64,000 nt of DNA from contig NZ_PDFK01000002.1 in the NCBI RefSeq assembly GCF_002845985.1, positions 806,001-870,000 of the forward strand, in the 5' to 3' direction. The translations under genes and the position numbers were made by a program. The notes under the pieces are model-generated. The model worked only from the letters and a program-made list of their open reading frames with translations, searched no databases and was not told where the DNA came from. The stretch is from Lysinibacillus fusiformis. Lineage in GTDB: Bacteria; Bacillota; Bacilli; Bacillales_A; Planococcaceae. Within the stretch, counting starts at the first letter, position 1; every line of letters begins with the position of its first letter. Positions 1 through 64,000 of this stretch are shown one piece after another.

Positions 1-173
1 AGCGGTTGGGCTTCGTTCAAACAAAGAGCTAGAATTGCTTCTAGTACGGTGGGAGCTTAAAGTACGCTTCCATGAAATCTGGCAATCAGTAATACATATT
101 ATAAAACAAAACTAGCGATAGTTCAAGTATCCCGCTATTGTATAAAAAATTGGCTTAAATACCTAGGATATCC

Positions 174-257
174 GCTAGATTGGGCTTTCTATCCATCACT
201 TTTGTTGTTCTATCCACCACATTTCAATCTCTCTCCGTCACTTTCGCCGTTCTATCC
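174..257. repeat. 21-bp degenerate tandem repeat, four units
   Basis: Read on the minus strand, four consecutive units of exactly 21 bp (237-257, 216-236, 195-215, 174-194) each begin GGATAGA or GGAGAGA, and three of them continue to an AAAGTG-like or AATGTG-like block. The flank at 166-173 (GGATATCC) may be a fifth, decayed start. Unit length is a multiple of three, but no reading frame or ribosome binding site accompanies it. It lies just beyond the smpB terminator. Function unknown; bases 1-173 otherwise show no gene. Confidence 0.6.
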
Positions 258-279
258 GCCTCGCCCAGCATCAACACCT

Positions 280-310
280 AAAAAAGCTCACCAACAACAA
301 GGTGAGCTTT
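280..310 (-). terminator. Rho-independent terminator after smpB
   Basis: A perfect 10-bp stem (AAAGCTCACC / GGTGAGCTTT) with an 8-nt loop is followed on the minus strand by a run of T. It lies 12 bases beyond the smpB stop codon and probably ends the rnr-smpB transcript. Confidence 0.9.
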
Positions 311-321
311 CTCGAAATCTA

Positions 322-789
322 TTAATATTGATTTTTTGATTTGAAGGTACGTTCCATTTCGCGTTTGGCTTCTTTTTTGCGCATGTCGTTACGTTTATCG
401 TAGTCTTTTTTTCCTTTGCCGACGCCGATTAAAAGCTTGGCATAGCCGTCTTTGATGTACATTTTCAATGGAACAATTGTGTAGCCGTCACGCTTTACGG
501 CACCGACTAGCTCGCCGATTTGCTTTTTATGGAGCAGCAGCTTGCGGGCGCGTAGTGGGTCGTGATTGAAACGGTTGCCTTGATCGAAGGGGCTGACATG
601 CATGTTGCTAATCCATGCTTCGCCATTGGTGATTCGGACATAGGAGTCCTTTAGTTGGGCCTTGCCTGCACGGATGGATTTGATTTCTGTGCCGGTTAGG
701 ACCATGCCTGCTTCGATTGTTTCCTCAATAAAGTAATCATGTCCAGCTTTTTTGTTTTGTGCTAATACTTTTCCAGAACCTTTTGCCAT
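322..789 (-). CDS. smpB: SsrA-binding protein SmpB
   Basis: SmpB binds tmRNA and delivers it to stalled ribosomes for trans-translation, tagging the unfinished peptide for proteolysis and releasing the ribosome. The 155-residue protein starts MAKGSGK, contains the family blocks [16 protein letters not shown] and [10 protein letters not shown], and ends in a basic tail of the kind that enters the decoding centre. A GTG three codons upstream is in frame, but it lies inside the GAGGGTG ribosome binding site, so ATG at 789 is chosen. It follows rnr as in Bacillus. The ssrA gene, which usually comes next, is not in the bases available to the left. Confidence 0.96.
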
Positions 790-815
790 ATTCTTCACCC
801 TCTACTTAAAGGTTG

Positions 816-860
816 AGCATTAGCGAAAGCATCCTTACTTAGGACACTTTCGCTAATGCT
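816..860 (-). other. Long hairpin between rnr and smpB
   Basis: Bases 816-829 and 847-860 form a perfect 14-bp inverted repeat, and the 17-base loop contains a further small palindrome (TCCT/AGGA). The stem starts in the rnr stop codon. No T-run follows on either strand, so it does not look like a normal intrinsic terminator. It may stabilise or process the rnr-smpB mRNA, or attenuate smpB. Confidence 0.6.
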
Positions 861-3328
861 TATTTACGTTTTGATTTTTTCTTTTTGTTTTTCTTTGCAA
901 TGCCCTCATAGAACTTTTGCTTTTGTTTCACGCGTTTTTTAGGACCTGGGCTTGAGTCTTCTTTGCGGCGACCACGCGGGTCACGATCGCTTTCACGACG
1001 TTCACCTTGCTTGGCGCTACGACTTCCACGGTCATCCTCTTGGCGACCGCCTCTACGGTTGCCACCGCGTCCGCCTTTTTCTTCGTCGCTGCGTGTGCTT
1101 CGTTGACTGCGTCCACCCTTGTTATCACTATAATTTTTACGTGCATGGATGACAGTAGGAGCTGCTTTACGTGTTCGTCCATATGAAGTTACCATTCCAA
1201 CGATTTCAAAGTCAATGGATGACTCCTCAATAATGACATTGGCAACACGGACTGTCACTTCATCACCAATACGGAATTGACGATTTGTTCGTTCACCAAT
1301 CATAATCATTTGACGATCATCGAAGCGGTAGTAATCATCTGTCATATTACTGATGTGAACAAGTCCTTCGATTGTGTTTGGCAGCTCCACGAAAATACCG
1401 AAGTTTGTAATGGATGAAACGATCCCTTCGAATTCCTCGCCAATTTTATCAGACATGTACTGTGCTTTTTTCAGAGCGTCCGTATCACGTTCTGCATCAA
1501 CAGCACGACGTTCACGCTCAGAAGTATGGTCAGCAATTTCATCCATTGCCATACTCCACTGTGCAATCGTTTCTCTAGAAGTATCCTTATTAATTATATA
1601 CGTACGAATTAAACGATGTACGATTAAGTCTGGATAACGACGAATTGGTGATGTGAAGTGTGTATAGAAATCCGTTGATAAGCCAAAGTGACCAAGGCTT
1701 TCAGGATAATATTTTGCCTGTTGCATCGAGCGTAGTAGCATTGTTGAAATAACGGGCTCCTCTGGCATACCATCAATGGCTTTTAAAACATCTTGCAGTG
1801 CCTTGGGATGCACTGTATTACCAGTACCTTTAATTAAAATACCGAAGTTCGTAACAAATTCAAAGAAGCGTTGGAGCTTTTCAGGCTTTGGATCTTCGTG
1901 AATACGGTATAGGAACGGTACATTCATCCAGTGGAAGTGCTCTGCAACTGTTTCATTGGCAGCAAGCATGAAATCCTCAATTAGCTTCTCCGCTACTGTA
2001 CGTTCACGTAATTCAATATCAACTGGCCAGCCTTCTTCATTGACAAGGACTTTGGATTCTTTAAAGTCAAAGTCAATCGCCCCTCGTGTTTCACGTTTAC
2101 GACGTAATATACCAGATAGCTCAGCCATATTTTTAAACATTGGCACAAGTGGCTCGTAGCGTTCGATTAGTGCCTCATCCTGCTCCTCTAAAATCATGTA
2201 AACGTCCTTATATGTCATACGCTCTGTCGTTTTAATGACACTTTGGAAAATTTCGTGTGAAATGACATTACCATTCCCATCAATAATCATTTCACAGGAT
2301 AATGTTAGACGGTCAACTTGTGGATTTAATGAACAAATACCGTTTGATAGACGATGTGGAATCATTGGGATTACACGGTCTGTTAAATAAACACTTGTTG
2401 CACGGTCATAAGCTTCGATGTCAATGACTGAGCCTTGCGTAACATAGTAACTAACGTCTGCAATATGTACGCCAAGCTTGTAAGTACCATCTACATTTTT
2501 CGTTACGGTTACCGCATCATCCAAGTCTTTTGCGTCTGCACCATCAATTGTCACGATCGTTTCATGTCGCAAATCACGACGACCTACTAAATCTGCCTCT
2601 GTAATTTCATCTGGGACGCGTTGAGCAGCTGCGATGACTTCGTCTGGGAATTCAGGTGGAATGTCGTGCTTATATAAGATTGATAAAATATCCACACCTG
2701 GATCATTTTTATGCCCTAAAATTTTGGTAATATAGCCTGTTGCGGATTTTAAATCCTCTGGCCATGTCGCAACCTCAACAACAACCTTATGACCGTCAAC
2801 AGCTCCTAATGTGTCTCCCTTTGCGATAAAGATATCCATCGGTAGCTTTTTATCGTCTAAGACAACAAAGCCAAAGCCTCGATTAGCCTGGAATGTGCCG
2901 ACAAAGCTTGTTTGACCACGCTCGACGACCTTTGTGACAGTCCCTTCTCGTCGGTCCCCAAATGATTCTTTTAAGACACGAATTAAAACGATGTCTCCAT
3001 TAATCGCACCATTAATTTCATGCGGTGGAATGAATACATCATCCATGCCCTCGACATCAGGTGTCACAAAACCGAAGCCCTTCGCATGTCCGATAAATTT
3101 ACCTCTTAGCAAATTCATACGCTCTGGTAGACCATAACGATTGGAGCGAGAACGCACAACTAAGCCTTGCCCTTCCATACGGACAAGGGTTTTGACAAGC
3201 TCCTTGAACTCCTCAGCATCCTCAAAACCGAATTCATCCTCGATTTCACCGACAGTTAATGGTTTATAATCATCTTTGCTGAAAAAATCGAGTAAACGAC
3301 TTTGTAGTGTATCTTTTTGGTCTTTCAT
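860..3328 (-). CDS. rnr: Ribonuclease R
   Basis: This 3'-5' processive exoribonuclease degrades structured RNA and, in bacteria, takes part in tmRNA-linked mRNA decay and rRNA quality control. The 822-residue protein has an N-terminal winged-helix region (about 1-75), two cold-shock domains (about 75-230), the RNB catalytic domain with the acidic motif DAKDLDD near 275, an S1 domain (about 630-715) and a Lys/Arg/Gly-rich tail of about 100 residues. The chosen ATG at 3328 lies 7 nt behind GGAGGG; a start six codons upstream would overlap that site. It is cotranscribed with smpB and follows the esterase gene, as in B. subtilis. Confidence 0.96.
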
Positions 3329-3365
3329 ACATATTCCCTCCTTCATGAGAAAATCCTATTTATAA

Positions 3366-4112
3366 TTATTGTGCCCAATTTAGGCTTTCTAAAAAGCGAT
3401 AAATATCTTCATGTAATTGATCTTTTTCTTGATCCAATGTAATAACATGTTTTGAGTTTTCATACCACTTGATATGCTTTTCAAGTGACTCAGTTTGATT
3501 ATATATAATGTTGGCAGATTCTGTCTCTATTACTTCATCATTTGTAGCTTGTATGACAAAAATAGGCGCATAAATCATGTCAATTTCTTGTCGTGTACGG
3601 GCAATAAATTCACGTAGCTCCTGTAGAGATGGCATCCCTTTTTCAGCAATGAGTGCTACTTCTGCTTCAATTTGCTCATCTTGTTTTCCTAAGAACTTTT
3701 TATAATCCCTTGCATATTTCAAGACACCCTCAAACATAATGTCTGTTGTACGCATTGTCATAGGGGCGCACATTGTGACAATTCCTTTAACAGGATTATT
3801 TAGTGCCACGTTTAGTGTCATCACACCGCCTAATGAAAGACCAGCGACAGCAATTTCTTGATAGCCAGCATCCTGTAACTGTTTGTAGGCGGCAACGACA
3901 TCCTGCCACCAGTCTGCTGGACCTGTTGTGATTAGTTCTTCTGGTTCCACACCGTGACCTTTATAGTGAGGTGCCAAAGTAGTATACCCTTTTTTCTCTA
4001 AAAATCTACCAAGCATTCGTACATCTGCAGAGCTACCAGTAAAGCCGTGTAATAATAATACAGCACGTGGTCCTGCTTGAAAGAAAAATGGCTGTGATAA
4101 TGATTTGTTCAT
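3366..4112 (-). CDS. est: Carboxylesterase (YvaK/Est30 family)
   Basis: An alpha/beta hydrolase of 248 residues that hydrolyses short- to medium-chain carboxyl esters; its physiological substrate is unknown. Visible are the oxyanion-hole motif HGFTG near 22-26, the nucleophile elbow GLSLGG with Ser93, an Asp in QATNDEV and the C-terminal His in SKHVITLD, which complete the triad. Length and motifs match the Geobacillus Est30/B. subtilis YvaK family. A GTG three codons upstream is in frame, but the AAGGAG site is placed for ATG at 4112. It lies between secG and rnr, the conserved Bacillus order. A TATAAT on the minus strand at 4157-4162 is a possible promoter of its own. Confidence 0.9.
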
Positions 4113-4254
4113 TGTAAGCACTCCTTCATCCTAAAACACTCATCCATACTATACCCATTATAGCCATCTCGATTATGTCTAGCGAATAACAAGTTGGATT
4201 GTAAATTACAATTCAATTTTTGCTATGGAGAGAGAATTTACCATTTAGTTTTAA

Positions 4255-4287
4255 TAAAAGAAAACGCCCAACCAATTTGGTTAGGCG
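4255..4287 (-). terminator. Rho-independent terminator after secG
   Basis: The stem CGCC(T)AACC / GGTT(G)GGCG has one mismatch. It is followed on the minus strand by a T-rich tract and lies directly beyond the secG stop codon. Confidence 0.8.
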
Positions 4288-4302
4288 ATATATCTTCAAC
4301 TA

Positions 4303-4530
4303 TTAGATTTTTGTAATAGCAACTGCTAAAATGAAAAATAGTATAGCTAACACAATTGTTGCACGGTGAAGGATTAAATCCATACCACGTGCTTTTTGCT
4401 TTCCAAATAGTTGCTCAGCTCCACCCGAGATGGCACCTGATAAGCCTGCACTTTTACTAGATTGAAGTAATACCACAACGATCAACGCTAATGATACGAT
4501 AACTAATGAAACTAATACTACTGTATGCAT
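4303..4530 (-). CDS. secG: Preprotein translocase subunit SecG
   Basis: The small SecYEG subunit that stimulates preprotein translocation at the membrane. At 75 residues with two hydrophobic segments (about 3-22 and 53-73) and the loop motif [15 protein letters not shown] between them, it matches Firmicute SecG. GGGAGGTG stands 6 nt before ATG. It has its own promoter (4572-4600) and terminator, so it can be expressed apart from est and rnr. Confidence 0.95.
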
Positions 4531-4571
4531 TCACTGCACCTCCCGAACTTTGAAACATCACAACACCTTTT

Positions 4572-4600
4572 AGTATAACAAAAAGTGGATTATGTGACAA
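4572..4600 (-). promoter_or_regulatory. Sigma-A promoter of secG
   Basis: On the minus strand, TTGTCA (4595-4600) and TATACT (4572-4577) are separated by 17 bp, about 40 bp before the secG start codon. Confidence 0.7.
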
Positions 4601-4737
4601 CTTTCATGATGAAATCATTTACAAGCTCTATTGAAAATTTACTAGAATCTTGAATTTTCCCAATTTCCTCGTATGGTCAGGTCGCAGTTAGTATACATGC
4701 TCTCTTGTGGTACTGTATTCAACGTGGTGACTATCAG

Positions 4738-5928
4738 CTATGATGTATGGACTTTCTTGACAGTAAATAGTGCTATTACCATGAATATGGCACAGCAGGC
4801 AAATAGACTAACTAAAAAAATCCCACCTACCAAATAACCCCAATATTCCACAAGTGAACCAAAAACCGGTGGAATTAAAAATACACCTATGGATGCCACC
4901 ATTATACTAAACCCACTTGCAAAACCACTCATCGATTTTTCTACACTTTCAACAGCTAGCGTCATCCATATACCATTAAAGCCCGCAAGAGAAAAACCTA
5001 TAATTGCTATACACATCACTATAAAAAAGGTGGAATAGGTAAAATACATAAGGATTATCCCATTTGCGCTTAGTATAGTAATGATTAATAATACAGCCCA
5101 TCGATTTTTATTAAAAAATTTATCACTAATAATCCCCCACAACACTCGCCCACTTGCCCCACTAATTTCAGAAATAGCCAAGCATATGCCAGCACTATAA
5201 ATGGGCCAGTCCTTTATTTCATATAAAAATAATATAATGTAGGTGTTAAATGTCATTTGAATACCCATTAAGATGAATGCTGAGCTATTCGTAAAAAAGA
5301 GCCATTTTGAATGAAGGAAAATGCGTAATTGCTGACGTAAAGGCAATTTAGTAGCTATCTCAGTTTGTGAATCTTCTTTTGTTTTTAATACAAAAGGCAT
5401 TATGAAACTAAACATTAATAATACTACTGCCGCTACAGACAATGTATAACGCCAACCAATGAAAGCTACTAATGGAATCAGGACAACACTCGAGCCTGCT
5501 GAACCTAGCGTAATAGACATCTGTTTTAACCCCATTAGCAATGAAACTTGATTTACTGGAAGTATGTTCATAAGGAAACGATTTGTAACAGGATGCATTC
5601 CTCCATAACCCATCCCTGCTAGTACAACAAATACTAAGGCCAACGTATAATTGTCTATCCAAGCAAAGCTTAAAAAGCCTGTTCCAACAATAATCATCAA
5701 ACAAACCATTATTTTACGGGTACTCAATCGATCTGCTAAATAGCCAACTAGCAATGTTGCTATAAATTGACCAATAAAAAGAGCAGTTGGAAGAAATCCT
5801 AACTGCCCTTTATTCAATGATAAGTCTGCACTAATATAGAACATTAGAGGACTAATGCTTCTCCCAACAAAGGCAGTTAAAAATTGAGCAATGATGATCC
5901 ACATTGCAATAAGTTTCATCTGTTGCAT
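4738..5928 (-). CDS. MFS transporter, possibly aromatic acid uptake
   Basis: A 396-residue major facilitator superfamily permease with about 12 hydrophobic segments and the family motif between segments 2 and 3 (GYLADRLSTRK). The substrate cannot be read from sequence. It follows the TRAP transporter and the 3-hydroxyanthranilate genes on the same strand, so uptake of an aromatic acid or export of an intermediate is a guess. The start is unusual: AAAGGTGG lies 12 nt before this ATG but only 5 nt before another ATG (5935) in a different frame, which opens a 27-codon overlapping frame. ATG at 5919 is an alternative start. Confidence 0.8.
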   Translation of the reverse strand: MQQMKLIAMWIIIAQFLTAFVGRSISPLMFYISADLSLNKGQLGFLPTALFIGQFIATLLVGYLADRLSTRKIMVCLMIIVGTGFLSFAWIDNYTLALVFVVLAGMGYGGMHPVTNRFLMNILPVNQVSLLMGLKQMSITLGSAGSSVVLIPLVAFIGWRYTLSVAAVVLLMFSFIMPFVLKTKEDSQTEIATKLPLRQQLRIFLHSKWLFFTNSSAFILMGIQMTFNTYIILFLYEIKDWPIYSAGICLAISEISGASGRVLWGIISDKFFNKNRWAVLLIITILSANGIILMYFTYSTFFIVMCIAIIGFSLAGFNGIWMTLAVESVEKSMSGFASGFSIMVASIGVFLIPPVFGSLVEYWGYLVGGIFLVSLFACCAIFMVIALFTVKKVHTS

Positions 5929-6047
5929 AATCCATCAAAACCACCTTTTACGCTCGATGAGCCAATTCATTTCCACCTAATACAGTGGTCGATTTTTTCA
6001 AGTGTGTTGTGATTAGCCTACTTTAACTATTACTATTAAAGTTGTGG

Positions 6048-6112
6048 TTGATTCCCGCTACGGGATGCTCGTTTTCAGGGCAAGCAGAAGTCGTGCATCC
6101 TCCTCCACAAAT
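6048..6112. repeat. Decayed copy of an intergenic repeat
   Basis: The stretch beginning GTTGATTCCCGCTACGG and running through CGTTTTCAGGGC resembles the left part of the palindromic element at 43157-43276 (GTTGATTTCCGTTCCG ... CCTTTCCAGGG). It looks like a degraded member of the same family, lying between the TRAP operon and the MFS gene. The rest of this spacer shows nothing clear. Confidence 0.4.
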
Positions 6113-6203
6113 AACTAAAAAAATGTAGTATCATATATTAATTGACTATAAAAGCAACCATAAGATAACCTAATATTCTCCTAATTAACGTACCTGCTAC
6201 TCC

Positions 6204-7484
6204 CTACATCCCCAACCATCTTGGTACGAATAATACAAGGTCTGGAATATATGTTAGGAATAGTAGCACGATAAAGGAAATAACAATAAAAGGAAAAACA
6301 CTCTTTACTAGCGTTTCAAACTTCACTTTTGCCATCGATGATACGATGAAAAGTCCTGTCCCTACTGGCGGTGTTAATAAGCCTAACGTTAAGTTAATAC
6401 AAATGATGACTCCAAAATGCACCGGGTCAATATTAAATGCTATTACGAGTGGCATCATGACAGGTACTAGAATAATTAATGCGGCAATTCCATCTAGTAT
6501 CATGCCGATTAGTAACAATGCTAAATTCACTAATAATAAGAATACCCATGGACTTTCTGTAATGTTTAACATATTTTCTACTAACAATTGTGGAATTCGT
6601 TCAAAGGCAATCATCCATCCAAAAATATTGGCCATAATAATTAAATATGTTACTGTAGCTGTATTTGTCACCGTATTGATTAGCATTTTAGGGAGCTTTT
6701 TGATATTTAACTCTCTATAGACAAATAAACCGACAATTACTGCTAGTAAACAAGCGATAGCAGCAGATTCTGTTGCTGTAAATACACCTGTTAGAATACC
6801 TACAACAATTGTAATGGGTATTAATAGTGCTGGGATTACTTTTAATGACTTGCTTCGAATATCTGCCCACGAAGCCCGTTCACTTTTCGGGAATTGTTGT
6901 TTATAGCCCATATAAGAAATAACTAAAATAAAAACAAGACCATAAATAATCCCTGGGAGAATCCCAGCCATAAATAGAGCGCCAACAGATGTACTTGATA
7001 ACGTACCGTAAATAATGAAAATCATACTTGGTGGAATAATAGGTGCGATAATAGAAGATGCTAATGTTATAGACGCTGCGAATTCACGTTTATAGCCTTC
7101 CTTCTCCATTTGCGGTACCATTACTTTACTCATCATTGCAGCTTGAGCATTTGCTGAACCTAGAATCGATGCTAAAAACATATTAGCAATAACTGTCACA
7201 TAGGCCAGCCCTCCCCTAAAATGCCCAAAAAGGACACGAGCAAATTGAACAAGCCTCGTTGTAATACCGCCCTCATTCATAATTTCACCCATTAACATGA
7301 ATAACGGAATCGCTAATAGGCCAAAATTTTCAAGCCCTGAATACATACGTAATGGTGTAGAATCTAATAATGTCACCTGACCATTTAAGATGAAATAAAT
7401 AACTGTCGTAATACCAAGCACCATTGAGATGGGAATACCAATGATAAGTAAAAGAAAGAAAATAACGAGTACAATATAAGTCAT
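6204..7484 (-). CDS. dctM: TRAP transporter large permease, DctM family
   Basis: The large membrane subunit of a tripartite ATP-independent periplasmic transporter; it forms the ion-coupled translocation path. The 426-residue protein is hydrophobic throughout, with about 12 segments and DctM-like blocks such as IPLFMLMGEIMN near the N-terminus, APIIPPSMIFIIYG in the middle and LTPPVGTGLF near the C-terminus. It overlaps the small-subunit gene by 4 bp (ATGA), so translation is probably coupled. Its place at the end of the 3-hydroxyanthranilate operon suggests import of an aromatic carboxylate, since TRAP systems commonly carry organic acids; the substrate is inferred only. Confidence 0.92.
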   Translation of the reverse strand: MTYIVLVIFFLLLIIGIPISMVLGITTVIYFILNGQVTLLDSTPLRMYSGLENFGLLAIPLFMLMGEIMNEGGITTRLVQFARVLFGHFRGGLAYVTVIANMFLASILGSANAQAAMMSKVMVPQMEKEGYKREFAASITLASSIIAPIIPPSMIFIIYGTLSSTSVGALFMAGILPGIIYGLVFILVISYMGYKQQFPKSERASWADIRSKSLKVIPALLIPITIVVGILTGVFTATESAAIACLLAVIVGLFVYRELNIKKLPKMLINTVTNTATVTYLIIMANIFGWMIAFERIPQLLVENMLNITESPWVFLLLVNLALLLIGMILDGIAALIILVPVMMPLVIAFNIDPVHFGVIICINLTLGLLTPPVGTGLFIVSSMAKVKFETLVKSVFPFIVISFIVLLFLTYIPDLVLFVPRWLGM

Positions 7485-7966
7485 GTATTTTCTCCTTCTC
7501 TATTTTTAAGTGTGTCAATTAAATGTGAAAGAAGATGAATTGCTGCAAAAATTAATCCTATAAATACTGCACTATAAGGAATCCACATTGGTAATTGTAA
7601 GGAGCTCGATTTTTGTAGCAACATGGCAGGATTCATCATCCATTTGTAAGCGTAATAGATTAATATAAATAAGAACGCAATCATCATGCAATCCTGAACA
7701 ATTTTAAAAATCCTTTTACTACGCTTAGATACAGCATCATATAAAAATGTAACTGAAGCCTGAGTACCATATTTCAGACCCCAGCTTCCTCCAATAAACG
7801 AAGTCCATATTAATAAGAAAATCGAAACTTCACCAGCCCAAGGGATGGGATCTTTAAAGAAATAACGAAAAATAACCGCAAATATCATTAAGATAGCAAG
7901 CGCAGCCATTAAAATGATCATCAGTAGTTCTTCGATTTTAGTAATAACTTGACTAATTTTCGCCAT
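7481..7966 (-). CDS. dctQ: TRAP transporter small permease, DctQ family
   Basis: The small membrane subunit of the TRAP transporter, a 161-residue protein with four predicted membrane segments, which pairs with DctM. The block WAGEVSIFLLIWTSFIGGSWGLK is typical of the family. The gene lies 16 bp after dctP and overlaps dctM by 4 bp, giving a tight dctP-dctQ-dctM unit at the distal end of the catabolic operon. Confidence 0.9.
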   Translation of the reverse strand: MAKISQVITKIEELLMIILMAALAILMIFAVIFRYFFKDPIPWAGEVSIFLLIWTSFIGGSWGLKYGTQASVTFLYDAVSKRSKRIFKIVQDCMMIAFLFILIYYAYKWMMNPAMLLQKSSSLQLPMWIPYSAVFIGLIFAAIHLLSHLIDTLKNREGENT

Positions 7967-7982
7967 CTAGCCATTCCCCCAT

Positions 7983-9044
7983 TTACTTACGGAATTCATT
8001 AATAAACTGTTTAATTAAAGCAGATTTTGCACTATACTCGGCGTCAAATGCTTCGATTTGCTCTTTAAATACATCTGCCCCCAACTCATAAACAGTCATT
8101 CCTTGACTGGCAAGTTCTTTTTTGAATTCTTCTTCTTGTCCAACTCGTGTTTCTACTGCATAAGCTATTGCTGCTTGTAAGGATTCATTAATGATTTTTT
8201 GAGCATTTTCAGATAATCCATCAAACATTCCCTCATTTGCTACGACAATTGATGGCCATACCATGTGGTTTGTTACAGCTACATACTTGGCTACTTCGGA
8301 GTATTTATTTGTGATTGTCGCATCTAAATCCATATCCATTCCGTCAATAACGCCTGTTTGTAATGCTGAATATACTTCTGGTAATGGTAATCCTTCTGGT
8401 GCAGCTCCCGCATCTTTATAAAATTTTTGGAGCGGTGGACTTGGTGTTACTCGCATTTTTAAACCTGCTAAATCCGAAGCTTTTTTAACTTCTTTTGATT
8501 TCAATACCATCGTACGTTGACCAGCGAAAAGGTAATCCAACCCTTTTAATCCTGTTCCGTCTACTTTTCCTAAAATCTCACGTGCAATATCGGTATGACT
8601 TGCATCTGAAGCTTCTTGTAAATTTTCAAACGTGTATGGTGCGAACCATGCAGCCATCTCAGGTGTGCGCGTACTTAAAAAAGCGGCTGTAATAAAAGCA
8701 AAGTCTATCGAGCCTGCCTCTACTTGTTGTACCATGTCCGCTTCAGTCCCTAATTGACTTGCAGGGTAAATTTCAAGCTCCATTTTGCCATCTGAGCGTG
8801 CCTTTAATTCTTCATTAAATTTTTCAGCAGCTTTATGCCACATATGATCTGTTGATGTAATATGGGCAAGCTTAAATTTCTTCTTTGGAATATCTTCATC
8901 CGAACTAGTTGCTGACACAGCTGATTTATTGTCCGTCTTTGCATCTGTTTCATTTGTTGTGTTTGAGTTACCACAAGCTGCCAAAACGAATAAAAGTGCG
9001 AATAAACAACTAACTAGCATAAACTTTAGCGGTTTTTTTATCAT
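7983..9044 (-). CDS. dctP: TRAP transporter solute receptor, DctP family
   Basis: The extracytoplasmic solute receptor of the TRAP system, 353 residues. A lipoprotein signal with lipobox LAAC (Cys24) and a Ser/Thr/Asp-rich linker indicate anchoring to the outer face of the membrane, as expected in a Gram-positive cell. The mature part has DctP features: KLAHITSTDHMWHKAAEKF near the start, and a central block containing RVTPSPP, in which family members hold the ligand carboxylate with a conserved Arg, then ALQTGVIDGMD. It probably captures an organic acid linked to the adjacent anthranilate-type pathway; the ligand is untested. Confidence 0.9.
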   Translation of the reverse strand: MIKKPLKFMLVSCLFALLFVLAACGNSNTTNETDAKTDNKSAVSATSSDEDIPKKKFKLAHITSTDHMWHKAAEKFNEELKARSDGKMELEIYPASQLGTEADMVQQVEAGSIDFAFITAAFLSTRTPEMAAWFAPYTFENLQEASDASHTDIAREILGKVDGTGLKGLDYLFAGQRTMVLKSKEVKKASDLAGLKMRVTPSPPLQKFYKDAGAAPEGLPLPEVYSALQTGVIDGMDMDLDATITNKYSEVAKYVAVTNHMVWPSIVVANEGMFDGLSENAQKIINESLQAAIAYAVETRVGQEEEFKKELASQGMTVYELGADVFKEQIEAFDAEYSAKSALIKQFINEFRK

Positions 9045-9084
9045 AAAATATCCCCTCTATTTTTGATTTAATATGTTGCATTGG

Positions 9085-9270
9085 TTATGGCTCCGCCTTC
9101 GTCTTTCCACTAATTCCCCAATGAACGGGTGGCACTTCTATTAAAATAACTCTTACACTATCAATTGGAACTCGTGCCGTTTGAACAATGGTAGTTGTAA
9201 CTTCTTGTATAATTTTTTTCTTTTGCTCCACAGACCGTCCTTCTAATAACTGAATTTGAACAATTGGCAT
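9085..9270 (-). CDS. 4-oxalocrotonate tautomerase
   Basis: A 61-residue member of the 4-oxalocrotonate tautomerase family. Numbered from the exposed N-terminal proline, Pro1, Arg11 and Arg39, the known catalytic residues, are all present, while the usual Phe50 is Trp50. The enzyme interconverts 2-hydroxymuconate and 4-oxalocrotonate (2-oxohex-3-enedioate) in meta-cleavage pathways. The order hydratase, acylating dehydrogenase, aldolase, decarboxylase, tautomerase is the dmpEFGHI order, supporting a DmpI-like role. After deamination of 2-aminomuconate it would equilibrate the product before decarboxylation. Confidence 0.88.
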   Translation of the reverse strand: MPIVQIQLLEGRSVEQKKKIIQEVTTTIVQTARVPIDSVRVILIEVPPVHWGISGKTKAEP

Positions 9271-9282
9271 ATTTAGTCCCCG

Positions 9283-10053
9283 CTACTTCACAACTAATGT
9301 TAGCTTGCCAAGTGTCCCATAGTCTGCTTCTATTTCATCACCAGCTTTTACTGGAATTGCATCTGTTATGCCACCTGTTAAAACGAGTTGACCAGGCAAA
9401 ATACCTCTACCTTCTTTTGCTAACATCGTTAATAATTCAATGACCGAATAAATGGGATGACCAAGTACCGCAGCTCCTGTACCATGTAGTTTCTCTTCTC
9501 CATTTTGTTTCAAAATGACTTCTATAGAAGCCCAATCACATGTATAAGGTGAAAATGCTTGCGCACTCAGCCAAATTTTCGATGAAGAAGCATTATCAGC
9601 TATTACATCAGGTAAAGTAAATGAAAAGTTTTTATAGCGACTGTCAATGACTTCAAGTGCTAGAAATACGTTTTCAATCGCATCCCATACTCCTAATGGT
9701 GTTAAATCCGCACCTTGTAGCTCTTTTTTAAAAACAAAGGCTACCTCTGCTTCCACACGTGGATGAATATATTCAGCAGCTATAATTTCATTTGTCCTAA
9801 GATTCATTTGTGAGGTTAAACGCCCATAAATTGGAGAATCCACCCCTACTTGTTGCTGTTTAGCAATGCTTGTTAGACCCATTTTCCAACCGATAAACCG
9901 ATTGTCAGCTGTCATCGTTTTTTCCATACTAATTTTTTGAATCTCATAGGCTTCTTCTACTGTCAAATTTGGTTTTGAGTTAGTAATCTTTTCAACTGCC
10001 TCTTTTGTTGCTTGTGCTTCCGCCACCCGCTCAGCATATTCAAATAAAGACAC
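9283..10053 (-). CDS. 4-oxalocrotonate decarboxylase (DmpH/XylI-like)
   Basis: A 256-residue member of the hydratase/decarboxylase family that decarboxylates 4-oxalocrotonate to 2-oxopent-4-enoate with a divalent metal. It has a paralogue in the same operon (11966-12745). This copy is called the decarboxylase because it shares blocks with XylI/DmpH, namely GWKMGLTS, VDSPIYGRL, GAAVLGHP and LTGGITDAIPV, and because it sits between aldolase and tautomerase, the DmpH position. It ends 12 bp before the tautomerase gene and starts within 1 bp of the aldolase stop codon. Assignment between the two paralogues rests on motifs and synteny. Confidence 0.85.
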   Translation of the reverse strand: MSLFEYAERVAEAQATKEAVEKITNSKPNLTVEEAYEIQKISMEKTMTADNRFIGWKMGLTSIAKQQQVGVDSPIYGRLTSQMNLRTNEIIAAEYIHPRVEAEVAFVFKKELQGADLTPLGVWDAIENVFLALEVIDSRYKNFSFTLPDVIADNASSSKIWLSAQAFSPYTCDWASIEVILKQNGEEKLHGTGAAVLGHPIYSVIELLTMLAKEGRGILPGQLVLTGGITDAIPVKAGDEIEADYGTLGKLTLVVK

Positions 10054-11066
10054 TATGCACTCCCCACTTTCTGTTGTGCAATTTTTTGTGCTACTTCAAT
10101 GATCGTATCCTCTTGTCCACCTACAACATTTAATTTGCCTAACTCTACTAAAATATCTCTAGCATCAACACCCACTTTTTCAGCAGCTATATTGGCATGA
10201 CGTAAAAAGCTTGAATATACGCCTGCATAGCCCATTACTAAACTACCTGTCGTAATATCTTGTGGATGTGGCAAAATATTGGCACGAACATAATCAGCCA
10301 GATCGAGTATTTGGTATAAATCTATGCCTGTTTCAATACCCATGCGATTTAATACTGCGACCAATACCTCAGTTTGTGTATTGCCTGCTCCTGCACCTAA
10401 ACAACAAATACTGCCATCGATACGTGTAGCACCTTCTTGAATCGCTACAAGTGTATTGGCAACAGCCAGAGACAAATTATTATGCGCATGAAAACCAATC
10501 TCAATGTTTAAATGAGCACGTAATAAACGAATACGATTCTGTACATCAGACGGTAGCATAGCCCCTGCTGAGTCCGTAACATACACGGCATCAGCCCCAT
10601 ATGATTCCATTAACAACGCCTGCTCTAATACTTTTTCAGGTGATGCAGAATGTGACATCATTAAAAACCCAAATGCCTCCATCCCTAGTGCTTTCGCTGT
10701 TTCAATATGTTGCTTTGATACATCTGCCTCCGTTACATGTGTAGCAACACGAACAACTCGAGCACCTGCCTCATAAGCCTCTTTCAAATGATGTATTGTG
10801 CCAATTCCAGGAATAAGCAAAACCGTTATTTTAGAATCTCCAGCAACTTCTGCTGCCGCTCTAATTAACGCAATATCATGCTCTTTAGAAAAACCATATT
10901 GAAGGGACGAGCCTCCTAAACCATCTCCATGCGTGACTTCAATATACGGTACACCGGCTTCACTTAATTGCTTCGTTACATAACGAACTTGCTCAGAAGA
11001 AAATTGATGGGCAACCACATGGCTACCATCACGAAGTGCAACCTCTGTTAAATAGATTTGACTCAT
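10053..11066 (-). CDS. 4-hydroxy-2-oxovalerate aldolase (DmpG-like)
   Basis: A 337-residue HMGL-like TIM-barrel aldolase that cleaves 4-hydroxy-2-oxovalerate to pyruvate and acetaldehyde. Visible are the metal/substrate motif LRDGSH near residue 12 and the metal-binding HAHNN segment near 195-199. The C-terminal region resembles the communication domain by which DmpG-type aldolases channel acetaldehyde to their dehydrogenase partner. The gene overlaps the partner gene upstream by 4 bp, consistent with a stoichiometric complex. Confidence 0.93.
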
Positions 11067-11950
11067 CGCACTTCCACCTCCCTAACGCTCATTGTTTTTG
11101 CCATTTCTTCAGCCACCTTCAATCCAGCGGCCGTCATAATATCCAAATTTCCAGCATAGATCGGTAAATAATCTCCCAATCCCTCTACTTCAATAAATAC
11201 GGTAACTTTCTTTCCATCTACAATCGGATCTAGCTTCAAGCGATAACCTGGTACATATTCATTTACTTTTGCGACCATATTTTTTATGGATTTAATAATC
11301 TCTTCCGAATTCGCTTCTTCTTCAAGGAGACATAACACCGTATCACGCATCAATAAAGGTGGCTCTGCTGGGTTTAAAATAATAATTGCCTTTCCTTTTT
11401 TTGCACCGCCAATCAGCTCAATTGCATTGGATGTTGTTTCTGTAAATTCATCGATATTAGCTCGTGTTCCTGGACCTGCACTTTTCGAAGCAATTGTTGC
11501 AACAATTTCAGCGTAATCAACACTTTGTACACGGCTAATGGCGTAGATGATTGGTATCGTCGCCTGACCTCCACACGTAATCATGTTTACAACAGGCTTT
11601 TCCATATGCTCTGTCAAATTCACCGTCGGTACAACAAATGGACCTACAGCGGCTGGCGTTAAATCTATTAGTCTTTTGTTTAAACCTTGTAAAGCTTTCA
11701 CATGAGCAATATGTGCCTTTGCTGATGTTGCATCAAATAAAATATCCGCCAAATGTGGTTGCTCTAGAAATCCTTCAATCCCATTGGAAATCGTCTGAAA
11801 ACCTGCCTCTTGTGCACGTCTTAAGCCATCTGATTCAGGATCAATGCCAATAAGTACTGACATCTCTAAGTACGGAGATCTTTGAATTTTCATCATTAAA
11901 TCCGTACCAATATTACCTGAACCAATAATGCCCACTTTCATTTTTGTCAT
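11063..11950 (-). CDS. Acetaldehyde dehydrogenase, acylating (DmpF-like)
   Basis: Converts acetaldehyde, CoA and NAD+ to acetyl-CoA, taking acetaldehyde from the aldolase. The 295-residue protein starts with a Rossmann motif ([12 protein letters not shown]) and carries the catalytic cysteine in [11 protein letters not shown] near residue 131. The stretch [19 protein letters not shown] is characteristic of the DmpF/BphJ/MhpF family. The 4-bp overlap with the aldolase gene and the adjacent hydratase give the standard lower meta-cleavage module. Confidence 0.94.
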
Positions 11951-11965
11951 GGTAGCTTCCTCCCT

Positions 11966-12745
11966 TTACACAAACTCTAGTTCGACTGTACCTAATAGTT
12001 CACCGAAGTCGGCTGTGAACTTATCACCTTGTTCAGCATCCAATGCTGCCGATAAAGCACCTGATAATATAACTTCTCCTGCTTCAACACCAATATCGAA
12101 ATCTGCTAGACAGTTTACAAGCCAAGCGACACAACTTGCTGGATTGCCTAAAACATCTTCTCCCTTTCCTTCATTCATAAACGCTCCATTTTTATAAAGC
12201 TGCATTTCGATTGCTGGTAAGTCAACATTGAAGACCTCACGTTTCACTTGACCTAGTACGTATTTTGCAGAGGAAGCATTATCTGCAATGGTATCGAGCA
12301 ATTTTATTTGCCAATTGGCAATGCGACTATCTACGATTTCAAGACTAGCTACAATATAATCTGTTGCTTCAAGTACCTCCTTAACAGTGACATTAGGTCC
12401 CTTTAAAGGAGACTTCAGTACAAACGCAATTTCGCCTTCGACTTTCGGCTTTAAATAACTTGATCGCTCGGTTTTTCCTTCTGTAATTTCCATATTCGAT
12501 AAAAGATGCCCATAATCTGGTTCATCCACGTTTAATAGATTTTGCATTGCTAAAGATGTCAAACCAATTTTTTTACCTGTAATTTTATGGCCGTTCAGTA
12601 ACTTCCTATTAACGATTTCAAGTTGAATGGAGTAAGCATCTTTCAATGAAATATCTTTAGCTGATTGAGTAATCGGCTCAATGCCAATGCGTGTTCTTTC
12701 TGCTTCTAATAATTTGTTAGACCATTCAATTAGATTCACTACCAT
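11966..12745 (-). CDS. 2-oxopent-4-enoate hydratase (DmpE/XylJ-like)
   Basis: A 259-residue paralogue of the decarboxylase at 9283-10053; it hydrates 2-oxopent-4-enoate (2-hydroxypenta-2,4-dienoate) to 4-hydroxy-2-oxovalerate. Blocks shared with hydratases such as DmpE include GKKIGLTS, VEGEIAFVL, DTIADNASS, CVAWLVN and GEVILSGAL. It stands between the semialdehyde dehydrogenase and the acylating acetaldehyde dehydrogenase, the DmpE position. In related systems the hydratase and decarboxylase form a complex so that the unstable dienol is not released. A ribosome binding site (GGGGGG) precedes ATG closely. Confidence 0.87.
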   Translation of the reverse strand: MVVNLIEWSNKLLEAERTRIGIEPITQSAKDISLKDAYSIQLEIVNRKLLNGHKITGKKIGLTSLAMQNLLNVDEPDYGHLLSNMEITEGKTERSSYLKPKVEGEIAFVLKSPLKGPNVTVKEVLEATDYIVASLEIVDSRIANWQIKLLDTIADNASSAKYVLGQVKREVFNVDLPAIEMQLYKNGAFMNEGKGEDVLGNPASCVAWLVNCLADFDIGVEAGEVILSGALSAALDAEQGDKFTADFGELLGTVELEFV

Positions 12746-12759
12746 GCTTTCCCCCCAAG

Positions 12760-14226
12760 TTATAATTTAATTGTTACGTTTGAGACCTCGCAGTAGAATT
12801 CAAAGCTGTGTGCGCCACCTTCACGCCCGATTCCGCTATGTTTCATCCCACCAAATGGTGTTCGAAGATCTCTTAAATACCATGTATTTACCCAAACGAT
12901 GCCTGACTCAATTTGACCTGCAACACGATGTGCACGTCTTAAATCATTTGTCCAAATAGTTGCACCTAAGCCGTAATTTGTATCATTTGCACGGGAAATC
13001 ACGTCGTCTTCTGTATCAAAAGGTAATACTGTAACAACTGGGCCAAAAATTTCTTCGCGTACACAACGGTCCTGATCCGTTAAATCGGTAATAATTGTTG
13101 GCTCAATATAGTAGCCTTTATCGATAGTAGCTGGGCGACCACCGCCTGTAAGAATATTGCCACCCTCTTCTCTGGCAATTTGAATGTAACCCATTACTTT
13201 TTCATAATGCTCTTTCCCTACGACAGAGCCGATATCTGTCGTTGCATCAAATGGATCTCCAATTTTTAATTCTTTTGTACGAGCTACAAATTTCTCCACA
13301 AATTCTTTATAAATATCACGTTCTACATATATACGAGAACCACAGAGACACACTTGCCCTTGGTTTGTAAAGCTTGATTTTAACGTTGTTGCAAGAACTT
13401 CATCTAGGTCCGAATCTTTAAAAATAATAGTAGGATTTTTGCCCCCTAATTCAAATGAAACTTTTTTCAATGTAGGGGCAGCAGCCTTCATAATAGTAGT
13501 GCCTGTTTTAGTTTCCCCTGTAAATGTAATAGCATCTACATCAGGGTGTTCTGATAGAAAAGCACCTGCTGAATTCCCACCAAAACCGTGAACTAAATTT
13601 ACAACACCATCTGGTATCCCCGCTTCTTGACATAATTCAACCAAGCGAGTAGCTGTCATTGGTGTAAGCTCCGCCGGTTTCATGACAGCAGTACTACCTG
13701 CTGCTAAGCAAGGGGCTAATTTCCAAGTTAAAAGTAGTAATGGTAAATTCCAAGGATTAATCATAGCCACGACACCTACTGGTCGTGTCACTGAATAATG
13801 AAGTGCCATATTGTCTTGGTTATAAGATTCATTGCCAAGTGAAGTAACGTAATCCGCAAAGAAGTGGAAATTATGTGCTGCACGTTTAATATCCATTTCT
13901 ATCGCTAAATGATACGGTTTGCCTGTATCTATCGTTTCTAAAGCAGCAAGTTCTTCAACATTTTCTAAAATGAGGTCGCCAATACGTCGTAACAGTAGAG
14001 AGCGCTCTTTGACAGTGAATTTTCCCCACGGTCCTTTCAAAGCAGCTTTTGCAGATTGTACTGCTGCATCGACTTCTTCCCTAGTCGCTTCTGCTACCCA
14101 TCCAATGACTTCTTCTGTAGCAGGATTTATATTTTCAAACACTTTCCCATCTATAGCGTCAATGAATTCACCGTTTATGAAATTACGACAATTAATACTT
14201 TTCGTTTTAAACGTTGCATGTTGCAT
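12760..14226 (-). CDS. 2-aminomuconate 6-semialdehyde dehydrogenase
   Basis: A 488-residue NAD-dependent aldehyde dehydrogenase. Motifs seen are MINPWNLPLLL, FTGETKTG (nucleotide binding), FELGGKNP with the general-base Glu, and GQVCLCGSR with the catalytic Cys. Related enzymes oxidise 2-hydroxymuconate or 2-aminomuconate semialdehyde. The adjacent ACMS decarboxylase and aminomuconate deaminase genes favour the amino substrate, as for NbaE or AmnC. ATG at 14226 is chosen because GGGAGTG lies 7 nt upstream; an in-frame GTG directly before it is closer to that site. The MQHATFKTKSINCRNFINGEF start is typical of the family. Confidence 0.9.
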   Translation of the reverse strand: MQHATFKTKSINCRNFINGEFIDAIDGKVFENINPATEEVIGWVAEATREEVDAAVQSAKAALKGPWGKFTVKERSLLLRRIGDLILENVEELAALETIDTGKPYHLAIEMDIKRAAHNFHFFADYVTSLGNESYNQDNMALHYSVTRPVGVVAMINPWNLPLLLLTWKLAPCLAAGSTAVMKPAELTPMTATRLVELCQEAGIPDGVVNLVHGFGGNSAGAFLSEHPDVDAITFTGETKTGTTIMKAAAPTLKKVSFELGGKNPTIIFKDSDLDEVLATTLKSSFTNQGQVCLCGSRIYVERDIYKEFVEKFVARTKELKIGDPFDATTDIGSVVGKEHYEKVMGYIQIAREEGGNILTGGGRPATIDKGYYIEPTIITDLTDQDRCVREEIFGPVVTVLPFDTEDDVISRANDTNYGLGATIWTNDLRRAHRVAGQIESGIVWVNTWYLRDLRTPFGGMKHSGIGREGGAHSFEFYCEVSNVTIKL

Positions 14227-14250
14227 CACTTTTCACTCCCTCAATTATGG

Positions 14251-14296
14251 AGCGACTTTAAGAAAAAGAGTGTTTTACCTTTTTCTCAAAGTCGCT
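14251..14296. other. Hairpin inside the catabolic operon
   Basis: Bases 14251-14268 and 14279-14296 form an 18-bp inverted repeat with one mismatch, between the deaminase and semialdehyde dehydrogenase genes. On the minus (coding) strand it lacks a following T-run. On the plus strand TTTTT follows, but no plus-strand gene leads into it. It could be an mRNA-processing or stabilising stem that separates upper and lower pathway messages. Confidence 0.6.
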
Positions 14297-14302
14297 TTTT
14301 GA

Positions 14303-14764
14303 TTATTCTGAAATTTCCACAACCATTTCTATTTCAATGGCTGTATTATTAGGAAGTTGGGCCATCCCAACTGCTGAACGGGCATGTTTGCCTCGTTCTC
14401 CAAAAACATCCACTAGTAAATCTGATGCACCATTCATAACTTTTGGCTGTTGTGTAAAATCAGGCGTAGAATTGACCATCCCTAAAATTTTTACAATACG
14501 CTTCACCTTCGATAAATCACCTAATTCAGATTTCAATACAGATAACAGGTTAATCATCGATTGGCGACAAGCTGCATAGCCATCATTTACTGTTAAATCT
14601 TCACCTAATTTGCCATGATACTGATCGATACCTTGACCTGATGTAAAAATTAAATTACCTGTTCGTACACAACCAACGTAATTTCCAACTGCTTCCCTTG
14701 GCTCAGCAAGTTCTATTCCAAGCTCTTGCAAGCGTTCTTCAGGCGTTTTCACTTGATTTACCAT
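14303..14764 (-). CDS. RidA-family 2-aminomuconate deaminase
   Basis: A 153-residue RidA/YjgF-family protein with family blocks GNLIFTSGQG, AACRQSMINLLS and ARSAVGMAQLP, where the Arg corresponds to the conserved ligand-binding Arg. Longer members of this type (AmnD, NbaF) deaminate 2-aminomuconate to 4-oxalocrotonate with release of ammonia, which fits exactly between its neighbours' reactions. It overlaps the upstream decarboxylase gene by 26 bp, so translation is coupled. A general imine deaminase role cannot be excluded from sequence, but context argues strongly for the pathway role. Confidence 0.86.
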   Translation of the reverse strand: MVNQVKTPEERLQELGIELAEPREAVGNYVGCVRTGNLIFTSGQGIDQYHGKLGEDLTVNDGYAACRQSMINLLSVLKSELGDLSKVKRIVKILGMVNSTPDFTQQPKVMNGASDLLVDVFGERGKHARSAVGMAQLPNNTAIEIEMVVEISE

Positions 14765-15770
14765 TTAGAACCCTGCTCCTTTCTACATTTAAAAATGACA
14801 TAGCGTTTTCACCTAGAATGGCTTTACGTACTTCTTCTGATAAGTCCAAGGTTTCATCTATGATTTTTCCAGGGTTAATTTCTCTTAGTAAAAATGGATA
14901 GTCTGATCCCATCATAATTTTCTCATGGCCAAAACGTTCAATTAAGTAATGTAGATTTTGTGATTCATATACTAATGAATCAAAGTAAAAATTTTTCGTG
15001 TAGTGGCTTGGAGGATATTTTGTACGTCTAAGGCTTGGCCAAACATCCCAACCTTGGTCTAGACGTGGAAGAATATAAGGGAATGATCCGCCACCATGGG
15101 CAAAACAAACCTTTAAATTCGGACACTTTTCCATTACACCACTCCACACCAAGCTCGCTGCCGCTAAAGCTGTTTCACTCGGCATGCCAATTGTATATAA
15201 AAAGTTATGTCTTGGTGTTCTCTCTTGTGCTAAGGTTTCCCAAGGATGAATAAAGAGCGGCATTTCATATTGTTCTGCCGCTTCAAAAAATGGCAGTAAA
15301 TACTCGCTGTCCAAATTTTCTCCATTGATATTAGTGCCAATTTCAATTCCGGCTAGACCTATTTCTTTGCACCGTTTTAACTCCACAACAGCCGCTTTTG
15401 CATCTTGCAACGGTACAGTTCCTAGGCCGATAAAACGATCTGGATGTGCTTTAACAACATCTGCAATAAAGTTATTTTGGAATTGTGCAAGCTCTACCGC
15501 TTGTTCAATAGGTGCCCAATAAGAAAATGTGACAGGTACGGGTGAAATAACCTGCATATCTACACCCTCATGATCCATATCCTCAATGCGTTTTTTTGTG
15601 TCCCACACTTGATTGGTCACTTCCCTAAATACTTCACCACTTACCATAATATCCGCTCCACAAGAACATTTTTGCTCTAGAACAGGCCACTTATCATTAT
15701 CATACTTACTAGCAAAATTCGGTAAATCTCTCGGATAAATATGTGTATGAAAATCGATTCTCATTGCCAT
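14739..15770 (-). CDS. ACMS decarboxylase (ACMSD), amidohydrolase fold
   Basis: 2-amino-3-carboxymuconate 6-semialdehyde decarboxylase, 343 residues, converts the ring-cleavage product of 3-hydroxyanthranilate to 2-aminomuconate 6-semialdehyde. It belongs to the metal-dependent amidohydrolase superfamily. Visible are DFHTH (His8 and His10 as metal ligands), FIHPWE, the catalytic-His block FAHGGGSFP and the Asp in MMGSDYPF. The start overlaps the dioxygenase stop codon; ATG at 15764 (CAATGAG, stop-start overlap) is a possible alternative two codons downstream. Without this step ACMS would cyclise spontaneously to quinolinate. Confidence 0.92.
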   Translation of the reverse strand: MAMRIDFHTHIYPRDLPNFASKYDNDKWPVLEQKCSCGADIMVSGEVFREVTNQVWDTKKRIEDMDHEGVDMQVISPVPVTFSYWAPIEQAVELAQFQNNFIADVVKAHPDRFIGLGTVPLQDAKAAVVELKRCKEIGLAGIEIGTNINGENLDSEYLLPFFEAAEQYEMPLFIHPWETLAQERTPRHNFLYTIGMPSETALAAASLVWSGVMEKCPNLKVCFAHGGGSFPYILPRLDQGWDVWPSLRRTKYPPSHYTKNFYFDSLVYESQNLHYLIERFGHEKIMMGSDYPFLLREINPGKIIDETLDLSEEVRKAILGENAMSFLNVERSRVLNGKSSENA

Positions 15771-16315
15771 TCACTTACAATCTCAGGCATTACATGTCCA
15801 CAACTATCACATTGACGTAAATCTTTAGAAGCGTTGAAGTAATCAATACCATCTGAAATTTGTTTCCCAATGTTTGTTACTTGTACGCGTAGACGATACA
15901 ATTCATGGTCACATTCACTGCATAGCCATACTAAATCCTCTAACTCGCCTTCTTTACGTTTTCTCTCCACGACAATTCCATATGTGTCTGCAACGCGGTG
16001 TGGTGAATGAGGGACGTTTGCTGGTAGCATAAACATTTCGCCTTCCTTCACTTCAATTACTTCACGTTTACCTTCATCATTAATAACCTCTACAAAACAA
16101 GAACCTTTAATTTGATAGAATAGTTCATCTGATGGGTCAACATGGAATTCACGACGAGCATTAGGGCCACCAAGCAACATAATTAAAAACTCAGAGTCTT
16201 CCCATAGCACTTTATTATTCACTGGCGGTTTTAGTAAATGCTTGTTCTCCTCAATGATTTTAAAAATGTTTTGAGAACGGGCTTGTAATTTACTTACTTG
16301 CGTTGAATTGGACAT
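15761..16315 (-). CDS. nbaC: 3-hydroxyanthranilate 3,4-dioxygenase
   Basis: A cupin-fold extradiol dioxygenase of 184 residues that opens 3-hydroxyanthranilate to ACMS. By alignment from memory with the Cupriavidus enzyme, iron ligands are His58, Glu64 and His103, and substrate-contact residues are Arg54, Arg107 and the Glu of VVERKR. The C-terminus carries two C-x2-C pairs (CSEC and CDSC), the rubredoxin-like iron site of bacterial members. The gene lies directly after the regulator and overlaps the ACMSD gene by 10 bp. This is the most diagnostic gene of the cluster: it fixes the ring-cleavage substrate as 3-hydroxyanthranilate. Confidence 0.95.
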   Translation of the reverse strand: MSNSTQVSKLQARSQNIFKIIEENKHLLKPPVNNKVLWEDSEFLIMLLGGPNARREFHVDPSDELFYQIKGSCFVEVINDEGKREVIEVKEGEMFMLPANVPHSPHRVADTYGIVVERKRKEGELEDLVWLCSECDHELYRLRVQVTNIGKQISDGIDYFNASKDLRQCDSCGHVMPEIVSEWQ

Positions 16316-16340
16316 AATTGAATTCCTCCTAATTTTAAAT

Positions 16341-17096
16341 TTAATAATTTATTGTCATATAGCCTAGTTGTCTCGAAATTAGTTCTGCTGAACGAATTAC
16401 CTCACGAACAATTGCCTGTTTATCCTTACCGTTCATATAACTTTTTTCACCTACTAAGTTAAGGGCTGCTACAACTTGACCATTATAGGTTTTAATAGGT
16501 GCTGCAACCCCATAAGTATTGGACGCATTTTCCTGATCGCTAATGGCATAGCCGTTTTTATAAACTACTTCAAGCTCCTTTTTCAAATCATCTACAGAGG
16601 TGATAGTATTGGCAGTTTGCTTAAACATGCCTTTTTCCAACATCGGCAACATAAATGCTGGATTATACGTTAATAATACTTTCCCAATGCTTGTTGAATA
16701 AGCAGGATAACGAGTCATACCGACAAATGTTGGTACTATATCCGCATGTGGAGACATAGCCTTGTATACAAATCGAACTTCCCCATTATCAAACATCCCA
16801 ATATGTGAAGTACCTTTAAAACGCGCAACCAAATTACTTATTATAGGGCCTGCTTCAAAATTAATTTCTTGGTAATACATAACTTTGTTACTCCACTCAA
16901 GAATTTTCCAGCCTAATCGGTAACGCTTATCACTGCCTTGCAAGAGAATACTTTCTTGACACATTGTTTTTAAGAAATGATGGACTGAACTCGGAGGTAA
17001 ATTTAGCTTTTCTGCGATTTCTTTATTACTTAAAGATGGTTCGCCATCCAAAAATAAATCGATAATGCGTGAGATTTTTTTTACCGATGAAATCAA
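16341..17096 (-). CDS. IclR-family transcriptional regulator
   Basis: A 251-residue IclR-type regulator: N-terminal winged helix-turn-helix (SLSNKEIAEKLNLPPSSVHHFLKTM, about residues 20-45) and C-terminal effector-binding domain (about 75-250) that in this family binds small aromatic or organic acids. The first in-frame start is TTG at 17117, but GGAGGTG is placed 6 nt before TTG at 17096, so the protein probably begins ISSVKKIS after the initiator. The gene lies inside the operon between monooxygenase and dioxygenase, allowing autoregulation. The palindrome at 19145-19165 before the first gene is a candidate site. Confidence 0.9.
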   Translation of the reverse strand: MISSVKKISRIIDLFLDGEPSLSNKEIAEKLNLPPSSVHHFLKTMCQESILLQGSDKRYRLGWKILEWSNKVMYYQEINFEAGPIISNLVARFKGTSHIGMFDNGEVRFVYKAMSPHADIVPTFVGMTRYPAYSTSIGKVLLTYNPAFMLPMLEKGMFKQTANTITSVDDLKKELEVVYKNGYAISDQENASNTYGVAAPIKTYNGQVVAALNLVGEKSYMNGKDKQAIVREVIRSAELISRQLGYMTINY

Positions 17097-17118
17097 ATGC
17101 TTCACCTCCAAGTTCAAT

Positions 17119-18594
17119 TTATACTGTTTGTTTCTCGCCTACATCTTCTTTCGCAAGAATGGATTCAACTAAATCAAAGGAGTACCGTTTCTTAAATTTA
17201 TTGTAGTAAATAGCACGTTTCCGTATTGGATCTCCTGTATAATAGCGTTCGTATTGAAGCGCTCTCATACCAAACCCTTCACCACATAAATCCCAGGCTA
17301 GCTTAAAGATTTTCATTCTTAGTTCTGCATCTACACCTTCTCGTCCACCATAATGACGATCAATGCTTGGACGAAGCTCTGGATTTAAGAAATCAGCTTC
17401 AGTTGGCATCATTAGCAAACCGCCTGCACCAATTGTTTGCATGACTTCAATGGCTCTCGGATATATTTCTGGCATCATGCCGCGAATGGTCTCTAAAGCA
17501 TCTGGATTTAATCGCGCTTCACCATGCTCTGTTACCGTAAATTCATGCTCCGCTGTTCGAATCAATGCACGAATGACTTCTACATATTGCACTAATTCGC
17601 CGAGATCACGTTGCACATTTAAATATTGATCTACACCAATCGAATCAGCAACCTTACAAGCTACCTCTACAGCAAATGCCAGTTTAATGTATCCTCTAAC
17701 CCCTGACTGATGTGCGGGCTGTTCAGCAATACCTGTCATTGGATACAGCAAGTTCGCAGCCTCAACGTTGTTATATAAAAACACACGATCCCATGGTACT
17801 AATACATCTTCAAAAATGAGTAGTGCATCCATTTCCTCATAGCGAGAAGCCAGTGGATGATCGAATGTTGAACGTGTACCATCTTGAACGGGTTCACGAC
17901 AAATAATTTTTAACCCTTTCACATCAATCGGTACAGCAAAAGCTAATGCATAACGCTCGTCTCCTGGTACAAATCCTGGGTATGAATAGATAATGACTTC
18001 ATCCGTAAACGCCGCTAATGTTGCTAGCATTTTTGCTCCGCGGACAACTAATCCATCAGGACGTTCTTCTACTACACCTAAGTGCGTAAACTTATCTGTC
18101 TGTTCATGTGATGCTTTACTTCGGTCATTTTGTGGATTCACAATGGCATGAGTTAAGAACACATCATTATCTCGTATATAGCGATAATAAGCTTCAATAT
18201 TCTTAGCCCAATCTTGGTTGTATTTCGCCAAGAACCAAGAATTTTGTGCTAAAGAAGTTACCACTGTATTTAAAAAATCTGGTGTTCTCCCCATCAAGCC
18301 AAAAGTTTGCCGAGCTACCACTTCAAAAGCTTTACTACGTTTCATAATGTCTTCGTAGGATTTTGCAAAAAGGAATGAAGTGGCTACACGCTCCCCTGTT
18401 TCATCACATACATGCGTTAAATCTTCTTGATATTTTGGATCATGTTGTAAATCATATAACTTTGCGATTTCTTTAATTGGTTGTTGAAAATAGGGTTCAT
18501 CGTAAACACTCTCTACTAAACGACCATTTAGCCATACTTCCGGGTTTCTTGACTTTAATGCATCCATAAATTGTTGCCCTGTTCTAATTCCCAT
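17119..18594 (-). CDS. FADH2-dependent monooxygenase (HpaB family), candidate anthranilate 3-hydroxylase
   Basis: A 491-residue member of the HpaB/HpaH two-component flavin monooxygenase family, which uses reduced flavin supplied by a partner reductase to hydroxylate aromatic rings. Family blocks include GRTPDFLNT near 105, [13 protein letters not shown] near 145, [12 protein letters not shown] near 195 and [11 protein letters not shown] near 270. HpaB members often act on 4-hydroxyphenylacetate or phenols. Here the next genes degrade 3-hydroxyanthranilate, and a homologous system in Geobacillus thermodenitrificans converts anthranilate to 3-hydroxyanthranilate, so that is the likeliest activity. 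It lies 26 bp after the reductase gene. Confidence 0.85.
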
Positions 18595-18620
18595 AATTAA
18601 TAATCCCCTCTACTAAATAA

Positions 18621-19091
18621 CTATTGTTGTATGAACTGTTTTGTCGAGCCCATCTTGCCTTCAAAAAATGTAAGCGCTTCACTATTAGTGCGTCCAAAAT
18701 TAAGGATTTCTCCTATAAATAAAACATGGTCTCCCGCATCCACTTCTTTCCATGGCTTACATTCGATAAAAGCACAAACATCTTCAATTTTTGGAGCTAT
18801 ACCATCTTTAATCCATGTAATTTCAAGCCCCTCTTGTTTACGTCCTGCAAACTGCCATGCTATAGACTCCTGTTGATCTGATAAAATATTAATTGTAAAT
18901 GCATTGTTTTTCATTTGAGATAATGCATTTGCTTTTTTATCAATAGATACTAGTGCTAGAGCAGGCTCTAACGAAACTGAAGTAAATGAGTTCACTGTAA
19001 TCCCATTAATCCCCACACCATCAAACCAAGTAACGACCGTCACACCTGTAGGAAATTTTCCAAATGTTTGTCTAAGTAATTTTGTATCCAT
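18621..19091 (-). CDS. Flavin reductase (HpaC family) for the monooxygenase
   Basis: A 156-residue flavin reductase-like FMN-binding protein, the partner that supplies FADH2 (or FMNH2) using NAD(P)H. Blocks include FPTGVTVVTW, GITVNSFTSVSLEPALALVSIDK, FAGRKQEGL and GDHVLFIGEI, all typical of HpaC-like reductases. It is the first gene of the operon: a good AAAGGGGGG site lies 9 nt before ATG, and a promoter/operator region lies within 100 bp upstream. Adjacent HpaB- and HpaC-type genes form a standard two-component system. Confidence 0.9.
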   Translation of the reverse strand: MDTKLLRQTFGKFPTGVTVVTWFDGVGINGITVNSFTSVSLEPALALVSIDKKANALSQMKNNAFTINILSDQQESIAWQFAGRKQEGLEITWIKDGIAPKIEDVCAFIECKPWKEVDAGDHVLFIGEILNFGRTNSEALTFFEGKMGSTKQFIQQ

Positions 19092-19144
19092 TTATAGCAC
19101 CCCCCTTTAATTTATTATCAGTATCATAACAACTTCTCTTCCCC

Positions 19145-19175
19145 TTGAAATGCATTATATTTCAAATAGTGAAAT
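19145..19175. promoter_or_regulatory. Promoter and candidate IclR operator of the catabolic operon
   Basis: A perfect palindrome TTGAAAT-N7-ATTTCAA (19145-19165) is followed by another half-site TGAAAT (19170-19175). On the minus strand the palindrome's spacer contains part of a TATAAT (19154-19159), 63 bp before the reductase start codon, while no good -35 hexamer lies 16-18 bp away. A weak -35 with an overlapping palindrome fits a regulated promoter. Binding by the operon's IclR protein is inferred. Confidence 0.45.
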
Positions 19176-19179
19176 CAAA

Positions 19180-19474
19180 TAAAATTATTTTTCTACTTTA
19201 AACCTATTTTTTCTATAAAAAATCATTTTTATCTATTTTAACAAAATGATATTCTTGTTAGATTTGATAATCTGCTAGTTTAATATGTTATTCTTCGTTT
19301 GAACTCTCTTTATCTAAAACTATATCAATATTTTTATCGATTCACACTGGAATTAACTGAAAAATCTAAAAATATTTCTATTTATCGCCTGTTTATAAGC
19401 TAAAAAGGGAAATATCTATATAGATTGCTTCATGCCATTGTTTATTAATAATTGAACTATGGCATGGTGACGGC
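19180..19474. other. AT-rich spacer without a visible gene
   Basis: Strongly AT-rich sequence between the catabolic promoter and a probable gene remnant. No convincing coding frame, tRNA or hairpin with a T-run was found. Confidence 0.5.
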
Positions 19475-19960
19475 TTGCCATTTAATAGAACTTGTACTAT
19501 ACACGGTAATAAAAAGTTGCCTCCAAAGCATTTTTACATACTTCTGAGGCAACATATATTTAGTGAACTAATCGGCAATGAAAATTACCTATTGGCGGCA
19601 TCATTAGCTACGGCTTTCAAACTAAGCAAACCCACTGTTGAACCAAATGATTTTAAATGCGCAGAAGTTAAGTGTATTTGGCAAGTTAGTGTTGATGGTC
19701 ATTGGTATCATCTTTCATGATGAAAAACTAAGTTAAGTCATTTATGGACTACTGATATTTATTTTGCTGCGACTAGTGCCAACTATACTTATGCAAAGAC
19801 TCCATTTATTGTAGTGACTATGACAATGCTGGCTATTTAACAAAAATTGAAATTTAAACGGTTGAAGAAGTATTAATCGAGGATGAAGTTCTTAAATTAG
19901 ACGGCTCACAGCATCACCAAAGTTTATACTGCCTCAATCGAATCCATGTGATAAACGCAC
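19475..19960 (+). pseudogene. Possible remnant of a transglutaminase-like gene
   Basis: An open frame to 19720 ends in CIWQVSVDGHWYHLS, which resembles the strand of bacterial transglutaminase-like domains usually reading HAWNxVKVDGKWYHLDxTW. The frame then breaks. Further short coding-like pieces follow in other frames (YFAATSANYTYAKTPF, then YDNAGYLTKIEI, then TVEEVLIEDEVLKLDG). No ribosome binding site precedes the frame. It reads as a decayed gene with several frameshifts; chance resemblance is possible. Confidence 0.25.
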
Positions 19961-19986
19961 AGATTCCTTCCATTCTTATCTCTTCA

Positions 19987-20057
19987 TTTACAGTATTACC
20001 ATATTTTATTAACAAATATTTAACAGTAGCTTTACACCCTTCCTTTACACTTACAAT
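19987..20057 (+). promoter_or_regulatory. Pho boxes and promoter of the alkaline phosphatase gene
   Basis: TTAACA (20009), TTAACA (20020) and TTTACA (20031) recur at exactly 11-bp spacing, the arrangement of PhoP-binding TT(A/T/C)ACA repeats in Bacillus. A TTTACA at 19987 is in the same phase, and another stands at 20044. TACAAT (20052-20057) downstream can serve as -10. Phosphate-starvation control of the following gene is therefore likely. Confidence 0.75.
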
Positions 20058-20082
20058 TGAAATCATTTAAAGGAGGAAAATC

Positions 20083-21729
20083 ATGAAATACGCAAAAAAA
20101 TGGACTTCATTGTTTTTAGCAAGTGCTGTAACGTTATCCGCAGTTAGTATCCCACAACAAGAGGTAGAAGCAGCCGAAGTAAAGAAACCGACAAATGTCA
20201 TTATGCTTGTAATGGATGGGAGCAGTAATAATGCGGTTACCCTTTCTCGTTGGTATAAGGGTGAGGGCTTAGCAATGGATGAGATTTTATCTGGTGCTAT
20301 GCGCACGTATTCTGCTGAATCAGCCATTACAGATTCTGCGCCTGCTGCTACGGCTTTAGCAACTGGTCATAAATCGAATGATAAATATGTAGGCGTTTTA
20401 CCATCCGTGATTAATTCCCCTGGTTTAGCACAAATTGCTCAACAAGATGCCTTCCGACCTGTAGCCAATGTGCTAGAAGGAGCTAAACAAAAGGGCAAGG
20501 CGACTGGACTGATTTCTACTTCTGAAATTCAACATGCAACGCCAGCTGGTTTTTCAGCGCATGTTAACAATAGAAGTCAATATGGTGATATTGCTGAACA
20601 GCAAGTTTACCAAAATATTGACGTCGTTTTAGGTGGTGGCTTAGAGTCGCTGTCACCAGGAACTACAAAAAATGCCCGTCAAGATGGCGAGGATTTAATC
20701 CAGGTTCTGAAAGAAAAAAATTATGATTTAGTTCAAACACGTGATGAACTATTCAAAAGTCAGTCTTCAAAAATTTGGGGAAGCTTTGCACCAAGTGCAC
20801 TTGCCTACGATTTAGATCGCGCTAAAACAAGAGCATCCGAGCCTACGCTTGCTGAAATGACAAACAAGGCAATCAATACGCTAAAAAAGGATGAGGACGG
20901 CTTCTTCCTCTTTGTTGAAGGTAGCAAGGTCGACTGGGCAGCACATGCCAACGATACAATCGGTATCATTAGCGATATTTTATCGTTTGATGATGCTGTA
21001 AAAGAAGCGGTTAATTTTGCGAAGGAAGATGGCAATACATTAGTTATTGCCGTAACAGACCATGGAAATAGCGGGATTACGATGGGGAATGCCAACACGA
21101 CTAATACCTACTCCAGTATTCCAGTCTCTGCTTACATTGATCCGTTGAAAAAAGCGTCCATGACCGTTGAGGGAGCATTAAGTCAATTAAAAGAAGACCG
21201 TTCTAATTTAAAAGAAGTGGCTGCCCTTTATGGCTTAGATCAATTAACAAAGACTGAATTGACTAAACTAAAACTTTCTAAAGACTTAGGCAGTGAAATG
21301 GTCAAAATGCTGGCAAATCGTGCGAACATTGGCTATACGACAGGTGGTCATACCGGTGAGGATGTGTTTTTATATTCATTCGGTCCATCTAAGCTGACAG
21401 GGCTAGTAGAAAACACTGATTTAGCTCATACAATGGCGCAATTCATGGGCTTTGACTTAAATACACTTACAAATGATTTATATGTGCCAGCAACAAAGGC
21501 ATTTACGGAAAAAGGCTTTACAACAAAAATTGACTTATCCGATAAAGAAAACCCAACATTTATTGCACAAAAGGCAGATGTGATGGTGAAAATCCCAGTC
21601 AATAAAAACACAATGCTGTATGAGCAAACTTCAACAAACACTGTAAAGACCCATACATTTGACACAATAAATATCTATAATGGCTCTGAATTTTATGTAT
21701 CAAAAAAAGTTTTGAATGCCGTGAAATAA
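20083..21729 (+). CDS. Alkaline phosphatase, secreted
   Basis: A 548-residue member of the alkaline phosphatase (PhoA) superfamily that releases phosphate from phosphomonoesters outside the cell. A signal peptide (about 1-32, cleavage after VEAAE-type sequence) is followed by MLVMDGSSNN (first metal-binding Asp), ITDSAPAATALATG with the nucleophilic Ser after Asp, EGSKVDWAAHAND, VTDHGNSGI (Asp-His metal ligands) and GGHTGEDVFLYSFGP (C-terminal His). The C-terminal 100 residues extend beyond the catalytic core. AAAGGAGG lies before ATG, and Pho boxes stand upstream, consistent with phosphate-starvation induction. Confidence 0.92.
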   Translation: MKYAKKWTSLFLASAVTLSAVSIPQQEVEAAEVKKPTNVIMLVMDGSSNNAVTLSRWYKGEGLAMDEILSGAMRTYSAESAITDSAPAATALATGHKSNDKYVGVLPSVINSPGLAQIAQQDAFRPVANVLEGAKQKGKATGLISTSEIQHATPAGFSAHVNNRSQYGDIAEQQVYQNIDVVLGGGLESLSPGTTKNARQDGEDLIQVLKEKNYDLVQTRDELFKSQSSKIWGSFAPSALAYDLDRAKTRASEPTLAEMTNKAINTLKKDEDGFFLFVEGSKVDWAAHANDTIGIISDILSFDDAVKEAVNFAKEDGNTLVIAVTDHGNSGITMGNANTTNTYSSIPVSAYIDPLKKASMTVEGALSQLKEDRSNLKEVAALYGLDQLTKTELTKLKLSKDLGSEMVKMLANRANIGYTTGGHTGEDVFLYSFGPSKLTGLVENTDLAHTMAQFMGFDLNTLTNDLYVPATKAFTEKGFTTKIDLSDKENPTFIAQKADVMVKIPVNKNTMLYEQTSTNTVKTHTFDTINIYNGSEFYVSKKVLNAVK

Positions 21730-21736
21730 AAACAAT

Positions 21737-21784
21737 AGCGCGAACATAAGTTGAGATTATTCCCTTATGTTCGTGCTTTTTTTA
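21737..21784 (+). terminator. Rho-independent terminator after alkaline phosphatase
   Basis: The stem GC(G)CGAACATAAG / CTTATGTTCG(T)GC has one mismatch and is followed by seven or more T, directly after the stop codon. Confidence 0.9.
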
Positions 21785-22007
21785 CATAAAAAGACCAACC
21801 AATAGTTTGTAAAATCCACACTTTCCCCCATAACCTTAAATTTACCTTAAATTAATCTTATGATTTACTGAATTCACCTTAATTCAGCAACATTTTTCTC
21901 CACATTCCGTCAAATCAGTGTTAAAAACATAAGGTAAGGATTTTTCACTAGTAAATTACTATTTTTTGAAAATTTAATCCTATACTTTTTTCATTGGAGG
22001 TGGACAA

Positions 22008-22145
22008 ATGCAATCCATCAAAAATAACGAGCCTTTGCGCTTTATTGCCTTGACGCTATTTTATTTGATCGTTTTGGTACTGCTGTTTCTTATACATGGT
22101 TTCCATGATATGAACGCTGGACCATTTATATATACGGAATTTTAA
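22008..22145 (+). CDS. dltX: DltX, small D-alanylation protein
   Basis: A 45-residue protein: a short polar N-terminus (QSIKNNEPLRF), one membrane segment (about 12-30) and a C-terminal tail ending PFIYTEF. DltX proteins at the head of dlt operons have this architecture, and their conserved C-terminal motif takes part in passing D-alanine to lipoteichoic acid at the DltB-DltD complex. GGAGGTG stands 5 nt before ATG, and dltA starts 17 bp after its stop codon. It is easily missed because of its size. No clear sigma-A promoter was identified upstream. Confidence 0.9.
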   Translation: MQSIKNNEPLRFIALTLFYLIVLVLLFLIHGFHDMNAGPFIYTEF

Positions 22146-22162
22146 ATAAAGGAGATTTTATA

Positions 22163-23641
22163 ATGTTAAGTATTTTAGCAGCTATTGAACGCGTGGCCCT
22201 CCAGCAGCCACAAAAAACTGCTTATCAAACGCACCATGCTTCCTTAACATACGGTGAGCTTTGGCACTTATCGGATAATGTAGCTGATTATCTGATGAAG
22301 CTTAACTTGCGGAGACAACAACCTATTGTCGTTTATGGACATATGTCCCCCCTACAAATTGTCGCCTTTTTAGGTGCTGTAAAAGCTGGTCACTCATACG
22401 TACCTGTTGACTCTTCAACGCCAATAGAAAGATTACAGCTTATTTTAGAAGCATCTGGAGCAGGTTTATTATTGATAACAGAAGAGCCATTACACATGCT
22501 CACAAATATCCCTGTTATGGCGGTGAGTGATATCTTAGCGAGTTCCTCAAAGGATGTTACCCTATCATCAGCGACATGGGTGCAAAACGAGGAAATCCAT
22601 TATATTATTTACACTTCTGGTTCAACTGGTCAACCAAAAGGTGTCCAAATAACAGCTAGTAATTTAGCACATTTTGTCTCTTGGATGCACGAAAACTTCC
22701 CTTTACAGGACGACGGTGTATTTTTAAATCAAGCGCCTTATTCCTTTGATTTATCTGTCATGGATCTGTACCCGGCTCTTGTTGGAGGTCACACACTTTA
22801 CGCGATTACACAGCAAGAAATCGCCAATCCTAAAGCATTATTTGATTCTTTAGCTACGTCGAATACTCGTGTTTGGACTTCTACACCTTCCTTCGCCAAG
22901 ATGTGTTTAATGAACAAAGAGTGGAACCAGCAGCTCATACCGACATTAGATACTTTTTTATTTTGCGGCGAGGTTTTACCAATAGCGGTATGTAAAGAGT
23001 TAATGTCACGCTTTCCACAGGCTACCATTTATAATTTATACGGTCCTACGGAAACAACGGTCGCGGTATCCTATGTAGAGGTGTCCAAAGCATTAGTGGA
23101 ACGCTTTGAACAATTACCGATTGCTCCTATAACGGAGCCGAACGTCGCTTTATTAGAAGATGGTGAAATTGTTATTTCAGGCCCAACTGTCAGTGCAGGG
23201 TACTTGGGAGCGCCTGATTTAACAGCGAAGGTTTTTTCAACAGTAGCTGAACAACGCATCTATCTAACAGGTGATTTAGGCTATGAGCAGGATGGTTATT
23301 TATTCTTTTCTGGGCGCAAGGATTTCCAGGTTAAACTACATGGTTATCGTTTGGAAATTGAGGAAATTGAAAAACAAATTAGCAACCTACCACCCGTTTC
23401 AAGCTGTGTTGTTGTACCGATTTATAAAGAAAAGGAGATCATCTCGCTTAGTGCACATGTTGTTTTGCGCGAGCCATTAACAGACTCTCCCTTCAAAATG
23501 ACAAAGCAGTTAAAAACACTTCTATCAGAGTATTTGCCTGCTTATATGGTACCAAAAACGTTTAAATATATGGACGCTTTACCATTAAATCCGAACGGTA
23601 AGGTTGATCGTAAAGGATTGGCGGTTATGGAAACAGTATGA
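22163..23641 (+). CDS. dltA: D-alanine--D-alanyl carrier protein ligase DltA
   Basis: Activates D-alanine with ATP and loads it onto the phosphopantetheine of DltC, the first step of teichoic acid D-alanylation, which lowers cell-wall negative charge and raises resistance to cationic peptides. The 492-residue adenylating enzyme has the P-loop-like YTSGSTGQPKGVQ near 153-165, NLYGPTETT near 293, the YLTGDLG block near 370 and the C-terminal catalytic Lys in PNGKVDRKGL. It overlaps dltB by 4 bp. Confidence 0.96.
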   Translation: MLSILAAIERVALQQPQKTAYQTHHASLTYGELWHLSDNVADYLMKLNLRRQQPIVVYGHMSPLQIVAFLGAVKAGHSYVPVDSSTPIERLQLILEASGAGLLLITEEPLHMLTNIPVMAVSDILASSSKDVTLSSATWVQNEEIHYIIYTSGSTGQPKGVQITASNLAHFVSWMHENFPLQDDGVFLNQAPYSFDLSVMDLYPALVGGHTLYAITQQEIANPKALFDSLATSNTRVWTSTPSFAKMCLMNKEWNQQLIPTLDTFLFCGEVLPIAVCKELMSRFPQATIYNLYGPTETTVAVSYVEVSKALVERFEQLPIAPITEPNVALLEDGEIVISGPTVSAGYLGAPDLTAKVFSTVAEQRIYLTGDLGYEQDGYLFFSGRKDFQVKLHGYRLEIEEIEKQISNLPPVSSCVVVPIYKEKEIISLSAHVVLREPLTDSPFKMTKQLKTLLSEYLPAYMVPKTFKYMDALPLNPNGKVDRKGLAVMETV

Positions 23642-24801
23642 CGCCTTATGGAAATATAGCATTCTTTGTGATCATCGGACTTTTATTACTACCAACAATC
23701 CTATTGGGTTTACAAGGCAAATCTTCTAAATACTATAATCTATTTGTGTCATTGATTGTCTTAGCTCTTATCTTTGGACATTCATTGAATGGGTCCATTT
23801 CGCTCATTCTATTTACGGTCTTTCAGATAGTCCTTATTGTGGCTTATCAGCGTTACCGCCTTCAGCAAAATAGTGGAACAATCTTTATAATAGCTGTACT
23901 CTTGTCGATATTACCACTTGTCCTTGTGAAGGTACTACCGATTCTTGGATTACATCATTTATTTGGCTTCCTTGGTGTGTCCTACATTACATTTAAAGCA
24001 GTGCAAATGATTTTAGAAACCCGTGACGGCTTAATGAAAGAGAAAATTCCTGTCATAGAGCTAGCGTATTTCTTACTATTCTTCCCTACAGTATCATCAG
24101 GGCCGATTGATCGCTGGCGACGTTTTACAAAGGATTTTCATACTGTACCTTCCTCGGAGGATTATCAAAAGCTGCTGTTAAGTGGGCTCAACTATATCTT
24201 TGTCGGCTTTTTATATAAATTTATTTTGGCGTATTTAATTTACAACTACACCCTCATTTATTTGCCAAATCATACGTATAACTATTTGACACCTTTCCAG
24301 GGGCAATTAGCGTATATGTATATGTATAGCTTTTACTTATTCTTTGATTTTGCTGGCTATAGTGCATTTGCTGTTGGTGTGAGCCGAATAATGGGCATAC
24401 AAACGCCTATTAACTTTAATCGTCCATTCGCAAGTCGCAATATTAAAGACTTTTGGAACCGTTGGCATATGAGTCTTTCCTTTTGGTTTAGAGATTACGT
24501 CTATATGCGCTTTGTGCTTTGGATGACGAAGAAAAAGTGGCTGAAAAATAAATTCGCTATTTCGTATATAGGCTTCTTTTTACTATTCTTTTTAATGGGT
24601 ATTTGGCATGGCCTAGAATGGCACTTTGTGGTCTACGGACTCTATCATGCCCTATTAATTATTAGCTTTGATAAGTTTGAACGCTGGAATAAAAAGCATA
24701 AGCGCTGGCCTAAAAATAAGTGGACCCATGCTATTGGCGTCTTCATTACGTTTAATGCCGTATGCTTTGGCTTCTATATTTTTTCTGGCAAATTATTTTA
24801 A
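23638..24801 (+). CDS. dltB: D-alanine transfer protein DltB (MBOAT family)
   Basis: A multi-spanning membrane O-acyltransferase, 387 residues, that moves D-alanine from DltC across the membrane towards lipoteichoic acid with DltD and DltX. Hydrophobic segments cover most of the protein. The MBOAT signature is present: the region NIKDFWNRWHMSLSFWFRDY near 263-282 and the active-site His in FLMGIWHGLEWH near 325. The start overlaps dltA (ATGA-type), implying translational coupling. Confidence 0.95.
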   Translation: MTPYGNIAFFVIIGLLLLPTILLGLQGKSSKYYNLFVSLIVLALIFGHSLNGSISLILFTVFQIVLIVAYQRYRLQQNSGTIFIIAVLLSILPLVLVKVLPILGLHHLFGFLGVSYITFKAVQMILETRDGLMKEKIPVIELAYFLLFFPTVSSGPIDRWRRFTKDFHTVPSSEDYQKLLLSGLNYIFVGFLYKFILAYLIYNYTLIYLPNHTYNYLTPFQGQLAYMYMYSFYLFFDFAGYSAFAVGVSRIMGIQTPINFNRPFASRNIKDFWNRWHMSLSFWFRDYVYMRFVLWMTKKKWLKNKFAISYIGFFLLFFLMGIWHGLEWHFVVYGLYHALLIISFDKFERWNKKHKRWPKNKWTHAIGVFITFNAVCFGFYIFSGKLF

Positions 24802-24842
24802 CCAAGGGCTGAAAGAGCCTGTTCAATAAAGGAGAATTATTA

Positions 24843-25076
24843 ATGGATCAACAACAAGTTTTAGAAATGCTAGTCGAGTTATGTGAAGATGAAATTATTG
24901 TAGAGAACCCAGATATTGATTTATTTGAAGAAGGTTTGCTAGATTCGTTTGGGACAATTAATTTATTAGTAGAAATTGAAAACCGCTTTAATATTTCTGT
25001 ACCTATAACTGATTTTAATCGTGAAGAATGGAATACACCGAATCGAATTGTAGGGAAATTAGCTGAAAGACAATGA
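24843..25076 (+). CDS. dltC: D-alanyl carrier protein DltC
   Basis: A 77-residue acyl-carrier-like protein that bears D-alanine on a phosphopantetheine arm attached to Ser35 in the motif LLDSFGTINL. Size and acidic composition match DltC. AAAGGAG precedes ATG; dltD overlaps its stop codon by 4 bp. Confidence 0.95.
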   Translation: MDQQQVLEMLVELCEDEIIVENPDIDLFEEGLLDSFGTINLLVEIENRFNISVPITDFNREEWNTPNRIVGKLAERQ

Positions 25077-26248
25077 TGAAGAAAGGCTTCCTCTCTCTAT
25101 TTATCGCCTTTGCTCTTTTTACTGGCTTTGTCTTCTTTCCGAATGCATGGATCAAGGCGTGGATTTCCGATGAGGATGTGGAGCAAGCCAAAACAAACAT
25201 GTCTCCACTTGTCTTTCAAGGTACGTATTTACAGGAACGCATGTTACAGGAGCCTCATTCCATGCCTTTGTATGGCTCCTCTGAATTAAATCGTTTTGAC
25301 CCTTTCCATCCCTATAATTATGCGCGAGCATCTGAAGCGCCGTATTCAACATTTATGATTGGGCGTGGGGGAATGCAGTCCATTACTCATTTTTTAAATT
25401 TTGCTGCTCAAGAGGGAAATTTAAAGGATAAAAAATTAGTTTTCATCATCTCCCCACAATGGTTTACAGAAAAGGGCATGGGTGAATTTCACTTTTCACC
25501 GAATTATTCGATGTTACATGCCTATGATTTAGCTTTTAATCAAGAGATGGATGCCGACCTTCGTAAACGCGCCATGGAACGACTGCTAGAATTTGATACC
25601 GTTGAGCGGGATCGTCTCTTAAAAACGATGTATCAATATCAAATGTCAAACGGTAAGGAAAAGCCGATTACGGGACGTTTGGCGATGGTGGCAGGGCGCT
25701 TCCATAAGGAATTGCTAGAAAAGAAGGATTTATATTATTCCCTTTTCCCACGTAAAGGTCATCACTTAAAAAGCAATGACAAGCTCATTGCCAATCAAAG
25801 CTTTGAACAGCAATTACAGCATGCTGAGGCGTACGGAAAGAAACGTGTTTCCAATGACTACATGATTGAAAATCGCGCTTACCAGCGACTTGTTAATGCT
25901 AATTTTTCAAAGTTTAAAGGAATGCGAAAGAAAGAGGATTACACGAAGTCTCCGGAATATAAAGATTTTCAATTGGTCATGGATGTGTTAAAAGATGCTG
26001 GTGCCAAGCCATTATTCGTATCCATTCCGGTTAATGGCTACTGGTATGATTATAATGGCTATCCAGAGGAACGTCGTCAGCAGTACTATGATAAGATGCA
26101 GCAAGTATTAAAGGCTGCCAATGTTGACTACGTTGATTTTACAGACCATGAATATGACCCTTATTTTATAATGGATACGATTCATATTGCCTGGAAGGGC
26201 TGGGTCTATCTCGATCAAGAACTAGACCAACATTGGGCACAGCCATAA
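25073..26248 (+). CDS. dltD: D-alanyl transfer protein DltD
   Basis: A 391-residue protein anchored by one N-terminal membrane segment (about 4-20) with an extracellular SGNH-like hydrolase domain. The catalytic Ser lies in MPLYGSSELNRFDPFHP near residue 66, and a C-terminal Asp/His pair occurs in YFIMDTIHIAWKGW. DltD completes D-alanine transfer to lipoteichoic acid on the outer face. It is the last gene of dltXABCD and is followed by a strong terminator. Confidence 0.95.
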   Translation: MMKKGFLSLFIAFALFTGFVFFPNAWIKAWISDEDVEQAKTNMSPLVFQGTYLQERMLQEPHSMPLYGSSELNRFDPFHPYNYARASEAPYSTFMIGRGGMQSITHFLNFAAQEGNLKDKKLVFIISPQWFTEKGMGEFHFSPNYSMLHAYDLAFNQEMDADLRKRAMERLLEFDTVERDRLLKTMYQYQMSNGKEKPITGRLAMVAGRFHKELLEKKDLYYSLFPRKGHHLKSNDKLIANQSFEQQLQHAEAYGKKRVSNDYMIENRAYQRLVNANFSKFKGMRKKEDYTKSPEYKDFQLVMDVLKDAGAKPLFVSIPVNGYWYDYNGYPEERRQQYYDKMQQVLKAANVDYVDFTDHEYDPYFIMDTIHIAWKGWVYLDQELDQHWAQP

Positions 26249-26255
26249 AAAGGAA

Positions 26256-26305
26256 CTGTAGACAAACTCAAAAAAATTGAGAGTTTGTCTACAGTTTTTT
26301 TCTTT
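26256..26305 (+). terminator. Rho-independent terminator after dltD
   Basis: A perfect 14-bp stem (CTGTAGACAAACTC and its complement) is followed by seven T, immediately downstream of dltD. Confidence 0.92.
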
Positions 26306-26351
26306 TATAATGACATAAAGTAAAGCCGTTGATTTCCACTTCAATAGGCAC

Positions 26352-26397
26352 AAAAAGAAATGCCCCAAAGTATCAATAAACTTTGAGGCATTTTTTG
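26352..26397 (-). terminator. Terminator after eno (also readable from the plus strand)
   Basis: The stem AATGCC(T)CAAAGT / ACTTTG(G)GGCATT has T-rich sequence on both sides, so it can stop both eno and any read-through from dltD. Confidence 0.85.
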
Positions 26398-26401
26398 TCT
26401 A

Positions 26402-29230
<2,829 letters not shown>

Positions 29231-29238
<8 letters not shown>

Positions 29239-29992
29239 TTGCTGCCGCCTCCAATAATGTTAAGTAAGATTCTGGCTGTAAGCTTGCTCCACCAACTAAA
29301 GCACCATCAATATGCTCTTTCGTTAAAAGCTCCTGAATGTTATCAGGCTTCACACTGCCGCCATATTGAATGCGTACAGCATTCGCCGTTTCAGCATTAT
29401 ATAGCTCTTCGATAACTGCACGAATCGCTCCACATACTTGATTTGCATCGTCTGCTGTAGCAGTTTTACCAGTACCAATCGCCCAAATCGGTTCATAGGC
29501 AATGACCATATGCTCAACTTGCTGTGCATCAAAACCAGCAAGTGCCGCTTTAATTTGTCCAGCCACCTTTTGCTCTGTCGTGCCAGCCTCACGTTCCTCT
29601 AGTGTTTCACCACAGCAAATAATTGGCACGATATTATGTGCAAGCGCTGCTGCTACCTTTTTATTAATCGCTTCATCTGTTTCATTGTAGTATTCACGAC
29701 GTTCTGAGTGCCCTAAAATGACATAGTCAACATCTACACTTGCTAGCTGGGCTGGGCTAATTTCACCAGTAAAGGCACCTTCATTTTCAAAGTGCATTGT
29801 TTGTGCACCAATCGCCAGCTCTGACTCACTAGCAACCTGCACAAGTGTAGGTAGGTAAAGAGCTGGTGCGCAAACAACAGCATCTACTTTGTCATTGGTA
29901 GGAAGTTTATCCTGTACTGCATCTACAAACTGAATAGCTTCTTCAAATGTTTTAAACATTTTCCAGTTACCCGCAATAATTGGTTTACGCAT
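29231..29992 (-). CDS. tpiA: Triosephosphate isomerase
   Basis: Interconverts dihydroxyacetone phosphate and glyceraldehyde 3-phosphate. The 253-residue protein starts [12 protein letters not shown] with Asn11 and Lys13, and has the catalytic His in ILGHSERR near 95, the catalytic Glu in [11 protein letters not shown] near 167, and the phosphate-binding GGS/GG loops. Two adjacent ATG codons exist; the second (29992) gives better spacing to GGAGG and the family's usual start. Confidence 0.97.
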
Positions 29993-30019
29993 CATGTTGC
30001 CTCCGATTGTTTAGTTAGT

Positions 30020-31204
30020 TTATTTATCGTTTAGTGCTACAATTCCTGGAAGTTCTTTACCTTCCATTAATTCTAGAGAAGCACCGCCACCTGTAGAAAT
30101 ATGATCCATCTTATCTGCTACTTCAAATTTTTCAACAGCAGCTGCTGAATCACCGCCACCGATTACTGTATAGCCTGCTGTTGTTGCCATTGCATCAGCA
30201 ACCGTTTTTGTGCCGTTAGCAAATTTATCCATTTCAAAGACGCCCATTGGTCCATTCCAAATGATTAATTTAGAGTTTTTAATAACTTCCGCATAGTTTG
30301 CAGCTGTTTTTGGTCCAATATCTAGACCCATCCAATCAGCTGGAATAGCATCCACATCAACGATTTGTGTTTCAGCATCTTGTGAAAATTCATTTGCCAC
30401 AACAGCATCGACTGGCATATGTAATTGCACGCCTTTTGCTTTTGCCTTTTCAATAAAGGACTTTGCTAGCTCAATTTTATCTTCTTCTAACAATGATTTA
30501 CCGATATCGTAGCCCTGCGCCTTGATGAATGTAAAGGATAAACCACCACCGATAATTAAGTGATCTACTTTCTCTAATAGGCTTTCAATAACACCAATTT
30601 TATCTTTTACTTTGGCACCACCAATAATCGCTGTAAAGGGATGCTCTGGGTTCGACAATGCTTTACCGAGTACATCTAATTCCTTTTGCATAAGGAAACC
30701 AGATACAGCTGGAATATGCTTAGCAATTCCTTCTGTAGAAGCATGTGCACGATGAGCTGCGCCGAAAGCATCATTGACATAGATATCAGCTAGCTGTGCA
30801 AATTGCTGTGCTAATGTTGGATCATTTTTCTCTTCACCTGCATGGAAACGCACATTTTCCAGAAGAAGAAGATCCCCATCATGCATGCTAGCAACAGCCT
30901 CTTCCACCACTTGACCAATAGATTCATCCAGCTTCGTAACAGGCTTGCCCATTAATTGTGCTAAGCGAACACCAACTGCTGTTAAACGCATATCTTCTTT
31001 TACTTCACCCTTTGGACGACCTAAGTGAGAGGCTAAAATAACTTTCGCACCTTGCTCTACTAAATACTCAATTGTAGGAATAGCTGCACGAATTCGCGTT
31101 TCGTCTGTAATGGCACCATCTGCCATTGGAACATTAAAATCTACACGTACAAATACGCGTTTACCCTTTACATCAATATCTTTCATCGTCTTCTTATTTA
31201 ACAT
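30020..31204 (-). CDS. pgk: Phosphoglycerate kinase
   Basis: Transfers phosphate from 1,3-bisphosphoglycerate to ADP. The 394-residue protein has the substrate block [11 protein letters not shown], the basic-patch segment [21 protein letters not shown], and the nucleotide-binding GGGDSAAAV near the C-terminus. It heads the pgk-tpiA-gpmI-eno group and is separated from gapA by 356 bp that hold a terminator and a candidate promoter (31373-31401). Confidence 0.98.
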
Positions 31205-31372
31205 GAAGAAACTCCCTTCAAAGCTGTTTTAGTCTTACATTCTTGTGTTTTACCCATCTTGGCGCGACACCATGCTTGCTAAATTGAAAAGGCACTTTGG
31301 TACTTTTTTGGCACATCAGCTAAAAGAATTTCAATCTCCAACTTTTGATAATGCACCCTAATACTTGTTTTT

Positions 31373-31401
31373 ATAGTAGCAAAAGTTAAGTGTTATGTCT
31401 T
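31373..31401 (-). promoter_or_regulatory. Candidate promoter of pgk
   Basis: On the minus strand, AAGACA (31396-31401) and TACTAT (31373-31378) are 17 bp apart, with TG one base before the -10 (extended -10). It would drive pgk independently of the gapA terminator. The match to consensus is moderate. Confidence 0.4.
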
Positions 31402-31418
31402 GCAATTGCTTGTCCTGT

Positions 31419-31457
31419 ATAAAAAGAGAGCAAGGGTAAAATCCCTTACTCTCTTTA
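31419..31457 (-). terminator. Terminator between gapA and pgk
   Basis: The stem AAAGAGAG(T)AAGGG / CCCTT(G)CTCTCTTT has few mismatches, a 6-nt loop and T-rich sequence following on the minus strand, 100 bp beyond gapA. It should separate high cggR-gapA expression from pgk-eno. Confidence 0.8.
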
Positions 31458-31560
31458 CCCTTGTATATTATATCTATTCGATATTATAAAGGCTATACTT
31501 TTTGTGCATAAAAAGCAGTAATATGTCACACTTTTTACTCAAAATGTCGAAATATGATAC

Positions 31561-32577
31561 TTATTTATGGTTTAATCCTTGTTCAGCAATGTATAAAGCT
31601 AAATCCATTAAACGAGTAGAGTAACCAATTTCGTTATCATACCAAGCTAGAACTTTCACCATTTTGTTTTCTAATACCATTGTTGAAAGGCCATCAACAG
31701 TAGAAGAATGATGGTTACCGTTATAATCAATCGATACTAATGGTAGCTCATTGTAATCTAAAATGCCTTTTAATTCATTTTCAGAAGCTTCTTTTAATAC
31801 AGCATTAATTGTTTCTTTTGTTACGTCTGCTTTTAGCTCTACTACTAAGTCAACACATGATACGTTAGGTGTTGGCACACGCATAGAGAAGCCATCTAGC
31901 TTACCTTTTAATTGTGGTAATACTTTTGATACAGCTACTGCTGCACCAGTTGTTGTTGGAATCATAGATACCGCACCTGCACGAGCACGACGTGGGTCAG
32001 AGTGTGGGAAGTCTAAAATTCGTTGGTCATTTGTGTAAGAGTGAATTGTTGTCATCATACCGCGTTCAATGCCAAATTTTTCATCAAGCACTTTAGCTAC
32101 TGGTGCTAGACAGTTTGTTGTACAAGAAGCATTTGAGATTACGTCATCAGTTGCTGGGTTATAATCCTCGTGGTTTACACCCATAACAAATGTTGGCATT
32201 GCCCCTTTGGCTGGTGCAGATAGAATAGCTTTCTTCGCACCTGCTTCAATATGCTTGCCTACTTCTTCCATTGAACGGAAATGTCCAGTACATTCAAGAA
32301 CTACGTCTACACCTAGCTCACCCCATGGTAACTGTGCAGGGTCTTTTTCAGCATAAACTTTTATGCGTTGACCATTTACTACGAAAGAATCTTCATCTGC
32401 ATTGACTTCAGCATCATAGATACCGTGGACTGAATCATATTTCAATAAGTGTGCAAGCTGACCAGCATCTGTTAAGTCGTTTACAGCTACTACTTCAAAT
32501 TCATCATGCTTCATTGCCTCACGAAATACTAAACGTCCAATACGTCCAAATCCATTAATCGCTAATTTTAATGCCAT
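31561..32577 (-). CDS. gapA: Glyceraldehyde-3-phosphate dehydrogenase (NAD, glycolytic)
   Basis: Oxidises and phosphorylates glyceraldehyde 3-phosphate to 1,3-bisphosphoglycerate with NAD+. The 338-residue protein starts MALKLAINGFGRIGR and has the catalytic Cys in SNASCTTNCLAP near residue 153. The open frame extends 30 codons upstream, but GGAGGAATTAACA places the start at 32577, and the extra residues do not resemble the family. It follows cggR, as in B. subtilis, where CggR controls the operon in response to fructose 1,6-bisphosphate. Confidence 0.97.
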   Translation of the reverse strand: MALKLAINGFGRIGRLVFREAMKHDEFEVVAVNDLTDAGQLAHLLKYDSVHGIYDAEVNADEDSFVVNGQRIKVYAEKDPAQLPWGELGVDVVLECTGHFRSMEEVGKHIEAGAKKAILSAPAKGAMPTFVMGVNHEDYNPATDDVISNASCTTNCLAPVAKVLDEKFGIERGMMTTIHSYTNDQRILDFPHSDPRRARAGAVSMIPTTTGAAVAVSKVLPQLKGKLDGFSMRVPTPNVSCVDLVVELKADVTKETINAVLKEASENELKGILDYNELPLVSIDYNGNHHSSTVDGLSTMVLENKMVKVLAWYDNEIGYSTRLMDLALYIAEQGLNHK

Positions 32578-32703
32578 TGTTAATTCCTCCAATAATGTGT
32601 AATGTCTGTTTCTAATGAATAGAAACTTTAAATTTGCTTTATGCTCATTCAAAAAGTGTTTCACCACTTTCTGAGATCGAGTGATAAGTTTGGTACTACC
32701 CCA

Positions 32704-33756
32704 TCATTTAAGATGGTTGTTTTCTATAGAAGATAAATTCGCCGCAATGGCTTTTGCAGCTGCTTCATCTGTTATAAATATTGTTTGTTTGGGTGCTACT
32801 TTAAAATAAGAAAGCATAGCATTGACCTTTTGTTTCCCCGCTGCCACTGCAATAACTTGCTGACTATTTTGTACTTGCTCCAGTTGAATACCAATCGTGC
32901 GTATACGATGGACAATTTCACCTTCTGCATTAAAATAATAGCCAAAAGCTTCACTTACAGCACCTTTCTCCTCAAGAATTCGTAAATCCTCAGGAGATGA
33001 ATTACGACGAATCGCCATTTCCTCTGCGGAGCCAATTCCATGAATGACACAATCTGCTTGATCATAAAATGCCATCATTTCTGTAACCATAGGCTCTGTT
33101 AACATGGCTTGATAAGCTTGCTCACTTAAATGCTCTGGTAAAAATAAAGTACGGTACTGTGTCTCCATCTGCATGGCAAATGTTGCAACAAGTGTATTGG
33201 CTTGCATTTGCATTTCATGTCCAATACCTCCACGTGCAGCAACAAATGTAATATCCTTTTGTATATCGCCAGGATGTAAAAATTGTGCAAGAGACGCAAC
33301 GGATTTTCCACCTGTGACAGCTACTACCTGCCCATCAAAGGCTGAAGACATAAATTGTAGTGCCGCTTCTTTGCCAAGTAAGGTTAAAATCGTATCGTCT
33401 TCATTGTAATCACCAGGAACTACAACTACACGCTCAATACCAAAATGCTGTTCCAGCTTTTTCGCAAGCTGAGTTAAGCCAGACCATTCGTAAACGATAG
33501 CTCTTAGTTTTTCAATAACTATTTCACCATCATCTGTACATACCATACCCGACTTTTGTGAATCTAATAACCCTTGCTCGCGTAAAATATCAGTTTCTTT
33601 ACGAATTTCTCTTTCTGTCATTTTCAGTGAATCGGCAAGTGTACGTCGTCCGATTGGCTGCATGAGCTGAACAGCTTGTAAAATTCGATATCTTGATTGC
33701 AGAAGCGGATACAATTCAGGAAGTAGCCTTTGTTGTGCCTCTGGAACAGTGAACAT
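32704..33756 (-). CDS. cggR: Central glycolytic genes regulator CggR
   Basis: A SorC-family repressor, 350 residues, that in B. subtilis binds upstream of its own operon and is released by fructose 1,6-bisphosphate. The N-terminal helix-turn-helix (GRRTLADSLKMTEREIRKETDILREQGLL, about 36-65) is followed by a sugar-phosphate-binding domain that includes VVVPGD and the VAVTGGKSVASL block. The operator at 33797-33823 matches the B. subtilis arrangement in sequence and 20-bp repeat period, so the same control is likely. Confidence 0.95.
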   Translation of the reverse strand: MFTVPEAQQRLLPELYPLLQSRYRILQAVQLMQPIGRRTLADSLKMTEREIRKETDILREQGLLDSQKSGMVCTDDGEIVIEKLRAIVYEWSGLTQLAKKLEQHFGIERVVVVPGDYNEDDTILTLLGKEAALQFMSSAFDGQVVAVTGGKSVASLAQFLHPGDIQKDITFVAARGGIGHEMQMQANTLVATFAMQMETQYRTLFLPEHLSEQAYQAMLTEPMVTEMMAFYDQADCVIHGIGSAEEMAIRRNSSPEDLRILEEKGAVSEAFGYYFNAEGEIVHRIRTIGIQLEQVQNSQQVIAVAAGKQKVNAMLSYFKVAPKQTIFITDEAAAKAIAANLSSIENNHLK

Positions 33757-33796
33757 ATTTATCTACTCCCTTATTAATAGATGTGGGTTATTTTTT

Positions 33797-33823
33797 ATCC
33801 CACAACATTATTTTGTGTCCCAC
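33797..33823 (-). promoter_or_regulatory. CggR operator
   Basis: On the minus strand two direct repeats, GTGGGAC (33817-33823) and GTGGGAT (33797-33803), are 20 bp apart. B. subtilis CggR recognises CGGGAC repeats with the same 20-bp period between the promoter and cggR. An inverted CCCAC lies a little further downstream. Confidence 0.65.
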
Positions 33824-33833
33824 TTATGGTTTT

Positions 33834-33862
33834 ATTATAATATGCATTGTTTTAAAGCGCAA
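33834..33862 (-). promoter_or_regulatory. Sigma-A promoter of the cggR-gapA operon
   Basis: TTGCGC (33857-33862) and TATAAT (33834-33839) on the minus strand are 17 bp apart, just upstream of the CggR operator. Confidence 0.75.
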
Positions 33863-33882
33863 GTAAATGTATAGTTTTGGCT

Positions 33883-33923
33883 AAAAAAAAGCCTCATAGC
33901 TTTGAAAACAGCTACGAGACTTT
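33883..33923 (-). terminator. Terminator after the 40-residue gene
   Basis: On the minus strand the stem AAAGTCTCGTAGCT pairs with AGCTATGAGGCTTT across an 8-nt loop (two mismatches) and runs into eight T. It lies 8 bp beyond the stop codon of the small gene. Confidence 0.85.
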
Positions 33924-33930
33924 GTTGCGT

Positions 33931-34053
33931 TTATTTTGTGAAAGATAAAATTGCGTTCTTCTTAAATCCTTCTAAAGCTTTTGTTGCTTCACTTTTATTT
34001 GTAAATTCAAAAATACGAACATCCTTTTTCTCAAATACTGTAATAACCCACAT
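33931..34053 (-). CDS. Small conserved-looking protein of 40 residues, unknown function
   Basis: The frame begins MWVITVFEKKDVRIFEFTNK and ends GFKKNAILSFTK. It is supported by AAGGGAG 8 nt before ATG and a strong terminator directly after the stop codon. The composition (alternating hydrophobic and charged residues, then an amphipathic SEATKALEGFKK helix) suggests a beta-beta-alpha miniature fold and does not look random. I do not recognise the family. It lies between cggR and the glutaredoxin-like gene and seems to form its own transcription unit. Confidence 0.7.
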   Translation of the reverse strand: MWVITVFEKKDVRIFEFTNKSEATKALEGFKKNAILSFTK

Positions 34054-34314
34054 TGTAAAATCTCCCTTCACATCATTTATTTTTGTAATATAACAATCAC
34101 GAAACTCTGTGATACATCTGATAATCTGTTTTATAACAACTTCTTACTTGATACCTATTCTACTCCGTTTTTTCTGAAAAGGAAGTCAAATGTGAAGGTC
34201 TTCACAAACTGTTCAAATTCAAAACGCTTTCATTGAACAATTTGTGAATTGTGTGGAATACAGCTAACAATAGTGTCATTTATACCGTTATTAATTCTTT
34301 ATTAGTCTGGTGCA

Positions 34315-34548
34315 TCAACTACTTAATTGCTCCAGCAATATAGCATAATCTAGATTGCCATACTGAATCACAGCACCATCCTTTTCGACTACCGGAATCA
34401 TTAGCATATATTTTTCATGTATATCATCATCCTGTTCGATATCAACGATATCAATATCGAATGGTAGATCCTCCTGTACAAGCTTTAATGTCTGCAAGCC
34501 TTCCACACATAATGGGCAATTTGCTCGACTAAAAAATTTAACAATCAT
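34315..34548 (-). CDS. Glutaredoxin/thioredoxin-fold small protein
   Basis: A 77-residue protein with a glutaredoxin-like fold signature: a strand followed by the redox motif C-P-L-C (SRANCPLCVEGL near residues 8-19), and a cis-Pro region MIPVVEKDG near 50. It probably acts as a thiol-disulfide exchange protein, though its partner is unknown. It starts at ATG 34548 because GGAGGTG lies 6 nt upstream; the in-frame GTG three codons earlier is part of that site. It lies upstream of the cggR group, as similar genes do in other Bacillaceae. Confidence 0.8.
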   Translation of the reverse strand: MIVKFFSRANCPLCVEGLQTLKLVQEDLPFDIDIVDIEQDDDIHEKYMLMIPVVEKDGAVIQYGNLDYAILLEQLSS

Positions 34549-34671
34549 CGATAGCACCTCCTCATCTTATTATAAACGAAAGTGTGATGAAGGAATGTTT
34601 TCTATTCTTTGATAACTTTTGATTGAACTGTCTTAGCTTCCCTTTTCGCATCCATATAATGGACTATTGTA

Positions 34672-34718
34672 ATAAAAAAGGCATTGACTGTGCGGAAGCC
34701 GCACATCAATGCCTTTCG
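34672..34718 (-). terminator. Terminator after the S9 peptidase gene
   Basis: A long stem (AAAGGCATTGA paired with TCAATGCCTTT, plus inner TGTGCGG/CCGCACA) is followed by T-rich sequence on the minus strand, directly beyond the stop codon. Confidence 0.9.
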
Positions 34719-34725
34719 GTTATAA

Positions 34726-36999
34726 TTATTTTAAATGACTGTCGAAGAATTTCACCATGGCATTGTAGAATTCAATTCTGTTTTCTTCATTAGCGAAGCC
34801 ATGTCCTTCGTTATCCTTTAGCATGTACTCAACATCCACACCTCTAGCACGTAAGGCTTCCACAATTTGATCGGATTCTGCCTTATTAACACGTGGATCA
34901 TTTGCACCTTGAGCGACAAATAATGGTGTTTTGATTTTATCTGCGTGGAAAATAGGTGAAACAGCTGTTAATAAGTCTTTGTCCTTTTCTGGATGACCTA
35001 CGCGTTCATAAAACAAGTTACGCATCGTTTCCCAGTATGGAGGAATGGTATTTAATAAAGTGAAAATATTAGATACTCCTACATAATCAACTGCTGCAGC
35101 ATATAAATCAGGTGTATACGTAATACCAGCTAATGTTGCATAACCACCAAAGGATGCACCATAAATGCCGATACGCTCAGGGTCTGCAATACCTTGATCA
35201 ATCGCCCATTGCACACCATCTGTAATATCGTCCTGAATTTTAAGTCCCCATTGCTTATTACCAGCTTGAAGGAATTCCTTCCCATAGCCAGTTGACGAAC
35301 GGAAATTCACTTGCAGTACGGCATAGCCTCGATTAGCTAATAATTGTACTTCTGGATTGAAGCCCCACATATCGCGTGCCCAAGGTCCTCCATGTGGATT
35401 GACGATAAGAGGAAGATCTTTAGCTTCTTGATTTTTCGGTAAAGTTAAATAGCCGTTAATTGTCAAACCGTCTCGACTCTTATAAGAAATTGGATGCATT
35501 TCAGCAAGTCCTTCTGGTTTTAACCAAGGGCTTAAAGTAGCCAACTCTGTTAAGTCACCTGTTATGGAATCATAGTAATAATATTTTCCATACACGGTAT
35601 CACTTGAAACGCTCACAATAAATTTTGTCATCTCTTTATTGTAATCATTGATACCTAATTCACTTTCATGCACGCCAAGCTTATTTTGTATTTTACGGAA
35701 CAGCTTTTCAAACTTTTTATCAAAGAATTGATAATGCAGCTTATCAGTAACATAAGCACCATATAATAATTTATCTTGTTCAGCGCTATATAAAACACCC
35801 GAAACATCTACTTCATCATTGGACATTATAACTTTTTCATTGCCTTCTAAATCATATTTTACAACTTCTACTTTATCTCTACCTTTGTTGGAAGTTGCAT
35901 AAATTGTTTGATTGTCTTTAGAGAAAGCCAGTGGCACTACTTCATCCCCTGCTTCCACTTCAATAAACGGTTTAAATTCATCCTTTTCAGAATCTCGATA
36001 AAGGATTGTTCCTGCCACACCATCTGTTGCTACGGCAATACGCACATTTCCATTCCGATCTGCTAACCAGTTTGTAATATTACCTGGATTTTTAGCAACA
36101 TGCTTTGTTTTACCTGTCTTGACATTCAGCTTGTACACATCAAAGACAGTGGCATCCTCTTTATTCATCATTATAAGAATTTCATCTTTAACACCCTGTA
36201 GGCCACTTAATATTCCTACTGTTACATTTGGATATGGCGTTAAATCTTTTTCCTTTGACCCATTAAATGTAGTAGAATAAATATGGAAGTTTTCATCTCC
36301 ACCTTTATCCTTTAAATATAATAAACTATTTTCCTTCCAGAAAAATCCTGCAATATCACGATCTTTAGAGTTCGAGACGCGAACAGGCTCACTATCATCA
36401 TTCATTTTTTTTACGAAAACATTGGATCTGTTGTTCCATGCAGAGGCAAATGTGATGTAATTACCATCAGGTGAAAGTTCATAGCCGAAATTCCCAGGAT
36501 TCTTCATGAAATCTTCTACAGAAATTTCCTTTACACCTTTATTATTAGAACCATTTTTAATTTGTTTTGCATTGTTTAACATTTTAACTGCATCTTGTTT
36601 AGCAATAGCATCCGTGCTTACTGACACATTTTTAAATATACCAAGCTTATTGGCTTTCTCTAAATACTCAGCAAGCGATGCTTCTTTTTCTTCTTTATTT
36701 AAAGCTCTTACTAAAATACGAGCGGCTTCATCACGTTTAATCGATAAATTTAAATCCGCGAACTCCTCAGCCTTTACCCATGTATCAATAATTTGTTGCC
36801 GCATTGAATCTGATCCGTGTTGGAAAGTTAATGCTGTTACAGCTAAATTCAAAAATTCCTGCACTGAAATGCGCTGCTCCTGCGCTATTACAAAGCTATT
36901 TGTTTCATTGGCAGCACGTACTTCTTGCATGGTTGCAGGAATAGCTACAGATGTTGTTAAAATGATCGCTAATGATGCAGATAAAAATCTTTTTTTCAA
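34726..36999 (-). CDS. Secreted S9-family peptidase with SLH-like N-terminus
   Basis: A 757-residue prolyl oligopeptidase-family serine peptidase. A signal peptide (about 1-29) is followed by about 120 residues resembling degenerate S-layer-homology repeats (for example EEFADLNLSIKRDEAARILVRAL), then a WD/beta-propeller-like domain (about 160-460) and a C-terminal alpha/beta hydrolase with Ser in GIYGASFGGYA near 604, Asp in VAQGANDPRV and His in DNEGHGFANE. It probably digests peptides at the cell surface. Start is TTG at 36999, served by AGGGAGG. A near-consensus promoter and a 19-bp palindrome lie upstream. Confidence 0.87.
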   Translation of the reverse strand: MKKRFLSASLAIILTTSVAIPATMQEVRAANETNSFVIAQEQRISVQEFLNLAVTALTFQHGSDSMRQQIIDTWVKAEEFADLNLSIKRDEAARILVRALNKEEKEASLAEYLEKANKLGIFKNVSVSTDAIAKQDAVKMLNNAKQIKNGSNNKGVKEISVEDFMKNPGNFGYELSPDGNYITFASAWNNRSNVFVKKMNDDSEPVRVSNSKDRDIAGFFWKENSLLYLKDKGGDENFHIYSTTFNGSKEKDLTPYPNVTVGILSGLQGVKDEILIMMNKEDATVFDVYKLNVKTGKTKHVAKNPGNITNWLADRNGNVRIAVATDGVAGTILYRDSEKDEFKPFIEVEAGDEVVPLAFSKDNQTIYATSNKGRDKVEVVKYDLEGNEKVIMSNDEVDVSGVLYSAEQDKLLYGAYVTDKLHYQFFDKKFEKLFRKIQNKLGVHESELGINDYNKEMTKFIVSVSSDTVYGKYYYYDSITGDLTELATLSPWLKPEGLAEMHPISYKSRDGLTINGYLTLPKNQEAKDLPLIVNPHGGPWARDMWGFNPEVQLLANRGYAVLQVNFRSSTGYGKEFLQAGNKQWGLKIQDDITDGVQWAIDQGIADPERIGIYGASFGGYATLAGITYTPDLYAAAVDYVGVSNIFTLLNTIPPYWETMRNLFYERVGHPEKDKDLLTAVSPIFHADKIKTPLFVAQGANDPRVNKAESDQIVEALRARGVDVEYMLKDNEGHGFANEENRIEFYNAMVKFFDSHLK

Positions 37000-37027
37000 A
37001 ATGATTCCTCCCTATATCAGTTTACGT

Positions 37028-37046
37028 TATATCGAAAGTCGATATA
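37028..37046. promoter_or_regulatory. Palindromic operator before the S9 peptidase gene
   Basis: TATATCGA-AAG-TCGATATA is an 8-3-8 perfect palindrome placed just downstream of the -10 hexamer, a typical repressor position. The cognate regulator is not in this window. Confidence 0.6.
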
Positions 37047-37051
37047 TTCAA

Positions 37052-37079
37052 ATTATACCAATTTTTGTATTATTGTCAA
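37052..37079 (-). promoter_or_regulatory. Strong sigma-A promoter of the S9 peptidase gene
   Basis: On the minus strand, TTGACA (37074-37079) and TATAAT (37052-37057) both match consensus perfectly with a 16-bp spacer, and TG one base before the -10 adds an extended element. Confidence 0.8.
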
Positions 37080-37121
37080 TGTTTGATATTTTTTATGATC
37101 ATTACTTTTTCTTCACTCATA

Positions 37122-37150
37122 ATGAAAGCGAACTAAATAATTAGTTCGCT
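37122..37150 (-). terminator. Terminator after the lemA-TPM pair
   Basis: The stem AGCGAACTAA / TTAGTTCGCT with a 4-nt loop is followed by a short T-rich stretch on the minus strand, 12 bp beyond the stop codon. The T-run is weak. Confidence 0.6.
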
Positions 37151-37161
37151 AGGTATTACGA

Positions 37162-37911
37162 TTAAAATTTTCTGCTCGCTCCTCCGCCTGCGGAAGATCC
37201 TCCACCGAATCCTCCAAAGCCGCCTCCGCCTGAACGCCCTCCACCAAAGCCACCTGGATAACCACCATAGCCTCCAGCACGAGGACCTCCACCACCTTTC
37301 GAAAAGAACGTATAAATAATAAGAACAACGAGAACGATCAATATAATTAACCAAGTTGGCATGTCTTCACCTTCGTCTGCTGTCGCTGGTAATTCACCAT
37401 TCCAATTATACTCCTCGGCAACAGTGCGAAATATTTCAGCATATGTCGATTGGAAGGCTTGATCTATGTCACCCGTACTTGCAGAAGGATAAAATGCCTC
37501 ATCTAAAATACGTCCTAATTTTCCATCTGGTAATGGCCCCTCTAATCCTTGACCAACAGCTATTACTACGTCATTATTCCCTTCACCCTGTCCAAATGTA
37601 GCTAAAATTAAAACACCGTTATTTTTCTGTTCGTCACCTATTCCCCAAGAACGAATCATTTTTGTAGCATACATCTTTGGCTCCTGTCCATCTAGACTAT
37701 CAATGGTTACAATCATGATTTCAGCGCCTGTGCCTTGATCCAATTGCGCGGAGTAATGATTTAATTGTTCTTTGATACTTGCAGATAATACATTGGCAAA
37801 ATCATGTATATACGTATTTTTCATCGGTGACGGCATAGTTGCCTTTGCCATGTTCGTAAATAAAAGAAACACCGAACAAACGATGATTATCTGTACAAGG
37901 CTACGCTTCAT
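37162..37911 (-). CDS. TPM-domain membrane protein (YgcG family)
   Basis: A 249-residue protein with an N-terminal signal/anchor (about 5-24), an extracellular TPM domain (about 33-165; blocks YIHDFANVLSASIKEQL, GAEIMIVTIDSL and GVLILATFGQGEGNNDVVIAVGQGLEG), a membrane segment (about 188-206) and a Gly-rich C-terminal tail. TPM domains are common in bacterial envelope proteins and have been linked to phosphatase activity and photosystem repair in plants; the role here is unknown. It is encoded with lemA and overlaps its stop codon (TAATG), a pairing seen in many bacteria. Confidence 0.85.
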   Translation of the reverse strand: MKRSLVQIIIVCSVFLLFTNMAKATMPSPMKNTYIHDFANVLSASIKEQLNHYSAQLDQGTGAEIMIVTIDSLDGQEPKMYATKMIRSWGIGDEQKNNGVLILATFGQGEGNNDVVIAVGQGLEGPLPDGKLGRILDEAFYPSASTGDIDQAFQSTYAEIFRTVAEEYNWNGELPATADEGEDMPTWLIILIVLVVLIIYTFFSKGGGGPRAGGYGGYPGGFGGGRSGGGGFGGFGGGSSAGGGASRKF

Positions 37912-38492
37912 TAGTGTGTACCTGATTGACTAAAATCGATTGATGGTGCTTTGTCAGCTCCTGCTGCGGCTTTAAAGTATTCTTTTTGTTCAAAGCCAAA
38001 CATTCCTGCCATCAAATTACCTGGGAAACGTTTAACTTGCTTATTAAATTGCTGAACTTCATTATTGTAATCCTCACGTGCTACCGCCAGGCGATTTTCA
38101 GTGCCTGCTAGCTCATCCATTAACTGACGAAAGTTTGTATCTGCCTTTAAGTTTGGATAATTTTCAACAACTACAAGTAAACGACTAAGTGCTCCAGTTA
38201 AAGCATCATTTGCAGCAGCTTGCTCCTCTGGAGTGTTTGCACTACCCATTTGTGCACGTGCTTGTGTAATACTTGCAATCACCTCTTGCTCATGGTTCGC
38301 ATAGCCTTTCACTGATTCGACTAAATTTGGAATCAAATCATAACGACGTTGGAGCTGATTTTCCACTTGTGCCCATTTCGAATCTACATTTTCCTCTGCA
38401 GTCACCAGGCTATTATATTTAGGAATGAATAATAAGGCGAATAGAACAAGAATAAGAACAATTATCCCAATTGGTCCAAGCAACTTTTTCAA
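37911..38492 (-). CDS. lemA: LemA family protein
   Basis: A 193-residue protein with one N-terminal membrane segment (about 7-24) and a helical, coiled-coil-like exterior domain. The family blocks VDSKWAQVENQLQRRYDLIPNLVE and NNEVQQFNKQVKRFPGNLMAGMFGF are present. LemA proteins are widespread but poorly understood. Translation is coupled to the TPM gene, so the two products may act together at the envelope. Confidence 0.9.
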   Translation of the reverse strand: MKKLLGPIGIIVLILVLFALLFIPKYNSLVTAEENVDSKWAQVENQLQRRYDLIPNLVESVKGYANHEQEVIASITQARAQMGSANTPEEQAAANDALTGALSRLLVVVENYPNLKADTNFRQLMDELAGTENRLAVAREDYNNEVQQFNKQVKRFPGNLMAGMFGFEQKEYFKAAAGADKAPSIDFSQSGTH

Positions 38493-38627
38493 TTTATAGA
38501 ACCTCCTCGACCTACTTTTCCTTTCTTCAATAGTCTACATTTTTGTCTTTACATTTATACCGTATGAATTTCATTTGACTTGACATACTAATTACTGCAT
38601 CAAAAAATCATTGAGGAGGCGTTTTTT

Positions 38628-39242
38628 TTGTCACAATCGTTTTACAATGAATCATCAAATCAAACCAATTTCAATCAACAACATAGTCTAAATCATGGTG
38701 GCCATGAAATGATGGACATGCATGAAACAATTGGCGAAATTATCGCAGGTATGAACCAAGCCATAATTTTACGCCCACATGTACAAGATCCGGAATTATT
38801 GAATATTTTGGATCGCCAGTATAATTTTACTTTAGGTATGTACAATACAATTGTAGAGTCCTTCAAAACAGGACATGATCCATCTGTTCCAACAGGACGT
38901 TACCAAATGGAGACAGGAAATGACTTTAAATATGGCGTAAATCCTGGTCAACCAAAAAAGCCAATGCAAAATGCCAATGAAATTAATGATGAAACTATTT
39001 CAGGGTTCTTACTTGGTGCTCAAAAAGGTTCAGCAAAATGTATGACAACGGCTGCTTTAGAGACAACAAACCCAGTTGTTCGTCGCGTTGTTGCTGATAG
39101 TATTCCTAACTGCATTGAAATGGGCTACGAATTATCCATCTATCAAAATAAACATGGCTATTATCAGGTACCTCAATACTCACAACAGGATATGCAAACG
39201 ATGCTGAATGCATATGACACAACAACTAATCCCCTTCATTAA
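38628..39242 (+). CDS. CotF-like spore coat protein
   Basis: A 204-residue protein with a Gln/Asn/His-rich N-terminus and a CotF-type helical domain (about 30-195), including ETIGEIIAGMNQAIILRPHVQDPELLNIL and MTTAALETTNPVVRRVVADSIPNCIEM. Such proteins are structural parts of the spore coat. The start is TTG at 38628, served by GGAGG 8 nt upstream. The upstream stretch has CATACTAAT, which resembles a sporulation sigma-E -10, but the match is loose. It points to an endospore former. Confidence 0.85.
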   Translation: MSQSFYNESSNQTNFNQQHSLNHGGHEMMDMHETIGEIIAGMNQAIILRPHVQDPELLNILDRQYNFTLGMYNTIVESFKTGHDPSVPTGRYQMETGNDFKYGVNPGQPKKPMQNANEINDETISGFLLGAQKGSAKCMTTAALETTNPVVRRVVADSIPNCIEMGYELSIYQNKHGYYQVPQYSQQDMQTMLNAYDTTTNPLH

Positions 39243-39246
39243 CACG

Positions 39247-39290
39247 AAAGAGCAGTCTCTGGTGGTAAACACCAGAAACTGCTCTTTATT
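39247..39290 (+). terminator. Bidirectional terminator between coat gene and ABC operon
   Basis: A 17-bp stem with two mismatches (AAAGAGCAGT...TCTGGTG) lies between two convergent genes and runs into TTATT on the plus strand. It can serve both. Confidence 0.85.
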
Positions 39291-39298
39291 CATTAAGA

Positions 39299-40021
39299 TT
39301 ATAATACCTTCCCTAAAAACGCCTTTGTACGGTCACTTTGTGGATTGCCAAAGAGTTCCTCTGGAGAGCCTTCTTCTACAATATAGCCACCGTCCATAAA
39401 GACTACTCGATCCCCTACTTCACGAGCAAAGCCCATTTCGTGCGTAACAACAACCATGGTCATCCCTTCAGCTGCTAGATTTTTCATAACATCTAGCACC
39501 TCTTTGACCATTTCAGGATCAAGTGCTGAAGTGGGCTCATCAAATAAAATGGCTTTTGGCTTCATGGCTAAGGCACGTGCAATGGCTACACGCTGCTGTT
39601 GACCACCCGACAGCTGCTCAGGATAGTTATATGCCTTGCTGTCGAGTCCAACCTTTTTTAACAGCTCATGCCCTAATTCTTCAGCTTCTGGACGACTCAT
39701 TTTGCGAATTTGCATAGGGGCCATCGTGACATTATCGATAACTGTCATATGCGGGAATAGATTAAATTGTTGAAACACCATGCCAACTTCTGCCCGAATC
39801 TCATTGATATTCGTTTTTGGCGCATTAATTTTCACATTTTCAATATAAATAGCACCATCTGTTACATCTTCCAGCATATTGATGCATCGTAAAAATGTAC
39901 TTTTGCCTGAGCCAGATGGTCCAATCACACAAACAACTTGTTTCTCTTGGATTTCATAATCAATGCCTTTTAATACTTCAAGCTTTCCGAAATATTTGTG
40001 TAGGTTTTCAATTTTTATCAT
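39299..40021 (-). CDS. Polar amino acid ABC transporter, ATP-binding protein
   Basis: A 240-residue ABC ATPase of the polar amino acid uptake family. Motifs are Walker [10 protein letters not shown] near 33-41, Q-loop [10 protein letters not shown], signature [15 protein letters not shown], Walker [15 protein letters not shown] and the switch His in VVTHEMGFA. It overlaps the permease gene by 4 bp. Relatives import glutamine, arginine or other polar amino acids; the exact substrate cannot be read from this subunit. Confidence 0.93.
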
Positions 40022-40728
40022 CTTGCTTCCCGCCCTTCTGCCTTAGCTTTACGAGGGACATAACTATTGCTAAATCGTTTCTCGATAAATGCCACGATCT
40101 TCGTTACACCATATGTTAAAACTAAATAGAGTAGTGCAGCAACGATGTACGGTTCCCAGAAGCGGAAGCTTGCACCTGCTACTACCTTACTTGCGTATAA
40201 AATATCTGGTGCTGCAATAACTGTTACTAATGAAGAATCTTTTAATAATGCGATAAATTCGTTCCCTAATGGTGGAATCATACGTCTAAATGCCTGTGGT
40301 AAAATGACCTTACGCATCGCTTGGTTATGTGTTAACCCTAAAGAACGAGCTGCCTCCATTTGCCCCTTTGCAATACTTTGAATACCTGCACGGAAAATTT
40401 CCGCATTGTAAGCAGCACAGTTTAATACGAGCGCTGTAATCCCTGACACCATATATCCTAAAGAATGACCAAAAATTGTTGGAATAACTGCTAGGTGAAT
40501 TAATAAAATTTGCACAAGCATTGGTGTTCCACGGAATAAATCGATATATAATTTTGATGGCCAATAAATCCATTTTTTACTCGATAATTTTCCTAGGCCT
40601 AAAAATAGTCCTAATAGAATACCTCCAAAATAACCACTAAGTGTCAAAATAATTGTTACGCCAATACCCCGTATAAACATATCTCGGTAGTTCCAGACAA
40701 TGTCCCAGCGTAAGTCAAAGATGTCCAT
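40018..40728 (-). CDS. Polar amino acid ABC transporter, permease
   Basis: A 236-residue HisM/GlnP-type permease with about five membrane segments. The cytoplasmic coupling loop [34 protein letters not shown] (EAA motif, about 145-178) contacts the ATPase. It lies between the binding-protein and ATPase genes in one operon. Confidence 0.93.
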
Positions 40729-40796
40729 CCGAAAACCCCATTTCCCCTTTAAAGTGAATGAGCCGCTAGCATACTAGGGGCGTCATCATTCATTTA

Positions 40797-41585
40797 TTAC
40801 TTGAAATCAGAACCTGTAATTTCTTTTAATTTACCGTTTTCTTTAATCTTTTTAAGACCTTCATTTAATTTATCTAATAGCTCTTTGTTTCCTTTTTGAA
40901 CCATAAAGCCATAATATTCTTTTTCAAATGCATCATCTTCGATTACTTTTAGTTTTTGATCTGGATGCGCTTTAATGTATTCGTAAACTACCGCATTGTC
41001 TCCAATAGCTGCATCAACGTTACCGTTTAACATCTCTTGAATTGCGATTGGTTGACTTTCAAACGCCATAATATTTGTACTTGCTTCCCCTTGTAGCTTT
41101 TTCGCCGCCATATGACCTGTAGCATTAATTTGTACTGATACCTTTTTATCTTTTAGTTCAGCTAGAGATTTAATTTTTGAATCTTCTTTTACAACAATCA
41201 ATAATTGAGACTCATAATAAGGCTCTGTAAAATCAAATGATTCTTTACGCTCTTCAGTAATTGTGATTCCTGAAGCACCAATATCTGTTTCACCGTTTTT
41301 AATTGTTTGGAAAACTGGCTCCCAACCAATGTTATTCCAGTCAACTTCAAAGTCCATTTCATCAGCAATAGCTTTTAAAACATCGACATCAATCCCCACA
41401 ATTTTCCCTGAATCGTCAACAGATTCAAATGGTGCGAAAGTTGCCTCTGTACCAACTTTATATATTTTCTTACCATCTTCTGAAGATGAGCTTCCTGAAG
41501 ATGCACCATCCTTTGTACCACATCCTGCAAGTGCTAATGTTAATGCTGCAACCATCATCAGTAGCATCCAACCTGTTTTCTTCAT
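40797..41585 (-). CDS. Amino acid-binding lipoprotein of the ABC importer
   Basis: A 262-residue family 3 solute-binding protein with a lipoprotein signal (lipobox LAGC, Cys22) and a Ser-rich linker. The ligand-binding blocks YKVGTEATFAPFESVD, DIGASGITITEERKESFDFTEPYY and AAIGDNAVVYEY are typical of polar or basic amino acid receptors such as ArtP or GlnH. The gene heads the operon; its leader holds an inverted repeat and a good promoter. Confidence 0.92.
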   Translation of the reverse strand: MKKTGWMLLMMVAALTLALAGCGTKDGASSGSSSSEDGKKIYKVGTEATFAPFESVDDSGKIVGIDVDVLKAIADEMDFEVDWNNIGWEPVFQTIKNGETDIGASGITITEERKESFDFTEPYYESQLLIVVKEDSKIKSLAELKDKKVSVQINATGHMAAKKLQGEASTNIMAFESQPIAIQEMLNGNVDAAIGDNAVVYEYIKAHPDQKLKVIEDDAFEKEYYGFMVQKGNKELLDKLNEGLKKIKENGKLKEITGSDFK

Positions 41586-41609
41586 TGTATTTCCCCCTAT
41601 TTCGATAAT

Positions 41610-41645
41610 TTTCCGAAATGCGTATTATTTTTCGCAATTCGGAAA
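41610..41645 (-). promoter_or_regulatory. Inverted repeat in the leader of the ABC importer operon
   Basis: TTTCCGAA (41610-41617) pairs with TTCGGAAA (41638-41645), and TGCG/CGCA (41619-41622, 41633-41636) extends the stem inward. It begins about 12-20 nt after the predicted transcription start, so it can form an RNA hairpin or serve as a repressor site. The ribosome binding site GGGGGA follows. Confidence 0.5.
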
Positions 41646-41663
41646 TGTTAGACTATTAGGTCA

Positions 41664-41692
41664 ATTATATTAATATTATAGTATTTAGACAA
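41664..41692 (-). promoter_or_regulatory. Sigma-A promoter of the ABC importer operon
   Basis: On the minus strand, TTGTCT (41687-41692) and TATAAT (41664-41669) are separated by 17 bp. The leader to the start codon would be about 70 nt. Confidence 0.7.
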
Positions 41693-41840
41693 CAACTTTT
41701 CGCATAAAACTAAATATTTTTTCATATTAATTTATAATAAACTTATATAATTAGAAGAAACATGTATAAATAACAAGAAATCTAATCTAAAATTAATATA
41801 TATAAACTACAATCCACACCAAATTTCGATAAATTTAGGC

Positions 41841-41878
41841 AAAAAAAAAAGAATCCCCTCAGATAGGATTCTTTTTTT
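41841..41878 (-). terminator. Terminator downstream of tRNA-Arg
   Basis: The stem AAAGAATCC / GGATTCTTT is flanked by A- and T-runs on both strands. It is about 210 bp beyond the tRNA gene on its strand. The stretch between (41880-42086) shows no convincing gene. Confidence 0.75.
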
Positions 41879-42086
41879 CGACTATTTCTAGTCTTCACGT
41901 ACAGTATGTCCACTAAAAAATAATTTGGAGTTATTGCTTTTTTGAAGGTTTGAAAGGAATAAATAGGGGAATAATGCCAACTAGGACAGTATTGCACCTA
42001 TATCTCCCTCTCGATCTCCGCTAAGCAGGCTGCTAAACTACTTATTAGGAGATGAGCTATAACAAGTCTATCTATATTCAGTAAAA

Positions 42087-42161
42087 TGGCGCCCTCGGAG
42101 GGAATCGAACCCCCAGTGCAAGAACCGGAATCTTACGTGTTATCCATTACACCACGAGGGC
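42087..42161 (-). tRNA. tRNA-Arg (anticodon CCG)
   Basis: A full cloverleaf can be folded on the minus strand: acceptor GCCCTCG/CGAGGGC, D arm GTGT/ACAC, anticodon stem TAAGA/TCTTG with loop TTCCGGT (anticodon CCG), and T arm GGGGG-TTCGATT-CCCTC. The 3' CCA is encoded. A lone tRNA-Arg gene beside clpP is also found in B. subtilis (trnQ). Confidence 0.96.
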
Positions 42162-42363
42162 AAAGGCACAAAAAAAAAGTACTCACTCTAGGCTTACGAA
42201 AAGCATGATGTAGATAACCCTCATTTTTTGAAGCATACCTGCAAAATAGTGTACTGTACTTTAAACTTATAACCTCAATTATTATACAAGCCTATCACAT
42301 ATAATTCAACCATAGAATGCAAAAACATTTTATTTTTTTTATTTCACTTTAGCAGGGTTAATA
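42162..42363. other. Spacer between tRNA-Arg and the clpP promoter
   Basis: AT-rich sequence with no coding frame that has a ribosome binding site. It should include the tRNA promoter, but no clear hexamer pair was assigned. Confidence 0.4.
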
Positions 42364-42394
42364 TTTGACCTTCCCTGACTATAATGTGTATGAT
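42364..42394 (+). promoter_or_regulatory. clpP promoter with overlapping CtsR operator
   Basis: TTTGACC-TTC-CCTGACT (42364-42380) matches the tandem heptad of the CtsR heat-shock repressor (RGTCAAA-NAN-RGTCAAA read on the other strand) at 15 of 17 positions. It overlaps TTGACC (42365-42370), which stands 18 bp before TATGAT (42389-42394). TATAAT at 42380-42385 is an alternative -10. Confidence 0.75.
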
Positions 42395-42468
42395 AAGGAT
42401 ACAGCTGAAATAACAATGGAAATTTTCAGCAAAGGTATTCGAATTTAGTTTTTTAAGGAGGATTTAAC

Positions 42469-43059
42469 ATGAATTTAATTCCTACAGTTATTGAACAAAC
42501 AAGTCGCGGTGAACGTGCATATGACATTTATTCACGTCTACTTAAAGACCGTATTATTCTTTTAGGAAGCGCTATTGATGACAATGTGGCTAACTCCATT
42601 GTTGCACAACTTCTTTTCCTACAAGCGGAAGATCCAGATAAAGATATCTCTCTTTACATTAATTCACCAGGTGGATCAATTACGGCTGGTATGGCTATTT
42701 ATGACACAATGCAAATCATTAAACCACAAGTTCAAACAATTTGTATTGGTATGGCTGCATCAATGGGTGCTTTCTTACTAGCTGCTGGTGAGCCTGGTAA
42801 ACGTTTTGCATTACCAAATGCAGAAGTAATGATTCACCAACCACTAGGTGGCGCACAAGGTCAAGCGACAGAAATTGAAATTGCTGCTAAACGTATTTTA
42901 TTCTTACGTGAAAAATTAAATGGCATTTTATCTGAACGCACAGGCCAACCACTTGAAGTCATTGCTAGAGACACAGATCGTGATAATTTCATGACTGCTG
43001 AACGTGCTAAAGAATATGGTTTAATCGATCACATTATGCACCGTAGCGATAATAAATAA
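42469..43059 (+). CDS. clpP: ATP-dependent Clp protease proteolytic subunit
   Basis: The 196-residue serine peptidase that forms the ClpP barrel and, with ClpX/ClpC/ClpE, degrades misfolded and regulatory proteins, including SsrA-tagged peptides made with SmpB. Catalytic Ser lies in [11 protein letters not shown] (Ser98), His in VMIHQPLGG (His123) and Asp in [10 protein letters not shown]. The N-terminal [25 protein letters not shown] is typical. A good AAGGAGG precedes ATG. The CtsR box upstream indicates heat-shock induction. Confidence 0.98.
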
Positions 43060-43066
43060 AAATGAG

Positions 43067-43098
43067 AAGGCATCACAGACTCGCTCTGTGATGCCTTT
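43067..43098 (+). terminator. Terminator after clpP
   Basis: A perfect stem AAGGCATCACAGA / TCTGTGATGCCTT with a 5-6 nt loop is followed by TTCGTGTTGTT. A near-identical copy stands at 43630-43662. Confidence 0.85.
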
Positions 43099-43156
43099 CG
43101 TGTTGTTGAGAAAAGGTGATGTCAACGGCAGAAACAGCCATTTTGAAAGGCGAGGG

Positions 43157-43276
43157 GTTGATTTCCGTTCCGCCAGCGTCCTTTCCAGGGGGCGCGCTTC
43201 ACTCACTGCATTCGCTCCAGGGGCTCCTCTAGGACGCTAATCCCCTAGGAGTGACGCTGGCTCCACTCCCATCAAC
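43157..43276. repeat. Palindromic intergenic repeat element, type 1
   Basis: About 120 bp bounded by GTTGAT and ATCAAC, with CCAGCGTC/GACGCTGG further in, so the ends form an imperfect inverted repeat. It is markedly richer in G+C than its surroundings. Such composition and symmetry suit a small non-autonomous mobile element or dispersed structured repeat. A degraded relative lies at 6048-6112. Confidence 0.6.
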
Positions 43277-43447
43277 CATTCTGCAAAAGTGTCTTTTCCT
43301 GAACAAAATAGCCCTTTATTTATATTATTAGAAAGAGGATAGGCTCTTATTTTCAATGCGGAGAAGTAATGGATGACAACACTTCTCCATAAAGCGTAGT
43401 GAATACCTTCACTTTATTTGAAAACCTTTCTAAAAAGAAACATTTTT

Positions 43448-43579
43448 ATGGATTGGGATGGAAGGCTACTTGACTCCCGTGGGATAGCGAGACAGGCGAG
43501 CCTCTAAACGGAGCGGTAGCGGAGGAAGCTGCTCGGCGCTCGCCCACAGGAAAGCAAGTAGCCTGCAATGGAAATCCAT
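43448..43579. repeat. Palindromic intergenic repeat element, type 2
   Basis: About 132 bp. The left end (ATGGATT ... AGGCTACTTG ... CCCGTGGG) is the imperfect complement of the right end (CCCACAGG ... CAAGTAGCCT ... AATCCAT). The G+C-rich interior (GAGACAGGCGAG ... CTCGGCGCTCGCC) can fold further. Elements of this type recur between genes in many Bacillaceae; copy number in this genome cannot be judged here. Confidence 0.6.
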
Positions 43580-43629
43580 TTTCGCCTTTCACAAAAACGC
43601 TATGGATGGTTTTGTTTTTCAACACTATG

Positions 43630-43662
43630 AAGGCATCACAGATTTGCTCTGTGATGCCTTTT
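43630..43662. terminator. Second copy of the clpP-type terminator, beyond crh
   Basis: AAGGCATCACAGA-TTTGC-TCTGTGATGCCTTTT repeats the hairpin at 43067-43098, and similarity extends into the flanks (GTGTT, ATGA). The T-run is on the plus strand, whereas crh runs on the minus strand, so orientation follows clpP rather than crh. It may be the original clpP terminator, displaced by insertion or duplication. Confidence 0.6.
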
Positions 43663-43676
43663 GTGTTCAATGAATG

Positions 43677-43934
43677 TTAGTCTTCATTTTCGATAATTGT
43701 AGCCAATGCTGTAACCGCTTGCTCCGCATCGCTGCCGTCACTACTTAAAGTAACTTCAGTGCCTTTAGCGACTGCTAAGCTCATGACACCCATAATGGAT
43801 TTGGCATTTACTTTTTTCTCGTCTTTTTCCAGAAAGATATCCGCACTAAAACGATTTGCTTCCTGCACAAATAGTGCTGCTTGTCTAGCTTGTAGTCCTA
43901 ATTTTAATTTGACCTGGACTCTTCTCTCAATCAT
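43677..43934 (-). CDS. crh: Catabolite repression HPr-like protein Crh
   Basis: An HPr paralogue of 85 residues that, when phosphorylated on Ser46 by HprK, acts as a corepressor with CcpA. The active-site His15 of HPr is Gln15 here (LGLQARQA), and Ser46 is conserved (NAKSIMGV), so it cannot act in PTS phosphotransfer. TTG two codons upstream is in frame, but GGGGAG is placed 8 nt before ATG at 43934, which also gives the B. subtilis Crh length. Its kinase HprK is encoded at 59152-60087. Confidence 0.95.
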   Translation of the reverse strand: MIERRVQVKLKLGLQARQAALFVQEANRFSADIFLEKDEKKVNAKSIMGVMSLAVAKGTEVTLSSDGSDAEQAVTALATIIENED

Positions 43935-44047
43935 ACTCAAAACTCCCCTTCACTACCGTTCATCTATTAGTTTTATCTTACCTCACTTACTAGCAAAAGA
44001 ACAATAAGCGATTACGCATGACATTCATACCTGAAAAGTATGAAAAC

Positions 44048-44995
44048 TTAACCACCTATTTTTTCACCGCGTCTTAATGCATCAGCAATCTCATCAATTT
44101 TTCTCAATCGATGGTTAACACCTGATTTACTAACCGTTCCACTTGATACCATTTCACCAAGCTCTTTTAATGTCACATCCTGATATTCTACCCGTAGACG
44201 TGCTATTTCACGTAGCTTTTCTGGTAGCTGATCCAGACCAATTGAATTTTCAATAAATCGAATATTCTCTACCTGTCGTAATGCTGCACCAATAGTTTTG
44301 TTTAAGTTGGCTGTTTCACAGTTCACAATACGGTTGACGCTATTTCGCATATCTCGCAATATGCGCACATCCTCAAACTTCATCATGGCCTGATGTGCGC
44401 CAACAATATTAAGGAAATCTGAAATTTTCTCTGCTTCCTTTAAATAGGTGACAAAACCCTTTTTTCGTTCAATTGTTTTGGCATTAAGTTCAAATTCATT
44501 CATCAAATCCATCAATGCCTCACCATGCTCTTTATACAAAGAATAAATCTCTAAATGGTAGGCTGATGTTTCTGGATTGTTGACAGAACCTCCTGCTAAA
44601 AATGCTCCTCTTAAATAAGCTCTTTTTTGACCACTCTTTTTGATGAGCTTTCTTGAGATTGTATGGTTAAATTGAAAGTCGTCTGAGATGATTTCTAAAT
44701 CAATTAGCAGCTCGCGCGCACCTTCTCTTACACGGCAAATATACACGTTATTTTTTTTCAGTCGCATCTTCTTACGAACAAGCAATTCTACATTGTACGG
44801 ATACAATTTTTTCATAATCGTATATAGTCTTCTAGCAATTGCAGCGTTTTCAGTTTGCACGTCTAAACTTAGTTGTTTATTTGCAAAGGATAATGAACCA
44901 TTCATACGAATTAGGGCAGAAACTTCTGCTTTCATACAATGATTGTCCGCTTCTATTTGCGTTAATTCCTTTTTTGTTTCAGAAGCAAAAGACAT
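44048..44995 (-). CDS. whiA: WhiA family DNA-binding protein
   Basis: A 315-residue protein with an N-terminal LAGLIDADG-like domain (about 10-200; [21 protein letters not shown]) and a C-terminal helix-turn-helix (about 255-310; [27 protein letters not shown]). In Streptomyces it controls sporulation septation; in B. subtilis it affects cell division and chromosome segregation. The start ATG at 44995 lies 6 nt after GGGGGG; an upstream TTG overlaps this site. It follows yvcK, as in B. subtilis. Confidence 0.95.
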
Positions 44996-45060
44996 ATCAT
45001 GCCCCCCTTTCAATCATGATTTCTATGTATATGTTCATCTTACCATATACAATCAATCCA

Positions 45061-46056
45061 TTATGTTTCTATAATGGGTCTTCTTACTTTTTGCTGGTAA
45101 ATATCAGCATAATCTACCAGCCATTCTGCAACATTGATAGCATTATGTCGAACAGTCCCATCTGACCGAATTGTAGCAATATCACGTTGTATAACCTCTA
45201 AGCCCATACTTTCAAGCTTTGCCACATCAAATGTCACTGGCTCTGCTCTTTCTTCTTTATATAGTTCTTTTACAGGGTTAGGGAGTTCTTCGTCGTTTAC
45301 TAAAATAGAATCAATAAAATCGCCGCCAACATGCTTATGTATGGCTGTTACATGATCACCTGCTGTATAAGAAATCGTTTCACCTTTTTGCGTCATTAAA
45401 TTACAAACATATATTTTTCTGCCTTTCGCTTTCACAACAGCTTCCCCTATCTCCTTCACAAGCAGATTTGGAATAATACTTGTATATAAGCTTCCTGGAC
45501 CTATTAAAATATAGTCTGCACGCTGAATCGCACGAATGGCTTCTGGTAACGGTTGCACATTTTCGGGTACTAAAAAAACACGATCAATGCGCTTTGATGC
45601 TGTTGGAATTTTTGATTCTCCTTCAATAATTGAACCATCCTCTAGCACAGCATGTAAGTTTATTTTTTTATTTGCAGCTGGTATGACACGACCATGAACT
45701 TTTAAAACCTTGCCCATTTCACTTATAGCATGATTAAAATCTCCAGTAATATCAGTAAGTGCCGTAAGCATTAAATTTCCTAAGGAGTGACCTTTTAAAT
45801 CCTCTGATGCTGAAAAGCGATATTGAAACATTTGCTCTACAAGTGGTTCAATGTCTGATAATGCCGCAATCACATTACGTACATCACCAGGTGGCGGAAT
45901 ATCGTAGTCATCACGTAAACGGCCTGAAGAACCCCCATCATCTGCCACTGTCACAATGGCAGTAATATCAAATGGGTGATGCTTCAGCCCGCGTAGTAAT
46001 GTGGAAAGCCCTGTACCACCACCTATTACGACAAGCCTTGTTTGCTTTTTCCCCAT
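45061..46056 (-). CDS. yvcK: YvcK/CofD-like UDP-sugar-binding protein
   Basis: A 331-residue protein of the CofD-like family, required in B. subtilis for normal morphology and growth on gluconeogenic substrates. In that species it binds UDP-GlcNAc. Blocks seen are GGGTGLSTLLRGLK at the start, TVADDGGSSGRLR, PPGDVRNVIAAL and GPGSLYTSIIPNLL. It lies between rapZ and whiA in a compact operon (4 bp from rapZ). Confidence 0.95.
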   Translation of the reverse strand: MGKKQTRLVVIGGGTGLSTLLRGLKHHPFDITAIVTVADDGGSSGRLRDDYDIPPPGDVRNVIAALSDIEPLVEQMFQYRFSASEDLKGHSLGNLMLTALTDITGDFNHAISEMGKVLKVHGRVIPAANKKINLHAVLEDGSIIEGESKIPTASKRIDRVFLVPENVQPLPEAIRAIQRADYILIGPGSLYTSIIPNLLVKEIGEAVVKAKGRKIYVCNLMTQKGETISYTAGDHVTAIHKHVGGDFIDSILVNDEELPNPVKELYKEERAEPVTFDVAKLESMGLEVIQRDIATIRSDGTVRHNAINVAEWLVDYADIYQQKVRRPIIET

Positions 46057-46060
46057 TCAC

Positions 46061-46954
46061 TCATTCCTTTCTACGATTAATATCACGATGCGTAATAACC
46101 GTATTTTCCTTGCCTGCTAAATATGCCCCAAAAAATTCTGCTAATGTCACTGAGCGATGCTGACCGCCAGTACAACCAAAAGCAATGACAAGCTGTGACT
46201 TACCTTCTTGTCGATAAAGAGGAATCATAAAATCTAATAAATCCGTTAGTTTTTTTATGAGTATTTGCGTATCTTCCAAAGCTAAAACATAAGAGGATAC
46301 CTCTGTTTGTAATCCTGTTTTGGGACGTAGCTCCTCTACATAATAAGGGTTTTTAAGAAAACGAACATCAAACACTAAGTCTGCATCAATAGGCATCCCA
46401 TGTTTAAAGCCAAAGGACATAATGTTCACAGTAAAAATAGTATCTGCCTCACTAGCGAATTCATTGACAATTCTTTCACGTAATTGCTTCGGTTTCATGT
46501 TCGATGTGTTATACACAAAATTAGCACGGCCCTTTACTTCAGATAAAAGTGCCCGTTCCTGTTTAATGCCATCTAAAGGTAAACCATTGACTGCTAGTGG
46601 ATGGGCACGTCTTGTTTCTTTATAGCGTCTAACTAATGTGGCATCGTCTGCATCTAAAAATAACATACGAGTATCAATATCGCCTTCTTTTAGTATATGG
46701 TCTAACGCGCCAATAAGAGCATCAAAAAAGTCGCCACCACGCATATCCATTACGGCTGCAATACGCGTACTATTTTTACCAGAATCTCTTAGCAGAGTTA
46801 AAAAAGTTGTAAGTAACGCTGGTGGTAAATTATCAATACAGTAATACCCTAAATCCTCAAAGCTTTGAATAGCTACGGTCTTCCCAGCCCCAGACATTCC
46901 TGTAATAATAACCAATTCGTGTGTACATTGTTGGCCTTCAACCACCACTGTCAT
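46061..46954 (-). CDS. rapZ: RapZ family nucleotide-binding protein (YvcJ)
   Basis: A 297-residue P-loop protein. Walker A is GMSGAGKT near 19-26, and the C-terminal domain has the conserved [13 protein letters not shown]-type block (here [17 protein letters not shown]). In enterobacteria RapZ senses GlcN6P and guides small RNA decay; the B. subtilis homologue YvcJ hydrolyses nucleotides and affects competence. It lies 9 bp after the NUDIX gene. Confidence 0.95.
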
Positions 46955-46963
46955 GCAACTCCT

Positions 46964-47431
46964 TTATTGTTCTTTTGATATTTGTATTTTTTGATGAAGT
47001 AATTCAAAATTCGTTGTATAGTCAAACGTGCCATATTGAATGCCTGATTGCGAAACCGCAAATTGTAAATTAGTTCGATCTCCTTCAGCCATTGGCAAAT
47101 GTGCTAAATCCTCTACTGGGTGCCATGCAAGCTTGCCTTCTCTCGTTTCTTCGAATGGTATACCTTCTACATCCTTAGCAACAAATGTATAGAGCATCCA
47201 CTCATCCACTACATCATTATTTTCTTTAATAATCATCGTATAAACACCCTTTAAATGAACATTTAAAGGTGTGACATTTGTTTCTTCTTGAAACTCACGT
47301 ACAGCAGCCTCAAAGATGGATTCACCGCTCTCCATTTTCCCTCCTGGAGCAACGTACCAGCCTCGTCTTGGTTTCTGAAGTAATAATACTTTACCGTCTT
47401 TTACGGCAATTAAATTTGCAATTCTTTGCAT
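46964..47431 (-). CDS. NUDIX hydrolase (YvcI-like)
   Basis: A 155-residue NUDIX-fold hydrolase that probably cleaves a nucleoside diphosphate derivative; the substrate is unknown. The NUDIX box is present: GGKMESGESIFEAAVREFQEETNV (about 32-55), with the REFQEE metal-binding core. ATG at 47431 is chosen because AGAGGTG lies 5 nt upstream; the open frame runs six codons further, through that site. It is the first gene of the yvcI-rapZ-yvcK-whiA-crh run. Confidence 0.9.
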   Translation of the reverse strand: MQRIANLIAVKDGKVLLLQKPRRGWYVAPGGKMESGESIFEAAVREFQEETNVTPLNVHLKGVYTMIIKENNDVVDEWMLYTFVAKDVEGIPFEETREGKLAWHPVEDLAHLPMAEGDRTNLQFAVSQSGIQYGTFDYTTNFELLHQKIQISKEQ

Positions 47432-47449
47432 AGGCACACCTCTAATCAC

Positions 47450-47601
47450 TTTTGCATTCTACTCCCCATTATAGCAAGACCTTGCAAGATTTGTCCTCAT
47501 TTACAACTCTCTAGTAAAGACAATTAACAATTTAGGTTTATTCATGTGTAATGCTTTTATGTTAGGCGAAAAATACGTTTATTTTTTTAATTTGTACAAA
47601 T
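47450..47601. other. Spacer upstream of the NUDIX gene
   Basis: AT-rich intergenic sequence beside the trxB terminator. It presumably carries the promoter of the yvcI-crh operon, but no unambiguous hexamer pair was found. Confidence 0.35.
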
Positions 47602-47647
47602 AAAAAAGTAGGTTGCTCCCACCTAATTGAGGCGGAAACAACCTACT
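47602..47647 (-). terminator. Terminator after trxB
   Basis: The stem AGTAGGTTG / CAACCTACT, with an inner CCGCCT/AGGTGG stem, is followed by TTTTTT on the minus strand, about 120 bp beyond trxB. Confidence 0.85.
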
Positions 47648-47768
47648 AAACAAAATAAAAGGGGGATTGCTAATTACATTTTTTATCATACACCTTTTAT
47701 ATGTCATTCAAGTTACAGCAATATTAAAACCACATTAAAATTGTATTTTTTTCCTTTAAATAGCCATG

Positions 47769-48725
<957 letters not shown>

Positions 48726-48894
48726 CTAAACAGAATACTTTTTATCTTCATTCAACCAATAAGTGTAACGTCACCTACAGAAGAAGATAAAGCCCTTGAC
48801 GGATAGGATAATGTCGCCAAGGAACATTGGTGATAACGTTAGTATGTTCATCGTATGTGAAAGTATAAAGTTATTCAACTATGTTGCTCACACG

Positions 48895-50418
48895 TTAATT
48901 ATGACTATTAGGTAAAAACGTTAGAATTTCATCAATATACTTCGATAATGTTGATACAGATACTCCATATTGTTGGGCAATTTCCTTTTTTGTCACTTTG
49001 AGCATCTGTGAAGATCTAAATAAATAATCATTGGCTCCTGCAATTGCTGTTGGGTTTGTAAAACGATAGTTTTGTATTAGTGCTTGTTCACATAGTACAA
49101 ACCACATTTGAAACATTGGTACAATGAGTGATGAGAGCTTCCCATACTGTTCTAATAAAATTTCTGGTACGTTGACAGCACGTAAAAAGCTCGCTTCTAC
49201 TTTGTTCTTCTTATCAAATTCGTGGCCGAGTGAATAAGCTAAAAACAATTTCTCAAATGTGTCTAATTGTTCAACATTAACCAATTTCGGATGAGCGATA
49301 ATTTCTTGCTTATGTGCAGTATCCTTCAGTAAAAACAAACCAAAAATGCGCTCACTCGTATAAGTGCTTTCTAATTTTTCAACAATAAAATCACGGTCAT
49401 GCTCCAATGCATCAAGTGCAAATTCATTTTCTTGTTGGCGCCATGGCTCAAAGCCCTCTTTGTCAGGGTCTAGCTCTAGTAGCTGATCCCATGCACTTTT
49501 CGATACTTCCTCATGACCTGAGAAATAGGCCGCATGTGACAACCAAAAGTAAAAACCAGCATCTCCAACATAGCCTCTCTTTTGCATACTACGCAACCAT
49601 TTATAGGCTAATTCATACTGTCCTATTAAGGCTAATGTAGCCCCTAATTTATAACGGTGCTCCCATGTGTATGGCTGAATTTTGACAAGTATATTTAGTA
49701 GTTCTTGTAAATCCTCTTCATTTTTTTCATAATAAGCAATCACCGTTAAATTACATAGTGCATGTAAGTTCCCCTTATTTTCACGTAGCACGGTATGTAA
49801 GAGAGCCTTCGCCTGCTCTTCTTCTCCTACATAAAAATAAGCAAGTGCTAAATTATTATAGGCTGACCAAAAGGCTGGTCGATCTTCAATTAAATCTTCT
49901 AAAATAGTAATAGCTTCTGGAAAATCCCCTTTTTCCATACAACGACGAGCTTGCTCCTGACGATACAAATCCTCACCAGATTCTTCAGGGTCTTCCAAAT
50001 CATCTTGCTCGAAAGCGACAAATTCTAGTATTTCTGCTGCTTCATCTGCATAAGCACCCTCTGGTTCTAGCCGCAAATATTCTTCTGCAAAACGTTTCGC
50101 ATCATGCATGATGCCCACACATCCTGATACTTCTGCCATATAGAAAATGATTTCTGGATTATCTGGATCAATTTGATAGGCATGACGAAGCAGATCATAC
50201 GCTTCCTCAAAACGTTGACCTTCTAACTCTACGATGGCTAGCTGCAAGATAATCATAGGATCATCAGGGCTTAAATCTACCGCACGTTGTAAATATTTAT
50301 AAGCTTTATTCATTTGTCCACTATTCATTGCTTGAATTGATTTTTTATAATAATAGTCGCCTGTTGGAATGAACGACACTATATTCGATTGAGTCTCATT
50401 TTGACGTTTCTTTTCCAA
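48895..50418 (-). CDS. TPR-repeat protein with C-terminal helix-turn-helix (YvcD-like)
   Basis: A 507-residue protein. Tetratricopeptide repeats cover about 15-120 and 150-290 (for example AYKYLQRAVDLSPDDPMIILQLAIVEL and AYNNLALAYFYVGEEEQAKALL). The last 40 residues contain a helix-turn-helix-like segment (TKKEIAQQYGVSVSTLSKYIDEIL). TPRs mediate protein contacts, and the HTH suggests DNA binding. Its place between the his operon and trxB matches yvcD of B. subtilis. Function is not established. Confidence 0.82.
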   Translation of the reverse strand: MEKKRQNETQSNIVSFIPTGDYYYKKSIQAMNSGQMNKAYKYLQRAVDLSPDDPMIILQLAIVELEGQRFEEAYDLLRHAYQIDPDNPEIIFYMAEVSGCVGIMHDAKRFAEEYLRLEPEGAYADEAAEILEFVAFEQDDLEDPEESGEDLYRQEQARRCMEKGDFPEAITILEDLIEDRPAFWSAYNNLALAYFYVGEEEQAKALLHTVLRENKGNLHALCNLTVIAYYEKNEEDLQELLNILVKIQPYTWEHRYKLGATLALIGQYELAYKWLRSMQKRGYVGDAGFYFWLSHAAYFSGHEEVSKSAWDQLLELDPDKEGFEPWRQQENEFALDALEHDRDFIVEKLESTYTSERIFGLFLLKDTAHKQEIIAHPKLVNVEQLDTFEKLFLAYSLGHEFDKKNKVEASFLRAVNVPEILLEQYGKLSSLIVPMFQMWFVLCEQALIQNYRFTNPTAIAGANDYLFRSSQMLKVTKKEIAQQYGVSVSTLSKYIDEILTFLPNSHN

Positions 50419-50433
50419 TATATTTCCTCCGAA

Positions 50434-50465
50434 ACAAGAAATAAGGAACGCATTTTACGTTCCTT
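50434..50465 (-). terminator. Terminator of the his operon
   Basis: On the minus strand AAGGAACG / CGTTCCTT with a 7-nt loop is followed by ATTTCTTG. It lies about 45 bp after hisI and before the TPR gene. The T-run is modest. Confidence 0.65.
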
Positions 50466-50508
50466 TACACAGTAATTTCTATTATACCATACAATCAATA
50501 ATATGCTG

Positions 50509-51126
50509 TTATTTCTCCTCATGACGTTTTTCCAACACATGTAGAACATCATAAATACTTACTTTTTGTTCTTGTAGCAATACTAGGAGGTGATAGATTA
50601 AATCAGCTGCCTCCCATTTTACTTCTTCGGCATCGCGGTTTTTAGCCCCAATGACAACCTCAGTTGCCTCCTCCCCAACCTTTTTACAAATTTTATCGAT
50701 ACCCTTGTCAAATAAATATGTAGTATAGGCTCCTTCTGGCATTTCCTGCTCACGCTTTGCAATCACACGCACAAGTTTAGCGATGATGTCTACAGAGCCA
50801 ATCTGCTCATTTTGTTGAATCACCTCTGTAAAGCAAGAAGTTGTACCATTATGACAAGCTGGGCCAGCGGGTAGCACTTCCACCACTAATGCATCCTGAT
50901 CACAGTCTGCTTTTATGGACACCACTTGTTGTCTATGACCACTTGTTGCTCCTTTATGCCACAGCTCTTGACGAGAACGAGAATAAAACCAAGTTTCTCC
51001 TGATTCAATTGTTTTAGCTAATGATTCTTTATTCATATAGGCCACTGTTAGCACTTCTTTTGTGTTGGCATCTTGTACAACAGCTGTAACAAGACCTTTC
51101 TCATCGAACCGAATATTCTCTATCAT
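50509..51126 (-). CDS. hisI: Bifunctional HisI/HisE (PRA-CH / PRA-PH)
   Basis: A 205-residue fusion that performs steps 2 and 3 of histidine synthesis. The N-terminal phosphoribosyl-AMP cyclohydrolase (about 1-105) has [21 protein letters not shown] and the metal-binding DCDQDA and CHNG segments; the C-terminal pyrophosphohydrolase (about 115-205) has [15 protein letters not shown]. The gene overlaps hisF by 4 bp and is the last his gene here. Confidence 0.95.
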
Positions 51127-51884
51127 CTTACTGCCACTCCTTTGTCACGTAAGTATTCTTTTACTTGTAATACGTTCGTTTCTTTGTAATGGAAGATTGA
51201 AGCCGCCAATGCAGCATCTGCATCTACCTCTTGTGCTAATACTTCGTAAAAATGTTCGGCATGTCCCGCTCCACCACTAGCGATAACAGGAACTGTCACT
51301 GCCTCTCTTACCGCTTTAGTTAAGGCCAAATCAAAGCCAGATTTTTCACCATCTTGATTCATACTTGTTAATAAAATTTCCCCTGCTCCTAAGCGCACGG
51401 CTTCTTGTGCCCACTCAACGGCTGACCAAGTTGTTTTATTGCGTCCACCATGTGTATAAACCATCCATGTATCATCTTCTTTACTATAGCGAGCATCGAT
51501 TGCAACAACGATACATTGTGCACCAAAGAAATCAGCGCCCTCTTGAATAAGAGCTGGTCGCTCCAAAGCAGATGTATTCACGGATACTTTATCAGCACCT
51601 GCACGTAAAATACGCTTCATATCTTCCAACGTACGAATACCACCACCAACTGTAAAAGGTATTGCAAGTGTAGCAGCTGTTTGACGAACAACATCTATCA
51701 TCGTTTCTCGACCTTCATGTGAAGCAGAAATATCTAAAAATACAAGCTCATCTGCGCCCTGCTCATCATAGAACTTTGCAAGCTCCACTGGATCACCTGC
51801 ATCACGGATAGATACAAATTGGATACCTTTTACAACGCGACCTTCCTTGACATCAAGACATGGGATAATACGTTTTGTTAGCAT
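51123..51884 (-). CDS. hisF: Imidazole glycerol phosphate synthase subunit HisF
   Basis: The cyclase subunit that, with HisH, makes imidazole glycerol phosphate and AICAR. A 253-residue TIM barrel with catalytic Asp11 (PCLDV) and Asp130 (VAIDAR), and the HisF-type DGEKSGFDL block. The residue equivalent to the usual Asp176 is Asn176 (LLTSMNQDG). ATG at 51884 is used (AAAGGTG 7 nt upstream); it overlaps the hisH stop codon. In most Bacilli hisA stands between hisH and hisF. Here it is absent and the two genes overlap. Confidence 0.94.
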
Positions 51885-52510
51885 GCCTTCACACCTTTCA
51901 GCCATTGCTCTAATAAATAAATGCCTAGTTCTCCCGATTTTTCAGGGTGAAATTGCATGCCTGTCACGGAACCATTCGTTACAATACCAGGTACTTTTAT
52001 GCCACAATAGTCTGCATAGGCAACAAGCTCAGATTCCTGAATATGTGTCGCATAAAATGAGTGAACAAAATAGACATGCTTCGCTGATACTTCACCGTCC
52101 AACCATGTAGGGCGATTCGTCAAGATCAGTTCATTCCAGCCCATATGCGGCACACGATATGCTTGATCTCCTTCGATACCACTAAAGCGTTGAATATGCC
52201 CCTTGAAAAAACCTAGCCCTTGTGTTGGGGTTACTTCTTCACTTTGCTCAAACAATAATTGCATGCCTAGACAAATTCCCAATAGAGGGCGATTTTCACT
52301 TTGTGCCTTTTGTAAATAACGGTCTATTTTAGTTTCTGCTAAACGCTTGCGAGCATCAGGAAATGCGCCAACCCCCGGTAATAGTAGTGCATCTGTTGCA
52401 TCTAACACGCTCTCATCAGCCGTCACAACGACCTCACAGTCTAGTCGTTTTAATGCTTGTTCTACACTAAATAAATTGCCCATTCCATAATCAATAACAC
52501 CTATCTTCAC
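51878..52510 (-). CDS. hisH: Imidazole glycerol phosphate synthase subunit HisH
   Basis: The glutaminase subunit that supplies ammonia to HisF. The 210-residue class I amidotransferase has the nucleophile Cys in [10 protein letters not shown] near 81-90 and the catalytic His/Glu in [10 protein letters not shown] near 188. Its ends overlap hisB and hisF by a few bases. Confidence 0.95.
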
Positions 52511-53106
52511 GTTAACAGCCCCTTAGTCGATGGTACTCCTTTAACACGTGGGTCAATTTCAACTGCCGCATCAATCGCACGTGCTAATGCTTTGAAAATT
52601 GCCTCAATAATATGATGTGTATTATGGCCATAAGGTACAATCACGTGAACATTCATGCGTGCCTCTAGCGCAAATTTCCATAAAAATTCATGCACTAATT
52701 CTGTATCAAACGTTCCCACTTTTTCCTTTAAAGTTGGCACACGATACTCTAAATGTGGACGATTGGAGCAATCTACAACTACCTGTGCTAGTGCATCATC
52801 CATCGGCACAAATGCTGTGCCATAGCGTTTTATGCCCTTCTTATCACCAAGTGCTTCACGAACAGCCTGCCCTAAGACAATGCCAAGATCCTCTGTTGTA
52901 TGGTGATCGTCGATATAGGTATCACCATTTGCTTGTATGGTCCCATTAAATAATCCATGCTTCATAAATAAATCGAGCATATGGTCCATAAATCCCACAC
53001 CAGTTTGAATATTTGCTTGCCCTTCACCATCTAAATCGATTGCTACTGAAATTTGCGTTTCATTTGTTGTACGCTCTACCTTTGCATATCTCTTCTTTAC
53101 TGTCAT
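52507..53106 (-). CDS. hisB: Imidazoleglycerol-phosphate dehydratase
   Basis: Dehydrates imidazole glycerol phosphate to imidazole acetol phosphate. The 199-residue Mn-dependent enzyme shows GVGFMDHMLD, GDTYIDDHHTTEDLGIVLG and GHNTHHIIEAIFKALARA. It has no N-terminal phosphatase domain, so histidinol phosphatase must be encoded elsewhere. ATG at 53106 fits AAGGAATAGGGCG; the open frame extends 15 codons into hisD. Confidence 0.95.
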   Translation of the reverse strand: MTVKKRYAKVERTTNETQISVAIDLDGEGQANIQTGVGFMDHMLDLFMKHGLFNGTIQANGDTYIDDHHTTEDLGIVLGQAVREALGDKKGIKRYGTAFVPMDDALAQVVVDCSNRPHLEYRVPTLKEKVGTFDTELVHEFLWKFALEARMNVHVIVPYGHNTHHIIEAIFKALARAIDAAVEIDPRVKGVPSTKGLLT

Positions 53107-53110
53107 CGCC

Positions 53111-54385
53111 CTATTCCTTCTCCCATCCGCGTGATTCCACTGCACGTGCATGCCCCTCTAAGCCTTCCATACGTGCTAGACGTGCAATTTTTGGTGCATT
53201 TTCTTGCCATGTTTTTTCACTGTAATAAACAATGCTTGATTTCTTTACAAAATCATCTACGTTTAAGCCACTTGCAAAACGAGCCGTGCTATTCGTTGGT
53301 AATACATGATTGGTTCCTGCAAAGTAATCTCCCACAGGCTCCGAGCTATACCGACCTATAAAAATACCGCCAGCATGTCTTATCTGTTCAACAATCGTTT
53401 CAGCATTTTCTGTCACAATTTCTAAATGCTCAGGCGCTAATGAATTAATGGCTTCCACCGCATGTGACATCGTTTCAGCTACATAAATGACCCCGAAGGT
53501 TTCTATGGAGGCACGAGCTACTGCCTGACGTGGCAATTCCAGCAATTGCTTCTCTACTTCCTCAGCTACCCTTTGAGCTAATGGCTCTGAGGTAGTGACA
53601 AGGATGGCACAAGCCAATGCATCATGCTCTGCCTGTGATAACAGATCTGCAGCTATTTCATCAGGATATGCTGTATCATCTGCCAAAACCGCAATTTCAC
53701 TTGGCCCCGCGATCATATCAATTGCTACTTCTCCAAATACCTCACGTTTGGCGAGAGCCACAAAAATATTCCCTGGACCTGTAATTTTATCAACTGGAGC
53801 AATTGTTTCTGTACCATATGCAAGTGCAGCAATCGCTTGTGCACCACCAATTTTATAAATTTCATCCACCCCTAAAAGATGAGCTGCCACAAGGACACCT
53901 GCTGGCAGTTTCCCATTCTGACCTGCCGGAGAAGTAATGACGATACGCTTCACACCTGCAACCTGAGCTGGAATCACATTCATTAATACAGATGAAGGAT
54001 ATGCTGCTGTACCACCTGGAACATACAATCCTACTGCGTCTAGTGCTGTTACGCGTTGACCTAGCCAAGAACCTTGTCCTAGCTCTAAGCGATAGCCTGA
54101 ACGTATTTGTTGCTCGTGATACAGACGAATATTTTCGGCTGCTTCTGCTAAATCCTTATAAAGTTGCTGGTCTAGCGTATTTACTGCTTCCTCGATTTCT
54201 GCCCCTGTAACACGTAAGCTCTCTGGGGCATAGCCGTCCCATTTTTCAGTATAAGTACGGAGCGCTACATCTCCTTGTGTCCTAACATCTGCTAGCACTT
54301 GTCGCACAACTTTTAATTGTTCCTCATTTCCCCCTTCAAGTGGTCTTTTTAAGGAAATGCCTTTTTCAAGCTTTGTTATTTTCAT
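53111..54385 (-). CDS. hisD: Histidinol dehydrogenase
   Basis: Performs the last two oxidations to histidine with NAD+ and Zn2+. At 424 residues it carries YVPGGTAAYPSSVLMNVIPA, GGAQAIAALAYGTETI, KITGPGNIFVALAKR and MIAGPSEIAVLADD, with C-terminal catalytic blocks AGGIFIGRYSSEPVGDY and TNHVLPTN. It lies between hisG and hisB. Confidence 0.96.
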   Translation of the reverse strand: MKITKLEKGISLKRPLEGGNEEQLKVVRQVLADVRTQGDVALRTYTEKWDGYAPESLRVTGAEIEEAVNTLDQQLYKDLAEAAENIRLYHEQQIRSGYRLELGQGSWLGQRVTALDAVGLYVPGGTAAYPSSVLMNVIPAQVAGVKRIVITSPAGQNGKLPAGVLVAAHLLGVDEIYKIGGAQAIAALAYGTETIAPVDKITGPGNIFVALAKREVFGEVAIDMIAGPSEIAVLADDTAYPDEIAADLLSQAEHDALACAILVTTSEPLAQRVAEEVEKQLLELPRQAVARASIETFGVIYVAETMSHAVEAINSLAPEHLEIVTENAETIVEQIRHAGGIFIGRYSSEPVGDYFAGTNHVLPTNSTARFASGLNVDDFVKKSSIVYYSEKTWQENAPKIARLARMEGLEGHARAVESRGWEKE

Positions 54386-54417
54386 AGGATTAATCCCCTT
54401 TAGTCCTTCATATGTAG

Positions 54418-55062
54418 CTAAATATGATTCCTTTTTTGCTCATTTACACATTTCTTTAATCGCTTCACAAGATCAATAATACGCTCACCCTTCATACGAT
54501 AACTTACGGGATTTGCAATTAATCGTGATGAAACAGCTGTAATAAACTCATATTCTACTAAGCCATTTTCTTTTAAGGTACGCCCTGTTGAAACGATATC
54601 GACAATGCGATCAGCTAAACCAATCATTGGTGCTAATTCAATAGAACCGTTCAGCTCGATGATTTCAACCTGCTCTCCAATGCCCTTGTAGTACTTCATT
54701 GCGATATTCGGATATTTCGTAGCGATTCGAGGCGCAATTTCATTCATTGGTGTGTTCGGTAATCCCGCAGATGCGATATAGCAATGACTAATTTTTAAAT
54801 CTAATAACTCATGCACTTCACGCTGTTGTTCTAACAAAACATCCTTCCCAGCAATGCCAATATCAGCAACACCATGTTCAACATAGACAGGGACATCCAT
54901 TGGCTTGGATAAAATAAAGCGAATTTTTTCCTCTGGTATCTCAATCATTAATTTACGTGACATTTCTACCTCTTCTGGTAAATTAAAACCTGCCTCTAAC
55001 AGCATTTGATATGCCTCTTCAAAGATCCGTCCCTTTGGCATTGCAATTGTTAATTCATTCAC
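54418..55062 (-). CDS. hisG: ATP phosphoribosyltransferase, short form HisG
   Basis: Catalyses the first step of histidine synthesis. At 214 residues it is the short form, which lacks the regulatory domain and needs HisZ, encoded just upstream and overlapping by 8 bp. Blocks are [29 protein letters not shown] and the PRPP-binding [16 protein letters not shown]. Confidence 0.95.
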
Positions 55063-56227
55063 CGCCTACTTCCCCCTGTCCAACAACCACCACTTCTGTA
55101 AAGTATGCTAAAAAGGCTGCCTCATCAACTAGGCTACTACGCAACTGTAAAGTAGCTAATTTTCCTGCTGCCCGTAATGTTTTCACCTTTAGTAATGCTG
55201 CCTCGAATTGTTCTTCTTCAAAAAGCACAACTGTTGCTTCCTGTCGTTTCTCTGACTGGCCATTGAAGGTTTCTAATAAACGATCAACTCGAATACTAAA
55301 ACCTGTTGCACCAACTTTTGAGCCAAATACTTCTAATAAACCATCATAGCGTCCACCATTTCCTAACGGAAAGCCACTTCCTACCGCAAAAACTTCAAAA
55401 AGCATGCCAGTGTAATAACTCATATGACTCGAAAGGGTGAAATCAAAAGCTATATACTCAGCTAAGTCAGCCAATTCCAGCAGTTGAGCAAGTTGTTGCA
55501 TGTATTCTAATGCATCATTTTTACGCACATATTTTTCAATATCTCGGATGTCTTTAACATTCATTGCCTCCCCAATAAATTGTAGGAGGGCATCAGATTT
55601 AGCTTTGGGTAGATCAAATGATTCTACTGCTTCTTCAAACCCTACATAATTTCGTTGAACCAACAATGTTCGAAGTGTTGCTTGCTGTTCAATACTCTCT
55701 GTGTAATCTTGTAAAATGCAATTTAGTATACCCGCATGACCAATCGTGACTTTAAACTCTTCTAATTTAAAATGTTTTAATAGCTCCATTGCTGTCACAA
55801 TAACTTCTGCATCGGCAAATACAGATTGATCCCCTATTAACTCAATCCCCATTTGATCGAACTCCGCTGGTCTTCCACCTTCCGTTTCTTGAGCTCGAAA
55901 AACACTTGCGAAATAAGCAAGACGTAAAGGAATCATTTCTTTTAATAATTTCGATGTAGCTACTCGAGCAATCGGTGTTGTCATATCAGGTCGTAATACT
56001 AATGTATTTCCTTGGCTATCCACTAGCTTAAATAAATGAGCATCAGCAATAGCTGAAGCTTTCCCCACTGTATCGAAATACTCTACAGCGGGTGTTTTAA
56101 TGAACTCATAACCCCTTTTATATAAAAAGTCTCTGCCAGCATGCCTAACGGCTTCAACCTTCTCATAGATTTGCGGAAATGTATCGCGCATTCCAAGTGG
56201 TTTTTCAAACATTTTTATCGACGACAT
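55055..56227 (-). CDS. hisZ: ATP phosphoribosyltransferase regulatory subunit HisZ
   Basis: A 390-residue histidyl-tRNA synthetase paralogue without aminoacylation function that completes short HisG and mediates histidine feedback. Class II synthetase-like blocks are seen: [41 protein letters not shown] and the glycine-rich [13 protein letters not shown]. It heads the his operon, with a good promoter 64 bp upstream (56291-56319) and no recognisable T-box leader. Confidence 0.93.
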
Positions 56228-56290
56228 ATGAACACTTCCTTACATTTCACTTTAATTCACTAGAGTGTTAGAGAATTAGATTATGAAAGA

Positions 56291-56319
56291 ATTCTAACTT
56301 ATTTCTTTTAAGCAGTCAA
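56291..56319 (-). promoter_or_regulatory. Sigma-A promoter of the his operon
   Basis: TTGACT (56314-56319) and TAGAAT (56291-56296) on the minus strand are separated by 17 bp. The short leader contains the palindrome CACTAGAGTG near 56260, which could be an operator. Confidence 0.75.
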
Positions 56320-56426
56320 CTTTTCTTCTTTAATTAACGAAATCTTTAAATACTTATTATTCTGTTAATTATACCTATTACTTAGTGAACAACGGTATAA
56401 AAACAAGACATCATTTCTCTTAAATT

Positions 56427-56456
56427 TTGACAAAATGTTTTACTGAGAATGAGAAT
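56427..56456 (+). promoter_or_regulatory. Promoter-like sequence with Fur-type half-sites
   Basis: TTGACA (56427-56432) is followed after 18 bp by GAGAAT (56451-56456). The -10 hexamer belongs to a direct pair GAGAAT-GAGAAT (56445-56456) like the hexamer units of Fur boxes. It may give a distal start for the small gene at 56790, some 330 bp away. Confidence 0.4.
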
Positions 56457-56511
56457 ATGTCTAAAATGTGACATGATGATTATAAATCAACTAAAGTATT
56501 CACTAAAAAAT

Positions 56512-56527
56512 TGAGAATGATTCTCTC
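56512..56527. promoter_or_regulatory. Fur box, palindromic
   Basis: GAGAAT-G-ATTCTC (56513-56525) is a perfect 6-1-6 palindrome of the kind bound by Fur in Gram-positives (consensus TGATAATNATTATCA with common TGAGAAT variants). Confidence 0.65.
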
Positions 56528-56568
56528 TTATACAATTGTTGGAAAAAATTAAGTTTTATCAACAACCT

Positions 56569-56652
56569 ATTCTCAATACAGTCACGCATATATTATATAG
56601 ATATAATATTATTGAATGAAATATTAAAAATGATTCTCAATCTCATTATCAA
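56569..56652. promoter_or_regulatory. Further Fur-type sites
   Basis: A single half-site ATTCTCA stands at 56569-56575. A longer site at 56631-56651, read on the minus strand as GATAATGAGATTGAGAATC, matches the 19-bp classical Fur consensus at about 13 positions. Another partial site lies near 56690-56700. Confidence 0.55.
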
Positions 56653-56709
56653 TAAGAATACCTTAATATCAATACTTTTATTGATTATTACTCTCATTCT
56701 ATTTTTTCT

Positions 56710-56738
56710 TTTACTTTTTTAAAAGCTTAATATAGAAT
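56710..56738 (+). promoter_or_regulatory. Candidate proximal promoter of the small Cys protein gene
   Basis: TTTACT (56710-56715) and TAGAAT (56733-56738) are separated by 17 bp and lie about 50 bp before the start codon. The -35 match is moderate. Confidence 0.45.
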
Positions 56739-56789
56739 AGCATTAATAACAAAAAGCACCATATAAACTACACATTGGAGGGATTTATT

Positions 56790-56993
56790 ATGGCATGTCC
56801 ATTCGTACAACTAAGTGAGCAAATGATCGTAAGTATTTGTAAAGGTGAGTTTTACCCTGGCGACAAAGTAACACTTCATACAACAGAAGACATAGATGGG
56901 ACTGCAATTAAATCAACCTTTGTTGAATCAACTTGCTTAGGTGATCACGACAATTGTGAATTCAAATCAGACTATGACGCAGCACTTGCATAA
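56790..56993 (+). CDS. Small cysteine-containing protein, probably iron-regulated, unknown function
   Basis: A 67-residue protein with no signal peptide or membrane segment and Cys at 3, 17, 49 and 56. The sequence starts MACPFVQLSEQMIVSICKG; the second half is acidic and includes ESTCLGDHDNCEF. Four cysteines plus His30 and His53 could bind a metal or form disulfides. The start is ATG at 56790, 7 nt after GGAGGG; an upstream in-frame TTG contains that site. Several Fur-like boxes lie upstream and a terminator follows, so it is a single-gene unit. I do not recognise the family. It separates hisZ from the acetyltransferase gene, which are neighbours in B. subtilis. Confidence 0.8.
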   Translation: MACPFVQLSEQMIVSICKGEFYPGDKVTLHTTEDIDGTAIKSTFVESTCLGDHDNCEFKSDYDAALA

Positions 56994-56999
56994 ATATTA

Positions 57000-57030
57000 A
57001 AAGCTACTCCAAAACCGGAGTAGCTTTTTA
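57000..57030 (+). terminator. Terminator after the small Cys protein gene
   Basis: A perfect stem AAAGCTACTCC / GGAGTAGCTTT runs into TTTTT, 7 bp after the stop codon. Confidence 0.92.
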
Positions 57031-57077
57031 ATATGAAAAAACTCACGAAGTATGTAGTCATACAACATGAGTTTGTA

Positions 57078-57620
57078 TTATTTTTTTGGTGTACACCATT
57101 CTACAACCTCATTGCGCTTACGCTCAGCCATTTGTTCAGCCGTATAAATAATCCGCATAGGATTGCCCCCTGCCAAACACCCTGCCGGCACATCCTTATG
57201 TACAAGGGTGGCGGCTGAAACAATGGCACCGTCTCCGATTGTTACACCTGGTAGAATCGTTGAATTTGCGCCAATCATTACTTCATTTCCAATATAAACA
57301 TCACCTAAGCGATATTCCTCTATTAAATACTCATGCGCTAAAATTGTCGTATTAAAACCAATCACTGTATTTTCACCAATGAAAATACGTTCGGGAAACA
57401 TGGTATCTGGCATGACCATTAAGGCTAATGAAGTTCGCTCGCCAATAGTCATGTTTAAAAATGTACGATAAAGCCAGTTTTTCACACGTAAAAATGGTGT
57501 GAAGCGTCCAATTTGAATGACAATGAAACACTTCATCACCTTCCAAAAGGACACCGTGTCATATATATTCCAAAGCGAATTGGCTCCTTCGACACGATAA
57601 CGTTCTGTTTTACGCGCCAT
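57078..57620 (-). CDS. Hexapeptide-repeat acetyltransferase (YvoF-like)
   Basis: A 180-residue left-handed beta-helix acyltransferase. Imperfect hexapeptide repeats cover about 80-155 (IFIGENTVIGFNTTI, VYIGNEVMIGANSTILPGVTIGDGAIVSAATLV). It resembles maltose/galactoside O-acetyltransferases and YvoF of B. subtilis; the acceptor is unknown. It follows ppaX by 6 bp, as in B. subtilis. Confidence 0.88.
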   Translation of the reverse strand: MARKTERYRVEGANSLWNIYDTVSFWKVMKCFIVIQIGRFTPFLRVKNWLYRTFLNMTIGERTSLALMVMPDTMFPERIFIGENTVIGFNTTILAHEYLIEEYRLGDVYIGNEVMIGANSTILPGVTIGDGAIVSAATLVHKDVPAGCLAGGNPMRIIYTAEQMAERKRNEVVEWCTPKK

Positions 57621-57626
57621 CTGCCC

Positions 57627-58268
57627 TTACCCCTCTTTCACAATATCCAATAAATCTGTCATATGCTGTAGCATATATTCTGGTTGATATTGCTGTAAGT
57701 ATGCCTCACCTTTAATTGCCCAAGCAACACCTGCTGCTCTTACACCTGCACGATGCCCTGCTTCAATATCGTGCGAATTATCACCAATCATAATGGCATC
57801 TTCTTTGTCTATTCCTAAACGTTGTAAAGCAAGTAGTACTGGCTCTGGGTCAGGCTTCACATTTTTTACATCATCTGTGCCAATACGCACATCAAATAAA
57901 TGTGTCGCACCCATAATAGAAAGCCCACGATCAATAGTCTCATTACGTTTTGTTGAAACGATAGCCAATCGAATACCCTGTGCTTTTAATTGCTCTAGTG
58001 TTGACACAACATCAGGATATTCGCTAACTAGTTCATCATGATGCTCTATATTCCAAGCGCGATAATTTGCGATCAAAGCTTCCTCTTCATCTGGTGCAAT
58101 GTCATTAAATGTCTGTTTGAGTGATGGACCAATGAATTTCAAGCAATCTTTTGGCGAATATTGCCCGGGAAATCGCTCATTTAATACATGCATAAATGTT
58201 TGAATGATTAAATCATTCGTATTAAGTAACGTGCCATCAAAATCAAACAATAGTGCTTTAACAGCCAT
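57627..58268 (-). CDS. ppaX: Pyrophosphatase PpaX
   Basis: A 213-residue HAD-family phosphatase. Motif I FDFDGTLLNTN (nucleophile Asp9), motif II VSTKRN, motif III/IV KPDPEPVL and MIGDNSHDIEAG. In B. subtilis PpaX hydrolyses pyrophosphate released when HprK dephosphorylates Ser-P-HPr, which fits its place downstream of hprK and lgt. Without context it could be read as a phosphoglycolate phosphatase. Confidence 0.9.
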   Translation of the reverse strand: MAVKALLFDFDGTLLNTNDLIIQTFMHVLNERFPGQYSPKDCLKFIGPSLKQTFNDIAPDEEEALIANYRAWNIEHHDELVSEYPDVVSTLEQLKAQGIRLAIVSTKRNETIDRGLSIMGATHLFDVRIGTDDVKNVKPDPEPVLLALQRLGIDKEDAIMIGDNSHDIEAGHRAGVRAAGVAWAIKGEAYLQQYQPEYMLQHMTDLLDIVKEG

Positions 58269-58281
58269 ATTTTACATCCCC

Positions 58282-59103
58282 TTATTTATTATCCAAGTAT
58301 TTTACGGCTGGCTTTACCTTTATTCTGCGATAAATAATGGCACCTAGTCCAACTACAATACCAATAATGGACACTACCTGTGCTGAGCGTAAATCGCCTA
58401 CTAGGTAGAGACTATCTGTACGCATACCTTCGATATAGAAGCGACCAATAGAATACCAAACTAGATAGCTAAAGAAAATTTCCCCACGATTTAAGTTTAC
58501 TTTACGTAAGACTAATAAAATGATAAGCCCAATCAGGTTCCAAACGGATTCATATAAAAATGTCGGATGTACATAAGAACCTAATTCTTCGATATACATT
58601 TGATTGATAATCCAATCTGGTAGCATTAGATTTTCTAAAAAGGCTTTTGATACTTCCCCACCATAAGCCTCTTGGTTCATAAAGTTGCCCCATCGACCAA
58701 TAATTTGTCCAATTAAAATACTAGGTGCTGCAATATCTGCTACTCGTAAAAAGCTTACATTTTTTATACGAGTAAATATGTAAGCTGTGACAAATGCTCC
58801 AATAAGTGCACCATGGATGGCAATACCGCCATTCCAAATCTCAATGATTTTACCTGGATTTTCACTATAGTAATCCCATCGCATGGTCACATAGTAAATA
58901 CGTGCACAGATGATGGATATAGGAACTGCCCATAACAATAAATCTGCCAGGAAGTCTTCAGGCAATCCTCGCTTAACGGCCTCTCTCTGCCCGACAATAT
59001 ATGCTAAAATGATTCCCGACACAATTAACAATCCATACCAACGAACCGGAATAGGCCCTAAATGAAAGGCAATCGGGTCAATCTGTAATAGTAGTAAATC
59101 CAT
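58282..59103 (-). CDS. lgt: Prolipoprotein diacylglyceryl transferase
   Basis: A 273-residue integral membrane enzyme that attaches diacylglycerol to the lipobox cysteine of prolipoproteins, including the DctP, amino acid-binding and cytochrome lipoproteins of this window. About seven membrane segments; signature [13 protein letters not shown] near 137-149 and the [11 protein letters not shown] block near 187. It lies between hprK and ppaX. Confidence 0.96.
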
Positions 59104-59151
59104 CTTCTGCTCCTCTCAATATGTCATTCACATACTTTAGTTCACAACTGT

Positions 59152-60087
59152 TTAATCATCTAACTCATCATTAGATGAAATTACTTCATCTAAACGTCTT
59201 GAAAACTCCTCTGCTGCGTTTACGCCCATTCTCTTTAAGCGGTAATTCATCGCAGCCACTTCAATAATAACGGAAACATTCCGTCCTGGTCTTACAGGAA
59301 TCGTTAGTTTGGTTAGTTCCGTATCAATTATTTTCATTTTCTCTTCTTCTAAGCCTAATCGATCATAAACTTTTTGCGGGTCCCAAATTTCCAGCTCAAT
59401 AATGAGTGTAATCCGTTTATACGGACGCACTGCACTTGCACCAAATAGCGTCATAATGTCAATAATGCCGATTCCGCGTATTTCCAATAAATGCTCTAGT
59501 AAAGGTGGGGGACTACCAATTAAAAGGTTTTCTGATTCTTGACGAATTTCTACACAATCGTCTGCTACTAAACGATGACCCTTTTTAACAAGCTCAAGTG
59601 CTGTTTCACTCTTCCCAACGCCACTTTTACCAATAATAAGCACACCAATTCCATACACATCGACAAGCACGCCATGCGCTGCTGTCATTGGTGCTAAGCG
59701 TCCCTCTAAATAGTTTGTTAATCTACTCGAAAATTTGGTTGTCGTCATATGTGTTTTAAAGACAGGAACATGCTTTTCGTTGGAAGCCTGAATCAGCTCC
59801 TCGGGGACTTCTAAATCTCGAGAAATAATAATAGCAGGTGTATCTTGCGAACAAAGTAAACGCATACGCTCAAGCTTGACATCTGCTGGCAGCATTTCGA
59901 AAAAAGACAGTTCCGTTTTGCCAAGCAATTGGACGCGATTTGCCGGATAATGTGTAAAGTATCCTGCCATTTCAAGTCCTGGTCTTGAAATATCACTAGT
60001 GACGATCGTTCTTCCAATTCCTTCCTCGCCAGCTAATAACTCTAACTTAAATTTCTCCATAACATCTCTTGTTAATACTACGACCAA
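59152..60087 (-). CDS. hprK: HPr kinase/phosphorylase
   Basis: Phosphorylates HPr and Crh on Ser46 in response to fructose 1,6-bisphosphate and reverses this with phosphate, the sensor step of CcpA catabolite repression. The 311-residue protein has the P-loop [13 protein letters not shown] near 153-165, [12 protein letters not shown], and the signature [17 protein letters not shown]. The start is TTG at 60087, with GGAGG 8 nt upstream; an in-frame TTG five codons earlier overlaps that site. Its substrate Crh is encoded at 43677-43934. Confidence 0.95.
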
Positions 60088-60184
60088 TGAAAAAGCCTCC
60101 AATCAATGGATAAGGTTCTTCTTATTTTAGCATGTCTATGTCTAAAAGGAATGTATTTACTCTCAACACAGCGTTTACCTCCAT

Positions 60185-60217
60185 AAAAAAACTAGCGGCT
60201 CTCCAGCCCGCTAGTTT
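60185..60217 (-). terminator. Terminator after the cytochrome c551 gene
   Basis: AAACTAGCGG / CCGCTAGTTT with an 8-nt loop, followed by T-run on the minus strand, 9 bp after the stop codon. Confidence 0.9.
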
Positions 60218-60225
60218 TATAAATA

Positions 60226-60543
60226 CTATTTTTGAGTTGCCAACCATTTGGCTACTGCCTCAGCATCTGCCCCTTTTACAACCCCTGGAGGCATACCGTT
60301 TTTACCATTATTGATAATATCTAAAATTTCTGATTCAGATAAACGAGCACCTACGTCATTTAATGCTGGACCACTTGCACCTTGTAACTCGCCACCATGG
60401 CAAGAAACACAAGATTTCATGGCAATCGCTTCACCATCTGGCTCTGTAGCACCTTCATTATTACTTGCAGTTTTATCTCCGCCACCACATGCAGCTAAGA
60501 AGATTGCTGATCCGAACACTAATGTTAACATTGCTTTTTTCAT
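60226..60543 (-). CDS. cccB: Cytochrome c551, lipoprotein
   Basis: A 105-residue membrane-anchored c-type cytochrome. Lipobox LAAC (Cys19) and a flexible Gly/Asn/Glu linker precede one haem-binding C-x2-C-H (Cys45, Cys48, His49). The distal ligand is Met84 in NGMPPG. Such small cytochromes donate electrons to the caa3 oxidase in Bacillus. It lies next to a YvjA-like gene. Confidence 0.9.
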   Translation of the reverse strand: MKKAMLTLVFGSAIFLAACGGGDKTASNNEGATEPDGEAIAMKSCVSCHGGELQGASGPALNDVGARLSESEILDIINNGKNGMPPGVVKGADAEAVAKWLATQK

Positions 60544-60591
60544 TAGTACCCCTCCTCATAATAAATACCTTACGCCGCCATTATACCAAAA

Positions 60592-61434
60592 TTATGCACG
60601 TTTGAAACCTTCTCCTAATACCTCATAAGCATCAGAAACGATGACAAACGCTGATGGGTCAACGCTTTTAATGAGTTGTTTCAGCTTTGTGAATTCTGTT
60701 TGATAAACAACAACCATGAGAACTGGTCGTGCTTCTCCTGTATAGCCACCGATTGCTGGTAACTTAGTTATACCACGATTGATTTCAGCATAAATGGCTT
60801 CTCTTACCTCATCTTGTTTCAATGTAATAATATAGACCATTTTAGATTGGCTAAAACCTAACTGAATGATATCAATCGTTTTTGTTGTAACATAAAGTCC
60901 AATCAGAGCATACAAACCTTTTTCTAAATCAAAAACAACTGCTGCACTAATTGCGATGATTCCATCAATTAACAGTACACTTGTTCCAAGCGACAACCCA
61001 GTAAACTTCGTTATGATTTGCGCTAGTAAATCAGTGCCACCAGTTGAAGCATTCCCTTTAAAGACCAGTCCTATTCCTAAGCCAACAACAATTCCACCAA
61101 AAAGAGCTCCCAGTAAAGCATTATCAGTCCAAGGCTCCCAGCTATTCGTTAACAAGACAATAAAAGGTAACGTAATGGTACCGATAAATGATTTAATCCC
61201 AAATTTTTTGCCTAGCAATAATACACCAGCAATAAATAATGGTACATTAAATGCATATTGAACAATTCCCGGATTCCATCCAAACAAACCATGCAAAATC
61301 GTACTAATGCCACTTACCCCACCTGAAGCGACTTGATTTGGTAATAAAAAAACATTAAAACCAATAGCAATTACTGCCGCTCCAACAATCACATACACAT
61401 ACTCCACAATGTTATCTCTCACATCATGTCTCAT
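60592..61434 (-). CDS. YitT-family membrane protein (YvjA-like)
   Basis: A 280-residue protein with about five membrane segments (residues 10-190), containing the DUF161 block LLPNQVASGGVSGISTILHG, and a C-terminal soluble DUF2179 domain (about 205-280; GITKLPAIGGYTGEARPVLMVVV). Transport or signalling roles have been suggested for the family, but none is established. The cytochrome gene follows 49 bp later. Confidence 0.85.
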   Translation of the reverse strand: MRHDVRDNIVEYVYVIVGAAVIAIGFNVFLLPNQVASGGVSGISTILHGLFGWNPGIVQYAFNVPLFIAGVLLLGKKFGIKSFIGTITLPFIVLLTNSWEPWTDNALLGALFGGIVVGLGIGLVFKGNASTGGTDLLAQIITKFTGLSLGTSVLLIDGIIAISAAVVFDLEKGLYALIGLYVTTKTIDIIQLGFSQSKMVYIITLKQDEVREAIYAEINRGITKLPAIGGYTGEARPVLMVVVYQTEFTKLKQLIKSVDPSAFVIVSDAYEVLGEGFKRA

Positions 61435-61548
61435 TTCCCCACGCCCACTTCAACTATCAGAATTTTTTAAAGACGAGATGATTATAGCAAATACTCTTCA
61501 TATTGAGAACTTCATCTTGATGAAGGGAATATGCCATTGTGGAAATAT

Positions 61549-61587
61549 AAAAAAAGCTATCTTAAATGAAACGTTAAGATAGCTTTT
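61549..61587 (-). terminator. Terminator after the EAL/HDOD gene
   Basis: AAAGCTATCTTAA / TTAAGATAGCTTT with an 8-nt loop and seven T on the minus strand, just beyond the stop codon. Confidence 0.92.
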
Positions 61588-61594
61588 GCACAGT

Positions 61595-62824
61595 TTAAAA
61601 TGATTTTTCAGCCCATTCCATGGCTTCATAATATAAATGATCAATATCAACTAGTGGAATATTCAACTGTGTCGCTAGCTCTTCTAGACGTGGCCAATCT
61701 AACTTCCCTAGTGCGATACTAAACTCTAGATAGGGTGTCATATCCGTTTCAATGCCCAAAATGGTGCTCGTAATATCCTCTGAGAACGGTAATTGTTGTA
61801 AAATGACCTCTATAGGTCTTTGAAGCAACGTATCAATGAGTGAAAACATGCCTACTAAGAAATATTCTGAGAAATTCTTTTTGTAAGAAAGCTTCGCTAG
61901 CTTTTCACAAACCTTTGCTCGGAATAAAGATGTACACAGCACTTCTTTAAAAAGATCAGAATTGGCGTCTATATCGATTTCTCGCATGGCCAATAAATAG
62001 ATCCATTTTCGTAAATTTGATACGCCCAGTAACACAATGGCTTGTTTAATGGAGCGTACCTTCGATTTAGATCGTTTAGATGAATTATTAATCATTTGTA
62101 ATAATTTATACGTCAATGAAATATCTCGTTCGATATTTTCCGCTAATAATTGGATATTTGGCTCTTCTTCTTTTAATAAAGAGATGATGTGAATATATTG
62201 AATTGTATTCGCTGGAATGTCTGTTGCTCGTATTATTTGAGGTTGTTCAAAAAAATAACCTTGAAATAACACATAGCCAGAAGATTTAGCTACTTCAAAC
62301 TGATGACGCGTTTCTACTTTCTCAGCGAGTAATTGAATGTTTGGAAACTTATCCTTTACTTTAACTTCAATTTCCATTCGTTTAACGATAGATGATGCTA
62401 AAAAATCAACCTTAATATAATCAATCTGCTCAAATAATTCATCATAAATTTCCACATGCTCATCCATAATAAAATCATCTAAAGCAATTTGGAACCCATG
62501 TTTTTTTAGCTCAATTACACGTTCCACTAACTGAGGAGTAAGCGGAACATCTTCTAGTATCTCAATCACAACCTGTGAAGGATTTAAAAATTCATGAATG
62601 GAGCTCATCAATAAGTTTTCAGTAAAATTAACAAAACCCGGTTTACCTTTTGTTACCTCTTCAAAACCAATTGAAAGAAATGAGTTCACAAGTACGTCAA
62701 TCGTTGCTGCATCTGAATCGACCATTGGAAAGCCATTGACGTTTTTGCCACGATATAATAATTCATAAGCAACTACCTGCTCATGAAGATTAAAAATAGG
62801 CTGTCTGCCAATAAATACTTCCAT
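61595..62824 (-). CDS. EAL-like/HDOD signalling protein (YuxH family)
   Basis: A 409-residue protein with an N-terminal EAL-type domain (about 1-200; VFIGRQPIFNLHEQVVAYELLYRG) and a C-terminal HDOD domain (about 205-400). The EAL motif is degenerate (ELL), so cyclic-di-GMP phosphodiesterase activity is doubtful. Blocks such as IALDDFIMDEH and YIKVDFL keep the fold. HDOD domains occur in signalling proteins without known catalysis. B. subtilis YuxH has the same architecture and is also considered a non-enzymatic family member. Confidence 0.85.
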   Translation of the reverse strand: MEVFIGRQPIFNLHEQVVAYELLYRGKNVNGFPMVDSDAATIDVLVNSFLSIGFEEVTKGKPGFVNFTENLLMSSIHEFLNPSQVVIEILEDVPLTPQLVERVIELKKHGFQIALDDFIMDEHVEIYDELFEQIDYIKVDFLASSIVKRMEIEVKVKDKFPNIQLLAEKVETRHQFEVAKSSGYVLFQGYFFEQPQIIRATDIPANTIQYIHIISLLKEEEPNIQLLAENIERDISLTYKLLQMINNSSKRSKSKVRSIKQAIVLLGVSNLRKWIYLLAMREIDIDANSDLFKEVLCTSLFRAKVCEKLAKLSYKKNFSEYFLVGMFSLIDTLLQRPIEVILQQLPFSEDITSTILGIETDMTPYLEFSIALGKLDWPRLEELATQLNIPLVDIDHLYYEAMEWAEKSF

Positions 62825-62938
62825 TTCGCTGCCCCCATTTCTTCATATTCTAGTAATATATAGTATATCATTTTTACGACCTGTTGTTTATACTTCACAC
62901 TAATTTAGTATGGTCACTATTAGACATATAACACAAGA

Positions 62939-62983
62939 AAGGACAGTCCTAGTGATGATCCATTGACCACTTTAGGACTGTCC
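62939..62983 (-). terminator. Terminator after the DedA gene
   Basis: AGGACAGTCCTA / TAGGACTGTCCT with a partly paired loop, followed by TTTCTTG on the minus strand. Confidence 0.85.
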
Positions 62984-62986
62984 TCA

Positions 62987-63634
62987 TTATTTACCTACTC
63001 TAGATTTGATAGCACCAATAACTGCAGGCACAACTGATATAAAGATAATCAAAATAAGGACAACCGAGAAGTTATCTTTAATAATAGGAATATTACCAAA
63101 GAAATAACCTAGTAATGTACAGCTGAATACCCATAATATTGCACCAAAGATATTATAAAATAAGAAATAGCTATATTTCATTTTACTTGCACCCGCCACA
63201 AACGGGATAAATGTACGAATAAATGGCATGAAACGAGCTATAACAATCGTTTTCCCACCATGTGTATTAAAGAATTTTTCAGCTGCCTCCATACGTTCTT
63301 TTTTAACAACTCTTCCGAGGAGGCTCTTTGGAGGGATTGATGTTCCTACCTTATGACCAATATGATAGTTCATCGTATCTCCTAAAATAGCTGCTGCTAA
63401 AAATACAGGAATTAAAATCCACATATCAAAGGCACCCATTGCAGCTGCTAATGTTCCACTTGCAAATAGCAATGAATCACCAGGTAGGAATGGGAAAATG
63501 ACAACGCCTGTCTCTACAAAAACAATCGCAAATAAAATCAGATAACTCCAATTGCCAAAATCACGAATAATTTCTTCTAAATGCACATCGATATGCACAA
63601 TAAAGCTTATTAACTCCTTAATGAGTTCTAACAT
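62987..63634 (-). CDS. DedA-family membrane protein
   Basis: A 215-residue DedA/SNARE-associated protein with about five membrane segments. The signature blocks FPFLPGDSLLFASGTLAA, GDTMNYHIGHKVG and ARFMPFIRTFIPFVAGASKMKY, including the conserved Arg residues, are present. Members of this family act as flippases for undecaprenyl phosphate or phosphatidylethanolamine, and contribute to membrane homeostasis; which lipid this one handles is unknown. Confidence 0.9.
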   Translation of the reverse strand: MLELIKELISFIVHIDVHLEEIIRDFGNWSYLILFAIVFVETGVVIFPFLPGDSLLFASGTLAAAMGAFDMWILIPVFLAAAILGDTMNYHIGHKVGTSIPPKSLLGRVVKKERMEAAEKFFNTHGGKTIVIARFMPFIRTFIPFVAGASKMKYSYFLFYNIFGAILWVFSCTLLGYFFGNIPIIKDNFSVVLILIIFISVVPAVIGAIKSRVGK

Positions 63635-63845
63635 GTTTTTGTATGCTCTCTTTCAATAGTATTTTTACCTAAAAGCTTTGACGTAGCTTCACATCAAAGG
63701 GTTCCAGTTTTGTACGTCTTTTTACATTACTTCCTCACTATATGACAAGCTCTTGAAAAGTATGTAGAAGATTTCACATGTTTGATTTTATCACTTACAG
63801 ACAACTACTCTCAACTGATTTTACTATTATACGAATAATGTACAT

Positions 63846-63876
63846 AAAAAAAAGCTACCATTTTTCAATAGTAGCT
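63846..63876 (-). terminator. Terminator after the acyl-CoA ligase gene
   Basis: AGCTAC(T)ATT / AAT(G)GTAGCT with a GAAA loop, followed by eight T on the minus strand, 8 bp after the stop codon. Confidence 0.85.
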
Positions 63877-63884
63877 ATACTCGT

Positions 63885-64000
63885 TTAAACTTTTTCTTTT
63901 AATGAACGTCGTAATATTTTCCCTGTCGTGTTTTTCGGAAGTTCATCCAGTATCTCAATCATCTTTGGCACCTTGTATTTCACCATATGCTTGGCACAAT
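63885..64000 (-). CDS. Acyl-CoA ligase / AMP-binding protein, C-terminal end only
   Basis: Only the last 38 codons are in the window. The peptide HMVKYKVPKMIEILDELPKNTTGKILRRSLKEK carries the end of the adenylate-forming family, including the catalytic Lys of the LPKNTTGKILRR motif. Most likely a fatty acyl-CoA synthetase, though other acid-CoA ligases share the motif. The gene continues beyond base 64000. Confidence 0.85.
   Translation of the reverse strand, partial: CAKHMVKYKVPKMIEILDELPKNTTGKILRRSLKEKV

Follow-up and report, generated by a model that had tools for sequence, protein, structure and literature searches.

The window analysed here is a stretch of 64,000 nucleotides from Lysinibacillus fusiformis. 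All genes of interest lie on its minus strand and are read from position 19091 down to position 6204, with a predicted operator and promoter in front and one further transporter gene behind. The features, in the order of reading, are as follows.

19159..19175, minus strand: predicted IclR operator ATTTCACTATTTGAAAT (ATTTCA-N5-TGAAAT), an exact 17-bp palindrome that co-occurs with IclR-type loci
19123..19151, minus strand: predicted promoter, with a weak -35 box ATTTCA (19151-19146), a 17-base spacer and a -10 box TATGAT (19128-19123)
18621..19091, minus strand: HpaC-type flavin reductase (PF01613, 112.6 bits; NCBIfam reductase models under their cut-offs)
17119..18594, minus strand: HpaB-type FAD monooxygenase, predicted oxygenase component of anthranilate 3-monooxygenase (PF11794 and PF03241; TIGR02309 439.4 bits, cut-off 480.2; TtHpaB 2yyg, E 1e-115)
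16341..17117, minus strand: IclR-family regulator (PF09339 and PF01614; best NCBIfam model TIGR02431 PcaR/PcaU/PobR, 106.4 bits, under cut-off)
15761..16315, minus strand: 3-hydroxyanthranilate 3,4-dioxygenase (HAO), NbaC type (TIGR03037 227.8 bits, cut-off 145.95, and NF009763 231.6 bits, both above cut-off; 1yfu, E 4.5e-42)
14739..15770, minus strand: 2-amino-3-carboxymuconate 6-semialdehyde decarboxylase (ACMSD) (PF04909; best match to ACMSD structures at E 7.6e-87; no NCBIfam model found at E 0.001)
14303..14764, minus strand: RidA/YjgF-family protein, predicted 2-aminomuconate deaminase from its operon position (PF14588, PF01042; TIGR00004 under cut-off)
12760..14229, minus strand: 2-aminomuconate 6-semialdehyde dehydrogenase (AMSDH) (closest structure 4i1w, an enzyme of this name, E 1.5e-163; TIGR03216 674.5 bits, cut-off 693.25)
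11966..12745, minus strand: DmpE-like 2-oxopent-4-enoate hydratase (best model TIGR03220, 270.8 bits, under cut-off)
11063..11950, minus strand: DmpF, acetaldehyde dehydrogenase (acylating) (TIGR03215 462.1 bits, above cut-off)
10053..11066, minus strand: DmpG, 4-hydroxy-2-oxovalerate aldolase (TIGR03217 500.4 bits, above cut-off)
9283..10053, minus strand: DmpH-like 4-oxalocrotonate decarboxylase (best model TIGR03218, 228 bits, under cut-off)
9085..9270, minus strand: DmpI-like 4-oxalocrotonate tautomerase, 61 aa (PF01361 59.3 bits; TIGR00013 57.5 and NF002571 56.9 bits, above cut-off; NF041920 DmpI under cut-off)
7983..9044, minus strand: DctP, TRAP solute-binding protein (PF03480; TIGR00787 and NF037995 above cut-off)
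7481..7966, minus strand: DctQ, TRAP small permease (PF04290)
6204..7484, minus strand: DctM, TRAP large permease (TIGR00786 409.2 bits, above cut-off)
4738..5928, minus strand: MFS transporter, probable last operon member (PF07690; after DctM in 7/7 near relatives)

The order HpaC-HpaB-IclR-HAO-ACMSD-RidA-AMSDH-DmpE-F-G-H-DmpI-DctP-Q-M is compact. From HpaC to DctM neighboring genes overlap by at most 26 bases or are spaced by at most 73 when DmpI is counted; the DmpI gene sits in the 238-base interval between DmpH and DctP and leaves 12 and 40 bases on its two sides. A sequence-only reading of this DNA had proposed a single-strand operon with short gaps or overlaps at 6204..19091, including a dmpEFGHI-like lower pathway, and every gene that it named, DmpI among them, is found within that span. 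The span is nevertheless short at one end, because the MFS gene had been omitted. The models for HpaC, HpaB, IclR, RidA, AMSDH, DmpE and DmpH stay under their curated cut-offs, and a simple scan for terminators and promoters gave nothing above shuffled sequence.

The arrangement was compared with 93 loci that were picked for HpaB, HAO or kynureninase (KynU): 79 named contigs from the best 80 of 82, and 14 of 16 further stretches, with L120 and L134 left out. These loci are related to one another and the counts ignore kinship; the presence of IclR and HpaC means a tblastn match anywhere in the available stretch. The window's order, DmpI disregarded, recurs exactly in six of the 93 loci, and 80 contain both HpaB and HAO. 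The remaining 13 do not have the pair, but some of them have HpaB alone. The recurring order and the linkage of HpaB to HAO indicate that the gene set is not a product of chance.

In all seven near relatives, five of which belong to one genus, DctM is followed on its own strand by the MFS gene, which is probably the last member of the operon. The spacing between the two genes is 275 bases in the window, compared to about 7 to 36 bases between the aligned stretches in the relatives. This interval is present as a single copy, contains no interpretable open reading frame and folds no better than its shuffles. In three more distant loci in which the stretch continues past DctM (L030, L037 and L041), the next open reading frame is on the opposite strand, and no relative of the window's MFS gene was found there above 80 bits. 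The Peribacillus-type loci L032, L033, L034 and L036 carry, after DmpH, an MFS protein in place of the window's TRAP genes. It is close to aromatic-acid/H+ symporters, which counts in favor of anthranilate catabolism as the role of the operon. We infer that the TRAP genes encode an importer, most likely of anthranilate.

The genes, their order, their linkage and the conserved palindrome very probably represent an operon for the catabolism of anthranilate, a compound formed when tryptophan is broken down. The pathway can be envisaged as follows. The TRAP importer, perhaps together with the MFS carrier, would take up the aromatic acid. HpaC would reduce flavin with NAD(P)H, and HpaB would use the reduced FAD and O2 to form 3-hydroxyanthranilate, the ring of which would be opened by HAO. 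ACMSD would then decarboxylate the product, AMSDH would convert the semialdehyde to 2-aminomuconate, and the RidA-type protein would strip off ammonia to give 4-oxalocrotonate. DmpH, DmpE, DmpG and DmpF, with DmpI as the tautomerase, would carry the carbon to pyruvate and acetyl-CoA. The earlier suggestion that this route from 3-hydroxyanthranilate is complete is supported by the presence of each enzyme in its expected family, by linkage and by the enzyme reported from NG80-2. DmpI starts with MP, the proline directly following the initial methionine as expected of a 4-oxalocrotonate tautomerase, and belongs to the PF01361 tautomerase family. A relative was detected in only 36 of the 93 loci (some stretches end too early to judge), in keeping with a tautomerase step that may be dispensable in the deaminase route.

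The anthranilate could also originate inside the cell. The statement that no kynureninase is present holds true within the window but not for the genome, which carries a KynU gene (G000:C12:760313-761512, 402 bits, cut-off 246.4) 50-60 kb from the operon. That enzyme may supply anthranilate from imported kynurenine. Tryptophan is a less plausible upstream source, because neither tryptophan dioxygenase (PF03301) nor kynurenine formamidase (TIGR03035) was found in the genome, whereas the kynureninase, present here and in the clusters of relatives, makes kynurenine a plausible one. Kynurenine might even be the main physiological substrate: it would be imported and split by KynU into alanine and anthranilate, alanine dehydrogenase would recycle the alanine, and the operon would take the anthranilate. 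This proposal is compatible with an anthranilate operon and differs from it in the compound met outside the cell; we regard it as a serious possibility, albeit one somewhat more likely to be wrong than right. The KynU gene adjoins that of alanine dehydrogenase, and genes for a TetR protein and an amino-acid permease lie nearby. Within the family, KynU exceeds its cut-off in 27 of 28 genomes with HAO versus 160 of 233 without (p 0.0013), and within the genus in 5 of 5 versus 3 of 27 (p 0.0003), kinship being ignored in both comparisons. Furthermore, 18 of the 93 loci hold KynU; it lies inside the HpaB/HAO cluster in some relatives (L121, L122, L128 and L129) and adjoins DmpH in several Crp-type loci. 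On the other hand, the distance of 50-60 kb in this genome, the frequency of KynU also in genomes lacking HAO, and the TRAP genes, which suggest that an acid is the direct substrate, all speak against kynurenine as the main substrate. Nor is the palindrome found near KynU, the best match being one with two mismatches in L120, which is at chance level.

The entry into the pathway depends on HpaB. By sequence comparison, this protein is a member of a Bacillales subfamily that is tied to HAO. At E 1e-140, HpaB was found in 23 of 261 genomes of the family, and all 23 are among the 28 in which HAO is above cut-off. The other five HAO genomes lack HpaB at this threshold; three relatives from the same genus that have kynureninase and HAO, but no HpaB at E 1e-140, indicate that HAO can be fed otherwise. 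These five genomes, and the fact that HAO is an NbaC-type dioxygenase, would suit an operon devoted to external 3-hydroxyanthranilate or, with an nba-like entry, to 2-nitrobenzoate, the HpaB/HpaC pair performing a side reaction. Such an assignment is improbable, since the operon genes, judged by annotation, include no nitroreductase or mutase, and HpaB accompanies HAO in the great majority of the chosen loci (80/93).

The closest solved structure is that of TtHpaB, a 4-hydroxyphenylacetate 3-hydroxylase. TtHpaB is reported to handle 4-hydroxyphenylacetate with Arg100, Tyr104, His142, Ser197 and Thr198, the Ser-Thr pair gripping the carboxylate of the substrate (PMC10537072). In the alignment, the catalytic Arg and His are kept in the window's HpaB, but the rest of the set is different. 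The position of Tyr104 is occupied by Phe107 (Phe in all 87 ungapped relatives, two more being gapped there), and the Ser-Thr pair is replaced by Tyr-Pro (Phe/Tyr-Pro in 89/89 relatives). Among 211 plasmid records, all relatives of HpaB have less than 60% identity. It is very unlikely that HpaB hydroxylates a phenol such as 4-hydroxyphenylacetate and lies next to the dioxygenase by coincidence: TtHpaB is such a hydroxylase, and AMSDH and DmpE do match the homoprotocatechuate models HpaE (605 bits) and HpaH (244 bits), but both below their best models, whereas HpaB fails to reach the cut-off of the 4-hydroxyphenylacetate 3-hydroxylase model TIGR02309, the residues gripping the tail of that substrate are substituted, as is Tyr104, across the subfamily, every family genome with HpaB has HAO, and HAO is the only ring-cleaving gene among the annotated genes of the operon.

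Anthranilate, the substrate originally proposed, is the supported prediction for the HpaB/HpaC pair, on the grounds of family membership, linkage and a reported enzyme from Geobacillus NG80-2. The latter, GTNG_3160, listed as UniProt A4IT51 in PMC10816480, belongs to the 4HPA3H (HpaB-type) family and is reported to convert anthranilate to 3-hydroxyanthranilate. A Bacillus cereus annotation also names an anthranilate 3-monooxygenase gene; the string '3-hydroxyanthranil' is absent from the accessible portion of that source (PMC12772314).

The IclR protein would control the operon through the 17-bp palindrome situated just upstream of the -35 box. The exact sequence ATTTCA-N5-TGAAAT is present in 44 of 48 IclR-type loci, compared to none of 46 other loci, and four IclR-type loci do not have it; the palindrome was discovered in the same loci that were used for counting, namely the 93 and positions 1-22000 of the window, and its chance figure was derived from single-base shuffles. 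Of 13 loci new to the search, the 12 in which no IclR gene was detected are all free of the site, and the remaining one has the site, with no IclR gene detected within its short flank. The exact palindrome occurs once in the window and at three places in the genome, the two besides the operon copy lying within open reading frames; a backward control pattern occurs at two places, so that the palindrome is not clearly commoner. With up to two mismatches allowed, 15 copies were found in the window versus 12.4 expected, which is the level of chance. Given its distribution among the loci, the palindrome is likely to be the IclR operator.

In 31 hand-picked sites, promoter boxes lie at the same two distances past the palindrome, 7 and 30 bases. 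The mean match to the -10 consensus at this position is 3.55/6, and none of 500 shuffles, all confined to the post-palindrome stretch, exceeded 3.00; the highest raw matches (up to 4.2/6) fall inside the palindrome and were set aside. A -10 box TATAAT overlapping the end of the palindrome was considered and rejected, since TATAAT or TATACT is found at that place in only two of 33 sites. In the 31-site alignment, the -10-like box common to the sites lies 30 bases past the palindrome. An operator upstream of the predicted promoter is positioned as for an activator, and the IclR protein is most likely a ligand-dependent one.

The chemistry from anthranilate to 3-hydroxyanthranilate is already known from a relative, given the reported activity of GTNG_3160; transport, electron supply and the genetic switch are different. 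Compared by description, both the NG80-2 system and the window combine, in one gene cluster, an HpaB-family FAD hydroxylase, reported there and predicted here to form 3-hydroxyanthranilate, with HAO and a lower meta-cleavage pathway. For the cluster of Geobacillus thermodenitrificans NG80-2, papers citing Liu et al. 2010 report an FAD reductase together with a riboflavin kinase/FMN adenylyltransferase. The reductase in the window is of the HpaC type, and positions 1-26000 contain neither a RibF-like gene nor anything related to the FMN reductase that the other loci carry. Cells possess a general RibF, so a RibF-like gene in the cluster is not needed chemically. Loci resembling the NG80-2 kind have RibF-like FAD synthetase, MsuE-like FMN reductase and Crp-type genes, whereas the window has HpaC, IclR and TRAP genes instead.

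The nba genes of Pseudomonas, which serve 2-nitrobenzoate, share with the window the NbaC-type dioxygenase, ACMSD, the aminomuconate steps and the lower pathway, but their entry is from 2-nitrobenzoate, unlike the two-component hydroxylase found here. To our knowledge, TRAP genes and a regulator of this kind are not part of the nba system. The amn genes likewise encode aminomuconate dehydrogenase and deaminase followed by decarboxylase, hydratase and aldolase; they start, however, from 2-aminophenol, and ACMSD is not among the steps in the available part of the description (PMC4539516).

The idea that IclR and TRAP genes form a rare combination does not hold for genomes: among the 80 loci with HpaB and HAO, TRAP genes occur in 45 and an IclR gene in 42. 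In open-licence papers no description of the combination was found. The same order, with HpaC, IclR and TRAP, is present in Ureibacillus acetophenoni, Lysinibacillus odysseyi and three Solibacillus species (L025-L029), all with a DctM-MFS gap smaller than that of the window.

A broader proposal, which we consider evenly balanced between right and wrong, concerns the Bacillales: an IclR-family activator not yet described would turn on the breakdown of anthranilate and kynurenine by way of the 17-bp operator ATTTCA-N5-TGAAAT, which would keep a constant distance of 7 bases ahead of a weak -35 box. Where NG80-2-like loci rely on FAD synthetase, FMN reductase and Crp-type control, this branch would have taken on HpaC, IclR and a TRAP importer of anthranilate in exchange. 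Bacteria that lack tryptophan dioxygenase would then feed on kynurenine and anthranilate that others release. If the anthranilate assignment is right, it provides a defined set of enzymes, an importer candidate and a short operator, all open to direct testing, and it would help to mend annotations that name the enzyme 4-hydroxyphenylacetate hydroxylase. The pathway would tie the breakdown products of tryptophan to central metabolism in many bacilli.

The window (G000:C12:806001-870000, in a genome of 4.58 Mb and 25 contigs) carries on its minus strand, in order of transcription, the genes for HpaC, HpaB, IclR, 3-hydroxyanthranilate dioxygenase (HAO), the decarboxylase ACMSD, a RidA-type protein, 2-aminomuconate 6-semialdehyde dehydrogenase (AMSDH), DmpE, DmpF, DmpG, DmpH, DmpI and the TRAP transporter proteins DctP, DctQ and DctM. 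From HpaC to DctM adjacent genes overlap or are separated by at most 73 bases. The operon noticed in the sequence-only reading is thus real, with all of the named genes found on one strand at short spacing. Its tautomerase was also borne out: the DmpI gene (9085-9270) divides a 238-base gap of the ORF list into intervals of 12 and 40 bases and matches a tautomerase model above the cut-off.

Curated NCBIfam cut-offs were exceeded by HAO, DmpF and DmpG, by DmpI against a tautomerase model, and by the large permease and the solute-binding protein of the TRAP system. HpaC, HpaB, IclR, RidA, AMSDH, DmpE and DmpH fell under these cut-offs, and ACMSD had no match in the NCBIfam search; the roles of these eight were assigned from the best model, the best solved relative and gene position. 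All operon genes pass the Pfam cut-offs of broad families. One further gene is probably a member of the operon:

4738-5928, minus strand: MFS gene, the same-strand neighbour after DctM in seven of seven near relatives.

It lies 275 bases from DctM, compared to a spacing of roughly 7 to 36 bases between aligned segments in near relatives, and is absent past DctM in three more distant loci (L030, L037 and L041). The 275-base interval itself (5929-6203) is single copy in the genome.

The original paper on GTNG_3160 and the NG80-2 pathway is reportedly that of Liu et al. 2010. Excerpts of three articles describe GTNG_3160 of Geobacillus thermodenitrificans NG80-2 as a 4HPA3H-family enzyme that converts anthranilate to 3-hydroxyanthranilate (PMC5698749, PMC10816480, PMC4539516). 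In the Thermus HpaB, according to an excerpt of its description, an Arg and a His act in catalysis and a Ser-Thr pair holds the carboxylate of 4-hydroxyphenylacetate (PMC10537072). The catalytic Arg and His are retained across the HpaB subfamily of the window. Thermus Tyr104 is replaced by Phe in the window and in all 87 ungapped relatives, and the Ser-Thr pair by Tyr-Pro in the window and by Phe/Tyr-Pro in 89 of 89 relatives. A second HpaB in the same genome, 33-34% identical, has Tyr at the position of Tyr104. In its core, the earlier interpretation of the gene set as a probable anthranilate meta-cleavage operon was right.

Of 261 family genomes, 23 (counting the own genome) have an HpaB match of E 1e-140 or better; within the genus, such matches are confined to the two genomes of the window's own species. 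In the class sample, matches at E 1e-180 occur in 29 of 398 genomes (own included) and 12 of 146 genera. Named genomes contain at least 79 HpaB loci, by name nearly all Bacillales, with 63 to 88% identity among the matches listed. These 79 and 14 selected stretches make up the 93 loci studied, 80 of which combine HpaB with HAO. The exact gene order of the window recurs in six of the 93 (Ureibacillus acetophenoni, Lysinibacillus odysseyi, three Solibacillus and one further genome). When the family lists were compared by eye, all 23 genomes with HpaB fell among the 28 with HAO over the cut-off; the other five have HAO without HpaB at E 1e-140.

Six loci (L063, L083, L086, L088, L097 and L103) have HpaB of this subfamily and Crp-type genes, with no dioxygenase found within the stretch analysed; their ungapped HpaB sequences have the same active-site residues as the rest of the subfamily. 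The operon is divided between two genome sites in Bacillus sp. FJAT-14578 (L037 and L045) and Priestia abyssalis (L041 and L048), with an HpaB copy at each site, HAO and TRAP at one, and ACMSD to DmpH at the other. In 22 of the 93 loci the closest AMSDH relative shares 65% or more identity with that of the window, and in 61 it shares less (mostly 46-49%), a sharper split than that of neighbouring genes; the AMSDH gene perhaps has two origins.

The loci with both HpaB and HAO fall into two arrangements. An IclR gene is present in 42 of the 80, where HpaC was detected in 25, a RibF-like protein in three and FMN reductase in none; all three were undetected in 15. The 38 loci without IclR have Crp-type genes (34), FMN reductase (25) and RibF-like proteins (23), and none has HpaC. 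This second arrangement is similar to the cluster of NG80-2 as summarised in reviews. No Crp-, RibF- or FMN-reductase-like stretches were found in window bases 1-26,000. Transport genes differ as well: 44 of the 80 loci have TRAP only, 12 MFS only, one both, and 23 neither in the stretch analysed. The MFS gene counted here is of a type close to aromatic acid/H+ symporters, with a score of 349 bits, below the cut-off of 418.55. That TRAP and this MFS type replace each other is the strongest hint that the TRAP system may transport an aromatic acid.

A candidate operator accompanies the IclR gene:

19159-19175: 17-bp palindrome ATTTCA-N5-TGAAAT, upstream of the predicted promoter.

Of 48 loci with IclR, 44 contain it (the exceptions being L031, L121, L126 and L130), as do none of the 46 without; these 94 comprise the window in addition to the 93 loci, and the chance expectation totals 0.35 over all 94 shuffled loci. 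Thirteen further loci, with IclR undetected in the stretch, lack the palindrome in 12 cases and have it in one. L131, with IclR and HAO and no HpaB, has the palindrome; L123, with HAO and kynureninase and neither IclR nor HpaB, does not. The palindrome precedes HpaC or HpaB, in some loci also IclR, HAO or kynureninase, and was never inside a tested gene. When 31 selected sites were aligned, a -35-like box stood 7 bases after the palindrome, with a mean match of 3.03 of 6 against at most 2.55 in shuffles, and a -10-like box 30 bases after it, with a mean of 3.55 against at most 3.00. Individual sites show single-base shifts of this register, and some fit poorly, e.g. L045 and one L122 site. A position just upstream of the -35-like box would suit an activator more than a repressor. 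The exact palindrome occurs at three places in the genome, compared to two for the backward-read pattern, so the genomic count does not exceed chance; both copies outside the window fall within ORFs.

Kynurenine is a plausible second source of substrate; a kynureninase scoring over the cut-off lies elsewhere on the contig:

G000:C12:760313-761512: kynureninase, at a distance of some 51 kb to DctM and 62 kb to HpaB.

Its direct neighbour is the gene for alanine dehydrogenase; genes for a TetR protein and an amino-acid permease are in the vicinity. Profile searches of the genome found neither tryptophan dioxygenase (PF03301) nor arylformamidase (TIGR03035). With kinship ignored, kynureninase is over the cut-off in 27 of 28 family genomes with HAO versus 160 of 233 others, and in five of five genomes of the genus with HAO versus three of 27 without. 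Some relatives have kynureninase within the HpaB/HAO cluster. Three loci of the same genus (L123, L168 and L169) combine TetR, kynureninase and permease genes with an HAO-to-DmpH cluster and have no HpaB at E 1e-140; as a guess, entry there could be from 3-hydroxykynurenine. Another stretch of the contig (L136, G000:C12:781000-798000) contains at 5921-12295 ORFs of 603, 271 and 1133 residues that look like a defence island. By eye the second is PAPS-reductase-like and the third ATPase-like; the two ORFs scanned had no NCBIfam match.

Searches of the open-licence literature, which leaves out most subscription papers, found no description of this variant, whether for Lysinibacillus, for IclR with 3-hydroxyanthranilate or for anthranilate and TRAP transporters in bacilli; wider searches turned up, judged by title, reviews and other subjects. 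The suggestion that the arrangement is less described is in line with these searches; in genomes the arrangement is widespread. The pathway itself is of a known kind; the novelty is in the variant parts and the predicted operator.
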